Part shown: positions 1-64,000 of the stretch, one piece after another
How positions within the stretch are numbered: the first letter of the stretch is position 1
How the letters are laid out: each line of letters begins with the position of its first letter
DNA from: Branchiostoma floridae
Lineage: Eukaryota; Chordata; Leptocardii; Amphioxiformes; Branchiostomatidae
DNA: 64,000 nt
Direction: 5' to 3'
Assembly (NCBI RefSeq): GCF_000003815.2
Contig: NC_049991.1
Coordinates: 667,916-731,915 of the forward strand
Position numbers and translations under genes: made by a program
Notes under the pieces: generated by a model
What the model was told of the DNA's origin: nothing
Seen by the model: only the letters and a program-made list of their open reading frames with translations
The model's database searches: none

Positions 1-372
1 CCTGCAAGTAGCTTAGGCAAATATGTTCATAATGATATACATGTTATGCAAATGAGGACATTATTTGCATAATTAATGAGGAAATTTTATAATTCCATTA
101 TTTCAATAACTTGACTTCAATAAATGTAACAAATGTACATTATGATAGATGGAACATAGGCAGATGTCAAATATGCTAATTAGGAACTGATTTGCATAAT
201 ATATGCGAAAATTGCAATGATATTTGCTCAATGATTAATGATAGGAATTCCATACTTGACGTGTATGTTAGTCAATGATGAACATCACCATGCATGAATC
301 ATGAAAATGTGCAAGTCTGTTGCATAAAATTTACAAAAGCTTGAATATTTCATGGAGGTACGAGGTCACCGA
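1..372. repeat. Dispersed AT-rich repeat, partial copy at window edge
   Basis: This stretch aligns by eye along its length with 52405-52750: the same order of short words such as TTATGCAAATGAGGAC, GGAACTGATTTGCATAAT and CATGAAAATGTGCAAGTC, with scattered substitutions. It is a non-coding interspersed family with many copies in this window. The copy runs off the left edge. Superfamily not determined. Confidence 0.7.
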
Positions 373-839
373 ACTCTAGTTGGCAATCAATTTGTCCAGC
401 ATCAGCAGATTGATTCCTGTTCGTTACTGTGATCACTAGCTGACTCTGTGAATTATTAAATATTATTTGATTATAGGGGAACTGGAATATCTTCTGAACA
501 CTCATGACTCCATCATGAGCAAAATCAGACTACACTGTACTTTACTAGCTTGTGCAATACCATATAAACAGAACCAATTTTCATCTTGACTGCTTTTGAT
601 GCTATCATCTCCATGAAAATGAAGGTACAGTTTTGCTCAGCATGTGTGTGTGTGTGTGTGTCTGCACTTCCAGTGCTATACCTACAGAGCTTGCTGTGGT
701 CTTGATTTTTTTATTGACACACAGCTTTCAATTTGTAAAGAAGAAGAAGTGGATGTAGCATAGAGACACAACCAACTAGACTATACTAGAAGATACTATA
801 CTAGGCCGTCACCATACACCAACCATGCAAGTTAATATC
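373..839. other. Unannotated stretch with a short GT run
   Basis: I see no gene here. There is a short (GT)n run near 643-661. The rest is unremarkable AT-rich intergenic sequence downstream of the FKBP gene. Confidence 0.4.
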
Positions 840-846
840 ATGATAG

Positions 847-1350
847 GTGGAAATATGCAGACTCCATTACAGCGAAGTCTTTCGTCTGTATGGCTGGGAG
901 TGCTGGACAGTTACAAAGTCAGACATGAAGAAAATTGATGTATTTCACAATAGTTTTCTGCATAGAATACTAGAACTATATAGAAAAACGAACACGAGAC
1001 AGTTACTGGATTTTCCATCAGAAGACTAAAATACTGTCTACGCCCAGTGCAGAACAATGTGGCGAGAACTGTCCGAACTGTCTGTAGCCGCCACGCATCA
1101 ATTCGTGTTCTGCGGATGTCAGATGACCATATTCCCAAAGTTGCTCTACGTTGGGCCCCCGAGGGGATGAGGAACGGGGTGTCCTAAAAACTACATATAG
1201 ATGTGCTGTGGCTTAAGACCTACATGTAGTGGCCATTGGGATCCCCTGGAATGCTGCTGTCCCTAGAACAGAACAGACCCCAGTGGAGGAAACTTATCAC
1301 AGCCTTATGTCCCACATGGGATGAAGAGGATAACAGTCATGCTTCCAGCT
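847..1350 (+). pseudogene. Degenerate LINE (non-LTR retrotransposon) 3' ORF remnant
   Basis: Plus-strand translation gives WECWTVTKSDMKKIDVFH, typical of the C-terminal region of endonuclease/reverse-transcriptase polyproteins of CR1/Jockey-like LINEs. Further on, in shifted frames, come RMSDDHIPKVALRWAP (near 1110-1160) and QWRKLITALCPTWDEED (near 1275-1330), which match the usual end of such ORFs. Frame changes and stops separate the pieces, so this is a dead fragment. The motif assignment is from memory of the family; the clade is uncertain. Confidence 0.7.
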
Positions 1351-1463
1351 TCAAAATGTATTTTGATGGGTGGGTTTGAGGCACATACTGCTATGAACTT
1401 TGATTTAAGAATTATCATCAGAATGTTAGGAAAACATCCCACACTGACATTTTCATAATCAAC

Positions 1464-1469
1464 TTTATT
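1464..1469 (-). promoter_or_regulatory. Candidate poly(A) signal AATAAA for the FKBP gene
   Basis: TTTATT on the plus strand reads AATAAA on the minus strand, about 655 bases beyond the FKBP stop codon. It would define a 3' UTR of roughly 0.65 kb. Other A-rich candidates lie nearby, so the choice is tentative. Confidence 0.35.
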
Positions 1470-2123
1470 TTGAAGGAAGTGGTGGTGAAATTAAGTCAAA
1501 ATTAAGATTTTGTATTAAAAAAAATAAACAACAGTTGCTGGTTATATGGCCTGAGGCATATCTTTTTACACAGTGTCATGCATGCAGTAATCTAAGCAAT
1601 ACATTATATACTTAACTGCACGTTATGCACAATCGTGACTGTAACAGTTACATGTATTCCGAGGCTATCATAGAAAAAAAAATTGTTGATATACATGTAC
1701 AAGAATATGTACATAGATCAGAAAAATAATATCAGACAGACTAAGAGTTAGTAAAGTCACTATGTATGTTTGTTCCACATCTTGCTTGATGCAATTGAAG
1801 CAGTTGTACGGTCCATTTCAGCAACACTGAGCAGTGTGAAATTTTAATGTTTTTACATGTGATGTGATATCAAACCTTCCTAAAACTAGCAATAGTTTCT
1901 AATCTCTAATCACCATAGACACTTTAGATAACAGAGAAATGTTTCTCAGCTACATGTACTATAAGCAGACCTGGACATGTGGAGAAAGATGAACCAAATG
2001 GGACGATACCTGGTGGTGCAGGATAATTGGTAGGCTAAGCACTACATTTGTATGCTGCAAACATTAAATAACTCCAGTAACAGGATTGTCCTACACATGT
2101 ACAGTACATTTAGTCAGATTACA
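1470..2123 (-). other. Probable 3' UTR of the FKBP gene
   Basis: Non-coding sequence lies between the FKBP stop codon (2124-2126) and the candidate AATAAA at 1464-1469. There are no ORFs of note. The assignment rests only on position. Confidence 0.35.
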
Positions 2124-2234
2124 TCATGCATCTCCTGCAGATGATTGGTTGTTATCTGTGGTATCAGTCTCCACCCCATCTGTCTTTCTCTCCTCTAGTT
2201 TGCTGGATTTGTCACCATGTCTGTCTTTATTGTC
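2124..2234 (-). CDS. FKBP4: FKBP exon 10: acidic tail and stop
   Basis: Acceptor TTTGCAG. Thirty-six hydrophilic residues, [20 protein letters not shown] to SSAGDA, then TGA. Low-complexity charged tails are usual in this family. Confidence 0.85.
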   Translation of the reverse strand, partial: DNKDRHGDKSSKLEERKTDGVETDTTDNNQSSAGDA

Positions 2235-5200
2235 CTGCAAACAAATGTTAAGTTAAATACATTATTTCCATAGTGATATTGCAATCCATACAGAAACCCT
2301 GTCCAGTCCAGACAGATGGGGCGGAAAACCCTGTCCAGTCTGGAAAGAGGGTCTGAATAGGAGTTCCTGGTAAAGCTTAAAACTATCTTCAGGCGGCGCT
2401 TAACACATAAAGTGATGCACATTACTATTAGAATATAGAATCGGCAGCATCATGAGTGACCCAAAGGTGCAGCATGCACACGAAATCAGTTCTGTCAAAT
2501 GCAAAGTACCCAATTAACATTAGTCTGGTGGGACATGAGGGGGAGAGAATTACACTCATTATTTGTCAATTTCCGGTTGTTAAATACAACAAAAAGACAG
2601 GTTTTGAAAGGTTTTCTTTAAATGATTTGTGTGCAGCATTTATTTTGAGAGCTGGTCTGTTTAACTCCTAGTTTATGTAGAATAGAATGACAGCGAAAGG
2701 TTTCAACATCAAAACGACTTTTAGTACACAATGTTATACCATTTCCCATATTTTACAAAGCACTGCAGTAAAGCCGAGACTGCATTCTTCAAACCCTAGT
2801 ACAAGTTGTGAGCTAGCCTGTTTACCAGCACGATAGATATTTTTGAGGTAGGGGTCTGGTATCCAGGCTAGTTGTGAGCTATATATATAGAACTACGTAT
2901 CTTTTTAAAAATAATTTGTGTTTTATTTGCAAAATCATGCCTAAGGCTAATTGCATGTTAAGTCTCAAAGAGTAGATTTCTGAAGGTAATTCTTTATGTG
3001 ATGCACAGAAGTGACAATGATGGACAATCTTGCCATTGTGTCACACTATAAGTTGTTGTTTCTGTGCATAGCCATAAAATGTTGTTTTCTGACTTAGTAG
3101 CTTACAGCATATACCCCCATGCAGACCCTCTTTTCAGACTGGACAGAGTTTTCCGCTATCCGAACTGGACAGGATTTTCCGAAAACCCTTGCTGCCCCCG
3201 TCCCATGACTTGATTAACAACATGAAAACATACCACAAGATTGATCAACTTATTGCTGCCATGTGTGATCTTTGTGAGCTCAAACTAAGTTGTATACGTC
3301 ACTGGTTTTGTAAAGCACTCAAAAGAATTTGCATACCAGAGGTAATTTTTGACTGACAGATGGGTTCTGAAAAGTGTCAGATTATGACTGCGTCAGATAA
3401 AGGTTCTTTGCCGTTAGAGTAAAAGAAAAAAGAAGAGCAAAGCTATCCTTACCGCCTCACTATCCAGAGCAGCCATCTTCTCAAACATGTTCCCATACAG
3501 TTTCTTCTCTCGTTCCCTCTCCTTCTTTTGTTGCTGAAGAATGGTTGTCACCTGATTCTTGGCAGCCTACAGATAACATGACAGTGCTGAACTCAGAACT
3601 AAAAATCTTCAATGAATCTTCACAGCAACCTAACAACCTTTCATTGCTGCTGGGATATTACCTAGGAATTGACAGCATAATATTCTCAAATGAAGGAAGG
3701 AAACAAAGGTGAAAGGTCACCATTACAGACATGCGCAAAAATAGCATTTTGATGCCATTGAAGATGGCTTGCAAAAGTAAGTGTAAGAGGCCTTTCTGTT
3801 GGGAAATGTTGGCATTTTGGAGCTGAAAATTATAGGTAGGGGTTCTGGCTATTTTATTTTGGGACAAAAATGGGCTTTCTACCATGTTTTCAGTGTTGTT
3901 GACAGTCTAGAGTAAGTATAGTTTGGGTGTTATCAGGGAGGTCAAAGGTCACCAGAGTTTCTTATTCTGTTTGTGGGGGCGCGTTGCGCCGAACCAAATG
4001 TTTTCAAAATCGCCATATGCACTCTTTAGAAGTCAGACTTCCCTGCCAATGTGAGTTTTTCACCAACTAAACCTTAGGTAGGTGACTTTGGACAGCCTTT
4101 TTCTTACATCTTATGCCTGCATTAGGTGCCTGGCAGGCATAAGTGGTGTGTGCCCCAAACAAACAAAACTGTAATAAAAACTGCGTCAGACCAGAAAAGT
4201 TTGCCAAACTTTTATGGAAAACTGAAATGATGTGGAATAAGGTCAGTGACCTACACATAAAAAGTAAACAAAAACCTCAGCAATGCCCTGTACGACTTTC
4301 TACCTTCTTTCTTCTCAAGGAGAGCATGAAAAGAATTATCACCTTTGTTACATGTAAAGTTTGTTTCTTCTAAAAGACCCTGAGACAACTTTCGAATGAC
4401 TAACAGTAACAAGCCAAAGCATTAGCCTAGGAAACAAGAGTTTGGCAGTGTAAAAATAATGCTCAATGAACATAAGCTAGCGGTACCAACCTTGTTATTG
4501 GGATCAATCTTCAGAACTGCATTAAAGTCACTTTTGGCTTCTTCATAGTCCCGGATGGTAAATCTAGCTTGTCCTCGGCGGAAATAAGCCTTTTCGTTGT
4601 TAGGGTCCTTCACAAGAGCCTATGGAATATACAAGTTGTTGCTGATTATCATTTGGTCCTAAACAATCAGCATTTCCAATTTGATAAAATCTTTCACACG
4701 TTTTAAACTTTTCATGTTACAGTTAGGTGTAAAGAGGAACTAACCTTACTACAGTGGTCGATGACCTCATATGGCTCTCCTGTCTTGAGGTAACACATGG
4801 CCAGGTTGAGATGAGCTGCCAGCATCAGCTGTCCTGCACGAGTCTTCTCCTCATCATCTTCAATCCGGTCAGCATCAAACTCCAGGTAGTCCAGAATCTT
4901 CTTGTACTGAGTCAGAGCCTCCTTGTACTTCCCTCCCTGCACACAGAGGTGGAGAACTCAAACATTTAAGGAATACATCTCTGATATGGGAAGCAACACG
5001 ACAATGACCTTTCCTAGTGTATTGTCATTGTATCTTGTATAAACGAAAAACCTGGGTGGTGTGCAGCAATACTTTCTACCTTCTGCAACACTCAAGATTG
5101 GGACTGATTTGGTTGATGATACAGTTTGATTTCTGTCACTTAGAAAACAAATAAAAGGGAATTGAAAAGACTTGTTTTGTTCATTTCTGGGAGTGAGTAA

Positions 5201-8200
5201 AACATGAATGAAAGAATGAATGTACATCCTTTATCATACTGGATAACTCATAATTAGCTGATCTTCCCAGAAGTCCAATGGTAGGGATTATTATGAGCAA
5301 CATAGAATATGTGACAAGCCAAAGCCAGCCCATTTGCCAGGTGGACAGGATTCTGATGGCGTATCCACATGATTGACAGCTGTCCCCTTTGTCAAACCTC
5401 CTGACTAGTGCCTGGTAGTGTGTGTTAGCTATGGGTGGTCAAACCTGCTGACTAGTGCCCGGTAGTGTGTGTTAGCTATGGGTGGTCAAACCTGCTGACT
5501 AGTGCCTGGTAGTGTGTGCTAGCTATGGGTGGTCAAATCTGCTGACTAGTGCCTGGTAGTGTGTGTTAGCTATGGGTGGTCAAATCTGCTGACTAGTGCC
5601 TGGTAGTGTGTGTTAGCTATGGGTGGTCAAACCTGCTGACTAGTGCCTGGTAGTGTGTGCTAGCTATGGGTGGTCAAACCTGCTGACTAGTGCCTGGTAG
5701 TGTGTGCTAGCTATGGGTGGTCAAATCTGCTGACTAGTGCCTGGTAGTGTGTGTTAGCTATGGGTGGTCAAACCTGCTGACTAGTGCCAGGTAGTGTGCT
5801 AGCTATGGGTGGTCAAACCTGCTGACTAGTGCCTGGTAGTGTGTGTTAGCTATGGGTGGTCAAACCTGCTGACTAGTGCCAGGTAGTGTGCTAGCTATGG
5901 GTGGTCAAACCTGCTGACTAGTGCCTGGTAGTGTGTGTTAGCTATGGGTGGTCAAATCTGCTGACTAGTGCCAGGTAGTGTGTGTTAGCTATGGGTGGTC
6001 AAACCTGCTGACTAGTGCCTGGTAGTGTATGTTAGCTATGGGTGGTCAAACCCTGCTGACCTAGTGCCCTGGTAGTGTGTGTTAGCTATGGGTGGTCAAA
6101 CCTTCTGACCAGTGCCTGGTAGTGTGTGTTAGCTATGGGTGGTCAAACCTGCTGACTAGTGCCTGGTAGTGTGTGTTAGCTATGGGTGGTCAAACCTGCT
6201 GACTAGTGCCAGGTAGTGTGTGTTAGCTATGGGTGGTCAAACCTGCTGACTAGAGCCTGGTAGTGTGTGTTAGATATGTGTGGTCAAACCTTCTGACCAG
6301 TGCCTGGTAGTGTGTGTTAGCTATGGGTGGTCAAACCTGCTGACTAGTGCCTGGTAGTGTGTGTTAGCTATGGGTGGTCAAACCTGCTGACTAGTGCCAG
6401 GTAGTGTGCTAGCTATGGGTGGTCAAACCTGCCGACTAGTGCCTGGTAGTGTGTGTTAGCTATGGGTGGTCAAACCTGCTGACTAGTGCCTGGTAGTGTG
6501 TGCTAGCTATGGGTGGTCAAACCTGCTGACCAGTGCCTGGTAGTGTGTGTTAGCTATGGGTGGTCAAACCTGCTGACTAGTGCCTGGTAGTGTGTGTTAG
6601 CTATGGGTGGTCAAACCTGCTGACTAGTGCCTGGTAGTGTGTGTTAGCTATGGGTGGTCAAACCTTCTGACCAGTGCCTGGTAGTGTGTGTTAGCTATGG
6701 GTGGTCAAACCTGCCGACTAGTGCCTGGTAGTGTGTGTTAGCTACGGGTGGCCAGAGACGCCCATCCAATTATCTGAGCAGCCACATGTTAACTAACAAA
6801 TACTAACCTTGAAAAATGTGGTACCCTTGGCCTTGACTTTGTCTGAGGCCTCTAACTTTTCTTTAGTGTCCATTTGCCAAGACTCCTTCACCTACACAGG
6901 GGAAATATGCTACAATTAGATAAATCTTAAGTATGCTTAGGATAGCTAAATATTACTATAAATACAGGACTGGTAGTTGTTTACTTATTAACACTAGGCA
7001 GTAACTAAGGGAAGTCAGTGCCTAAATTCTGCTTGGAGAGTAGGTAATTGGCCACAGGTTACCATTGGCTACAGGTTGTGTAACACAGGCTACCATTGTG
7101 CAAACAACAACTGATTGAACACCTTCAAGACACACTCCTTCAAGATGGGGGTGTCAATCTACAATTCTGCAGTACCTGAAGATGCTGCTATGGTGCCCAA
7201 AGTTGCCATGTTTAATCAGGACCTCACTAACTACCAACATGCAAAAATTCAAACAAGCCCATCAAAAGGCTCTTGATTTATAGATGGGAACACACAAACA
7301 CAAAGACTTAAAGGGGCATTCCACTCCACACGGGAGTGTTATTTTCCGATAGATATTAATTTTAGAAAGTGATAACTGCATACTACTTTACATTATACGA
7401 TAAAGTACCCAATTCCTCCACGTTCCTCAAAAGCATTCAGTCTTCTACTAAACTCCCCAAGTAACCTCTGATTGAATTAATCCTATGGCTGAATACAATG
7501 CAAAACCTTCAGGTAAGATTACAAAACTAATTTCAGGATTGCTAAGAAATCTCGTCTTGTTATTTTTTTCTTTGCTATCTTATGAAAAATTTACCTTCTC
7601 GGTGTGCTTAGCGATCCTCAATTATTCTGAAAATATGCACGATAAACAAAGTGTCTGTGCCTATAGGGAATGCATGGGTTTAGTGAGTATCATATTGTTT
7701 TACAAAACACANNNNNNNNNNNNNNNNNNNNNNNNNNNNNNNNNNNNNNNNNNNNNNNNNNNNNNNNNNNNNNNNNNNNNNNNNNNNNNNNNNNNNNNNN
7801 NNNNNNNNNNNNNNNNNNNNNNNNNNNNNNNNNNNNNNNNNNNNNNNNNNNNNNNNNNNNNNNNNNNNNNNNNNNNNNNNNNNNNNNNNNNNNNNNNNNN
7901 NNNNNNNNNNNNNNNNNNNNNNNNNNNNNNNNNNNNNNNNNNNNNNNNNNNNNNNNNNNNNNNNNNNNNNNNNNNNNNNNNNNNNNNNNNNNNNNNNNNN
8001 NNNNNNNNNNNNNNNNNNNNNNNNNNNNNNNNNNCAATCAGAGAATAGGCCTTTCTTGGGGCTTGTTGCTGTCGCAAGCTGTTTCGCAAAGGCCGCTGGG
8101 AAGCTATCAGCCAATCATGTTACGTATTACCATGGCTTTGTTTGCTCACCATGCCGACGCCCGATCCCCAACGGCTGACTGCCCATATAAGGGCAAGCTC

Positions 8201-11200
8201 ATTAATATTCATAAGCAAGGCACCCCTAATAACCAAATACTGTGGCTGAGTTGTCAGGGGTGATATCATAGGCTTTGCCGTGATTGTCAACCCTGAGTGT
8301 GAGGGTGCCCAGCGGCAAAACTAAGGCATTCCTACCTTTTCAAAAGTCTTCAGCTCCACCTCATACTCCACCTGGGCATTGGGAGGAATGTTCAAGTCTT
8401 TCTTCCCTTCAGCTCCAAATGCAAATGGAGCTTTCAGCTGGACTCTCCACTTTTCCTCTGCCTTCATCTTGGTGACAGCATAGTCTACTCCCTTTACAAT
8501 GCCATTGTCTCCAGCTGAAGCAAACAGTAATGATAGTCATACAGCTACTAGTATGTACTTTGCTTCACCTTTACATGTAGCATACTAAAATAAAACAAAA
8601 ATGCTTCCGATCACAGCAAAACTTCAACTACAAACATATTGATTTGATAATCTGAGTTCCATTTTCGAAAACTTCTGAATTGGATGGAAGGGTCAAAGTC
8701 AAGTCAAGTTTTTCACAGAGAATGTCTCTATCAAGGCTCAACAGGCCATACTTAAAATGACGATGACTATAGCTCAAAATTAGTTTACTTCAGAATCTAA
8801 ACGCAATTGAATACTTTTCTATTAATTTGCAATAGTGTTTGTAACATTCAAAATTACCTTTTTCAGACAAACTTCAGCAGCTGAACTACTCATTAGCTTT
8901 TACATGAAAATCCGATGTTCCTGGTACATCTAACATCGAACTTATAATCTGCTAGTTAACAGGCCATTCATAAAACTGCATGAAATCTATGTGGTTAGCA
9001 ATGTTGAATAAATCAATAAACACATACAAACCAAATATAAATAACAACAACATTAATCATTTCTTTTCAAGCACATCTTCTTCTTTGACAGTCACTTTGG
9101 AAACCTTCACTCAGGACTTGACGTTTTCCTTCTTACTTGCAAGCAGTGAGTTTAAGATGAAATCAGTTCATTCCACAATAGTAAAAAAAGGCATTGTTTA
9201 AGTTGTCTCAATTTTGTCATACATTTGCTTATTTTGAAGCTTCTTTGTACAATCTACAGTATGGCTGCAATACTTGAATGGAAATTAATGCACGAGTGGA
9301 CCTCATCCACATAATCAAGTCAGTGTGGCCTAAACTTGACAATAGAACCATTCATTAACAAATTTGCATAATCTAATCATATCTTTTACCTACCAGTTTC
9401 ACCCACAATATATTGTACATCTCTGTCTTCAAACACAGCCCCATTGTAGGTACCCAACAGATGAACTGGAACAGAAAAAAATTACAAGATCAACATCATT
9501 CATAATTGTACATCTTCTTTTACTCCAAACAACCATTTTTTTCACAATGTGCAAGCATGTCTAAATGACTAAAAAAATTTTTTTAAGGAATGAAACAGGA
9601 AACACAACATTTAAGACCTGAAACCAGTTTGCAAACACCAGTCTGAATGCAGTTGAAAGGTGTTTTGGACCTGTATGAAAAGAATAACTATGGCTAGGGA
9701 AAGACGAGTCTAGAGACAACTCTCTATCTTCATGTCTGCCTTGTCATCCCAACGACCTGGAGGTCAAGGGACTAGGTAGGTAGTTAGGTATGAAAAGACG
9801 CCTCAACTGAACGTGAACCAATACTGAAGCCCTTCTGCATGAACAAAAACACCAGTCTAGGATTTAAGCACATCAAAAGGACCACTCACTTTCTGCTGTT
9901 GCTCCTTCCTTTGGTCTGTCATATCCCACACCTTTACTCATGACACGCCGTACAATGCCACCTTCCTTCTCTTCACTTATGTCTTCTCCAGAGAAGTCCA
10001 GTAGTTCTACCTCAAAAATCAGTGTGGCATCCTCTGGGATCTTAGGTGGACTGCCTGAAGTAAAGAAACCACTCAAGATGATTATGAATGAGTAGCCTAC
10101 ATGTGCACAAACTACAGGAACACTCACCCCTATACACCTACCTATACCTCTGTACAACCACCTCCAACCCTAAACTCCCACCTGCACCCCTGTACACCCA
10201 CATGCACCCCTGTACACCCACATGCACCCCTGTACACCAACACCCAACCCTGTATACTCACCCTGAGGGCTCAAAATACTTTTTTTCTGCATACCAGCAC
10301 TGNNNNNNNNNNNNNNNNNNNNNNNNNNNNNNNNNNNNNNNNNNNNNNNNNNNNNNNNNNNNNNNNNNNNNNNNNNNNNNNNNNNNNNNNNNNNNNNNNN
10401 NNNNNNNNNNNNAAAAGGGAGAGGGGGGGCAGTCCAGAGTAGGTCGGACCATGTACACCACCTGCAACCTGTAACACACTTGCGTCGCTGTACACCTACA
10501 TATACCTCTGTGCATCCACCTGCACCACTTTACAGCACATCACATACATATTACATCATATATCAATATATAAACAATGTATCATCGCATGATGTTTTTT
10601 GACGTTCCTTTTTCCGTAGGCATACTGTGGATTGCACATCAGTCGAGCCAGTTCCCCTCTCTTCATCGTAGCCACGCCGAGATCCCAGCCTTTGATCACC
10701 TGCCCTGAAACAACCATATAATAACAGCAAATGGATTAATCTTCTACCCATATTGATATTCTTCAATAACATGACTTCTGAACCCAGGCACACCCAATGT
10801 AACCCTTAAACTTACAAAATCAGGGCCTAGAGGCAACGGCTCATCATCCTGTCCATTTTTTTCCATTTTCGACAAAAAGAATTAAGTCCCCCAAAAAATA
10901 ATACTGGTTTTGCTATCACAATACTTTAAATATTGCGAGTTAATGATTCAGAGCCACATACACATAATTTCAGTCTAAAAACCATGTCTTTCATTCAGAA
11001 CATTAGTAAAAAACCAAAAGAAGGGATTCATTGCATAAAATGTGCCACTATAAAATCCTCAGAGCAGCGAAAGACAAAAAATTTGTTAAACCCTGGACTG
11101 TAACATCTGTTTGGGGATTTCTCTTGAGCAGCAAGGTTATATAAGTTTATAACATCCTTGCTCTCAGTCTGCCCCAACAGCTGTTCTACATTAGAGAACA

Positions 11201-12120
11201 CATAACCCATATCTGCTTGGAGATAAGCTAATTACCAAACCCTAAGGTAATCATGGAACAGCATGGAACAGCTGAAAACACGATGTGCACAAAAATCATG
11301 CAACATCTGCTTGACAACATCGAATTACCGCAAGGCCCTAACAGGCAGAGATAACGCAGACCTGGACCAATACTGTATACCTAAGGACGTACATGTGTTG
11401 TAGGAGTGATTTCTGAAATTATTACATTGATTATAAAAATAGCTACTGCAACTGCGTGCAGAGGACATGCCAAATTACATACGAATGCGGCAAATGTAGC
11501 ATACAGATACAGATGCGAACACTCATCATGAATACAAGACTCTGTCGCCGGAGGTTACCCTTCGGTCACAACAATAATAAAAAAAACTGGATGGACCAGG
11601 CCTGAATGACACCAAGGACGTCGTTGATGACACCAACCACATCAAAATTCAAAACAGATTTAACGTCAGAGTAAGAGTGCATTCATGTAACTGTTATATC
11701 TTTATTGCTAATTGTTTAGATTTTATGTGTACTATGAGTGTGCTCATGTGTGTGTGTGTAACATTATGTATGTGTGTTTGTGTCACTTTGTGTGTGTTTG
11801 TCAACTTTGTGCGCATGTGTTACATATGGTCTAGTGGTTAGGATTTGGCGCTCTCACCGCCAAGGCCCGGGTTCGATTCCCGGCGTTTTTGCATAGTGAT
11901 TCGTGCGAATTTCATAATATTCGTGCGTTTTCGCATAGTGATTCGTGTGTATCACATAATATTCGTACGAATTTCATAGGGTTCGTGCAAATGCTTTAAT
12001 AGGCACCCCTGATTATGTATGTGTGTTTGTGTCACTTTGTGTGTGTTTGTCAACTTTGTGCGCATGTGTTACTTCGTGTGCATGTAACATAATAGTGTGT
12101 GAGAGTGTATGTGTGGAATG

Positions 12121-12169
<49 letters not shown>

Positions 12170-12630
12170 CGTGTGTGCGTGTGTGTGTTGTATCTAACCT
12201 ACCAAAAAACAGGAATGAATTACAATGTAAATTATATTATACAGACCTGAACGTGAACCTCTGGACTAAATCGTGGTAAATAATGGCTAACATGCTTTGA
12301 AAAAAACGGATGAAAATTCTGTGACCAAATAACGTTAATATCATAAAGCCATTCAGAAAAACCCTGACATCTAAAATGAACAACTTTTATACCTTTGCCG
12401 AGTGTAAACTCGAACTTGTCGTCCCTATCTCGGCTAGAGTCGAACTTGGTGCCATCAGTCAGTGTCCCCACATAATGCACGGACACTTTGTCTTCAGCCA
12501 GAGGCAGTTCGTCTCCCTCGCCGGCTCGGAGGATCTTCTTCAGCACCCCTCCATCCTTGTTCGGGGTAATATCCTCCCCATCAGGGGCCGTAACAGAAGC
12601 GTCTGTCTGGTCTACAGAACTCCCTGCCAT
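2124..12630 (-). CDS. FKBP4: FKBP4/FKBP5-type immunophilin, Hsp90 co-chaperone (gene model, 10 coding exons)
   Basis: Exons in transcript order: 12630-12393, 10704-~10604, 10054-9890, 9465-9394, 8514-8336, 6891-6808, 4936-4745, 4619-4491, 3566-3453, 2234-2124. The product is about 461 residues, close to FKBP52 (459). FK1 keeps the ligand/PPIase residues: Tyr in VHYVG, Phe-Asp in TKFDSS, Val-Ile-Trp in QVIKGWD and Tyr in PQYAYG. FK2 is divergent, as in FKBP51/52 where it is inactive. Three TPRs follow; LNLAMCYLK and [13 protein letters not shown] carry the Asn and Lys/Arg residues of the clamp that binds the Hsp90 MEEVD tail. [12 protein letters not shown] matches the C-terminal helix of the family. 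The expected role is a cytosolic/nuclear Hsp90 co-chaperone for client receptors. All exon phases agree except exon 2 to exon 3. The ancestral gene predates the vertebrate FKBP4/FKBP5 split, so the symbol is approximate. Confidence 0.93.
3453..3566 (-). CDS. FKBP4: FKBP exon 9: C-terminal helix
   Basis: Encodes [20 protein letters not shown], then [18 protein letters not shown]. KLYxNMFEK is shared with FKBP51/52. Donor GTAAGG, phase 0. Confidence 0.92.
4491..4619 (-). CDS. FKBP4: FKBP exon 8: TPR3
   Basis: Forty-three codons: [20 protein letters not shown], then [20 protein letters not shown]. This is a canonical TPR with the Lys and Arg of the carboxylate clamp. Confidence 0.95.
4745..4936 (-). 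CDS. FKBP4: FKBP exon 7: TPR1-TPR2
   Basis: Sixty-four codons beginning [20 protein letters not shown] and containing [16 protein letters not shown], the second TPR with its clamp Asn. It ends VIDHCSK. Acceptor TGTGCAG, donor GTTAGT. Confidence 0.95.
4936..6807 (-). other. FKBP intron 6, largely minisatellite
   Basis: Intron between the TPR1 exons. Most of it is the 47-bp tandem array described at 5390-6755. The remaining sequence shows no feature I can name. Confidence 0.7.
5390..6755. repeat. 47-bp minisatellite, about 29 copies, in FKBP intron 6
   Basis: The repeating unit contains GTCAAACCTGCTGACTAGTG followed by CCTGGTAGTGTGTGTTAGCT and ATGGGTG. Variants alternate CCTGG with CCAGG, TTAGC with CTAGC, and lose GT in the GTGTGT run. 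The array is continuous, with no unique spacers, so it is not CRISPR-like. Variant units recur as patterned runs, which suggests expansion by blocks of several units. Confidence 0.95.
6808..6891 (-). CDS. FKBP4: FKBP exon 6: linker and first TPR helix
   Basis: Twenty-eight codons: [19 protein letters not shown], then KAKGTTFFK. The ESW-M pattern matches the FKBP51/52 junction, and KAKGTTFFK starts TPR1. Acceptor GTGTAG, donor GTTAGT. Confidence 0.9.
8336..8514 (-). CDS. FKBP4: FKBP exon 5: end of FK2
   Basis: Encodes [20 protein letters not shown], then [20 protein letters not shown] and [12 protein letters not shown]. The IPPNA-x-VEYEVEL pattern closes an FKBP fold. Donor GTAGGA; ends in phase 0. 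Confidence 0.92.
8520..9390. other. FKBP intron 4, nothing recognised
   Basis: AT-rich intronic sequence with no coding or RNA signal that I can support. Confidence 0.4.
9394..9465 (-). CDS. FKBP4: FKBP exon 4: FK2 segment
   Basis: Acceptor TTCCAG and donor GTAGGT flank 72 bases encoding [19 protein letters not shown] and then IVGET. This corresponds to the region of human FKBP52 containing LFDQRELRFEIGEG. Phase 1 at both ends. Confidence 0.9.
9890..10054 (-). CDS. FKBP4: FKBP exon 3: end of FK1 and start of FK2
   Basis: Acceptor ACTTCAG, then [20 protein letters not shown], which closes FK1. [19 protein letters not shown] opens the linker and FK2. It ends GATAE plus one base at donor GTGAGT. 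Confidence 0.92.
10604..10704 (-). CDS. FKBP4: FKBP exon 2: middle of FK1 (3' boundary uncertain)
   Basis: Acceptor TTTCAG precedes [18 protein letters not shown] and PQYAYGK. The next GT (10603-10602) gives phase 0, but exon 3 needs phase 1, and no consensus donor lies at the conserved position. A gap (10303-10412) lies in the following intron, so an assembly error or allelic difference is possible. Confidence 0.75.
11763..12072. repeat. 61-bp exact direct repeats flanking a tRNA-like insert
   Basis: 11763-11823 and 12012-12072 are the same 61 bases (starting ATTATGTATGTGTGTTTGTG, ending GCGCATGTGTTAC). They enclose 188 bases holding a tRNA-Glu-like sequence and repeated GCATAGTGATTCGTG words. 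This lies in FKBP intron 1. Confidence 0.9.
11821..11892 (+). tRNA. tRNA-Glu(CTC)-like sequence, probably a pseudogene
   Basis: Body matches tRNA-Glu: D-arm ATGGTCTAGTGGTTAGGAT, anticodon loop CTCTCAC (anticodon CTC) on stem TGGCG/CGCCA, and T-arm CCCGGGTTCGATTCCCGG. The two acceptor strands (TACATAT and CGTTTTT) do not pair. The internal A and B boxes are intact, but the transcript could not form a normal acceptor stem. It could be a dead tRNA or the head of a SINE. Confidence 0.7.
12121..12190. repeat. (GT)n microsatellite with (GC)n interruption
   Basis: Uninterrupted GT dinucleotides followed by GCGCGCGCGC and more GT. Purine/pyrimidine alternation of this kind can adopt Z-DNA. Confidence 0.95.
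12393..12630 (-). CDS. FKBP4: FKBP exon 1: start codon and first half of FK1 domain
   Basis: Opens at ATG 12630-12628 ([13 protein letters not shown]), encodes [18 protein letters not shown] and ends FTLGK plus one base (phase 1) at donor GTATAA. This ATG is the first in frame; an upstream in-frame TTG at 12642 is not a plausible start. Confidence 0.92.
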
Positions 12631-12742
12631 GACGCTACTCAAATGTGTACAATGTAACGTTAGCTGGTAGGTTTACAGAAAGGATTAGATGAAGGCTGGA
12701 CTAGTGTAGTGCGGTTACTTCCTGGTCACACGTGCGTCTCCG

Positions 12743-12757
12743 GGAAGCTTCCAGAAA
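12743..12757. promoter_or_regulatory. Consensus heat-shock element upstream of the FKBP gene
   Basis: GGAAGCTTCCAGAAA contains three perfect alternating pentamers (GAA nn TTC nn GAA), the HSF1 trimer site. It lies about 115-125 bases upstream of the FKBP start codon. FKBP52 was first known as heat-inducible HSP56, so the position makes sense. An ETS-like ACTTCCTG (12716-12723) is nearby. No TATA box is obvious. Confidence 0.65.
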
Positions 12758-14990
12758 TACAGTCTCACACCGGCGTTTCCTTACACGTGCTGCCTGGATC
12801 CTGGATAGTCTCCCACCGATGTTTCTGTGCTCCCAGCGTTCCTACGTTCCTACACCTTCAAAAATCTTTTTTCTCTGACATGAATGCAATTACATTTAGC
12901 ATTGTCCACCAGCAAAGTTTGTCCTCCAAAATGCAGGAAATAGTGTTTCAGAGGGTCCAGAATTAAAAAATTTTCCCCGGATTTATTACCTTGCGACGGG
13001 TCATACCATCGGCACTCGAGATCGTGAAAATACATGGGGGGCGTCGTCGCCGTCAGTAACTTAAACTAAAACCATGTGAATATCTACTAGAAGGGCTATT
13101 AAACTTAGCTCAGTCTGCCAGCAAATTTTTTTCCCCTTGGATTACGTCAAAATTATGTAGTTCACCCTCCCCGACTTTGCTGCCGCTGCCTCTGTTTTGA
13201 ACTTTTGTGATTCCATGTTCGAACGAAGTTTACGAAGACTATAGAAACTAAACTTGGTATCAATATCAATCCTGCATACAGCGGTACTTCCACTTTTGTA
13301 AACGGAATGGTTCACGGACGGTAAAACTAAAAGAATAAGACGTTACGATGCTTCGGGATCTTTCGGGTCACGATTGGCTGGTTGCGGGCTCTCTGTTGTA
13401 TATATGACTTTAGCATGAAGGCGCGAAAATATTTAATCAAGTTTGTAGGTTGGACAAAATCACTCCAGTTTGGGAATTATCAAAGCAGACTTGAAGCGGT
13501 TTTCATAACGATATCACATATCGTACATGCGTTGCCGAAAAGATCGCCATGGAACCGCCCTCCCCGCCAGCCTTTCCGTCGGCGTTGATATGAACGCGGG
13601 AATGCGGGAAATTGCGTTTTAGAGCGTCAACATGTCAAAATGTCCCCGAATCAACCCCGGATGTACCCGTGAAGTTTTCATACATATCTACAAAGGTGTC
13701 GAATGGATTGCGCTTTGGTCACCTCGTCGATCTTAGGTCAAGCGAGGGAGGTGTAGAGGACAGAACTTTTGTAGTCTTAACCTTGGAACTTCACAATGTA
13801 TTGATATATAAACATATAACGTTAGGTATATACTCGACGTTTGAAAGAAAACCTTACAGGACCGTTAGAGGTTTCTGGTCTTTCCGATATGTTCCCTTTC
13901 TGTTGAAACCAAAAGACTTGTTTATTCAAACACGGGTCAAAGAGGCAAACAAACAAAAATTAGATTGATCCAATCAGTTTTCTACCAACCTACACTAAGT
14001 TTCGAAATATAAGGTCAAATGATAAATATTGTAAGTTGTGTTGTGCAAAGAACAGTTGTAGCAATATAGAGTAGTGCAGAGATGCAAAATAAAAACATAA
14101 TAATGCAAATATTTGACGGACATACATCCATTAGTCGATTTGCTGATTACCATACTGTCGTTGGTTGAACTCCTAATTATGGTCTTTTGTCTGCCATATT
14201 GGCCTCGTTTTCGATCTATCATGTCCAGAGCAAGTAGCAGTGTAACCAAATTGACCTGGGGTAATAAATCACAATCAACAATCACAAAATACAATCAAAG
14301 TATACAATTAAGTATATCAACATACAGGTACATGGAATACACGGGCAGGGGCAGGGAGTATTATATTGTTTTCCAATTTTCCTACCGGTGAGACGTCGCG
14401 TAATTCACCGCAAGTAGAATTCTGCAAAATGTCCAGTGATTATGCACGCATTGATGCATTGGAAAATAACACAAACCCTGGAGTTAAGCTTTTAGCTTTT
14501 TACTTATCCTATATATATACTGTATTAACAATCGTGCGAACAATCATAGAAATCTATTGTGAAGGTGAAAATGCATAGCCCTCAATGCAGGTCAAATGTA
14601 CAATGTAGCAGAGTCAACTCAATGAATGGTCCAAACAGCTTGCCATATGTACACAATACAATGCGGCTTCACCTACCATACGTAATTATCTCACCCACTT
14701 AGAATTTTCTAATATATCTGTAATTCCTGATTTTTTCAATGTACTGTTATGTTCACGGTTTTCACGGTAACGACTGTAACGTGAACTTATCATCACTGAT
14801 AACAAATAATTCACAGCCTTTTTTTATGTGCACTTGCCGCGACAGTGAACATTTCGTTCCGAGAACAATTTAAATTTTTTTTTGGCTCAGACCGTGAAGG
14901 TTTGGTACCGAGAAGACAAAGTGAATTACAGTAACGTTATGCGTTTTTAGATTTATGGAATCACGACTCTGTGTGCATTCTTTGAAAACC
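12758..14990. other. Intergenic region between FKBP promoter and cyclase 3' end
   Basis: I see no gene. Short open frames occur, but none resembles a known domain or has convincing splice sites. No strong repeat stands out. Confidence 0.4.
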
Positions 14991-14994
14991 ATAC

Positions 14995-15000
14995 TTTAAT
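14995..15000 (-). promoter_or_regulatory. Candidate poly(A) signal ATTAAA for the cyclase gene
   Basis: TTTAAT on the plus strand is ATTAAA on the minus strand, about 92 bases past the cyclase stop codon. Tentative. Confidence 0.3.
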
Positions 15001-15091
15001 AATCTACGATTACAAGCACAAAGAACCAACTCCTTTAGATCTTTCATTTACTTCTGTAAGGTTCTCACGCACATTTTAATTCAGTTCAAGG

Positions 15092-15340
15092 CTATATAGC
15101 TTGAACGATAAGCACAATGGCGGAAGCCAAGACGAGGATGAAATCCGATGTTGTCAGCCCCGCGTCACTGGTTCTCTCATCAATGATTGCAAAAACTCGA
15201 GAGGGAGCTCCGCTTCCGTCGCCGATCTTTATGGGCATGGCGTATACAGTGGAGCCGGTAGGGGGCATCTCGTTCAGGTGACCCACGTTCTCTATGATGA
15301 TGATGTTGTTGGGTAGGAGGATCTTGTGAGTCGGACACGT
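15092..15340 (-). CDS. Cyclase exon 6: C-terminus with hydrophobic tail
   Basis: Acceptor CTCACTAG, then TCPTHKILLPNNIIIIENVG, MPIKIGDGSGAPSRVFAIID and a terminal hydrophobic run FILVLASAIVLIVQAI before TAG. The ENVGHL and KIGDGSGAPSR blocks match the family end. The extra hydrophobic tail after SDAGLTTSD suggests a GPI signal. Confidence 0.92.
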   Translation of the reverse strand, partial: TCPTHKILLPNNIIIIENVGHLNEMPPTGSTVYAMPIKIGDGSGAPSRVFAIIDERTSDAGLTTSDFILVLASAIVLIVQAI

Positions 15341-18300
15341 CTAGTGAGGTGAGAAAGACAAAGAAAGAAAAAAGGCGAGGGTTAAAAAAGAACAATACTT
15401 CTGAGACCGCATACCTCCGTGAAATTTTTGTGTAAATTTTTTGCTTCATCTTCTCTCATCAAGGTACAATTCCGCCGTTTTCACGGAGTTAGATATAGGA
15501 TAAGTGTAACAGTAACCTTAGAGTCTCCAGTATCCGCGGAGACAGTGTCAAATCCGATCACTTTCACATCACGGTTGTCAACAAGCCACTGGGCGGCATC
15601 TGGGTGCAGTCCCGGAGAGTGCAGAAGGGAGTCGTTCTTTTGGCCCACGCCCAGATACGGCACTGGTCCTTCCTCATAGAACTGCTCACCCCAACCTGAA
15701 CGGACTGCATATTGCACGGGATACAAGTGGTAAGCTTAAGGCTATGGAGATGACTATCGTACCTTGTATGTGTATTATGCTACCTGCTGATGTACGCCTA
15801 CTAGATATCATCAAATGATGACAGTTGCTAAAATACTTGAACATCGCTATCCTTCAAACACACACTACATCCGCAAGCGAAAACAGGTACTAGTACCCAT
15901 TTTTACCCCTGGGTATTCACCTCACCTCACCGATCTCATAGCCTGTAATGTTGGACGCCCGTTTGAGGCACTTGACATGGTCACGTAAAAAAAAGATTAA
16001 AAAATTGCGGTGGGCTAAATCAGGCTGTCAAAGGTGTCCTTGTAATCCCCACGAGTTGTTCTATCTGCCTTGTGAATCTCAAGCGATGGACTTTTACGAG
16101 AAAGTATATATTTGATGTCAAAGTTGACCGATTTTCGACAGCTTTTTCCTATGGTTTCGCCATTGTTTTCAAGCCGAAATACGCACCGTATGGGGGTTTC
16201 GGGGTGTCCGCTTAGTGGGCGAGGTTCAACTGTTTCCGGGTCACGCTATACCGTTGCGGCAGTCACTCGTGACCTCACTCGGTAGTGTACACATTCAAGT
16301 ACTTTTGATGGTGCTGTCAGCGTTTTATCATGTTACGAAGTAATATTGAAATGTCTTTGAAGTATAAGACAGCACTATGATCTGTAAGGTGTTATTCCAA
16401 TAGGTTGCGTCGTGGGTAAAGTGAACTGTAGGTAACGTTACCCGACGAAGGCTTTTTGCATCTGACTGTTAACTGTTGAAGATATTAGATACATTGCTCG
16501 CGCCTGACTGAGGGATTAACTAAGATTAGAACAGTATATAGCTAATTAATAGCGAAAAACGTGTCAGAAGAGAAATGTGNNNNNNNNNNNNNNNNNNNNN
16601 NNNNNNNNNNNNNNNNNNNNNNNNNNNNNNNNNNNNNNNNNNNNNNNNNNNNNNNNNNNNNNNNNNNNNNNNNNNNNNNGTTCAGAAGACAAACTGTGTC
16701 AATTTGAATGACACACTTACAGGTAGCGCAATAAGAAATGTATATAGCAAACTAATAGCGGAAAAAGTGTTCAGGAGACAAACTGTGTCAATTTGAATGA
16801 CACACTTGCAGATAGCGCAATAAGAACTGTATATAGCAAACTAATAGCGGAAAAAGTGTTCAGGAGACAAACTGTGTCAATTTGAATGACACACTTACAG
16901 GTAGCGCAATAAGAAATGTATATAGCTAACTCATAGCGAAGTGTAACGTGATCAGAAGACAAACTGTGTCAATTTGAATGACACACTTGCAGATAGCGCA
17001 ATAAGAACTGTATATAGCAAACNNNNNNNNNNNNNNNNNNNNNNNNNNNNNNNNNNNNNNNNNNNNNNNNNNNNNNNNNNNNNNNNNNNNNNNNNNNNNN
17101 NNNNNNNNNNNNNNNNNNNNNNNNNNNNNNNNNNNNNNNNNNNNNNNNNNNNNNNNNNNNNNNNNNNNNNNNNNNNNNNATATTAAGTGTATATAGCTAA
17201 CTCATAGCGAAAAACGTGTTCAGAAGACAAACTGTGTCATTTGAATGACACACTTACAGGTAGCGCAATAAGAAATGTATATAGCAAACTAATAGCGGAA
17301 AAAGTGTTCAGGAGACAAACTGTGTCATTGTGAATGACACACTTGCAGATAGCGCAATAAGAACTGTATATAGCAAACTAATTGCGGAAAAAGTGTTCAG
17401 AAGACAAACTGTGTCAATTTGAATGACACACTTACAGATAGCGCAATAAGAAATGTATATAGCTAACTCATAGCGAAGTGTAACGTGATCAGAAGACAAA
17501 CTGTGTCAATTTGAATGACACACTTGCAGATAGCGCAATAAGAACTGTATATAGCAAACTGATAGCGGAAAAAGTGTTCAGGAGACAAACTGTGTCAATT
17601 TGAATGACACACTTACAGGTAGCGCAATAAGAAATGTATATAGCTAACTCATAGCGAAGTGTAACGTGATCAGAAGACAAACTGTGTCAATTTGAATGAC
17701 ACACTTGCAGATAGCGCAATAAGAACTGTATATAGCAAACTGATAGCGGAAAAAGTGTTCAGGAGACAAACTGTGTCAATTTGAATGACACACTTGCAGA
17801 TAGCGCAATAAGAACTGTATATAGCAAACTGATAGCGGAAAAAGTGTTCAGGAGACAAACTGTGTCAATTTGAATGACACACTTGCAGATAGCGCAATAA
17901 GAACTGTATATAGCAAACTAATAGCGGAAAAAGTGTTCAGGAGACAAACTGTGTCAATTTGAATGACACACTTGCAGATAGTGCAATAAGAACTGTATAT
18001 AGCAAACTAATAGCGGAAAAAGTGTTCAGAAGACAAACTGTGTCAATTTGAATGACACACTTGCAGATAGTGCAATAAGAACTGTATATAGCAAACTAAT
18101 AGCGGAAAAAGTGTTCAGAAGACAAACTGTGTCAATTTGAATGACACACTTGCAGATAGCGCAATAAGAAATGTACGTAGCAAACTCATAGCGAAGTGTT
18201 ACGTGTTCAGAAGACAAACTGTGTCAATTTGAATGACACACTTACAGGTAGCGCAATAAGAAATGTATATAGCTAACTCATAGCGAAAAACGTGTTCAGA

Positions 18301-21300
18301 AGACAAACTGTGTCAATTTGAATGACACACTTACAGGTAGCGCAATAAGAAATGTATATAGCAAACTAATAGCGGAAAAAGTGTTCAGAAGACAAACTGT
18401 GTCAATTTGAATGACACACTTGCAGATAGCGCAATAAGAACTGTATATAGCAAACTGATAGCGGAAAAAGTGTTCAGGAGACAAACTGTGTCAATTTGAA
18501 TGACACACTTACAGGTAGCGCAATAAGAAATGTATATAGCTAACTCATAGCGAAGTGTAACGTGATCAGAAGACAAACTGTGTCAATTTGAATGACACAC
18601 TTGCAGATAGCGCAATAAGAACTGTATATAGCAAACTGATAGCGGAAAAAGTGTTCAGGAGACAAACTGTGTCAATTTGAATGACACACTTGCAGATAGC
18701 GCAATAAGAACTGTATATAGCAAACTGATAGCGGAAAAAGTGTTCAGGAGACAAACTGTGTCAATTTGAATGACACACTTGCAGATAGCGCAATAAGAAC
18801 TGTATATAGCAAACTAATAGCGGAAAAAGTGTTCAGGAGACAAACTGTGTCAATTTGAATGACACACTTGCTGATAGTGCAATAAGAACTGTATATAGCA
18901 AACTAATAGCGGAAAAAGTGTTCAGAAGACAAACTGTGTCAATTTGAATGACACACTTGCAGATAGCGCAATAAGAAATGTATGTAGCAAACTCATAGCG
19001 AAGTATTACGTGTTCAGAAGACAAACTGTGTCAATTTGAATGACACACTTGCAGGTAGCGCAATAAGAAATGTATATAGCTAACTCATAGCGAAAAACGT
19101 GTTCAGAAGACAAACTGTGTCAATTTGAATGACACACTTGCAGGTAGCGCAATAAGAAATGTATATAGCAAACTAATAGCGGAAAAAGTGTTCAGGAGAC
19201 AAACTGTGTCAATTTGAATGACACACTTGCAGATAGCGCAATAAGAACTGTATATAGCAAACTAATAGCGGAAAAAGTGTTCAGGAGACAAACTGTGTCA
19301 ATTTGAATGACACACTTACAGATAGCGCAATAAGAAATGTATATAGCTAACTCATAGCGAAGTGTAACGTGATCAGAAGACAAACTGTGTCAATTTGAAT
19401 GACACACTTGCAGATAGCGCAATAAGAACTGTATATAGCAAACTGATAGCGGAAAAAGTGTTCAGGAGACAAACTGTGTCAATTTGAATGACACACTTAC
19501 AGGTAGCGCAATAAGAACTGTATATAGCAAACTAATAGCGGTAAAAGTGTTCAGGAGACAAACTGTGTCAATTTGAATGACACACTTACAGGTAGCGGAA
19601 TAAGAAATGTATATAGCAAACTAATAGCGGAAAAAGTGTTCAGGAGACAAACTGTGTCAATTTGAATGACACACTTGCTGATAGCGCAATAAGAACAGTA
19701 TATAGCAGACTAATAGCGGAAAAGGTGTTCAGGAGACAAACTGTGTCAATTTGAATGACACACTTGCAGATAGCGCAATAAGAACTGTATATAGCAAACT
19801 AATAGCGGAAAAAGTGTTCAGAAGACAAACTGTGTCAATTTGAATGACACACTTACAGGTAGCGCAATAAGAAATGTATATAGCTAACTCATAGCGAAGT
19901 GTAACGTGTTCAGAAGACAAACTGTGTCAATTTGAATGACACACTTGCAGATAGCGCAATAAGAACAGTATAAAGCAGACTAATAGCGGAAAAAGTGTTC
20001 AGGAGACAAACTGTGTCAATTTGAATGACACACTTACAGATAGCGCAATAAGAAATGTATATAGCTAACTCATAGCGAAGTGTAACGTGATCAGAAGACA
20101 AACTGTGTCAATTTGAATGACACACTTGCAGATAGCGCAATAAGAACTGTATATAGCAAACTAATAGCGGAAAAAGTGTTCAGAAGACAAACTGTGTCAA
20201 TTTGAATGACACACTTACAGAATAGCGCCGTTAAAACAGTATATAACTAACTTAAAGCGAAAAGTGTATTCAGTAGACTACCTGTGTCAATTTGAATGAC
20301 AGATTTATAGAAAAGTGCTGTAAGAACTGTATATAGCGGAAAACGTGTTCATGGGACAAACTGTGTCAATTTGCATGACATACTCACATTATAGCGCCGT
20401 AAAAACAGTACATAGCTAACCAATTTAAAAAACGTGTTTAGGATACAAAATGTGTCTATGTGAATGACACATTCATAGAACAGCGAGGTAAATTTATTTT
20501 GACGAAAGCTTGCTCTAACAAAACCTTTTTCAATCGGATGATCATACTATTTAATTATCGCTTTACTTTACTTGTGTGTCATATGAATTGACACAGTTGC
20601 CATCCTCACGAAGTTTTCTGTTGTAAAATGGTTATATGCAGTTCTTACAGCGCTTTTCTTTAGGTGTGTCATACAAATTGACACAGTTTTGTGTCCTGAA
20701 CACATTAGCCGTTAAGATTTAGTCATACATTTGTATACTATACGTTCGGCGCTATTCTACAAATGTGTCGAAACAAATCGACACAGCTGTGCTTTTGACT
20801 ACATTTTCAGCAATAAAGTTGTTAGGTACAGCCCAAAGTACACTTTTTACCAGTGTGTCATATAAATTGACACAAATTCTTTACTGTCTTTTTCCGTGAT
20901 CAATTCTACACACGTTAAACAGCGCTTTTCTAATTGTGGGTGATATAGATTGACACAGTTGTCCCCCGGGAAAACGTTTTCCATTTTTAAGACACGGTTC
21001 AAACATCGCTAACAAAGGTGTCAGACAAATTCACACAATTTCCCTCCTGAAAAAGTCGTCCGCCATCAAGACAACTTTACACTGATTTCACATCGTGTTT
21101 CATAGTGTGTCATATGAAATAACAGTTGTCCTCCTGACAAGTTTTTCTGTCATTTGATACAGTTGTCGTCCTGACCGTGAGGGTTTTCCGTTTTGTGAAA
21201 TTTTAATAAGTTAAAAAAACTTGTTAATTGACACAGTTGTCGTCCCGACCAAGTCTTCCATCAGTTTAATACTGTTTAATCATCGCACTAGTGTGCCATA

Positions 21301-24300
21301 CTATCAGTGACAGTTGTCCACCAAAGTTTCCGTCATGAGGCAGTTTTATACTGTTTAACACTCGGTTATTAATTGCAAAGCCGTCCTCCTGACAAAGTTT
21401 TCTGTTATAAACTATTGTGTCAATTAATGTGACAAATTAGCAGACTGAATAGATATGCCTAAATCGTATAATCATTCGATTGAAAAAGTTTTCGGCAGAG
21501 CGAGTTTTCCGTCATAAGATAGTTATTATGCGTTTCAAAAGTGTGTCATATGATTGACACAGTTTTCAGCTCAGACAGCGCAGTACTAGATTTGACAGTT
21601 TACTTGAACAAGTTAGTATTTCAGTTACTTTAAACCCTACCATGGTCCAAACTCCAGTAATCAGTTGTTAATTGCTATGAAATAACCGCATCTAAAGTCA
21701 TGTATATACGAAGGAACGCCATTTAGTTCGTAAGAAGGGGCCTTAGAACTTGTCTGACACACTTGCAGAAAAGCGCTGCCTGAACCACGCTATTATATAA
21801 GTGTGTCATTCATATTGACACAGTTTGACTTCTGAACACGCATTAATATTCCGCTTTAAGTTAGCTATATACAGTTCTTACGGCGCTATTATGTAAGTGT
21901 GTCATTCAAATTGACACAGTTTGTCTCCTGAATACGTTTTCGGTATTAGTTTGTTATATACAGTTATTTGGGCGCTGTCTACAAGTGTGTCATTCAAATT
22001 GACACAGTTTGACATTTGAACACGCATTGCGCTTTAAGTTAGCTATATACAGTTCTTACAGCGCTGTTCTATGAATGCATCATTCAAATTGACACAATTT
22101 GTCTCCTGAACACCCTTTTTCGCTATTAGTTAGCTATATAAAGTTCATTCAGCTTTGTTCTGTAAGTGTGTCATTCAAATTGGCACAGTTTGACACCTGA
22201 ATACGTTTTCCGCGATTTCTTAGCTATATACAGGTCTTACATTGCTGTTCTATAAATGTGTCATTCAAAGTGAAACATTTTGTCTCCTGAACACGTTTCT
22301 CGCTATTAGTGAGCTATACACAGTTCTTACGGCGCTATTATGTCAGTGTGTCATTCAAATTGACATAGTTTGTCTCCTGAACACGTTTACGCTCCTAGTT
22401 AGCTATATACAGTTCTTACGGCACTATCATGTAAGTGTGTCATTCAAATTGACACAGTTTGACTCCTGAACACGTTTTCCGCTATTAGTTAGCTATATAC
22501 AGTTCTTTTAGCTTTGTTCTATAAGTGTGTCATTCAAATTGACACAGTTTGACATTTGAACACGCATTCCGCTTTAAGTTAACTATATACAGTTCTTACA
22601 GCGCTATTCTATAATGCATTGTGTCATTCAAATTGACACAGTTTGTCTCCTGAATACGTTTTCGCTATTAGTTTGCTATATACAGTTCTTTGGGCGCTGT
22701 CTACAAGTGTGTCATTCAAATTAACACAGATTGACATTTGAACACGCATTCCGCTTCAAGTTAACTATATACAGTNNNNNNNNNNNNNNNNNNNNNNNNN
22801 NNNNNNNNNNNNNNNNNNNNNNNNNNNNNNNNNNNNNNNNNNNNNNNNNNNNNNNNNNNNNNNNNNNNNNNNNNNNNNNNNNNNNNNNNNNNNNNNNNNN
22901 NNNNNNNNNNNNNNNNNNNNNNNNNNNNNNNNNNNNNNNNNNNNNNNNNNNNNNNNNNNNNNNNNNNNNNNNNNNNNNNNNNNNNNNNNNNNNNNNNNNN
23001 NNNNNNNNNNNNNNNNNNNNNNNNNNNNNNNNNNNNNNNNNNNNNNNNNNNNNNNNNNNNNNNNNNNNNNNNNNNNNNNNNNNNNNNNNNNNNNNNNNNN
23101 NNNNNNTCCTGGACACGTTTCTCGCTATTTGTTAGCTACATACAGTTCTTACGGCGCTATTATGTAAGTGCGCCATTCAAATTGACATAGTTTGTCTCCT
23201 AAACACGTTTATCGCTATTAGTTAAGCTACATACAGTTCTTACGGCGCTATTATGTAATGTAACAGTGGTGTTCAAGGACTGCTTAACCGAAGACGCCTA
23301 ACGGCTTAAGCCTTTTGGCCGAACGGTTTGCACGTTCGATTTGTGATCCGGCTGCCCGGGTTCGGCGCGGGTTCGAATCCCGGGATTCGGGGTGTTGTTT
23401 CTTTCTGTTCTTACTCGCCCCTCTGGTTGTTTCAGTAAGTGTGTCATTCAAATTGACACAGTTTGTCTCCCCAAGGAGGTCTCCCGAACACGTTTTCCGC
23501 TATTAGTTCCCTGTATACACTTCTTACAGCACTGTTCTATAAATGTGTTATTCAAATTAACACAGTTTGTCTCCTGATGTCTACGAGAATGCCAGTAACT
23601 TAGTTCGTTCGGAAGGGACCTTACAACCGTTGCAGATTCGCAACGTGGGCCGAGACGATACGAACATACACAAACTTAAAAAACGTTCTGCAAGTTCAAA
23701 CATACTTTCGCCAAGAGTCCCTTAACAAACCTAATTTAACAATATGCGTAAGCCTGACTTGAATCCTCCTCTACCGAACCTAGCGCAGATTGAGACCGTC
23801 AAGATACCTGGTGGCCCGCGTTCCATGACCTCACTCGTACGACCCGGAAGTATATGATCGTAATCGGTTGCACGGAAACCCCCATGTAGTGCGAAATCGA
23901 GGCCGAAAACAGGCATAAAGAGCCAGTTTGAAGGCTAACTTTGACTCTTCAAATCTCATCCCGAAATAATATTTGAATCAACACGAGTACTGTAGGCGAT
24001 AGAACAACTCGTGGGGATTACGTGGGTACCTTTGACAGCCTGATTTGGGCCACCGCGATTTTTTAATCTTTTTTTTACGCGACCATGTCAAGTGCCTCAA
24101 ACGGGCGTCCAACAGTAAGTGTAAAGTGCCCATCATAAGGATACAACGTCTCGCCAGGAACGGTAGGAATCAAACCCGCGACCTCTCGATCTCGCGTCCG
24201 CCAACTCGGCCATTCGACGTTTCTTACCCTACTCAATTCATCTCAAATACCTACTACAATACAATACTGTGCATCAAGTTTGAAATAAGAACATTGCACC

Positions 24301-27300
24301 TTGACTGTACTGATTGTAAAACATTGATGGGAGACTTACGCATGATAATGCCACCTTCTGGGATATGCCCATATTCTCGTTCCCAGTCCTGTAAGTCTTG
24401 CGCCGTGACGGCGTAGTCCGTGTTGTCTCCTATCCTATCCCTCACGTCAATCATCACTCCAGGGCCGGTCAGGTGGCCGAGCGGGATCTGGTCAACTGGG
24501 GATGGAATCAGCGCACTTAGTTATAATTATATGTTCTACTTGAAAATTGTACGAAAGGCTATCTACAGCATTTGTCTAGTAGGGAATTGGACATACTAGT
24601 AACTAGTGACTAGTACTAGTAACTAGTGACTAGTAAATTGTACAATTACAATAAGAGGAATATCCAAAAGACCATTATACTATTTTGGTTTTGTATATAC
24701 TTGTATAACGTTATGAATAACGCTAGTAACCAATATCCGTTGTGTTAAAAACGGTATTAATATATATTTTGAGTATCTTTTATGTGTTAAAAATATTTGC
24801 AACCACGACAGTTTAGCTAAGAGTAAATCGTTTTGTATGACGACCGGAAAAAAAACATAGCCTGAGTACCATCCTCCGTAGTGACCGCTGGCTCACTATT
24901 TTCGCTTGCTAACCACCGTACGGTCCGCCGAGTTTTTTTAAAGAACGGATATATGTTACCCCATGGATAAAGGTGAAGAAGCGTTAACTCACGTCTCCAA
25001 GCTCCTCTCGCGAAATGTGCGGGCGCGTCTATGTGAGTCCCGGTGTGCTCGTTCATGGCGATCTCGTTAGACTCCAAGTAGTAGCCTCCAGGATGGTCAT
25101 CTCTGTATCAAACACACGGCGGTTTTATTCGTTTGGTTGGTGTCAAGGTCACCTCTGTATCAAACACACGGCGGTTTTAGTCGTTTGGTTGGTGTCAAGG
25201 TCACCTCTGTATCAAACACACGGCGGTTTTAGTCGTTTGGTTGGTGTCAAGGTCACCTCTGTATCAAACACACGGCGGTTTTAGTCATTTGGTTGGTGTC
25301 AAGGTCACCTCTGTATCAAACACACGGCGGTTTTAGTCGTTTGGTTGGTGTCAAGGTCACCTCTGTATCAAACACACGGCGGTTTTAGTCGTTTGGTTGG
25401 TGTCAAGGTCACCTCTGTATCAAACACACGGCGGTTTTAGTCGTTTGGTTGGTGTCAAGGTCACCTCTGTATCAAACACACGGCGGTTTTAGTCATTTGG
25501 TTGGTGTCAAGGTTACCTTTTATCAAACAAACGGGGAAGGAGGCTAGGACAAACTACTATCTTTTGTGGTATCTTTTGTACCATAGAATTTCATCCATGG
25601 CACTTTTGTCACGCTGATGTATTGTGCTTACCTGTAAACAATAGTGAACTGGTAGGGAGGGAAGAATGGATGAACAGGAATGCCAGCCTTCAGGGTCCAT
25701 GTCAGGTCGATCAGACGAGGCACAGATTGTCCCCAACAACCAAGAAGGAGTCCAGACGTTATCTGTGTAAATGTGTGAATAATATTCGCGAATATTTTTC
25801 ATTAAGTTGGTATATGAGATTTTATTAAGCAGGGTTGCTTGACAGTATCTATGCAATACTTTTGAGACCGCATTCTACAACAGCGACTCCTAACTAGAAC
25901 TGCGCGGTGCGGGGTAGAACCAGTCATTATTGTTCAGAGGAAGGCGACAGACGGTCACAGAAATTTAACGTCTTGGTTTGTGAATGAGGAACCTTGTCAT
26001 TCTGTGGGAATGATAGTTTTGCGTAAAATATCTTATTGGGACTCTAAAACTGACAGGCGGAAAGGTTTTCACCAATATTTCAGTACCTGGGACGGACGCC
26101 TTTGTTTTTATTATCTGTGCCTTTGCGGGTGAGCAAAAATAATGTGTCGGGGTTTGAGACTGCTTAAGAGCACCACCTGGCGTTATGTGGCGACACTTGC
26201 AAGTGAAATGTATTGATTCATCAAAATACGTCCAAAACGCCTCCTCATGTCACAATATCGACACAGTGAAACAACGCCACAGCTCTATACCTAACGTTAC
26301 GTCATTTTAAGGTCATCGCTAAACGATACTATATACGGGTTGTCACATCTGGGTAAGGAGCGCTCCCGGTGCCAGCCATATGGGGAGGACAGGCCGGGGA
26401 GAGTAGGCCGGGGAGAGGGGGCCAGACTGTACCATTGTACCTGTAGGGAAAGAAAGTACAGCATTATTGCAATCACTTCTATGTCCTCTCAAACACATTT
26501 CTGGCAAACATGGGTACTAGTACCTGTTTTCGCTTGCGGATGTAGTGTGTGTTTGAAGGATAGCGATGTTCAAGTATTTTAGCAACTGCCATCTTGACAT
26601 TATCTGTGAAGATCTTTGCTACAGTCCTGCATATTTTGCATAGTGATCCACGTAGAGACATTTGTGCCGAACCACCTGATATGGAACGCACGGCAGAGAC
26701 GGCAAATTAATCATAAAGTGGTTTCCTATATTGTGAATACGCTGCTAGATGTTCGAAGTTCCAATACACGCCGACCCAGAAGAAGTTTATTCTAACAGCG
26801 CGTAATGCGAAACAGCGCGAGAGTGTCTCTAAGCTTCAAATCGACGTTTGATTCTGTGCCCCCGGGCAACTTAACCCCAAGTATAGAAGAAGATATCCAA
26901 TTTTGCGGTCTTCTTTACCCCCTATATAGACAAGACGAAGTCGACTATCCATGGTGCTGCATTCTGTGTCCGAATGGACTCTACTGACTTCCATCGCCTG
27001 TACAGAGATTCCTGCTAAGACCTGGTGATACAGATCAAGAATAGGGCCAAACACACCATTTATAGTTAGCGGAGACAGGATCCACCATGGCTACAACAGC
27101 TGCATTACGTTATCTAGAAACATGATAAACAGTGGCTGGGAGTACCAGGCAGATACCTACAAGTTACAAAATCTAACAGATTGCAAAATACGGAATGAAT
27201 GTTTAGCGTACTTGAATCTAAATACCAGTGATGGGAAATTCAAGACGTTATGTTGAACAAAGGGGTTCTTTATGGTACTCTGCACAGAAGCAGCGTTGAC

Positions 27301-28484
27301 AAAGCGGTGACTAGCTGCTGTAAACAAGAACATTTTAGTTCATAATTCTACCGCAACTTCAAAGAAACAGGACCAGTTCCCATCATTTACCACAATGACA
27401 TTATAGCATTTTCTCATTAATCATGCAAATTAAGTCTTTTTTGCATAGAATATATCTATCAATATTCTTCTCCTTCTCAGTTACAAATGTCACCTGTTGC
27501 AATAATCACCAGGTGTATTTTGCCAGCCAGTAGGTACCCATTATGAGTAATGAGGCTGATTAACGTGGTCGAGGCAATAGTTCTATAAGCGTGTCTACAC
27601 AATTTCCTAATTAATTATGTAAATAAGATACCAATTATCATAATCAATGTATAATTATATGAAGCATGTCTTAAGTTATCTACATACCAAAAATCATAAC
27701 AATCCGTCAACCCCTTCTTGAGTTATTCCCTTTCAAAGTCTGACACTAAACCTGCCCTGCAGTTCCAAAACAAGCCGCTAGGAGGCCCAAACCTATACCC
27801 CTTACTCTCGGCATCAAGAGCAGGCTACCACTCAAACATCATAGCCGCAGTATGGTCAGAACTCGAGATATCAAACGAGGACGTTTTGCTGCAGTACCAT
27901 AACAGGCTGCTAGGGGGCCCAAAATATAACCGTTTCCAGGTCTCATCAAGGCCTATTCACATACCGAATATTTATACAATCCATCTAGGCGTTCTTGAGG
28001 TATGCTGGTTTTCTACATACATACATACATACATACATACATACATACATACATACATACATAACGTTACATACATACAAACCCTACCAAAATATAACCT
28101 TCTTGTGTAAGGTAACTATCGCTGTCTCATTTTACAAACACTACACATTTTTCAGGCCCTGACTCAAGTTTGTGACTCGTTAAAGAAGACAAGACCCCAT
28201 AACCTAATCTCGAACCAGATCCACGGTGCGTAATGTATAGTATCAAACTTCACTCCGGTGCCCATTTGACTCCCTTAGCCGGCTATAGTCCCTGGCCAGC
28301 TTTGATACTATCTTATGGCACCGTAGGATCTGCTTGGAGATTACCCATAACCGCCCCTTCTTTAGTCCCCTGCAGCTGTGCTGTGTTGGGAAATCAGCGA
28401 AATCTGAGAACTGGGTCCCTAAACTAAACCGTAAACTCAGCAACTTACCGTGATAAGTAGAATTGGACGATGTTTTGCTGCCAT
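15092..28484 (-). CDS. Cyclase/kynurenine-formamidase family metal hydrolase, secreted or GPI-anchored (gene model, 6 exons)
   Basis: Exons in transcript order: 28484-28449, 25762-25632, 25102-24993, 24495-24340, 15695-15517, 15340-15092. Summed length is 861 bases (286 residues plus stop), and every junction keeps frame. The N-terminus MAAKHRPILLIT-ITSGLLLGCWG looks like a signal peptide split by intron 1. RLIDLTWTLKAGIPVHP opens the fold. NEHTGTHIDAPAHF holds the HxGTHxDxPxH metal-binding motif of PF04199, the family of bacterial KynB and isatin hydrolase. LGHLTGPGVMIDV and YAVTAQDLQDWE are further family landmarks. The final residues FILVLASAIVLIVQAI form a hydrophobic tail consistent with a GPI-attachment signal or membrane anchor. 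Substrate unknown; kynurenine formamidase activity cannot be assumed. An 8.2-kb fold-back element occupies intron 4. Confidence 0.92.
15517..15695 (-). CDS. Cyclase exon 5
   Basis: Acceptor GTTCAG, then RWGEQFYEEGPVPYLGVGQK, HSPGLHPDAAQWLVDNRDVK and VIGFDTVSADTGDSK. PGL-xx-DAAQWL and V-GFDT-S-D are family landmarks. Donor GTTACT, phase 0. Confidence 0.92.
15822..15900 (+). repeat. 79-bp inverted repeat, left copy (cyclase intron 4)
   Basis: Begins CAGTTGCTAAAATACTTGAA and ends GGTACTAGTACCCAT. It is the exact reverse complement of 26510-26588 by base-by-base reading. Confidence 0.93.
15945..15948. repeat. Target-site duplication GTAA, left
   Basis: GTAA directly precedes the TGTTGG terminus and matches 24115-24118. 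Confidence 0.7.
15949..16270 (+). repeat. Left terminal inverted repeat of the fold-back element
   Basis: The outer 120 bases nearly match the reverse complement of 23995-24114 (landmarks TTTGAGGCACTTGACATGGT and AATCCCCACGAGTTGTTCTA). Beyond that, short blocks such as GGGGGTTTC and GTGAGGTCA recur in order. Confidence 0.85.
16680..20490 (+). repeat. Left-arm tandem array, 89/92-bp alternating units (about 40 copies)
   Basis: Every unit contains ACAAACTGTGTCAATTTGAA followed by TGACACACTTGCAGATAGCG (or TACAGG variants). Two variants exist: an 89-base form with AATAGCGGAAAAAGTGTTCA and a 92-base form with CATAGCGAAGTGTAACGTG. They often alternate, which gives a 181-base period. Each unit centres on TGTGTCA-7nt-TGACACA, a 7-bp palindrome. 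Units are nearly identical until about 20220, then decay toward the middle. Two assembly gaps fall inside. Repeated short minus-strand ORFs of 62-63 residues here are artefacts of the repeat. Confidence 0.95.
20491..21740. repeat. Degenerate centre of the fold-back element
   Basis: Orientation switches at roughly 20490-20570. From 20575 on, TGTGTCAT...TTGACACAG words run in reverse orientation but are badly eroded (for example near 20855, 21110 and 21545). No coding signal is seen. Confidence 0.75.
21741..23580 (-). repeat. Right-arm tandem array in opposite orientation
   Basis: Units contain TGTGTCATTCAAATTGACAC and TTAGCTATATACAGTTCTTA, the reverse complement of the left-arm unit, with spacing of about 85-95 bases. 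They are clearly more diverged from each other than the left-arm units. A 331-base gap and a tRNA-like insertion interrupt the array. Confidence 0.9.
23259..23434 (+). mobile_element. 176-bp tRNA-like insertion inside the satellite arm, GTAA duplication
   Basis: It interrupts a repeat unit whose normal sequence is ATTATGTAAGTGTGTCATTC. Left of the insert is TATGTAA and right of it is GTAAGTGTGTC, so GTAA (23255-23258 and 23435-23438) is duplicated. The insert runs from TGTAACAGTGG to GGTTGTTTCA and holds pol III-like boxes: A-like TGGCCGAACGG (23316-23326) and a perfect B box GGTTCGAATCC (23370-23380). The anticodon region and acceptor do not fold as a normal tRNA. Confidence 0.75.
23770..24114 (-). 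repeat. Right terminal inverted repeat of the fold-back element
   Basis: Reverse-complement partner of 15949-16270. It lies just outside the last inverted-orientation repeat units. Confidence 0.85.
24115..24118. repeat. Target-site duplication GTAA, right
   Basis: GTAA directly follows the CCAACA terminus and matches 15945-15948. Confidence 0.7.
24150..24222 (-). ncRNA. tRNA-derived (SINE-like) pol III promoter region
   Basis: On the minus strand, TGGCCGAGTTGG (24212-24201) matches an A box and GGTTTGATTCC (24176-24166) a B box, spaced as in a tRNA. It lies just outside the fold-back element's right end. The overall tRNA fold is incomplete, so it is a SINE head or dead tRNA, not a working gene. 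Confidence 0.45.
24340..24495 (-). CDS. Cyclase exon 4
   Basis: Acceptor CATCCCCAG, then LDQIPLGHLTGPGVMIDVRD and NTDYAVTAQDLQDWEREYGH, ending IPEGGIIM plus one base at donor GTAAGT. GPGV-IDV and the T-x-x-D-x-x-x-WE block are family-conserved. Confidence 0.93.
24594..24636. repeat. Short CTAGT-rich tandem palindromes
   Basis: ACTAGTAACTAGTGACTAGT occurs twice in tandem. Each copy is made of overlapping palindromic ACTAGT words. It lies in cyclase intron 3. Confidence 0.8.
24858..24916. mobile_element. Half-copy of the TAGCCTGAG hairpin element
   Basis: TAGCCTGAGTACCATCCTCC and the following bases, up to GCTTGCTAAC, match one arm of the hairpin at 61621-61738. The second arm is missing, so this is a truncated copy in cyclase intron 3. 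Confidence 0.7.
24993..25102 (-). CDS. Cyclase exon 3: metal-binding motif
   Basis: Encodes DDHPGGYYLESNEIAMNEHT then GTHIDAPAHFARGAWR. This is the HxGTHxDxPxH signature that coordinates the catalytic metals in the family. The acceptor GATACAG is the same sequence repeated in the adjacent 52-bp minisatellite. Confidence 0.95.
25103..25530. repeat. 52-bp minisatellite (8 copies) carrying the exon-3 splice acceptor
   Basis: The unit starts GGTCACCTCTGTATCAAACA and continues CACGGCGGTTTTAGTCGTTT and GGTTGGTGTCAA. It abuts cyclase exon 3 on the upstream (transcript) side. On the minus strand each unit reads GTTTGATACAG-AGGTGACC, nearly identical to the true junction GTTTGATACAG-AGATGACC. The copies are almost identical; the first, nearest the exon, and the last are slightly diverged. 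Confidence 0.93.
25632..25762 (-). CDS. Cyclase exon 2: N-terminal domain
   Basis: Acceptor TTACACAG, then ITSGLLLGCWGQSVPRLIDL and TWTLKAGIPVHPFFPPYQF, ending TIVY plus two bases at donor GTAAGC. Confidence 0.92.
26510..26588 (-). repeat. 79-bp inverted repeat, right copy (cyclase intron 1)
   Basis: Exact reverse complement of 15822-15900. The two copies bracket cyclase exons 2-4 and the 8.2-kb fold-back element. The origin of the repeat is not recognised. Confidence 0.93.
27390..27990. repeat. Dispersed AT-rich repeat copy
   Basis: Shares TCTCATTAATCATGCAAATT, ACATACCAAAAATCAT and GATCCGTCAACCCCTTCTTG-type words with copies at 38090-38690, 54430-54660 and 56594-57457. The 3' part has the block of diverged GGGCCCAAA and GCAGTACC words seen in the longer copies. 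Confidence 0.7.
28016..28064. repeat. (ACAT)n microsatellite
   Basis: About twelve uninterrupted ACAT units, followed by AACGTTACATACATACAAAC. Confidence 0.95.
28449..28484 (-). CDS. Cyclase exon 1: start codon and first half of signal peptide
   Basis: ATG at 28484-28482 begins MAAKHRPILLIT; the exon ends at donor GTAAGT in phase 0. The short basic-then-hydrophobic stretch joins the hydrophobic start of exon 2 into one signal peptide, which supports this start. Confidence 0.75.
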
Positions 28485-28632
28485 GTTTCTTCAGTGACAC
28501 ACTGTATGTGCTTGACCTTTAAAACTGCCAACTTGAAACTTGAGCAGCTTGATGCCGAGGAAGCGGCCGATTCTGCTGGAGTAAACGTAGCACCTGATTC
28601 GGATATTTGAAGGTCATGGAAGTCTTACAACT

Positions 28633-28913
28633 GCCCCTACACACGCACACATGTACACATACAGACACACAGACAGACACATACACACGCACACGTGCGC
28701 ACGCACACACACACATGCACACGCACACATACATGTACACATACACATGCACACACACAAGCACCGCACTCACACACACACATGCACACGCGCACACATG
28801 CATACGCGCGCGCGCACACACACACACACACACAAGCACGAACTCAGACACATACATACACACACATGCACACACGCGCGCTCACACACACATAGATGTA
28901 CATTTACACATAC
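28633..28913. repeat. CA-rich imperfect dinucleotide tract
   Basis: (CA)n with TG, CG and GA interruptions. It lies just upstream of the cyclase start. Long CV/TH-rich ORFs here are artefacts of the repeat. Confidence 0.9.
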
Positions 28914-29261
28914 AAGCACGTGGAGATACAATCTTGCCTTTCTACGGGGTTATGGTTGGGAGAATTTGGCAAAAATCACTCCCCGGGAAGGGTGACATTT
29001 CCCCCTATAGCCAGTGTACTACTGACTAAAAACTGGTGTGTTGCGCCTAAACTCTAACGGCGGCTCACCGGTTTTGCTTATGCGAAACAAACAAATCTAA
29101 CGACAAAGTCTGCAACTTTATATGCAAGCTTTTTGCCGCTTTTTTTATATACACCCTTGCTTTTTTTTTTACAATATGGAATAAGGCGCTTTCACGAAGT
29201 TCTTGTTTGGAGATAAACAAGGCCCGATTTTGAGAGGTACTACTAAGGTAAATTCGATGTT

Positions 29262-29480
29262 TAAACTAGAGTTCCACGAACACATACCTTCGCCAAATAA
29301 GCCAGGTTTGTGATGTAAACTGATGTCTGATGTCTATTCCTCATTTGTATATTTTGTATCTTTTTATGTTCCATCTATCATAAGATACATCTGTTACATC
29401 ATCTCTCAACATACCAAAAATCATGATGATCCGTTCGTAAAGCCTAATATTTTGAATGGGAAACAAGTCACATGTTGCAA
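29262..29480. repeat. Dispersed AT-rich repeat fragment
   Basis: AAACTAGAGTTCCACGAACA followed by CATACCTTCGCCAAATAAGC is a repeat end also seen at 37435-37480 and 41430-41470. The internal ATCATGATGATCCGT matches other copies. Confidence 0.6.
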
Positions 29481-30220
29481 ACAAGACATGTAACCGATAG
29501 ATAATGCCATGTTGTTTAGATGCCGCTATGAAGACTACACAGCCAGCATAAAGAAATGATGCAGAGACAAGGCACTAGGCACGGCGAACTTTAAGGTGGA
29601 CTGACTAATGACTACATAATGCTGACCCCGCTAACTTCGGTCTTTACTGAGGATCTCTACTGCTGTCCTGAACTCTACCATATAAATACATTGAATCTCA
29701 TCTTCAAATTCTACCTTATCAAACAGACAGGACTTATCACACCGCAAAACATAGCATGGTTTCTTCATCGCTTTGTTGTAATCACACAATTACACGTTGT
29801 TGATAATATTGCCCAACATTTCTAATCTGCTGTAGCACTGAATCTTGTTGCAAGTGAGATATCCGGTTTCTTTAGCTTTTTGTACAGTACATCTGAATTG
29901 TTCTTATCCTTGGAAGGAGCTTGAATGGACTTGAGAGTGAAATATGGCCGCAGTCTCAGTAAGTAAATTACTTGATGGTATAACACAACATATAGCGGAT
30001 ATTTGGTACTACGTACATGTAGTTCAACTCTAATGGTGATTCACCTTTTGTCATTTGCATGGACATCAATTAAATGACACTCTTGATCATTCTGTATAAT
30101 TATAGTATTTTATATAGTATTAACACAATTAAAATCAAATGATTTCAACAAGTAATTTGGTCAAAACAGTGCATTGTGAAGTATGAGAAGAATGGAGTGA
30201 AGGTTTGAATGGGCGTGGCT
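29481..30220. other. Intergenic stretch, nothing recognised
   Basis: AT-rich sequence downstream of the lectin-NHL gene stop codon. No clear AATAAA could be assigned. Confidence 0.35.
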
Positions 30221-31080
30221 TTAATGTTTGGGCAAGATTGTTACAAAGTAGTCAGTGGACACTACCAGCTGCCCCTCCCCACCTATAGCAACACGCACTG
30301 GTCTACTGATGTAGGCAACAGTGCAGACATGATCCCCCTCAGCTGTGAACATCTCCACTCGCTGGTTACCATTATCAGCCACAATCACACGGTCCCGACT
30401 ATCCACACAGATTCCCAAGGGCGATAAAAGATACCCCGCTCCAGTGCCTCGACTGCCGAAACTGGAAAGGTAGACTCCATTCTTGTCATACTTCAAAACA
30501 CGATCATTTTTCTTGTCTGCTATGAAGATGTTCCCTCTCTTGTCCTCTGTGACAGGCGGTGGCACCCATCCTCCTTCTATAGACCCAAACCTGCTCATGT
30601 TACACGTCGGCTTCCCACCCGTGTAACCAGGACGGAACCACACAGCCTCCATTTGCGAGCTTCCCGGACCAGAAAATCGCTGTATTGTCAGTATGATCTT
30701 GTCGGAAAGATTGTTCACTGCAATCCCATGGATTCTAAATTGGCCATTGCAATTGTACTTGGCAAGGACGTGGCCATCTTTGCTGTACTGACCGACAGCA
30801 TTTTCATAAATGGGGTGATTTTCGCGGCCTCCTTGCAAAACAACCCACAGGGAGTTGTTGGTTCCTGTTGCTATACCACATGGATTCATGCCTCCTGTAG
30901 GGATATTGCGGATATTAGCACCCTTCATGCTGAGGACTTGGATTGTCTTTATGGAGTTGTGAGTCACAAATATCTCATTATCGGATGACACAGCCAGTCC
31001 CTCCGTAATGCCATAGCGCATCTTGCCAACTCGTATAGCGCCAGTTCCTTGCAGTCGGGAACTGACTCTTTCTTTCTTTT
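30221..31080 (-). CDS. Lectin-NHL exon F: NHL beta-propeller and stop
   Basis: 285 codons after acceptor GCCGACAG. Blade motifs include ITEGLAVSSDNEIFVTHN, EDKRGNIFIADKKNDRVLKY and SPLGICVDSRDRVIVADNGN followed by QRV, the classic NHL signature. It ends TILPKH-stop. NHL propellers bind protein or RNA in TRIM proteins; here the chain context places it outside the cell. Confidence 0.92.
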
Positions 31081-34000
31081 CTGTCGGCGAAACAAAGTAA
31101 AACGCTTAGTAAAGTGAGCACTTTTTACACTATAAAAGATACAAAAACAATAAACTATTAGGTAAATCCCATCCAAAGGTTGCCATTTTGACTGTTCAGG
31201 CCATTATTTATCGTTGACTTGATTGTATGGATGACATCCTCTAACATCCATTATCATAATACCGGCACTAATCATAATACCGCCAAATAAATCAGCGATG
31301 GATTTAAGATCTACTAGTGCAACAACAGTAAGTTCAGAGCTATGCATACTTCAGACATCCACGGGTTCAACACATTCTTAAAAAGGCTTCGATAAGGATG
31401 CATTCGAAGACAACAATGCCAAAAGTTTTCAGTTCTTTTTCGGGGCAGGCGAGCTCGTCGTGGGACGAATACACTGTCACGTTCATCGCCAGATGTGTAG
31501 ATAATAATCACATGTGCTCACGGCACAAGACGGGCATGATTCAACAGCAATCTTTTATTTCTGTTGGTGACCTAAAACTCGTGTAAAAGTGTGAAGAACC
31601 GTTGCTAAATGGGCAAAACTGAACGTACGCCGCCATTTTCCTGCCATTTTTATATCTACGCTAGCAGTAAAGTTTTACGTCATGGCGGTTGTGACGGACC
31701 AAAATTAAATGAAAATTCCTGACAGTATACGTATGTTTTTTCATGACTTTTTGTATGCTCATGCATGTTTATGTTTTATGCAATTACTAACCGAAAAGGA
31801 AGGAACAACAGAGGAAGTATAAAGGTACATAGCGACAGTTGATTGTACCGAGTTTCTCAGAGTCCTGGCGGTATTGTGGAACGTCCTCCCAACCACGCGC
31901 CCGTTCTCTGTGCGATTCCGCGGTGTGTTACAATTACGATATTACGCTTTTAGCAGGAAAAGAGAAACAAAAAAAGATACACAGAAGAATTGGCAAAGGT
32001 AAACTGTAACATCAACATGTAACTGGAGAAAATGATGCGTTGACAATTTGTCAAATCCAGTATGGCTAGGGAAATCGTCGGAAACGTGGCGGTATTATGA
32101 TAATAGATGTTAGCTCTGGAAACTCCAAAACTGAAGTTTTCAGGAATGTATAAAAATTGTAGATTCTTCATTTTTGTCGTTTCACACCTTTTTTGACTTT
32201 GGTATCCTAGACAGAAGTATTCATTTTCAATATGTTTTCAATTCGCATATTCTCAATTTTCAGATGCTTTAAATTTTGTATGATTTACAGTATTGTTGGG
32301 AACTTTGTTTTTCGGAAATGGACAAAACTTGAGGCGCATGTGGATGTCATCCATAGAATTGTATCGACATGGCTCTATCAACTGCAAATGAGGAAAACCT
32401 CTGAAATAAACCATTTACCACTACAAAAGACAGTTGGTGTGTAGTCATGTTAAAAGTTAAAGCCCATGTGAAACTCACACAAAACCAATCTCCAAGCAGA
32501 GGTTAGGCTCCGGCTGTTTTTGACGTTTTTTTTTAGGTATTCTTATCAGGCTTTCTATTTTGTACCGTTTTCTCGCGGCCGCGAGGCACCAACAAAAGGG
32601 TACAAAATAGAAAACCCGATATGAACGCCTAAAGACAACGGATAACTAAAACAACAGCCGGAGCCTAACCTCTGCTTGGAGATTGGTTATCTGTGACAGG
32701 GGTTTATCAAGGTTGGGAAGCCATGGTTTGCTATGTTTGACAGGAGCTCTAGACTTATAAAACTGTATTTATGCCTGTACGTGATCCTGCTATTAGAAGA
32801 GAAATTTTTAGATATTTGTGCCCACCTTCACAATGGTACATTACCTCCAAGTACTTCTTAGTTTTCGGACAGGGGTCACCAAAGTTAGAGGTTGTTACTT
32901 CCACGTTGCACTGCTGCAAACCCTGACATATCTTCCTTGCACTGACTTCGGCACTGTTTAGCAATTGTCTGTTACAAGATACAAGGTGGTACAAAATTAC
33001 TTACAGTGCGTATGTCACCAATGACACTTAAAATGCAACAGTTTCTGATTACAAGCAACCCTTACTTCTTTTTATAGTGCTTCTACGTACCGTGCCTCCT
33101 TTTGTCCACACTTAGTGTTACATCGGCTGAACCAGCCACATTTACATCCGCTGACGCTCTCTTTGGTCCTCCGCCCGTAGAAGACGTCGTCAATCACAAG
33201 CAACTTGTCCGTTGGGCAAGACAGGTGCATGGTTTCCCCTTGGCAGGCTGTTTCTGTGTTGGTGATAGCTTCATCTTATGAAATATTTTCTGGAATATTC
33301 ATAAACTTTTCAAAAAAGGTGCTTCAAATTGTTGCCAAAGTTGGTTGTTTACTTTATTTGAGGTTATTGCAACTGAAATATCATGGGAAAAGGGCCTCAA
33401 ATATAGCAAGGTGGTGCGTAACTGTTCTAGGAAGGATGCTAAGCTATCCACGTAGTTTTCGTGTACAACATTTCTTCTATTCTGAGCTAGCAATACCTTA
33501 GTGGTAGGTGATTCATAATTGCAAAGTGGCAACCATTAGATTCATTAATTTTGTAAACGAATAGATAAAATGGCAAAGTTAAAGAGGCAGTGCCGGAAAT
33601 CTAAACAAGGATATTATATAGAAATCTTTGATTTGTGCAAAGTTACCCAGTGCCTTTCCCAAGAGCACAACATTGTGGTCAAACCTGGAACCTATTTCTT
33701 CTGAGCCAAACACTCTAACCATGACGTCACGGTAGTCAAAGCCCAGGTAACATGAAATTTCACACTAAGGTCCACTTTAGACACAGTTTTTCCCGACGCC
33801 TGGGCGGAGTTGTCGGGGAGGATTTATACACATCGACACTTGTGGTGCTTGGGTTGCAGCTGTGATACATCGTGATAAAACTAAGTGTAGGTTATAATTA
33901 GTGTAAGGTAAAAAAAACTAATGAGAACATGAGATTTGTCTCCTTCTGCCTTTTTTGTAACTGTAACTATATGCTAATCAACCTGAACTCAGATCTCCAG

Positions 34001-37000
34001 GTGTCAGGACGCATTTAAACGCAAGCTTGAGTTGTAGGGAAATTTTGTCTGGCATCTGGACTTATGAATCTGCCACGAAATTAATTGTAGGTGCGCAGAT
34101 GTTAAAACTGTGTCTAGATTGGACTGTACCTAAGCTTAGATTTTACTTTCAATACTTACTTTGGATGAGTTGGTCGATACCACCAGTGTTGCAACTGACT
34201 GGGTTGGTACCATGTGTACCATCAATGCTACCAAGGTTGGTGGGTAGGTTGGTACCATTGATGCTACCAATGGAGGGTGCATTGGTACCATCGATCCTAC
34301 CAAGGGTGGGTGAGTTGGTACCATTAATGCTACCAAGGGTGGGTGCATTGGTACCATTGATGCTTCCACCTTGAAGGTTGGTTGGTCTGGTACCATTGAT
34401 GCTTCCTAGGTAGGTTGGGTTGGTACCATAATTGATGCTACCAAGGCTGGTTGGGTTGGTACCATTAATGCTACCAACTTGGATGTTGGTTGGTTTGGTA
34501 CCTCTGATGCTCTGCATAAAAAAGCAGTAGAGCCTTTTAACACTTACATAAATTTACTGTTTTTGGCGATGCCTCAGAGGCGTGCCTAATGGTGTGCAGT
34601 CCAAGTTGTGTGCAAGAATTCTAGTCCACGGGCATGTTTAGAATGTCCAAGTAATGTTAATGAAGGAAAATTTACTCCTCAGAGAATTCCTTCTGAAGTT
34701 CTGTGTACTAGGCCCATCTACAGTTTTTTTAAACAGTGTGTGGTTGTATCAATGCTGTGCCTTTACAACTTTTCATAGCTAAGTGAAGTCTGAAGTCTGT
34801 GAACATACTGCTAAATATGACAAGATAGATGTTACAGAAATGAATAGAGGGTTTGCCTTTTGGTATTGTTTTATAATATACATTGTATATATCTAAATTC
34901 CAATTGGCTGTTAAATGTGAATTAATTCATGTGGACCTTACCAGTTGAAAGCCTTGGGTATTGTGATAAGCTGTAACTTACTGTGAGAATTCCAGTGGCA
35001 ACAGCTCCAACCACGAACAGGACAACTGCCAAAGCAGCAAACATGCAACATCGGCGGACTGCAAAATAGCCTGTTTGTTTGATAATGAATGTTAAAACAA
35101 TGAGTTTGTAATAAATGTAAAACAAACTTAAAAGGATCTTAGCATGAAAGTTCATCTGTGCTGGTGAATGACATTATGGATGAAGACCGCACTTGGTTAT
35201 GTTTATTATGTTCATAGTGTGGAATTTAGACCATCGTGAACAGGATTGTTACATGTAAAGGTGACAGCATTAATCAAAGAGTGTTCCAGTGTTTTTACAC
35301 CGTAGGGGGCATCTTAGTATTGCAAATCCATGTGGCGTGTGCATGAACATAGTAGGGGAGATTAGGGGCATCCTCCCCCTGAAAATGTTAAAATGTATAA
35401 ACCTCAGAAATAATTTCCATCATTGTGGGGGCCAAATTCAATGAAGTAAAGTCAACATTTCATACGTTTGTTACAAAACAACAGAAAAGCCACTGGTTAT
35501 TGTAAAGGGGCCCAAATCTTAGCATAGGGCATGCAAAACCAGCGTAGGGCCCCCTATGCTCAACTGTGTTGGCAAGAACCCTGGGTTCCAACTACAAAAT
35601 GTATGAACAACAAGGTGGACCTTACTCTTTCCTGTCCTGAAATACAACAAATTTGTGTCATCTTACCATTGACGTCATCTGGGGCCTGCTGGCCAGCATT
35701 TGCGCTGTACATTGGATTTGCTTTAAGTTCATTTGCATTATTCGAAGGATCCTGAATATCATGTACTCCCGTGTCTTTTGAGGCTTGTTGGGGAACGTTT
35801 GCTCTGTACATCGGGTTTGGAAATCCTTTTCTTCGGGGATTCTGAGCCTCCTGTGCATCAGTGTCACTGTCTGTTTTGTCAACATCACTACACCCGTCTG
35901 CCTGGGGTATTTCTGAAGCTGTTTTGCGGAGATACGTTTCGTGATCACGCATGTCTGCAACAGCGTACGGTTGGATGTCACTATCGTCAAATAGGTCGTC
36001 ACGATGTGCTTCATCATTAGCATCATATTCTGAAGTGTCGGGCTGAGATCTGTCAGCATCTCTGTTGGTGCTGGAATTCGTAGCAACTGCACTGCCTGCT
36101 TGCTCGACTTGAGGTTCTCCTTCAGTGTGTCCATGATTGTTGGGATCTAGTTCTTCATTGTCGGTAGAGGCAGTGTACACGACCGAGTGTTCAGTATTGT
36201 TCTTGTCAGATACAAAATATACATCAGCAGATGGGGAGGGCACATCTTTATTTTCTGAAATTACATAAAAATGTTCATTCGTGATCGTATCAGACTGACT
36301 TGTATGTTCAGGTTCATTGCCAGTTACATACGTGGCCTCTTCCTCTGAAATGTTGTGTCCTTGAACTCTAAGAGAGCCTTTGCCACATGTTGACATTCTT
36401 GTTGGATCTGCAGTGTTTTCTGTGTACAGGACATCAGACTCGAGCTCCTCTTCGTTTTGTAATGGGCTTGTCAGCTCCTCTGGATTTGTAAGATAAATTG
36501 GATTTTCTCCTCTGAGCATGTCTTGTCCTTGGGTATTTGGAGAGACTTTAAGGCAGGCTGACATTCTTGTTGGCTCTGCAGTGTTTGCTGGATTCATCAC
36601 ATGATGCACATCGTCATGTTCTGGATTATCTTCATGTTGTAATGGGCTTGTCAGTCCTTCTTGCTCTCTATGATTTGTAGGATCATTTTATCCTGTGACT
36701 GACTGGCTGGCACATTGTGTCTGGTAAAAAAGCCAGAAGNNNNNNNNNNNNNNNNNNNNNNNNNNNNNNNNNNNNNNNNNNNNNNNNNNNNNNNNNNNNN
36801 NNNNNNNNNNNNNNNNNNNNNNNNNNNNNNNNNNNNNNNNNNNNNNNNNNNNNNNNNNNNNNNNNNNNNNNNNNNNNNNNNNNNNNNNNNNNNNNNNNNN
36901 NNNNNNNNNNNNNNNNNNNNNNNNNNNNNNNNNATGTTGTACTGGTTGCTTTGGATCCGTGGTGTATGTGTTACATTTTGTATTGTTATTGTGTGCTTTT

Positions 37001-37015
37001 CCTTTCTGTAAAATG
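30221..37015 (-). CDS. Type II membrane protein: NPxY tail, TM, repeat stalk, SUEL lectin, NHL propeller (gene model, 5' end incomplete)
   Basis: Exons in transcript order: (possible 37010-36934), ~36690-35667, 35058-34982, 34511-34160, 33253-33091, 32968-32826, 31080-30221. From the tail exon on, junction phases are 1, 0, 1, 2, 1 and all match, which argues for one gene. Order: acidic cytoplasmic tail with NPIY, NPMY and NPMY motifs; a single hydrophobic helix after VRRCC; a stalk of about eight GSINGTN-type repeats rich in N-glycosylation sequons; a SUEL/rhamnose-binding lectin domain (YGR, DPC and KYLEV motifs present); and an NHL beta-propeller to the stop codon. The likely role is an extracellular carbohydrate-binding receptor with PTB-type endocytic or signalling motifs inside; this is inference. 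The ligand is unknown and the start codon is not identified. Confidence 0.85.
31241..32113. mobile_element. 873-bp element with about 26-bp terminal inverted repeats
   Basis: Left end CTAACATCCATTATCATAAT and the reverse complement of the right end (CTAACATCTATTATCATAAT) differ at one base, and the match continues ACCG-C-AC. No transposase ORF. No clear target duplication found. It lies in the intron between lectin exon E and NHL exon F. Confidence 0.6.
32483..32688. mobile_element. 206-bp hairpin element, CTCCAAGCAGAGG family (copy 1)
   Basis: Ends AACCAATCTCCAAGCAGAGG and CCTCTGCTTGGAGATTGGTT are perfect reverse complements. The inverted pairing continues inward (TTAGGCTCCGGCTGTT). The second family member is at 60998-61156. 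Another lone end-like GTCCAAGCAGAGGTAAGG lies near 38045. Confidence 0.75.
32826..32968 (-). CDS. Lectin-NHL exon E: second half of SUEL lectin domain
   Basis: Acceptor TGTAACAG, then QLLNSAEVSARKICQGLQQC, TTSNFGDPCPKTKKYLEVMY and HCE. DPC and KYLEV-Y-C are the hallmark motifs of this lectin fold. Donor GTGGGC (phase 1) is weak, but it is the only one that keeps the fold complete and the frame into exon F. Confidence 0.85.
33091..33253 (-). CDS. Lectin-NHL exon D: first half of SUEL lectin domain
   Basis: Acceptor CCAACACAG, then TACQGETMHLSCPTDKLLVI, DDVFYGRRTKESVSGCKCGW and CNTKCGQKEAR. CxGETxxLSCP and the YGR motif match SUEL/rhamnose-binding lectins. Donor GTACGT, phase 2. Confidence 0.9.
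34160..34511 (-). CDS. Lectin-NHL exon C: repetitive glycosylated stalk (coding minisatellite)
   Basis: Acceptor TTTATGCAG. About eight tandem 11-residue units, for example GSINGTNPTSL, GSINGTNAPTL, GRIDGTNAPSI and GSINGTNLPTNL, most with an N-x-T sequon. It ends VSCNTGGIDQLIQ. The DNA unit is about 33 bases containing TTGGTACCATTGATGCTACC. Donor GTAAGT, phase 1. It probably forms an extended glycan-bearing spacer. Confidence 0.82.
34982..35058 (-). CDS. Lectin-NHL exon B: transmembrane segment
   Basis: Acceptor ATTTTGCAG, donor GTAAGT. Encodes VRRCCMFAALAVVLFVVGAV then ATGILT. The basic/Cys-rich cytosolic side before a 20-residue hydrophobic helix predicts type II topology. Confidence 0.85.
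35667..36690 (-). CDS. Lectin-NHL exon A: acidic cytoplasmic tail (5' boundary uncertain)
   Basis: Long open frame, rich in Asp/Glu/Ser/Thr, with two related blocks: one with ELTSPLQNEEE and ADPTRMSTC, another with GLTSPLQHED and AEPTRMSAC. NPIYLTNP, NPMYRANVPQQAS and NPMYSANAGQQA are NPxY-type PTB/endocytosis motifs. SEIPQADGCSDVDKTDSD resembles tails I recall from amphioxus predicted proteins. It ends DDVN plus one base at donor GTAAGA. The frame opens after TAA near 36690; the first in-frame Met is at 36597. An upstream acceptor or the 36740-36933 gap may hold more. Confidence 0.75.
36934..37010 (-). CDS. Possible further upstream tail exon (partial, at gap)
   Basis: After acceptor TTTTACAG an open frame reads KGKAHNNNTKCNTYTTDPKQ before running into the gap. 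Its NTxTTDP text resembles the NTADPT repeats of the next exon. Frame linkage cannot be tested across the gap. Confidence 0.35.
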
Positions 37016-38089
37016 AACAAAAATAGATTAAAAAAAAGAAATTTAAGATATACTCATATTTGACAAGCATCTTATAAAATAACATTGTATGATATCTGAT
37101 ACACAATGAGACACTCAGCTGACAACGATTCAATACATTGATTTTGAAAATCATCAAGTTTCACAATGGCTGTGATCCAAACACTAGTACTTAGCAACAG
37201 CTGTGGTTGTCTGAGACCTGTCCTTGGTGCTGAAAACTTGGCTATATGTACTAGTATTCTGCAAATACTAGAAAATAATTGTTTTTTTCTTATTAGAAAA
37301 AATCATTTTCTAATAGCTGTAGACAAAAACAAGATATCATGATGTGCGAACTTTGACTTTGTAGCTTTGATCATTATGCATATGGAAAACATTGCAGTGG
37401 TATGTACCAAAGTACTGTATTTTCTCATATAAAAAACTAGAGTTCCACTAAATCATACCTTTGCCAAATGAACCAGGTTTTTTTTATGTAGAAAGATGTC
37501 TGTAGAAATAAGTATGCTACTCATTAAATATAATTTTATATGTTATTTGATAAAGTCACACCTCTATGAGTGCAAGACTGCAAGCAAAAGCTTGTGCTAA
37601 GACGATTTCATTTTGGTAGTCTAGAGCTGAGATACCATTTTTTCCGAAATTCAGAAAAATAGGACCAGTGAATCCGTGAACCAAGACATTGAATTGGACT
37701 GGCCTGACGTTAAACTTGATAACAGTCAATGCTGTGAGCAACCTGATACTCCAGAGTAGCAAGGACGTTGGTACTGTAAGGTCACCTTGCATATGGTAGA
37801 TGATCCAGAAACACAAACACACAGGCACATCCCAAAGTATATCTCATTTGTCATGGAAATAACTATTAACAAAACCGCAGAAGTTCAAAACACATGGAAT
37901 CAACCTATCCTCCCCAATTCTCCTTTAAAATAAGCCTGCTCTAGTCGGTAAGAGTGTTTGGCACCCAGGGGCAGGGGTCAAGGCCGGGTCAGCCTGCTAG
38001 CTTGATCTACTTGCCTGGCACTTACCAGCTGCCAATAAGACACGTCCAAGCAGAGGTAAGGAGAGACAGTGGGTTTATAAACTACATCT
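37016..38089. other. Intergenic stretch, nothing recognised
   Basis: AT-rich sequence with a fragment of the dispersed-repeat end (AGAGTTCCACTAAATCATAC, near 37440). No gene is supported. Confidence 0.35.
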
Positions 38090-38690
38090 TCACTTAGGCT
38101 ATCTACATACCAAAAATCAGGCCCATCCATCAACACGTTCACATTTTCCCATTATTTATGCAAATTAGGTCGTCGTTTGCATAATTGATATCTATCGACA
38201 TTTTTCTCTTTCTCAGCTACATATGTGACAAGTTTGAAAGTCCTATCATGGAATGCAGTGGATTTCTAAACTTTCCTCATTAATTATGCAAATTAGTATT
38301 TCATCATGTACGTCATCACTCACTCCATCTACATACCAAAAATCATGACGATCCGTCAACAAGTTCTCCAGTTATTCTCGTCCAAATTTTGAAAGGAAAC
38401 CGGCGCCTGCAGTTCACTCTCTGCCCCGAGGGCTCTCTACCGCTCAAAAATCACGACCGCAGCGTGTCCAGAATGCGAGATTTCAAACATGGAGGTTCCG
38501 CTGCGGTACCTTAGCAAGCAGCTAGGGGCCCATTATCGAACTTCCCCTTCGTTTTCCTAACCCCTACCCACTCACCAAATAACATCAGCATCCATCGAAG
38601 TCTTCTCGAGTTATGCTGTTCACAGACAGCGGGACAAACACACGCACAAAGCGAAAGCATAACCTTGGCCATTCTGGCAAAGGTAATAAT
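38090..38690. repeat. Dispersed AT-rich repeat copy
   Basis: Has TCATTAATTATGCAAATTAG, ATCATGACGATCCGTCAACA and the end GGCCATTCTGGCAAAGGTAA, paralleling 56594-57457. Confidence 0.75.
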
Positions 38691-41429
38691 ATTAGGGGCA
38701 ATAAAACTCAATAACGTCATCCCATATGGTCCAAAAAATCGTTAGAATTCTTTCATACCCAGTTATCAATACTCGTTATAACTCATTTTTTGACAAGTCT
38801 TTCTTAATTCATGAATGAGAAAACAATGCAAGATCAAAAATGCCAATTTAGCCAGGGAAGAAACCTTAATTGATGGAAGCCTGTACTATACGACTTAGAA
38901 TCCTGTGTGAAACGGAAAAGTAACACCCAATCCGGAACACCTGTATTTACAGCACCTTCCATCGGTTCCTCCTAGCCTCTTGTAGCCTACACAAATACTG
39001 ATTTTGTAGATTCCGAAGACATGTATAGCCTATTGTAGCCTATGTAGCCTACCTATGACTTGTATATTCCGACCACTAAATAGCCCGCATATTTGCATTT
39101 ACTTAGCTATGGCCATACCAATTTAATTTGTTGGTTCTCGGATTTTTTCCTAAAAAACTTGAAGCGACAGGGCGAAAAAAAAAAAACTTGCAACAAGTCT
39201 GGGTTCAGGTCCAGGCTGGTTAGTCCAGACATTAACTCATGGTATACGTGTGATAGAAATAGTTAATCAGTTAAAACTACATGCAAAATTGCATGTTGGC
39301 ATAAATTTGTACAATATACATTAAATTATGTACAGTTGCTACAGTAAACAGAAATGTTCACAAAACATCTCAAATAGACCAATGTAGTATTTTTACAGAG
39401 ATGCAACGACAACAAGAAACATTATTTAAGTTTGCCTCTAGAAATAAAATACCATCGCTGGAAGACTTATTTGCTCTCTGAGTTGATAAGAATCTGTCTA
39501 TCCAAGGCTCTAATTACATTTCATGGTCAACTGGTGCAAATTGGAAAAAAAATTACAAATACTTCCACTCCCCCCAAAATACATGAACAAGCCAAAGTAC
39601 TGAACTACATGTTGCATAAAACCATAGGTTTATTCTCTCTTTTTGTTACATGTACAATTATTTGTTGACAAAAAATTAAGATGCAGTTTGATTAAACTTC
39701 CTTAGAAAAACCTAATGTTACATGCAAATCACTGAAATCAGCACTCAGAAATGCTACTATCTAGCCAAATCTGCAGTTCCATTACAAACAGCGTGGGGGC
39801 GCTTTTTTGACTTACACTTAGTTACAGGCAAAACAAAGATGGCCGCCCGAGATTTTCCGACTTCATTTTCATCTCCATTTGGAAGACTTTGAGCATTTCA
39901 GGCATATCAAAACATGTTGGCTATGGAGGTACCAGAGTGAAAAAGTATTGGTGATTTATTGAGTTGTTTGTTTGGGTGCCGATTTCTGTGTTTCAATTGA
40001 AAATTTGCATGTGAAAGTGTGTGTGAGAGAGAGCACATGCTCAGCCGAACTTCTGGTTCTGCTACGTTATGTTATGCCCATGTGTATCTCATTTACGATG
40101 ATTTATTTGTTCCTAAATATACTTTGCAACAAAAAAGATATGAATCAATTGGTAACAAAGGACTTGGGGGTGAGAAAAAGTAAATGCACTGGTACTTTCC
40201 AGACGTTCTGTTTCTCTAACGGAACCAAAGTTTTGCAGCACGATTACTGAATGGAATTTTTTTTTTTTTTTTGAAATTGGGAAAATTAGAAGCGGCGATT
40301 CCGAGAACCAACGAATTAAATTGGTGTGGCCTATACAGTGAAATTTGCTTCTCATTACCTAAATTTCGACCTCTGACCTCCCGCAGAATGTTATTCACTC
40401 TCAAGCTTCCATAGCATTTTATTTCGCGTTTCTCTAATACTATTATGTACATACCGTCTTATGTAGATTTGTAAAAATGTTATTTGTAGACCTATGCAAT
40501 CAGCTTTGCTGCCTATAGGTCTGTGCAATGTACCGTCGCATTTTGAATAAATAAATAAAAGAACACCTGTATCAAACGATATCGAGGCCCAGGTATGACA
40601 TAAACTGCTTTACAGTATGTGTGTACAGTAATTTGTGACTCATTACACTCACTGTTAAGTGAATCCTTGTAAGTGAAGACTGCTCCAGGTTTACTGAACC
40701 GTGTCCAGCTGTCTCACGCTCAGTCACAGACTATTACTGGCAAAATTGCCAGAAGAAACAAATTCTCTCCAGTCGGCTCAGGGTGAGGTGTGGCGCTCCA
40801 AATTGGCAGACTAATAAGTCAGATGAAGAACTGCTTATGTAATGACACGATGAATAATTATTTAATTATTTATTGGTTTGGCTGTTTTATTTATTTTCCT
40901 AGTTCTTTGACTTATCTTAGTGCAAATTCAGCAAGATGCCAATGATTGAAACAGAAAGCTAGAGGAAACTAGCAACTGACCATATTGTCCCCTTAAACTG
41001 TGTACCATTAGATACATATTATATTATACTGTTATTCTGTTTGATTTCCTTTTCTGCAATCAGCAGCATTTTTTTTTTAAATTCTGAGAACCAGGAAATT
41101 CAACTGGTGTGGCCTGATCAGAGTTTGTAAGATTTTCTGGTACAGCCGCTGTGTGGGTGGGATCCTACTGGCCAATAGGAAAGTGTTTTGCGACCATACA
41201 TCTACATGAGGTCTTTTGTCATTACCAGGAACTTTTCAGAATATCCATCGTACGTCTTGAGGTATTACGTTATGGAAATGAATTGAACACATGCGAATGC
41301 CCTGAAATCCTGTGACCTTTGGCTGAAGAATTCTGTCAATTTGTCATTTTGTCATTTGTATGAATTTGGAATCTTTAAATATTACTATAAGCTATGAATT
41401 TATTTTTCATGAGAGAGTTTATTTTCGAA
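38691..41429. other. Gene-poor intergenic stretch
   Basis: No coding signal supported. Poly-A/T runs near 39178, 40255 and 41070; two TTGGTGTGGCCT(A/G)AT words (40320, 41106) hint at another dispersed family. Confidence 0.35.
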
Positions 41430-42240
41430 TCAAACTCGAGTTCCACGACCCCATACCTTCGCAAACTGTTTATAGTTGGTGTATCAGTTTTATACCTCAT
41501 TTGCATAATTAATGTTTTGTGTCTGTATGTAGGTCAACAGCATATAACTGGAGAAGTTGTAGATGAAACTTGGTGATATTTAGTACGTGTGCGTAGCGGT
41601 TGTGAAAAGGTAAGTCAAGATCGAAAATGGTTTACCTAGCGTTTTACCACGGTACTGCAGCGAGCTTTGCATTTTTGTGCACCTGTTTGTGGACAGCATA
41701 ACTCGAGAAGATGCTAGTGTAACTTCACGATATTTGGTAGGTGTGTAGCGGTTTTGGAGAGAAAGGTCGTCAAGTGCGAAAATGGTATACCTGACTTTGA
41801 ATACGGTGCTGTCACTGGTTTTGTACGTTAGTGCGCTTGGCTGTGAACAAGATAACTCGTTATGTTGTTGATGGATCTCAATTATATTAGGCAAGTGTGT
41901 AGCGTTTGTGAAAAGAAAGGTCAAGTTCGATCATAGCATTATAACTCGAGACGTTGTTGATAGATCCTAATGATATTTTGTGGATAGATAGGGGTCACAA
42001 AAAAGGTCAAGTTCGATAATGGGCCTCATAGCGACTGGTTACGATACTGCAGCTGCGCTTCAAAGTTTGAGCTTATATTTTCTAGAAGTGAAAGATAGGA
42101 ATATCGATGAATATCAATTATGCAAATAATGACCTCATTTGAATGATTAATGAGAACAAACTATAATACTACTTTGGTAAATGATAAGAATTTTTGCCAT
42201 CGCCAAAACCCCTGGTTAACCATTCTCGAACTTGACCTTC
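41430..42240. repeat. Dispersed AT-rich repeat copy, opposite orientation, with internal tandem
   Basis: Starts AACTCGAGTTCCACGACCCC. A block with GATAACTCGAGAAG/TAACTCG, GATATTTGGTAGGTGTGTAGCG and AAAGGTCAAGTTCGA words is repeated about four times with variation (41550-42030). Confidence 0.65.
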
Positions 42241-42261
42241 CTTTCTACAACCACTACACAA

Positions 42262-42500
42262 CTACCAAATGATTTCAACACAGAGGGACCGTCCATTTCA
42301 TATGGAGGTGAGGGGCCAGGAAGGGGAGGACAATTTCACATGTTGGGAAAGGTAGAGGGTACATTCATTTGATGGTCTTCAGGTTCAGGTAAGGAATGGA
42401 GTCCAATGGACCATCCATTTCAGACTTTAGGAGGTAAGAGAGAGGGACCATCCATTTTCGGCAGTTGGAGGGTGTGGGTGGAGGTACGTATCATTTCACT
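42262..42500 (-). repeat. Left outer diverged tandem repeat (GGACCATCCATTT type)
   Basis: About four to five units of roughly 45 bases with GGGACCATCCATTTC and GAGG words; these are reverse-complement relatives of 50800-51660. Confidence 0.7.
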
Positions 42501-43379
42501 GATCAATAGAGAGCAATAAAAACTACACCTGATTTTAAAACTGTTTATTCAATAACATTTCTTGATACATTTGGGGAACAAAGTGTACAATATGTTGGTC
42601 AGGTTGTATTTGACATTTCCAAACGTTAATCACAGAAAAAGATAGTACAAAACGAAAAAAAAAATTTGATCTTAGTTTTCTTGGACAAGATGACTTTCTA
42701 TGACAAGGTGGACAAGGTGGCTAGTATTGTACTAGAAAAGCCACAAAATACACGAGTATGCGAGAACAAAAGGCCTTGATAGAAGGAATACAAGAAATAC
42801 ATCAATTTCAACTGTGTATAGCATTTTTTGAACAACGACTACTGCCTACAGTCAAATCCAGACGCCATCAGAACACAGTACGTACAATGTTTGACACTGT
42901 AAAAGCAACAGTCCCTAACTCAGAAAGAAAAGACTACTTTTTATTTGCGCTGATAGAAAACATATCAATGTTAACTTGCTCAGAGGCACCGGTGCTTACA
43001 GTACGCCAGATAGACACCAGAGGACATTGTTGTCTACTAAAACAGAACAGTTGTTGTAAACATCCATATGTTTGATGTAACTTTTAGTAAGCTGAACTAC
43101 GCGTATCTATAGAATATAACATACTTGTTGGATATAAAATTGTACACTTTGTATTCTGTGAAAACAAGAACATCTACAGACTGCTGGGGGCATGATAGGA
43201 AGTAACTTGATTTGTGATTGTAGTTTCAGTTCTAGGTTCAACCTAGAAATGTCTCATCCCCTCTGTCTACCTGAAGCATTATCAGCGGAGAGAATCATGA
43301 TCTCTTGATAAACGGCAAGGTGTTGAGTACATTTTGATGACACCCCGAGTAATGCTGCTGGTAGGGGGTTAGGACATTC

Positions 43380-43885
43380 TGAGAGCAGTGGCCACTTCTA
43401 CACACAGCGCTTCAGCCCGTTCCTGCGGTATTCAGGCCCGATGTATGGCCGATTCGGTTTCTGTTACCATGTCCATGGCCGAGACTGCATTCGAAGTTAC
43501 TGCAAAGTTCTGTCCTTCAGCGAACCGAGACTTCCCGGTCCTGTCAGCTCACAACAACTTACACTCTTCAACCACCTGTCTTCCTTTCTGGCCCTGTGCC
43601 GTCGTCTTGGTTCGGGAGCCAAGATTACGACACAGGGCATCTTATGTAATGGTCTACTAGTAGGTTCCCGGCCCTAGACCATCACACAAGGCAGAAAAGA
43701 CGGCAGATGGTAGAAGAACACAAGTCGTCATAAGCCAACAGATCCAGGAAACCCCTGCTCTCTAAAGGACTGAATTTCGCAGTAACTCCGAACACAATCT
43801 CAACCATTAACACAGTCACAGAAGCCAAACCAGCCACACACCGGGCCTGTACACCACAGAAACGGGCTGAGGTACCGTGTGCAAA
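43380..43885 (-). repeat. Hairpin sequence (copy a, opposite orientation)
   Basis: Outer arms GCCCGTTCCTGCGGTATTCA...GATTCGGTTTCTGT and ACAGAAGCCAAACCAGCCAC...ACAGAAACGGGCTGA are inverted. The core TTCTGGCCCTGTGCCGTCGT is the reverse complement of the core in copies b and c. Confidence 0.65.
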
Positions 43886-44408
43886 AGAAGCCCCAACTCA
43901 CAAAATGCCCTAGCCACCTACCAACAACATCACTCAGGGTGTCAACAAAACACACTCAAGCACCCTACCACCAACCAAGAGAGACTGATCAGCCCTGCCG
44001 ACAATGCCTCATGTAGACAAAGGGAATCTTAATATCAGCTAAAGTTATGAATGTAACATCACAGATCATTTACTTCCTATCATGCCGATGTCAAGTCAAT
44101 CCCAGCCCATTTCTGCAAGATGATTCCGTTTTAAACGATCAAACCCTAAGATACGAANNNNNNNNNNNNNNNNNNNNNNNNNNNNNNNNNNNNNNNNNNN
44201 NNNNNNNNNNNNNNNNNNNNNNNNNNNNNNNNNNNNNNNNNNNNNNNNNNNNNNNNNNNNNNNNNNNNNNNNNNNNNGATGCTGAGAGATGTCTCCTTCC
44301 CTGCGTCTTCCCACTGCAAGGACGTGAAATTAATCAATTAGGACAAGGCAGACTAACGTTATTTTCATTTTATGTAATCAAAACATTTAAAAGGGTCACA
44401 GGGACGTC

Positions 44409-45640
44409 TTTATGCCCCAACAGGAGTGAAAATGGTAACCGAAGTCATGCAGAGTTACGTAATAGAATATTGCAATTGTAATGAAGGTCTGCATGTGGGG
44501 TCCCAAAACCTCTTTACTCTGAATTCAGAAGAACACCCTACGTGTTGGGCTTGGTGCCTCCTTGGATTGGCCATGCACTGATGTGGAGAAACACCTTCAG
44601 TGACGCTGCTGCGTGGCACCTCCCTTATCCAGCTCCTCTCTTTAGTGCGTCCAGACATGACTTTTGCTGTGATTTCGGTAAAAGAAACAGACGTTCATCA
44701 GCTGATTCACCACGGCTGCAACAACCAGGAAAGGCTCAACGACTGTCCATTGGTTGAATGTGATACACAATATTAGAACCTCTAATAGTACTACTATTGT
44801 CAATATTTCCCTTGTGGGGGATATCGTGCAGGATTCCTTGGTGAATTAGGCTTTGCTGCCTGTCGTGTCACCCGCAGTACTCCTTCCTCCCCCTGCACAG
44901 ATATAACCGTGCTTCAAAACTGTTTACTGATTCTGCATTCACGACTTCTGCTGTCAGAGTTCCTATACAGAAATTGAAACTGTAAAATCAATGAATGTGT
45001 TCTTCTGACAATGACTGCTGTCCAACAAATAAATATCTTTATGCCCCACAAGGAGTGGAAATGGTAACCAGTCATGCAGAGTTACGTAATAGAATTATTG
45101 TAATGAGGGTCTGTATGAGGGGTTCCACCACCGCTTTACTCTGAATTCAGAAAAACACCCTACGTGTTGGGCTTGGTGCCTTCTTGGCTTGCGTGACGCA
45201 CTGATGTCGAGAAACACCTTCAGTGACGCTGGTACCTGGCACCTCCCTTATCCGGCTCCTCTCTTAGTGCGTCCAGACATGAATTTTGCTGAAATTTCGG
45301 TAAAAGAAACATACATTCATCAGCTGATTCACCACCACTGCAACAACCAGCAAAGGCTCAACGACTGTCCATTGGTTAAATGTGATTCACAATTAGAACC
45401 TCTAATAGTACTACTAATGTCAATATTTACCTTGTGGGGATACCTTGCAGGATTCCTAGGTGAATTAGGCTTTGCTGCCTGTCGTGTCACCCTCCTGTCA
45501 CACACAGCACTCCTTCTTCCCCCAGCACAGGTCCAACCGTGCTTCAGAACTGTTCACTGATTCTACAGTCACGACTTCTGCTGTCAGAGTTCCTATACAG
45601 AAATTGAAACTATAAAATTAATGAATGTGGCCTCTTGACA
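44409..45640 (+). repeat. Tandem duplication, units of about 632 bp (two copies plus a third remnant at 45900-46150)
   Basis: TTTATGCCCCAACAGGAGTG (44409) recurs with small changes at 45041. The downstream blocks CCCTACGTGTTGGGCTTGGT, CACCTTCAGTGACGCTG and AGGCTCAACGACTGTCCATT recur in order. A more diverged third version runs near 45960-46140. Confidence 0.85.
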
Positions 45641-46984
45641 AATACTGCTGTCCTACAAATAAATATCTGATGATGACGAAATATTGCTAGTATTTTTCCA
45701 CAGGCTTTTCAATGCCGTCATACTGAATAATTTGAATCCTCCGACGATCATGTTGACGGGTAATTGAATTAAGCAGTAGCATCTTCGTGTGGTTAACAGA
45801 CGTACGCTGTAATCCAACATGGCGCAGATTACGTTATATGAAAAGCCTGTATACTTCCAACACATGCATAGCTTCTATACCTTATCAAATGCCTGGGGAA
45901 TACCTAGTCGTCAGCCTGCTGTTTTGAACACCGCAGATCTCCTCAAAGATGAACCCTAAGATTCTCCCGACGTCTCCCGGAACGTGTCGTGAAGTACCCA
46001 ACCCGGTAGATATTTTTTTCCATACGGTGCGATTCCGAGATAAGAGACGGGTTCGCGTCAGCTGTCTCGCCACCGCTGCAACAAACGCAAAAAGGTTCAA
46101 CGGCTGCCCAACGGTAAGTGGAAATGTGGCACACAATTACAACTGGACACCTCTGATAAACAGCAATAATTGATAAAGTCCACCTACATAGAATAGCAGA
46201 GCTTGTCGTCTGTCTCGACGTATAAAACGATATATCCCCGGACGTTATCTTGAAACACCTGCAGTAAAGGTTGGCGTCTCTCGTCGGCAACCCTTGTGTC
46301 CCATGCCGTTTGTAGATAGTTCTGCGTACGGCGGTGCGAGACGAAGCGGTTACGGTCTCGCATGACTCAAGAATCGAATGACAATGCCGTGGTCTAGACA
46401 AGCTCAGAAACGCGTGCCCAACACAGGTGAAAAAGATTACTGGTCTGTGATTGGTCAATAAATTGATCAATTTTGTAGACAAGGCGAATCGTGCACCTGC
46501 CCCTGTCTTAACCCCGTCATTCGTCTGAGGTGATTAGGACTTGGCTCGCAGCGTCCCAGCACAGAACAACATCGCGACCGCTTGAGACAACAGGTAAGTA
46601 AGTGCCTTATTGTGTTTATACGTCTTCTACGGTTATTAGTTCAGACTATCATTAGTCCGATAATTAAATAATCCGTAACGTTAACATTCCATTCTTTTGT
46701 GACCAAAAGAGAATGCAAAAAAATTTACATGTAAGGCATCCTTATGCCTTATTCCTTAGATTTTATTACGCCTCTAAATTATTCACTTTCTTGCTCAGTC
46801 CAGGATCTTAGTGGTGCCATCAACCCCGGAACAAGTTAAGTGCTTTTGTGTCTTATGGGGTTAAAATGGTAACATCTTGCAGATATGGACTGGGACTAAC
46901 TTGTCATAGCCACGATAGAAAGTCAATGAATTGAGTGTGTTTTGTTGACATACCGAGGGATGTTTCTGGTAGATATTCGGACGT

Positions 46985-47435
46985 GCATTTTGTAAATGGA
47001 GGCTCCTTTTGCAGTCAAGCTAGGCTTCAGTCCGTTTCCGTGGTGTACATGCCTGGTGTGTGGCTGATTTTTGTTTCTGTTGGTTTCTGTGGCTGTGTTG
47101 CCGGGAGTGTATTTGGTCGTAAAATTATTCTGTTGTTTACAAAACAGGGTCTTCCCTGGTTCACCATCTGTTGTAATTTCTGTTTTATGTCATGGTCAGT
47201 GGTTGTCGGGAACCTAGACCATTACATAATCTGCTTTGTGTCGCTCTCTTGGGTCCCGAACCAAGAGAACAACACAGGCCAGAAAGGACGACAGGTGGTT
47301 GAAGAACCTATTTGATATTAGTAGTTAATTCCTGTAGAAATACTCGACCTCTCGGCGTAAACACAGTCACAGAAACCGAATCAGCCATTCATCGGGCTTG
47401 TATACCGCAGAAACAGACTGAAACAGCCATAGCTC
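46985..47435 (+). repeat. Hairpin sequence (copy b)
   Basis: CTTCAGTCCGTTTCCGTGGT...GGCTGATTTTTGTTTCTG and the later ACAGAAACCGAATCAGCCAT...CAGAAACAGACTGAA are inverted arms of about 65-85 bases. Copy c is at 48359-48809, and a fragment lies at 50350-50420. Confidence 0.75.
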
Positions 47436-48358
47436 TCGAAATTTAAACTGACACAAACGTCAACATTACTTGGGATTTCATTGAAGCACACTCAATCGTT
47501 ACTACACATAAATTCATCCCACTGTTTCCATGATAAATCTAGAACGGAAATTTTAATCACAAACCAAGTTAACTTTCTGTGCTTTAAGTTAAGTCTAAGG
47601 TATATTTCCTATATTTCTGAGCCAAAATGATTCATTTTCGTTTTGTCTTTTCTACCGAGGATCATCGCACCGTAAGAAGAAATGTCCGGACGTGGAAAGG
47701 GAGGCGAGGACTGACGAAGGAAGGTACCGGACGTGACTGAATGGAGATTCACAGTCTTCTGACACATATGACAAGGTATCGTACTGAATTCAGTCAAAGC
47801 ACACAATTTTTAATTGTAAGACAACAGTCTTTGTCCATGGATGACCATTTTCATTTGTGTTGGCAAGTTTAAGTTTACAGTTTCAATTTCGATTTTGGTA
47901 CCTAAACAATTATACACTCAGTAGAAACTTATCTGACTCTGAATTGAATGAAGTGTATGAATACCTTTGTATTACGGTCTGACTGTTTGTGAGGTGGGAA
48001 ACTTGGTCGTAGACATTGTTGGCTGCACTTTGTGTGTTTGTTACAGCGGTGTTGAGGCAAATCATGCATGGCTCTTTCTTTTACCGATTTGCGCCTTATT
48101 TATCGCTAAAACAAGACGTTAAATCTGCACCTTATTCACTTTTTTTTGCTTCTAGGATCTTAGTGATGCCATCAAGCCCGGATCAACTGCAGCCGCAATG
48201 TTTAAGTTAAGTACATAATATGTGTCTTCTGGGGTTAAAATGGTAACATCTTGCAGATATGGACTGGGACTGACTTGTCATAGCCACGATAGGCAGTCAA
48301 TGAATTGAGTGTGTTTTGTTGACATACCGAGGGATGTTTCTGGTAGATATTCGGACGT

Positions 48359-48809
48359 GCATTTTGTAAATGGAGGCTCCTTTTGCAGTCAAGCTAGGCT
48401 TCAGTCCGTTTCCGTGGTGTACATGCCTGGTGTGTGGCTGATTTTTGTTTCTGTTGGTTTCTGTGGCTGTGTTGCCGGGAGTGTATTTGGTCGTAAAATT
48501 ATTCTGTTGTTTACAAAACAGGGTCTTCCCTGGTTCACCATCTGTTGTAATTTCTGTTTTATATCATGGTCAGTGGTTGTCGGGAACCTAGACCATTACA
48601 TAATCTGCTTTGTGTCGCTCTCTTGGGTCCCGAACCAAGAGAACAACACAGGCCAGAAAGGACGACAGGTGGTTGAAGAACCTATTTGATATTAGTAGTT
48701 AATTCCTGTAGAAATACTCGACCTCTCGGCCGGTAGACACAGTCACAGAAACCGAATCAGCCATTCATCGGGCTTGTATACCGCAGAAACAGACTGAAAC
48801 AGCCATAGC
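48359..48809 (+). repeat. Hairpin sequence (copy c)
   Basis: Near-identical to copy b by virtue of the 1.37-kb tandem duplication. Confidence 0.75.
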
Positions 48810-50799
48810 TCTCAAAATTTAAACTGACACAAACGTCAACATTACTTGGGATTTCATTGAAGCACACTCAATCGTTACTACACATAAATTCATCCCACTG
48901 TTTCATGATAAATCTAGAACGGAAATTTTAATCACAATCCAAGTTAACTTTCTGTACTTTAACTTATTAATAAGTATAAGGTATATTTTCTATATTTCTG
49001 AGCCAAAATGATTCATTTTCGTTTTGTCTTTTCTACCGAGGATCATCGCACCGTAAGAAGAAATGTCCGGACGTGGAAAGGGAGGCGAGGACTGACGAAG
49101 GAAGGTACCGGACGTGACCGAATGGAGTCTTCCAACATATATGACAAGGTATCGTACCGTATTGTGTGATTTAAGCACACAATTTTTAATTGTAAGACAA
49201 CAGTCTTTGTCCATGGATGACTTTTTCATTGATGTAGGCAAGTTTAAGTTAACAGTTTCAATTTCGATTTTGGTACCTAAACAATTATATACTCAGTAGA
49301 AAAGTCTTTTTATATTAATTATTCATCTGACTCTGAGTTGAATGAAGTATATGAATACCTTTGTATTGCGGTTTGACTGTTTGTGAAATAGAAAACTTGG
49401 TCGGAAACATTGTTATCTGTACCTTGTGTATTTGTTGCATGCAGCGGTGTTGAGGCAAATCATGCATGACTGTTTCTTTAACCGATTTGTTAGAAACGCC
49501 TGCAAGCCGTACGAGAGGAAAGGAGCTGGGGAATTGATCTGTCAATCGCCTGCCACTGAAAGTGCTTCGGGACAACATCCAGTGCATCACCGAGCCAAGG
49601 AGGCGTTCAGTCTTTCCGAGACATATGACAAGGTGCTGTGCTGTACTGTATTATGTGAAAGCAGAAATAGGATGGCAATCTTTAGCTGACAAGTTCAATG
49701 CCTGTACCTGAACAATGCTTAGTAGAGGTTTCTTTTTCTTTTCAAAATTAGGACTTATGTGTGGACAGCTAAGCTGTTAGGCAGCTGATGCGTGCATACG
49801 TCCTGGCCCTGATTTTGAACCTGTTCGCAAGTATTGGAGGGAGGAAGCAGACAAGCACACCGTTAACTGGGTTAACACAACTGTGAGTATCCTGTACAAC
49901 TCACACCGTAAACACAGAGTGTCACTGATGTTGAACAGTTTATACCAACTTTGATCAGATAAGATCAGTAACCTATNNNNNNNNNNNNNNNNNNNNNNNN
50001 NNNNNNNNNNNNNNNNNNNNNNNNNNNNNNNNNNNNNNNNNNNNNNNNNNNNNNNNNNNNNNNNNNNNNNNNNNNNCAATTTCCCTCCTTGCAAGAAACA
50101 TAATGCGCCCTTGAGCCAAATTTCAAAATGTTTTGATTCCAAAACAGCAAAATATTGTTGGTCTATCTCATTACAATTGTTTGTAATTTCACTTTCTTGC
50201 AGGTACAACAGGTCTGGAATGAAACATCTCTCAGCAGCTTCCAGTGTCTTATCGGTGCCAACTGTAGCTGCAAGGCTCATGCTTGGACTTATCCTGGTGA
50301 GAGGCTGCCTGATACCATTTTCACGGTGACGTCCAGAGAGATGCACTCAGACCTTCAGCTCGCTTCTGTGTTGTACAGGCCCGATGTGTGACTGATTTGG
50401 TTTCTGTGGCTGTGTCGATGGCCCTGATCGTATTAAAACAGTTACTGTTAATTCTGTTCTTTATAAAACAGGAACGTTCCTGGTTGATCATTATCTGTTT
50501 TCATTTCTGTTTTATTTCCATCTGCCTTAACCTTAAGAACGTAAAAATTTTCTATGATTCTTCAAGTACAAAGGCTCCAAGCTGCCACTATACCATGTAC
50601 TGGCAATGTCGATATTTACTGATTCTAGGCTCTGTTGGCTACTATGTCGTAGAGTAAGGATAGAGAATAGCTTTTATTGAGTGGCTTTGAGAGTTGTACT
50701 GAACTTGTACATATTTGTTCACTTTGCATTCATCTATTGCTTTTAAATAAACAGTTTGAAATCAGGTGTACAGTAATTGTTTTTATTGCTTTCCCCTTT

Positions 50800-51660
50800 T
50801 TAGACACTTATGCCCATGTGTATTGGATGGTCCCTCCCTTCCCAGACCCTTAACCCTATGTGTGAAATAGTTGGTCCCCCTCCCCTTGTTTCCATGTTTG
50901 CCTCCTTTCCAAGGACATTTTAACCCATGCCCCTTTTCCAGGTCCCTAACCCCATGTGCAATGGATTATCCCGTCCCAGATCCTTGGTCCCTTTCTATAT
51001 TCTTTACCCCTGTTAAATGGACGCCCCCTTCCCAGAGTCTTTACCCCATATGAAATGGCTAGTCCTTCCCTAGCCAGACCCTTACCTCGTGTAAAATGGA
51101 TCGTCCCCTTTTCCCCAGAGACTTACCCCAATGTGGAATGGTTGGTTTCTTCCTTCCCGGGCTCTTTGCTCAATGGGAAATAGATGGTCCTACTCCTTAG
51201 ACCCTTAGCCCCAGGTAGAATGATCGGCCCCCTTTCTCACACCCTTAATTCCATCTAAAATAGTTGGCCCCACTCTTTCCAGAATTTCCATACATCCATA
51301 TTTATATGACCAGTTCTCCTTCCCAGAACCTTTGACCCCATGTGTCCCTTACCCTACCCTTACCCATTGTGAAGTGGGTGGTTCCTACCTTGCCTTACGC
51401 TTGTGAAGTGGATGGTCTCTCCTCCCACACCAAGTGAAATGAATAATCCCTCCCCTCCAAAATCCTTGCTTCATGTTAAGCAGATGACCCTCCAGACCTT
51501 TAACCTCATGTGAAATGGTTAGTCCCATCTTCCCATACCCTTACTTCCATTTAACGTAGTCGGCCCCCTTTCCCAGAACCTTTGACCCCGTGTGCAATGG
51601 ACGGTCCCTGCCTATATTGAATGGACGATTTCAAATAATAAATGGTTGGTTCCTCCGTTA
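50800..51660 (+). repeat. Right outer diverged tandem repeat (AATGGATGGTCCC type)
   Basis: About twenty units of roughly 40-45 bases built on CCCTTCCCAGACCCTTAACC, CCATGTGAAATGG and TGGTCCC. The units are highly diverged from each other. Confidence 0.85.
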
Positions 51661-51749
51661 AATGTAAAATAGATGCTTAATCCCTTCAATGTAAAATGGG
51701 GCCATGTTTGACAGTTTATACTCCTGATTGGTTACAATAATCATTACAC

Positions 51750-52760
51750 AATATTTACTTCCATGAAATGTCATGGAGGTTATATGTACACTAGCGTTTG
51801 GCTGTCTGTCTGTGTACAAGATAACTCAAGAATGGCTTAAAGGATTGGGTTCATACTTGGTGTGTTGGTGTGGTAGGATGAAAGCTAGAAATGATTAGAT
51901 TTTGGCCCCCCTAGCGGCTTCCTTGGTACTGCAGTGCAACTTTCAGTTTTGCTATCTCATGCTCTGAAGAAGCTATGGTCACGAATGTTTAGTGTTAGTT
52001 AGCTCTTGTGCTCAAGATTAAGTGACGAAAGTTTGGGCCCCTAGCGACTAGTTTTGGGATAGCAGGGGCATTTTTGTCAAAAACTTCTGAAGTGGATAAC
52101 TCAAGAAGGGAACAACAAATTTTCATGATTTTTGGTATGTAGGTACCTTATACAAAGTTGTACAAAATAAGATACGAACTATGCATAAGAGGAGCACATT
52201 TGCATAATTAATAACAAAAACCAATCATAGCAGTTTTTTTTAATGTATCTCTTGTCCCGGACATGATATGGCCTTGATAGTGGGGCAAGTGGGGCAAGTT
52301 TCAGCCTCCTAATATTTATTTTTGGAACTGCAGGGGCATTTTGTTAAGACATTCCAAAGTGGACAACTGCAGAAGGGAATGACGGATTGACATCATTTTA
52401 GGCATGCGGGTAGCTTAGGCAAAGATGTTAATAAGGATATACGTACATGTTATGCAAATGAGGACTTAATTTGCATAATAAATGTGAAAATCGCATAGTT
52501 CCATTGTTTTTAATAACTGGACCGATAAATGTAACACATGTAAATTATGAAAGATGGAACATAAGCAGATACCAAATACACTAATGAGGAACTGATTTGC
52601 ATAATATATGCGAAAGTTGCAAAACCGCTTAATGAATAATGATGGAAATTTTATACTCGTAACATGTGTATGTTAATCAATGATTAACATCACCATGCAT
52701 AAATCATGAAAATGTGCAAGTCATTTGCATAAAATTTACAAAAGCTTTATTTCTTGAATT
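51750..52760. repeat. Dispersed AT-rich repeat, long copy
   Basis: Opens CATGGAGGTTATATGTACAC and includes AAGATAACTCAAGAATGGC, GGCCCCCTAGCGGCTTCCTT and GGTACTGCAGTG. The final 350 bases match 1-372. It is the most complete copy in this orientation. Confidence 0.8.
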
Positions 52761-52784
52761 TTTACTTAGAGTAAAGCAGCAAAG

Positions 52785-53135
52785 ACAAACTTAGTTGCTC
52801 ATATATTAATGGTGTTCAGCACCATGAACAGACTTACTTGCCCATGTATTGATGGTGTTCAGCATCAAGGACAGTCTTGCTCGTGTCTTTAAAGTGCTCA
52901 GCACAAAGAACAGACTTAGTTGCTCATATATTGAAAGTGTTCAGCACCAAGGACAGACTTAGTTGCTCTTATGTTGATGGTGTTCAGCACCATGGACAGC
53001 TCATGTAATAATGATGTTCAACACCACAGACAGGCTTAGTTGTTCATGTATTGATAGTGTTTAGCACCAAGGACAGACTTAGTTGTTCCTGTATTGATGA
53101 TGTTCAGCACCAAGGACAGACTTAGTTGCATCCTA
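52785..53135. repeat. About 43-bp minisatellite, roughly 8 diverged copies
   Basis: The unit is built on ACAGACTTAGTTGCTCATGT, ATTGATGGTGTTCAGCACCA and AGG. It directly abuts the end of the dispersed repeat. Confidence 0.9.
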
Positions 53136-53585
53136 TAAGCTGTTTGGTGCGTATTTTCATGATCTTTTACGCATACCGTATTCATTTTAATTCCACCATT
53201 TCGATTCCACATAAATCATGACCATCTAATGTAGATCGCAATTGGTTCATTCTTCGCTTCGCTTAATGTTAGTCTTATGTAGGCCTGCCAAAGCCAGCAT
53301 ACTGACTTGAACGTGATACATAGCCAATGCCTTTCTGTAGGCCTCCACAAATTGCCCCTTAAAACTAAACTAAAACAAGTGCTTTAAAAAAGCTGGCATT
53401 TTGCCAAGGTTTGCGTGTGTACACGGTTTTTTTCTAGTTATTGGAATGTGCTGAAACTATTGTTTATATTAAATGGATGTAAAAAGGAAACAAGAACAAT
53501 TTAAAATCACCCTCCCCTGGACTCGATCCCGGACCGTAGCTCTGCAAATCAGGCTGACGTCAGAGGTATTTGTGTAGTGACCCCT

Positions 53586-53770
53586 GAACCCGGAAGTCAC
53601 TTCTCTGCATCATAGCGCACTTTTCAGAAAATGATATCTCAGCAATCGTATACCCCTGCTTTAACATTTTTACATTGTCACGGTCTCCATAGTACATACT
53701 ACAAATCTGGTAAGTTAGAAGGTCCAGTTCTTTTTCGATAATACAGGGCGATCAATGAAAAGTCGTGGCA
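53586..53770. repeat. Interspersed repeat pair, copy 1
   Basis: ATATCTCAGCAATCGTATAC, TTTTTACATTGTCACGGTCT and TACTACAAATCTGGTAAGTT recur with substitutions at 55768-55945. Non-coding. Confidence 0.75.
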
Positions 53771-54429
53771 ATTTCCATTTTCGCACTGGAAATCCTACTA
53801 ATGTCATAGGGTTTCCAGTCGAAATTGTTTTGTACCCAGGGGAATCAGAACATTTGTGTTCCCTAATAGAGGGTGTTGATTTATGAAAAATAAAAGTTAC
53901 AGAACAAAAATCGGACCTTCCGTTCCAGAGATATGGCCCTTTAAAGTTGCTGGGCCATGGGCGGTGTCCGCAGGTGTGGCGCCAGGTGTGAAAATCGCAT
54001 TTCTAATTAGCAATAATTAAGAAAGTAAAAACATTGTGCCACTCAAAAGTTCTTTTCTGCACAGTCCAAGTAGTATTTTGTAGCAATCAAGTAAAGATAA
54101 GATGTTTATTTGCCTTTTTCTTTCACTACAGGTGAGGTCAACCTGCTGAAAATTAAGTTTTTTTCAGCATGGCACATGCACAGCTGGAAAAGTGGCCAAT
54201 TATTTCCAGATGACCCCTTTTTGAAGAGCGATAATCAATAAACTGTTCATCCTATAACTAAGATATTTCAGATATTGGAAATATGTAGTAGATTCTCTTA
54301 ACACAGTTTATTGCAGACATTCTAGAGACATGGTTACGAGATTATGTGTAATCAAAAATACTAATTTGTAACATATCTCAAAAGGTCAAAGGTCATCGGC
54401 ACCTGTCACTTATATAAGTCCACATAAAA
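53771..54429. other. Intergenic stretch, nothing recognised
   Basis: No gene or clear repeat identified. Confidence 0.3.
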
Positions 54430-54660
54430 AATTACCTATCAACATTCTTCTCTATCTCAGTGACAAGTATCACATGTTTAATATAACAGAATAGAAATAG
54501 TTTAGATAATTTCCACATCAATTATGCAAATTAGCTTCTGATTTGCATAATTAATATTTAATTACATGAAGCATCACTTAATCTATCTACATACCAATAA
54601 TCATGATGATCCGTCAACCCCTTCTTGAGTTATTCCCTTTCACAGTCTGACCATAAGCAT
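54430..54660. repeat. Dispersed AT-rich repeat fragment
   Basis: ACATTCTTCTCTATCTCAGT, AATTATGCAAATTAGCTTC and GATCCGTCAACCCCTTCTTG match the 27390-27990 copy. Confidence 0.7.
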
Positions 54661-55767
54661 TGAATATCAGCATACCTTACTACTAAAGGGTTTTGGCACA
54701 TGCTAATTCTAAATTTGCCATCAAAACTATCACATTTCACCAGGAAATACTACTTTTACGACATCTAATGACCAAAAGTATATAAAAAAATATTACCTAT
54801 GAACCATGACCACCTGACTTTGTAACTGGGTTATTCAAGTTTATTGAACAATTGATAATTCTTTGACATTACAACANNNNNNNNNNNNNNNNNNNNNNNN
54901 NNNNNNNNNNNNNNNNNNNNNNNNNNNNNNNNNNNNNNNNNNNNNNNNNNNNNNNNNNNNNNNNNNNNNNNNNNNNNNNNNNNNNNNNNNNNNNNNNNNN
55001 NNNNNNNNNNNNNNNNNNNNNNNNNNNNNNNNNNNNNNNNNNNNNNNNNNNNNNNNNNNNNNNNNNNNNNNNNNNNNNNNNNNNNNNNNNNNNNNNNNNN
55101 NNNNNNNNNNNNNNNNNNNNNNNNNNNNNNNTGAACTTCAGTGGTGATCATCTCAACGTAAATATGCTCACGTTGGACACATTTACAAATGATGTTTCCG
55201 TTCATGAAGTTGGTGACAAAGAAAACAAAAGTTTTGCGTCTCAAACCTGAAACAAACGTGTCCGAACATACAATGTATCTACACTTATAAAGGCTATCTG
55301 TATACAATTAATGAATATCAATACGCTAATTATTTACATGGAAACGAGAATATTTTGATAATTATGGACCCGCCTAACTAAATTTATATGCAGGGTCCTA
55401 CGGCCGTAACTCACGGCCCGGACTCGGCACACCACACGGAGCGAGTAGCACATGTTGAACATTCACATCGCTAACTCACAACAAACCTACACATGTTATA
55501 CATCATTTTAAAGCTTAGAAACCGCTTGTTACACACATGGATGCAACTTTTTGAAAAAATAAGACATCAATGGTGAAAAATGCCATCTAAATTTGCAAAC
55601 TGGAGGTAAACCACCTTAAAATTGCGGTACAAGAAAGTTTCACGTACCAAATTGTAGCTTGTTTTCTTGTCTATCCAATCCTACCATATATGGGTTGCTT
55701 CCAAATAAGGCTGAGATGCAAATCAGGCTGACGCAACGCCATGCCCGCAGAGCGCTCGAACAGGTAA

Positions 55768-55945
55768 ACGCGGAAGTGACTTTCCCGTCTCGCGAGGCAT
55801 TTTCCCGAAGGCCATATCTCAACAATCTTTTATCCCCTGCTTAAAATTTTTACATTGCCAGGGCCTCCATACTACATACTACAATTCTGGTAAGTTTGAA
55901 GTTCTAGGCCTTTCTCAATTTTACACGGCGATCAATCGAAAATCG
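55768..55945. repeat. Interspersed repeat pair, copy 2
   Basis: Same-orientation partner of 53586-53770. Confidence 0.75.
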
Positions 55946-56593
55946 CTACACGCACGGAAAACACCACCGCCGCACGCATGAATATTAACTAAGTCGCAAA
56001 GGAATCTGGGACAGGCTATATGTAACTGTTATATATATATACACGATTTATTTGGAAAACATTTCATCTTTATGAATTGGTAATTCAACGTTAAAATGTA
56101 AGAGCAATAATTTGATTATATGCTGCATCAATCTTAGGAATATCATACTTCATTCATTTAATCTAATCAAATATCAGGCCCCATTACGGACCACAGACAA
56201 TGACTTACGACAGAGCTTTTAAGTTGTATACAAATGCTTGCAGATTTTGAACAGGTCCGTTCATCTCAACATCACAACATCACTCCATCACTCCATCACA
56301 ACGGCAACTATTCTGGTCTCAGGGCATTTTGCCGCTAAGGCGGCAAAATGCAAAAAGTGAAAATCGGTCCAGTTTACCTCACTGAAGAGCTATTCTTCCA
56401 CTGGTCATGACAGAGACGACAGACACTATGTGCAGTACTTACAGGTTCGTTGTACCGTGGAAATTCCCCAAGCTCTTTTTGACTAGCACAGTGAATAGTG
56501 CATGGGCCACAGCTTGACGTCCCGTACTTAAGACGTAGGGTTAGCGGGTATCTCAATAAAGCTGCGTCACGTTGCCGGCGGCACTGCGTCCTA
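55946..56593. other. Intergenic stretch, nothing firmly recognised
   Basis: A minus-strand open frame at 56374-56631 has no recognisable domain and looks like part of a dispersed repeat. No gene called. Confidence 0.3.
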
Positions 56594-57457
56594 ATTACCT
56601 TCGCCAAGAAGGTTATATTTACCTTCGCCAAGGTTATATCTCTCTGGTAGCGCTTGTTTCTGTGTGTGTGAGTGTGAGTGTGTGTGTGTGAGGGTGTGTG
56701 TGTGTAAGGGTGTGTGTGTGTGTGTGTGTGTGTGTTTAGATTTGCAGGGGTCGGTCTTGTGTCAGAAGGGATTGAGCTACATATGTGACAAGTTTTAAAG
56801 TCCTATTATGGAATGCCTTGGATTTATAAACATTACTCATTAATTATGCAAATTAGCTGTTGATTTGTATAATCAGTATTTCATTATGTAGGTCTTCACT
56901 TAGGCTATCTACATACCAAAAAACATTACGATTCGTCAACACGTTCATATTTTCTCATGAATTATGCAAATGAGTTCGTCATTTGCATATCGACATTATC
57001 GACATTTCTCTTCTTCTTATCTACATATGTGACAAATCTTATCATGGAATGCAGTGGATTTATAAACTTTGCTAATTGATTATGCAAATTTAGCAAACTG
57101 TTAGTCATCACTCATTCTTTCTACATACCAAAAATCATGACGATCAGTCAACACGTTGTCGAGTTATTCTCGTCCAAAGTTCCAAAAAGTCGCTTGGGGG
57201 CCCAAATTCACAGCACTGCCCCAAGAAGCACAAAAATCACAACCACAGCATGTCCATAACACGAGATCTAAAAAATGTAGGTTCCGCTTCAGTACCTTAG
57301 CAAGTAGCTAGGGGCCTATCATCAAAGTTGACCTTCGTTTTCCCAACCCCTACCCACCTACCCAATATCATCAGGGTCCATTCAAGGCTTCTCGTGTTAT
57401 ACTGTTAACTGTCGGACGCACAAGCAATATAACCATAGCCATTCTGTCGAAGGTAAT
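56594..57457. mobile_element. Dispersed AT-rich element, full copy with short inverted ends
   Basis: Ends ATTACCTTCGCCAA and CTGTCGAAGGTAAT are near-perfect inverted repeats (10 of the first 10 bases). The interior carries the family words ATTATGCAAATTAGCT, CAAAAATCATGACGATC and a (GT)n tract at 56660-56735. No ORF, so this is a non-autonomous DNA element of about 0.86 kb; other copies in the window are fragments. Confidence 0.65.
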
Positions 57458-58250
57458 CATGACATAGTTATGCGTCTTCAACAAACAACAATGTTTGTTG
57501 ATTCATCCATGCCACAAGCTTAAGGCAAATAAAGGCAGAACTGGTCTTAATATGCGAGGAGTGCAATAAGTGTATGGACGCGTATTCAAACATGCCAAGG
57601 CAAATCTACCTAAACTGGCTTTTAAGTTATCGTGCAAATTCATGGTGCATGGACGTGTGATTTACTGAGTGAACAGCTACACGCCAAAAAAAGGGTTGTC
57701 AAGAAAAAATCCCCTCATTAACTATGAGTAAAAACGTTTTGGTAGATTAGCCACAGAGGCTCGAGCACTTGTCTCTACCAGATTCCGGGTCGCTGGAAAA
57801 ACCGAAGCCTCCCCCCCCCCCACCCCCCGGTGGTCGCCTTGAGCAGGTTTGACTGTACTGTTATTCTTCATAAGGCATTGTCAATGCCATATTGCCCTAT
57901 GAAAAGTCACAGCATCTGCTGATTTCAGTTTCTGCAAAACGTGGCTCTCAAAATGCAGGAAATAGTGTTTAAGAGTGTTAAGATATTCTGGGAAAGCATC
58001 CCCCCTACTTTGGTTGCACCCTCTTTTCAGACTGGACGGGTTTTCCGCTTTTGGACTGGTTAGGTTTTTCTACCAACCCTGAACTCACCCACTTATAACC
58101 CGGAAGCAGATCGGTGGGATTGTGCACGGATACGGTGCGAGATACAGTGCGAGATCGACACCTAAGCGTAGAAGAAGCAGGTCATGTAGGTCATCGTTGA
58201 CAGCACAAATGTCACCTTCAAACGTAAATTGACTCGCAAGAGACGTCAAT
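57458..58250. other. Region upstream of RPTOR, nothing firmly recognised
   Basis: Contains a C-rich run (57812-57832) and CCCTCTTTTCAGACTGGAC (58020-58038), a dispersed word shared with 3126-3144 and, inverted, with 2330-2350. Promoter elements not identified. Confidence 0.35.
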
Positions 58251-58482
58251 TACGTTAACGTTAAGGTTCACACTACGAGGACACTTTCAGTAGCGCCATC
58301 GACTTGACCTGCCGTGTGTTTATCGATGACGTCTGGAGTAAACCACGCGTATGGTTCATTCCGACCTCTGACATCCACGTAACGTTTGTCGGCTTTATTT
58401 TGACCTGTTATTTGCACCTCTGCAGCCTGAGATCGCGATCAGGATTTCCAGAATTTGAAAGAGAACCCCAAACCTTGCCAAC

Positions 58483-58632
58483 ATGGCGCTGTCGGCGTAT
58501 GAAGACATTTCTGAGGAGGACGAGTGCGACCTGCAGGACTGGCAGCTGCCGCTGGCCTACATGAAGAAACGACATGTGGAGAGAGTGGAGGGCAGTCGGG
58601 CAGTCACACAGACATGGAGAATGAAAGAAAGG
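58483..58632 (+). CDS. RPTOR: RPTOR exon 1
   Basis: ATG in context GCCAACATGG, 50 codons, ends TWRMKER at donor GTGCGA. Human raptor has the equivalent SWRMKDR before its next exon. Confidence 0.93.
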
Positions 58633-61600
58633 GTGCGACTTACAGCGATTGGTTATGGGTTCTGTTATCAGAAGTATCTGCTTAAGAATCCTTAGGTTAA
58701 ACCTGAAGTTATGTAACATCATGAGTACAGGTAGAGGCCAGTTATAATTGCATGTTGGATAAACGCGTGCAGTGCACACTTCGGTCAATTGCACGAAATC
58801 CACAAATCCCAAACTAGCTCCCATATTTGGAGCTGTATTTGGGGTACCTGAAATGAGGAGTAGCATGACTTGAGGTTCCTCCAAAGACGTCATCAACACA
58901 AAACGTGTGATTCCTCAAACGTCGCTTTCTTTGCATGCGTGCAGACTTAGTGCCGCGTGAGTAACCGCACGTATGTTAAGATAGCGAGCGGCGCTTGAAG
59001 AATATCACATTTCGTGTTGATTGATGTGTTTTGAGCTTCTTCACGCAAACGCTGAATTTGCACGCTTGTGCATTTCCTCACTATACGTAGAACAGATACG
59101 GATTTCTTGGGCGCAAAAGCGACGGGCATAGCAGCATAGGCGACAAGCGCTTGCCGAGGGACCTGGCGGCTAAATTAGTCCACACAGACACATGCATGAC
59201 CTCAACGCAACCCGAGTTGGCACATATTCCATGTACACAAGCGGGAAACAGTGGCGTAAGACAGTCCGTTTTGATACGACAGGAGACGTGTCGCGAACAG
59301 GCCATGTCGTCTGACTTGATTTGCGTACATATTTTTGTAAAAACTGGAGTTAACTGCGGTAGATTGATTATTTTGCAACACACAGTGGTTTGCAATGAGT
59401 CTCGCTAACGTAAGGTTACCAGTTTACGGTCGATTTGTTAATAATGCCGTTTTATGGAAAGAGCGCAGGTCGGGAAGTGAAAAGCTGTCCTTAATTGGAA
59501 GACATCAAAGTCGGTCTGCGTCAAGCTCTGTGTGGCATCATATTTCTTCTGAGGATTTCTCGCCGTACGAGCGTCTTAATAAACAAGTCTGCAGCCAAGA
59601 ATTCTTCCAGGGTGACCAATTTACGGTCAGTTGGGTGTTTCTCCATGAGGTTATTTTTCTAAAGGACATATATCTGATCATTTCCCTTAAAAGTCGTTAA
59701 GTCCCCCACGTAGTTCACTGAGATAACACAAATTCACAATGGATAAATTGTTTACATATGGCCATGCCGCCACTTTGCATCGCCGCAAAACGTTATCGGT
59801 AAGTCATCTTTGCCCCAACAGAACGCCACTCAGAGCGCCATGCTGTTCGACAACTTGCACAATGCTACTCATAATAATGGCAACGCATTTGGATGTTGTT
59901 ATCACCTGTATAGATAGGAACTGGCCTTGAAATGCTTTCAGTATACATGTGGCTTGCTCACGCCGTGCGCTCCCCACATAAATTAGCCCCAACAGCGCCC
60001 CTTGCGACAATTTCTCGCTCTCCAGTGCACCAAGCTTTAACGGGCAAGTCACGTGATGCAACATGGCGTTCGAAAACTACCCGCTCGGCGATGACAGTCA
60101 CTAGTTTTTATGCAGTTTATAAGAGTTTCCTTGGACAACATACATAAAATCACCATGCATTCTTGAGATAAGAACTCCAGGTTTGGTTTGAGGTGATGTT
60201 TCAGTTCATAAAGAGTTTGTTGGATTTTAAAGAGGGGACGAAAATAGCCGTCTAGAATTACGATCAGAACCGGGTCATCTGTAATAGTGTTGTGCGCACT
60301 CAAGCGTAAATGTAAATTGTTGTGGATTTTTCAGACGTGATTTGCTGGATGCAAAGTTATATGATAAATAAGGCAAGACACATAGATGATATAAACGTAC
60401 TTCTTTCCTACTCAAGAGAATTTTCTTTTTTACAATTGACCTCGAAGTCTGCATCCACCAATAAGTGACCGTAAACTGGTCCTGCACGTAAACTGGTAAC
60501 CTTACGTTATAAGATGTTTGGTCATTTTTGATAGGAAGTGAGTACGTATTAGTTCTAAAATAGTTGCACCATGCCTGATATGTAGCCTGATATGTATTTG
60601 CTGAACTTGAATAAATTTGGTGCACCGATATTCCTATCAAAATTCGAAGGTGGCTTTCTGAGCATGCACTGGCAGATGTTCCCGATCATTGATCACGCCC
60701 GGCGACAATATCAAAGTTGCTGGTGACTTGTGTTGACCGGTTACGTTAGATTTTCTGCGAACAGACGCCGTCTTTATTTTGATGTTGCATTTATCTCGGT
60801 TACAGTTTGAATCCACGTATTTTTGATTGAAAAAATATTTCCACTAATATTATATAATTATAAGAAAACATGGTTATGAAGATTGTTATTTTGTGAAGAA
60901 AATTGCAGAAGATTGGCTCACAATTTTACTTTAAAAAAAGCGTTACGTTGAGCACACGGTGGAACCCAGCCTTTGGGCCAGCACCTGACGTACAATACTC
61001 TCCAAGCAGAGGTTAGGCTCCGACTGTTTTTTTAATCGTTTTTATCGGGCTTTCTATTATGTATTTTATCTTGCTGTGACAAAATAGAAAGCCTGATAAA
61101 AACGACTAAAAAAACGTTTTAAAAAACAGCGGAGCCTAACCTCTGCTTGGAGAGTAACGTACAATATGTGAAGGGACTAAACTAATGACCTTACACTAAA
61201 TTAGTTACAGCCTCAACTTTGTCAGTGCTACATTAGGTGAATCACTATCCTCACAAATTTGTGTTTGTGTTTTCACAGATGAAGACTGTGAGTGTGGCAC
61301 TTGTGTTGTGTCTGAATGTTGGAGTGGACCCCCCAGATGTCATCAAACCATCCCCTTGTGCCAGACAGGAGTGTTGGATCGGTAAGGTCCCACAAAGACT
61401 GTAAATACATTTAAGTTTGCAGGGATTCAATTTTGCGGTAGGGGGGAAATTCACGGTGGTTTTGAGTTTGCAATGAAGCGCCAAATACTGTAGTCACATA
61501 CTGTAATGGAAAATTGTTTGTGTTAGTTTTGAGTTTGCAGTGAAGCGGCCACCACGAAAACCACAAACATAAAACCACCGCAAACATTGCTACATTTACA

Positions 61601-63600
61601 TTAGGGGTCTGGAATTCTCCTAGCCTGAGTATCATCCTCCGTAGTAATCGCTGGCTCACGACTTTTGCTTGCTAACTCCGTGGTTAGCAAGCGAAAGTCG
61701 TGAGCCAGCGGTTACTACAGAGGATGATACTCAGGCTAGAATTCTCCCGAGCAGCCTTTGTATTTTAGTTAACGTAACCTTACTTTGCCTACCTAGTCAG
61801 TTATTAGTTGAGCTTGCCAAAGTTTGATGTTTCCAACATAGGCAGAAAAGATGCTGCTAGGGCACTGAACGAACAATCACTGTAGCTACAGTGATTGTTC
61901 GTTCAGTGCCCAGTAGTGCTCTATGTGGCCTTGCATTGGGCAAAGTTGTTATGAAAAGTACTTTGTAGAAGCGCACTGTATATACTGATTACTTGTAGTT
62001 ATTATGGATCCTCATTGGGTTTTGTCCACGAGTGGGTCATTTACTACTTAAGTTATAACAATGACAATGACAATGACAATGATGTTTATTGCATGTTCAT
62101 GCTCCAATGAGGCTAAATGCATTAAGTTTGATATAAAGTTAATAACAACAGGTAAACAATGATATATCCTAATTATAACTATTCTACATGTATTATAACA
62201 ATAATACATGTACAGAAGTTTGTTACTGTGAATGCATTTAAGTTTGTGGAGATTTAATCATTTCTGCATGCTGTCCTAACAAGACATTTACAAAATAGTT
62301 ACAATCTTGATGGTTTTTGGTACAGATCCGTTGTCTATGAGCCCACAGAAGGCGTTGGAAGCCATAGGAGCCAACCTACAGAAGCAATATGAGCGCTGGC
62401 AGCCACGGGTAAGGGTAAACAGATACTCAGCAATAGGGGTGGGTACCGGTACAGTAAATTCAGGTCCAGGTCCGGTTCAAGTCCAGAGGATCAGGTCCTG
62501 GTCCAAGCCTGAACCTGGACCTGATTCAGTATGTGAGAACTTGTGAATGGACGATACTCAAAACGATGCCAATGGTCCATTTCGCTGCAGGGCTATCTGT
62601 TTTGTGGAGTATTTGACTTCCACTGGCATTTTAAAATCCTACAAGGCTAACTGTACAATTGACTGTAAAACTTGGTAGAAATGACTTTAGACTCTACTTA
62701 GCTCTTGTTATTTTCCTTGAATGGTAAGCCCCAAAATATAATCATATAATCTGTTCATTTTCCAATAGGTGCAACATCCGGCCCACCAAATTTTTTCAGG
62801 TCCAATTTTTCTGGACCAGTCCAATCAGATAAAACCGGTACCCACATCTACTCAGCAGGGATCAATTTCTTTTATTAGATCACAGGATTCAAATTCATTT
62901 TTGGGTAATTTCCAGACCGATATTTATTCATTTGAATTACTTTGAATTTATGTATTTTTCTCCTGAGGCGGTATTATAATTATGGCATCTGGTAGAATTA
63001 TGAGAGTTGATGTTACATGCATTGTACACAGTTGAATTCCAATGGTTGGTCATGAGTGACTGCCGATAATGATCTTCAAAGACCTTCTGCCTCTCTGCAG
63101 AGTTTGAATTGGAAATTCTATACTATTAGCCAACTTTAACATTTCAGGTGATACAATGAAGATTTTGTAGTTTTTGGTGTCAAGAATACTGGCTGGAACT
63201 TAAGGTTACATTCTTACAAATATCTAGTTGTGCTGGTGTAATAGTTAAGTTTGATGGCTGCATGCTTTGACCAATCAGCATTATTTGTAACTACGGAAAT
63301 TTGAATGATATATGACTTCAACTTTACTTTCTTTACTGCACCTGTATGTTTTTATGCAGCCTTGCAATTCCAGTCCGTTACTGCAGGGAATAACTTTTCT
63401 TATTTAAGTCAGCTCAGTGCCTCTGAAAGTGTAATCTAATGTGTGAACTGGTATGTTTATACATGTAGAACAAGCAGCATTTCAACATTGAGCTCTACAA
63501 ATTTGTGTTCTATTTTGTACAGGCCAGATACAAGCAGAGTTTGGACCCAACTGTGGAAGAAGTGAAGAAACTATGTTCATCTCTTCGAAGAAATGCAAAA
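58483..63600 (+). CDS. RPTOR: RPTOR (raptor, mTORC1 scaffold), first four coding exons, continues beyond window
   Basis: Exons 58483-58632, 61279-61381, 62326-62408 and 63523-63600, joined with phases 0, 1, 0, encode 138 residues that align without gaps to the N-terminal part of raptor from the [16 protein letters not shown] segment on. Blocks: [60 protein letters not shown] and [16 protein letters not shown] then [10 protein letters not shown]. These form the start of the raptor N-terminal conserved (caspase-like) domain, which lies near the mTOR active site and helps recruit TOS-motif substrates. The catalytic-like remnants, HEAT repeats and WD40 domain lie beyond the window. The very N-terminal residues ([14 protein letters not shown]) differ from human, as expected. 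Introns hold at least four small transposons. Confidence 0.96.
59406..60509. mobile_element. 1.1-kb element with about 23-bp inverted ends (RPTOR intron 1)
   Basis: TAACGTAAGGTTACCAGTTT (59406) is the reverse complement of AAACTGGTAACCTTACGTTA (60490-60509), plus ACG inward. A sub-terminal CCAGTTTACGGTC-type word recurs inside in both orientations. TA at both outer edges could be a mariner-like TA duplication or part of the ends. No transposase ORF. Confidence 0.7.
60998..61156. mobile_element. 159-bp hairpin element, CTCCAAGCAGAGG family (copy 2), with 10-bp target duplication
   Basis: Ends CTCTCCAAGCAGAGGTTAGG and CCTAACCTCTGCTTGGAGAG are reverse complements. Outside them ACGTACAATA occurs directly repeated (60988-60997 and 61157-61166). 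A 9-10 bp duplication suggests a Mutator-like origin. Copy 1 is at 32483-32688. Confidence 0.8.
61279..61381 (+). CDS. RPTOR: RPTOR exon 2
   Basis: Acceptor TTTTCACAG, then [20 protein letters not shown] and [14 protein letters not shown], ending with one base of the next codon at donor GTAAGG. Confidence 0.97.
61621..61738. mobile_element. 118-bp hairpin element with 9-bp target duplication
   Basis: Two arms of about 56 bases (left TAGCCTGAGTATCATCCTCC, right GGATGATACTCAGGCTA) pair almost perfectly around a TCCGTG-like loop. GAATTCTCC flanks it directly on both sides (61612-61620 and 61739-61747). An 8-9 bp duplication fits hAT or Mutator-type movement. A half copy is at 24858-24916. Confidence 0.88.
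61860..61911. repeat. Perfect 52-bp palindrome without spacer
   Basis: GGGCACTGAACGAACAATCA continues to CTGTAG and is followed immediately by its exact reverse complement, ending GTTCAGTGCCC. All 26 base pairs match. It lies in RPTOR intron 2. Confidence 0.95.
62326..62408 (+). CDS. RPTOR: RPTOR exon 3
   Basis: Acceptor TGGTACAG, then [20 protein letters not shown] and QYERWQPR, donor GTAAGG. An hAT-like element begins 24 bases after this exon. Confidence 0.97.
62433..62849. mobile_element. hAT-like non-autonomous element (RPTOR intron 3)
   Basis: TAGGGGTGGGTACCGGT at the left and ACCGGTACCCACATCT at the right form imperfect inverted ends. ACTCAGCA is directly repeated outside (62425-62432 and 62850-62857), an 8-bp duplication as in hAT elements. 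TAGGGGTGGG-type ends are common in hAT families. The interior holds CAGGTCCAGGTCC repeats. Confidence 0.7.
63523..63600 (+). CDS. RPTOR: RPTOR exon 4
   Basis: Acceptor TTTTGTACAG, then [20 protein letters not shown] and LRRNAK, donor GTTAGT. The next exon should start with the EERVLFHYNGHG region, outside the window. Confidence 0.96.
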
Positions 63601-63737
63601 GTTAGTATGCACAGGCCTTTCCCCCACCAAATATCATACACTCAGTACATTAAGTTATAGCAAAAGTGTCTTTGTTGTTCTGAATACAAAGTAAGAGATT
63701 TTCTGTATCTCCACGAAAAATGGAGATAATAGTTTTG

Positions 63738-63768
63738 GGTCTGTGTGTGTGTGTGTGTGTGTGTGTGC
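63738..63768. repeat. (GT)n microsatellite
   Basis: About 14 GT units in the intron after RPTOR exon 4. Confidence 0.9.
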
Positions 63769-64000
63769 GTGGAAGTCATTTGCATAATAAGAATACTTTA
63801 TGGATATATGAGGTCTCCAAACTCTTTGTTTGTGATGTTTTCTGTATAAAAGACTCACTGACAACCATTTTCGTACTTTATATATGTCACAGTGGAGATC
63901 ACGATCCAGGAGAATCGCCGATCCTCCTAGGAGAGATCGCGATCGGAGTTTCTCCTAGGAGAAATCCCGATTGCAATCTATACTAGGCAACTGATGAGTG

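Follow-up and report, generated by a model that had tools for sequence, protein, structure and literature searches.

Copies of a transposon family in the lancelet Branchiostoma floridae have mostly inserted to one side of a YY1-type site, at a fixed distance from it. With a probability of about 0.6, we read this family as a non-autonomous TIR/fold-back transposon whose transposase would be docked by YY1 on CCAAnATGGCGGC-type sites at that distance. The copy described here lies in the window, i.e. the whole stretch of 64,000 nt that was analysed (GCF_000003815.2, NC_049991.1, positions 667,916-731,915 of the forward strand), and is best read as a member of a non-autonomous, recently active group of TIR transposons with fold-back architecture.

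This copy had been proposed to be a defined mobile unit with near-identical outer ends, which is borne out by its 122-bp TIR, the GTAA on both sides and the recurrence of its ends in the genome. It begins with TGTTGG at position 15949 and ends with CCAACA at 24114; its TIRs of 122 and 121 bp are 92.6% identical (93% over 120 bp), the likeness ending there, and the terminal 21-mer occurs twice in the window, with 0 occurrences expected. Further inward, the subterminal ~450 bp are unlike at the two ends, and the left subterminal region recurs at 94-100% identity over about the full 501-bp query in at least 26 other places (best 40 of 62 candidates). The core is found, whole or in part, in 30 places including the window's own, at 95-100%. 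As the preliminary description had stated, the arms consist of one tandem repeat in opposite orientations, with a unit of 89-90 bp, ~35 copies at 17188-20337 and ~11 diverged copies at 21788-22775; their lengths are uncertain because of three assembly gaps (Table 1). Each satellite unit of the left arm carries a 21-bp palindrome, TGTGTC-N9-GACACA, and a weak higher-order period of ~9 units is seen in this arm. That the whole 8.2 kb could fold on itself holds in part: stretches of the inverted arms pair at ~78-87% (the top entry, at 91%, was set aside as it spans runs of N), but the hairpin is imperfect and the subterminal regions differ. A search of Rfam with the right end of the element gave no match.

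Table 1. Features of the element and of the adjoining DNA (window positions).
Feature	Position	Strand	Basis or remark
Left target duplication GTAA	15945..15948		sequence read
Left TIR, 122 bp, TGTTGGACGCCC...	15949..16070	+	68 ends in genome
Left subterminal region, non-satellite, without inverted counterpart	16071..16560	+	94-100% identical elsewhere
Left arm, 89/92-bp satellite	16680..20337	+	gap 17023-17179 inside, gap 16580-16679 ahead
Core, diverged, palindrome-bearing	20338..21787	+	whole or partial at 95-100%
Right arm, left-arm satellite inverted, more diverged	21788..23570	-	78-80% matches; gap 22776-23106; interruption ~23259-23435
Right subterminal region	23571..23993	+	sequence comparison
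Right TIR, 121 bp, ...CCAACA	23994..24114	-	sequence comparison
Right target duplication GTAA	24115..24118		sequence read
YY1-type target motif, outside element	24126..24138	-	ATGG core 24130-24133

In the 513-Mb genome, 68 element ends were found with a 22-mer (up to 3 mismatches; control 1), and a 32-mer of the element end matched 65 places with the same tolerance (control 0). These counts independently confirm that the unit is real. Nearly all ends that were read share their start base, and the adjoining flanking DNA differs among copies. The length of 30 copies ranges from 3.9 to 17.2 kb (median 7.7 kb), a spread to which gaps and nested insertions add, and the median divergence among copies is 1.5-1.7%. 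Empty sites were found elsewhere for three other copies (near-identical for one, diverged for two), but none for the window's own copy. The flanks of the copies are unrelated: when 29 of them, each 1.5 kb long, were compared all against all, one 57-bp match was returned, and the short flanks gave one 16-bp match. This comparison refutes the idea that the motif described below is accidental, the copies having landed in one repeated sequence or having been duplicated along with their flanks; at least two insertion sites do lie within repeats, and we consider such an accident exceedingly improbable.

Among the 28 loci with both flanks, the proposed 4-bp target duplication is exact in 19, while two have an exact 5-bp duplication, four a mismatched one and three none. 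GTAA itself, put forward as a precise target duplication, is not a preferred target, since 2 of the 25 duplications are GTAA and the remainder have other sequences.

The fixed-distance YY1-type motif had been overlooked in the preliminary description. It was first spotted by eye, with ATGG at 19 bp in 9 of 29 flanks (28 left ends, one right), and was then tested on right flanks collected after this sighting. Of 36 loci, 25 have ATGG exactly 19 bp from one element end and none has it so at both, which makes 25 of the 64 usable flanks; at any other offset it occurs in at most one locus, and the reverse orientation, CCAT, in at most two at any offset. The 64 flanks of 60 bp hold eight other ATGG, and the binomial P for offset 19 is ~2e-49, uncorrected. 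When aligned, the sites with ATGG at 19 read CCAAnATGGCGGC, oriented toward the element; the distance of 19 bp starts with the A of ATGG and runs up to the element, a 7-bp spacer and the 4-bp duplicated target following the motif, and either TIR can adjoin it. Of the 21 loci whose duplication is exact, 19 carry the motif at 19; when mismatched duplications are counted too, 21 of 25 do. It also accompanies the diverged copies C17:9083747 and C13:1931971, and at the C158 site the empty relative shows it next to a single ATAA.

ATGG at 19 is lacking in 11 of the 36 loci, five of which have one usable flank and two no duplication. In the remaining four, the motif lies at 20 (C12:4552248), reads GTGG (C8:3365509), reads ATGC once an extra base is disregarded (C8:23608451) or is missing (C6:24893249). 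Three ends were excluded from the 36 loci: C9:913436 lacks the motif at 19, C11:8074823 lacks it on the single flank available, and C16:19087173 has a perfect motif at 14. The window's own motif is weak (ATGGGC, with its outermost base 19 bp away from the element) and is not the top consensus match; the best-scoring consensus site lies at 19 in only 18 of 36 loci. Taken singly, a case like that in the window is no proof, because a YY1-type site 19 bp before TGT is common genome-wide; AAnATGGCGG-N12-TGT occurs in 326 places versus 661 for the reversed-pattern control, a count that is uninformative. In a search for other families sharing this end and target spacing, CCAACA-N14-GCCATNTTG occurred in 20 places (control 1). 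Nine of these belong to the family; the other 11, in excess of the single control match, show neither TIR likeness, by eye, nor mutual similarity. Start codons were rejected as the target, as a rule: the frame of the ATG meets a stop within the 75-135 bp read in 18 of 22 joined sites and is open in 4.

The YY1 consensus has been printed as GCCATCTTG and CGCCATNTT (PMC7481187). Judged by its letters, CCAAnATGGCGGC is a YY1 site, the logo of the sites agreeing with YY1 even in the CGGC tail and in the position that tolerates any base (AAnATGG), and a factor placing the transposase on these sites would most likely be YY1 itself. The B. floridae genome has a YY1 gene whose zinc fingers are 96-97% identical to the human ones. 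Among the best 150 of 3691 candidates, a zinc-finger search gave no near relative besides YY1, further matches being C2H2 at 42-60% identity, and no transposon-borne YY1-like zinc-finger protein; a YY1-like domain carried by the transposon is thus unlikely. The transposase's own DNA-binding domain could nevertheless read CCAAnATGGCGG and cut at a fixed offset, the YY1 likeness being convergent or borrowed. A single DNA-reading enzyme would also yield base-exact spacing, yet the match to YY1 down to its tolerance and tail, together with the outcome of the zinc-finger search, makes direct reading rather unlikely. YY1-type sites are common in promoters, and insertion might track open chromatin or nucleosome phasing at YY1-bound promoters without physical contact; as offset 19 accounts for 25 loci and no other offset for more than one, a single-base spacing that chromatin alone would not set, we give this very little credence.

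Spacing that is exact to the base relative to a transcription-factor site suggests that the transposition machinery touches the DNA-bound factor directly. In the docking by YY1 that we favor, the transposase would be supplied in trans and would probably be of the integrase type, cutting at TG..CA ends and inserting with a 4-bp, sometimes 5-bp, stagger. Site-bound YY1 would dock the transposase-DNA complex like a jig, the cut falling at a set distance, much as TFIIIB positions Ty3. At RNA polymerase III genes, a DNA-bound transcription factor likewise positions Ty3 integration precisely, but Ty3 is an LTR retrotransposon guided by TFIIIB, with a solved structure, whereas the evidence on the present family is from sequence (PMC8632968). 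The fixed site-to-insertion spacing of such factor-guided integration is found here at 19 bp in 25 of 36 loci. We lean toward the view that YY1 could serve an animal DNA transposon as a docking jig, so that insertion, with either transposon end, falls 11 bp beyond the site with a precision of one base.

This would be the second lancelet transposon-YY1 link after ProtoRAG, a DNA transposon in whose activity the YY1 of the host takes part (PMC7481187). In ProtoRAG, however, YY1 binds GCCATCTTG inside the TIR and regulates the element, while the present motif lies outside, in target DNA; the TIR heptamer CACTATG and 5-bp duplication of ProtoRAG (PMC7481187), and of the ProtoRAG/Transib type in general, contrast with TGTTGG ends and mostly 4 bp here. 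YY1 has been reported to interact with retroviral integrases and to guide MLV (Inayoshi 2010, cited in PMC4062949). It is absent from the text of a two-hybrid paper on MLV integrase partners (PMC2481268), and in the passages of PMC8621569 and PMC2642719 that mention it, it figures only in silencing and LTR enhancers. Literature searches on YY1 and transposon targets, YY1 and integrase, and amphioxus repeats gave no matching precedent among the matches listed.

Target choice by animal DNA transposons is generally attributed to short duplicated motifs or open chromatin, and factor-contact targeting is known from Tn7-like bacterial systems; we know of no animal DNA transposon with comparable landing precision. 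If true, docking by YY1 would represent a natural transcription-factor-addressed cut-and-paste system, and how transposons read host factors would become a directly testable question. As YY1 is conserved, the transposase would be testable in other animal cells.

A Ginger-like integrase, and an autonomous relative encoding it, had been suggested for the element. In the copy parts examined, no such relative, no transposase and no Gypsy-type integrase with GPY/F, as in Ginger1, was found. The two most distant ends, C9:913436 and C11:8074823, showed no transposase-like frame by eye in 5 kb each, and in the 14-kb C16 copy, considered as autonomous, the 3 kb read contain a nested LINE. The right end C1:5574549, for which no matching left end was found, has an integrase-core match ~8.4 kb further inward, at C1:5565900 (1232-aa frame); this match is probably a retroelement. 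A lancelet Ginger integrase could still move the element, which would then be a non-autonomous member of Ginger1 or Ginger2; this claim concerns class and is compatible with the targeting. Both groups, reported from B. floridae, have TGTNR ends, 4-bp duplications and TIRs of 40-270 or 50-180 bp (PMC2836005), which TGTTG and 122 bp fit, and the genome holds ~18 integrase-core matches in 387-426-aa frames. However, Ginger1 duplicates CCGG/CCGT and Ginger2 prefers RTATAY around its 4 bp, their transposase is known, and satellite arms are absent from the passages describing the groups (PMC2836005). Of the 25 duplications, 0 are CCGG, CCGT/ACGG or TATA, and the 387-426-aa frames do not coincide with any of the 68 ends. 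The suggestion stands for the ends and the duplication and fails on the target rules, the targets fitting neither CCGG/CCGT nor RTATAY, and we regard Ginger membership as doubtful.

Drosophila FB and Galileo elements stand in or near the P-element group and have 7-9-bp duplications. The likeness to them that had been drawn holds for the fold-back build, the long inverted arms being filled with tandem repeats, but not for the duplications, of 4 or 5 bp, or the TGTTGG ends. Tetris of Drosophila virilis is likewise non-autonomous, TIR-bounded and modular, with tandem repeats in inverted arms; it differs by its ~220-bp unit and its host, and its abstract has no fixed-distance target motif (PMC4079207). 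IS481EU elements (PMC10045372) likewise end in TGT..ACA, and some of their families make duplications of 4 bp or, in one case, 5 bp, but they come from parabasalid protists, their TIRs are mostly <50 bp, and they also make 15-16-bp duplications, a size not seen in the present family.

The arm palindromes may be binding sites for the transposase or a host protein. A search of phage records with them gave no match, and the palindrome test within the element is biased because its units were chosen by motif. Between the window's core and L110/L111, the palindrome arms agree at 89-100% and the rest at 66-84% (five alignment rows, some overlapping).

The element, within the window (C13:667916-731915, C numbers denoting contigs) of a 513-Mb genome, is bounded by terminal inverted repeats (TIRs), the left one 122 bp and the right one 121 bp long, with an identity of 92.6%, beyond which its two subterminal regions are dissimilar. 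Between the left and right subterminal regions lie two arrays of 89/92-bp units in mutually opposite orientation, separated by a diverged core; due to three assembly gaps, the arm lengths are uncertain. The terminal 22-mer, with at most three mismatches, has 68 matches in the genome (control, 1) and the terminal 32-mer 65 (control, 0). The preliminary description of a defined mobile unit, with TGTTGG/CCAACA ends and GTAA flanks, whose arms are one tandem repeat in opposite orientations, is borne out.

The element is a member of a family that moved lately. Among the best 40 of 95 candidates scored, the core, entire or partial, was found in at least 30 places at 95-100% identity, including the window. 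Pairwise comparison of 29 copies over their first 590 bp gives a median difference of 1.5%, with zero substitutions between the window and C10 copies, and the median is 1.7% among 21 cores; further relatives have cores about 76% alike. The 30 two-ended copies span 3.9-17.2 kb (median 7.7 kb), and some hold nested insertions. In the 17.2-kb copy, an insertion of about 7.5 kb lies close to the left end, with what appears to be a 6-bp duplication, and a 14-kb C16 copy contains a LINE encoding endonuclease and reverse transcriptase. On C341, one copy begins at contig base 1 and an opposite-orientation left end follows 1.6 kb beyond its right end, with N between, possibly reflecting nested copies or an assembly join.

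Target duplication was assessed at the 28 loci with two flanks: it is exact and 4 bp long at 19, exact and 5 bp long at two, mismatched at four and absent at three; at C11:6699608 the right junction was shifted by two bases because the end there reads TATTGG. The duplicated sequences differ among loci and GTAA occurs at two, so the GTAA duplication first described holds on both sides of the window element but is not a target rule. Empty sites were sought with joined flanks, complete for four sites and largely so for a fifth. Five empty relatives were found for the C139 site (90-91%) and one for the C158 site (83%). The C8:23608451 site lies within another repeat, at least 25 copies of which run across the junction at 97-99%; the three empty copies read are identical over 82 bp spanning it, given a 5-bp duplication. 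For the window's own site and that on C14, the search with the joined flanks found no empty copy.

In nine of the first 29 flanks read (28 left ends and one right), ATGG(C) was noticed to precede the element by exactly 19 bp. Right flanks, obtained later, mirror this arrangement with CCGCCATnTTG, T at +19. Among the 36 loci where one or both flanks were usable, ATGG occurs at 19 on one side in 25 and on both sides in none, by the left end in eight and the right end in 17 (the C13:1931971 flank, where the motif is present and the duplication absent, being counted as a right end), always oriented toward the element. Other offsets are found at no more than one locus each, and all 64 flanks of 60 bp contain only eight other ATGG. 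Where the duplication is exact, 19 of 21 loci have the motif. The alignment of motif-side flanks gives CCAAnATGGCGGC at positions -24 to -12, the information of the four ATGG letters being given by the selection of the alignment; 11 almost uninformative bases follow, including the duplicated four, and the aligned opposite flanks show no signal. The window's own motif is weak, and the best full-consensus site, scored with a consensus derived from the same flanks, falls at 19 in only 18 of the 36 loci, the window not among them. A role of the motif ATG as start codon was rejected as a rule, as its frame stops inside the 75-135 bp read in 18 of 22 joined sites.

The empty C158 relative has the motif next to a single ATAA; at this site, therefore, the motif was most likely present before the element arrived. 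At C139, the occupied copy reads ATATGGC and all five empty relatives ATACGGC or ATACAGC, as if only the ATGG copy was hit, although this is a single case and the change may have come after insertion.

ATGG at 19 is absent from 11 of the 36 loci (Table). Three further ends fall outside the 36: the flanks read at C9:913436 and C11:8074823 have no motif, and C16:19087173 carries a perfect one at 14, a shift that a loss of 5 bp could account for. The copy at C341:1 was left out, its flank being unreadable.

Table. Coordinates of the element, of neighboring window features and of related loci.
Feature	Position	Details
Whole unit	window 15949-24114	5' TGTTGG, 3' CCAACA; GTAA adjoining both ends
Window motif	window 24130-24133	ATGGGC, right side
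Probable nested SINE-like insertion	window 23259-23435	about 177 bp, right arm
Tandem array	window 5391-6751	47-bp unit, 29 copies, 94%
Tandem array	window 25095-25534	52-bp unit, 8.5 copies, 97%
tRNA-Glu (CTC)	window 11822-11892	ARAGORN; Rfam tRNA at 11827-11883
17.2-kb copy	C12:10871606-10888829	
LINE in 14-kb copy	C16:19073740-19076739	L146, retrieved piece
Copy at contig start	C341:1-10001	
YY1 gene	C1:4608481-4609159	
No ATGG at 19, single usable flank	C5:4262536, C341:10001, C7, C12:20352867, C16:19073222	
No ATGG at 19, no duplication	C2:27209158, C13:16485801	right terminus gone at C13:16485801
No ATGG at 19	C12:4552248	ATGGCAG at 20
No ATGG at 19	C8:3365509	GTGGC at 19
No ATGG at 19	C8:23608451	ATGCCGC at 19, once extra base set aside
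No ATGG at 19	C6:24893249	no motif
Integrase-core frames, 387-426 aa	C15:3691545, C17:10006214, C3:33332880, C16:2187574, C158:1554165, C9:16357640, C12:5279363	about eleven more

The motif logo is the reverse complement of the published YY1 site, tolerant position included; this site is given as GCCATCTTG and CGCCATNTT, and lancelet YY1 is reported to bind it (PMC7481187). A YY1 gene is present in the genome, its zinc fingers matching the human query sequence at 96-97% identity. Exact boundaries, a 4-5-bp stagger, the 19-bp offset in most loci, a fixed polarity and the adjoining of the motif by either TIR are sequence-level facts. A docking protein on the motif would hold the transposase complex, and YY1 is the simplest candidate because it has been described to interact with retroviral integrases and guide murine leukaemia virus integration (Inayoshi 2010, as cited in PMC4062949) and because Ty3 integrase, whose targeting works alike, is positioned with extreme precision via TFIIIB (PMC8632968). 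By word search, a two-hybrid paper on murine leukaemia virus integrase has no mention of YY1 (PMC2481268). The main rival is that the transposase reads the motif itself. Single-base spacing would not come from chromatin alone. The TG..CA ends and the 4-5-bp duplication would suit an integrase-type enzyme.

ProtoRAG uses YY1 too, but within its own TIR, whereas the motif here is outside the element. The likeness to FB/Galileo initially proposed stands for the fold-back build but not for membership, judging by the duplication length. Tetris also has a fold-back build (PMC4079207). Likeness to Ginger extends to the end and the duplication length, but both Ginger target rules fail (PMC2836005). 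IS481EU, known from protists, likewise has TGT ends and in some cases a 4-bp duplication (PMC10045372). Among the matches listed in the YY1/transposon, YY1/integrase and amphioxus-repeat literature, there was no published description of the element or of any DNA transposon that targets YY1 sites.

In the window element, frames of at least 60 aa consist of satellite, are short or are filled with gap letters. A 123-aa frame begins inside the right TIR and continues into the flanking DNA, and four of the frames gave no Pfam family at E 0.01. The copy parts examined (about 1.6 kb of left end for most of 29 copies, the core plus 1.5 kb to either side in 30 pieces, and the whole of the window and of two diverged relatives, L110 and L111) contain, inside an element, no frame of at least 180 aa other than that of the nested LINE. 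The integrase core family has 135 genome matches, many of which lie in long frames (above 900 aa) typical of retroelements. About 18, all on the same profile part, lie in 387-426-aa frames; this group is possibly an integrase-only DNA transposon and a lead for the autonomous partner. None of the 68 element ends lies at these places, and the copy parts examined included no autonomous relative with the same ends, of the kind that the preliminary description proposed to look for.

Every satellite unit contains TGTGTC-N9-GACACA, and the element has 62 such palindromes (spacer 7-11, at most two substitutions) versus about one expected from a single-base shuffle. When the window core is aligned with its diverged relatives, the palindrome arms are 89-100% conserved versus 66-84% elsewhere, as counted from five alignment rows covering palindromes, some overlapping. 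This suggests that the palindromes may be bound, possibly by the transposase. The probable SINE-like insertion in the right arm has a tRNA-like look (GGTTCGAATCCCGGG), is missing from L110 and has no Rfam match.

CCAACA-N14-GCCATNTTG occurs in 11 places outside the family versus one in the control, with no common sequence among them. Many occurrences of AATATGGCGGAAAGCCGTTTACTGT, or of versions differing by one base, lie in C1:15938055-15955653 and C2:16613981-16624019, frequently at a spacing of about 1.8 kb; they belong to another repeat containing a YY1-type site. Lastly, a repeat in two retrieved pieces, L109 (C4:25923000-25926500, two occurrences 1.8 kb apart) and L134 (C9:913236-918235), bears a relic of the element's right end at about 85%, and eight right-end matches in the genome, two of them within L109, have one common flank.
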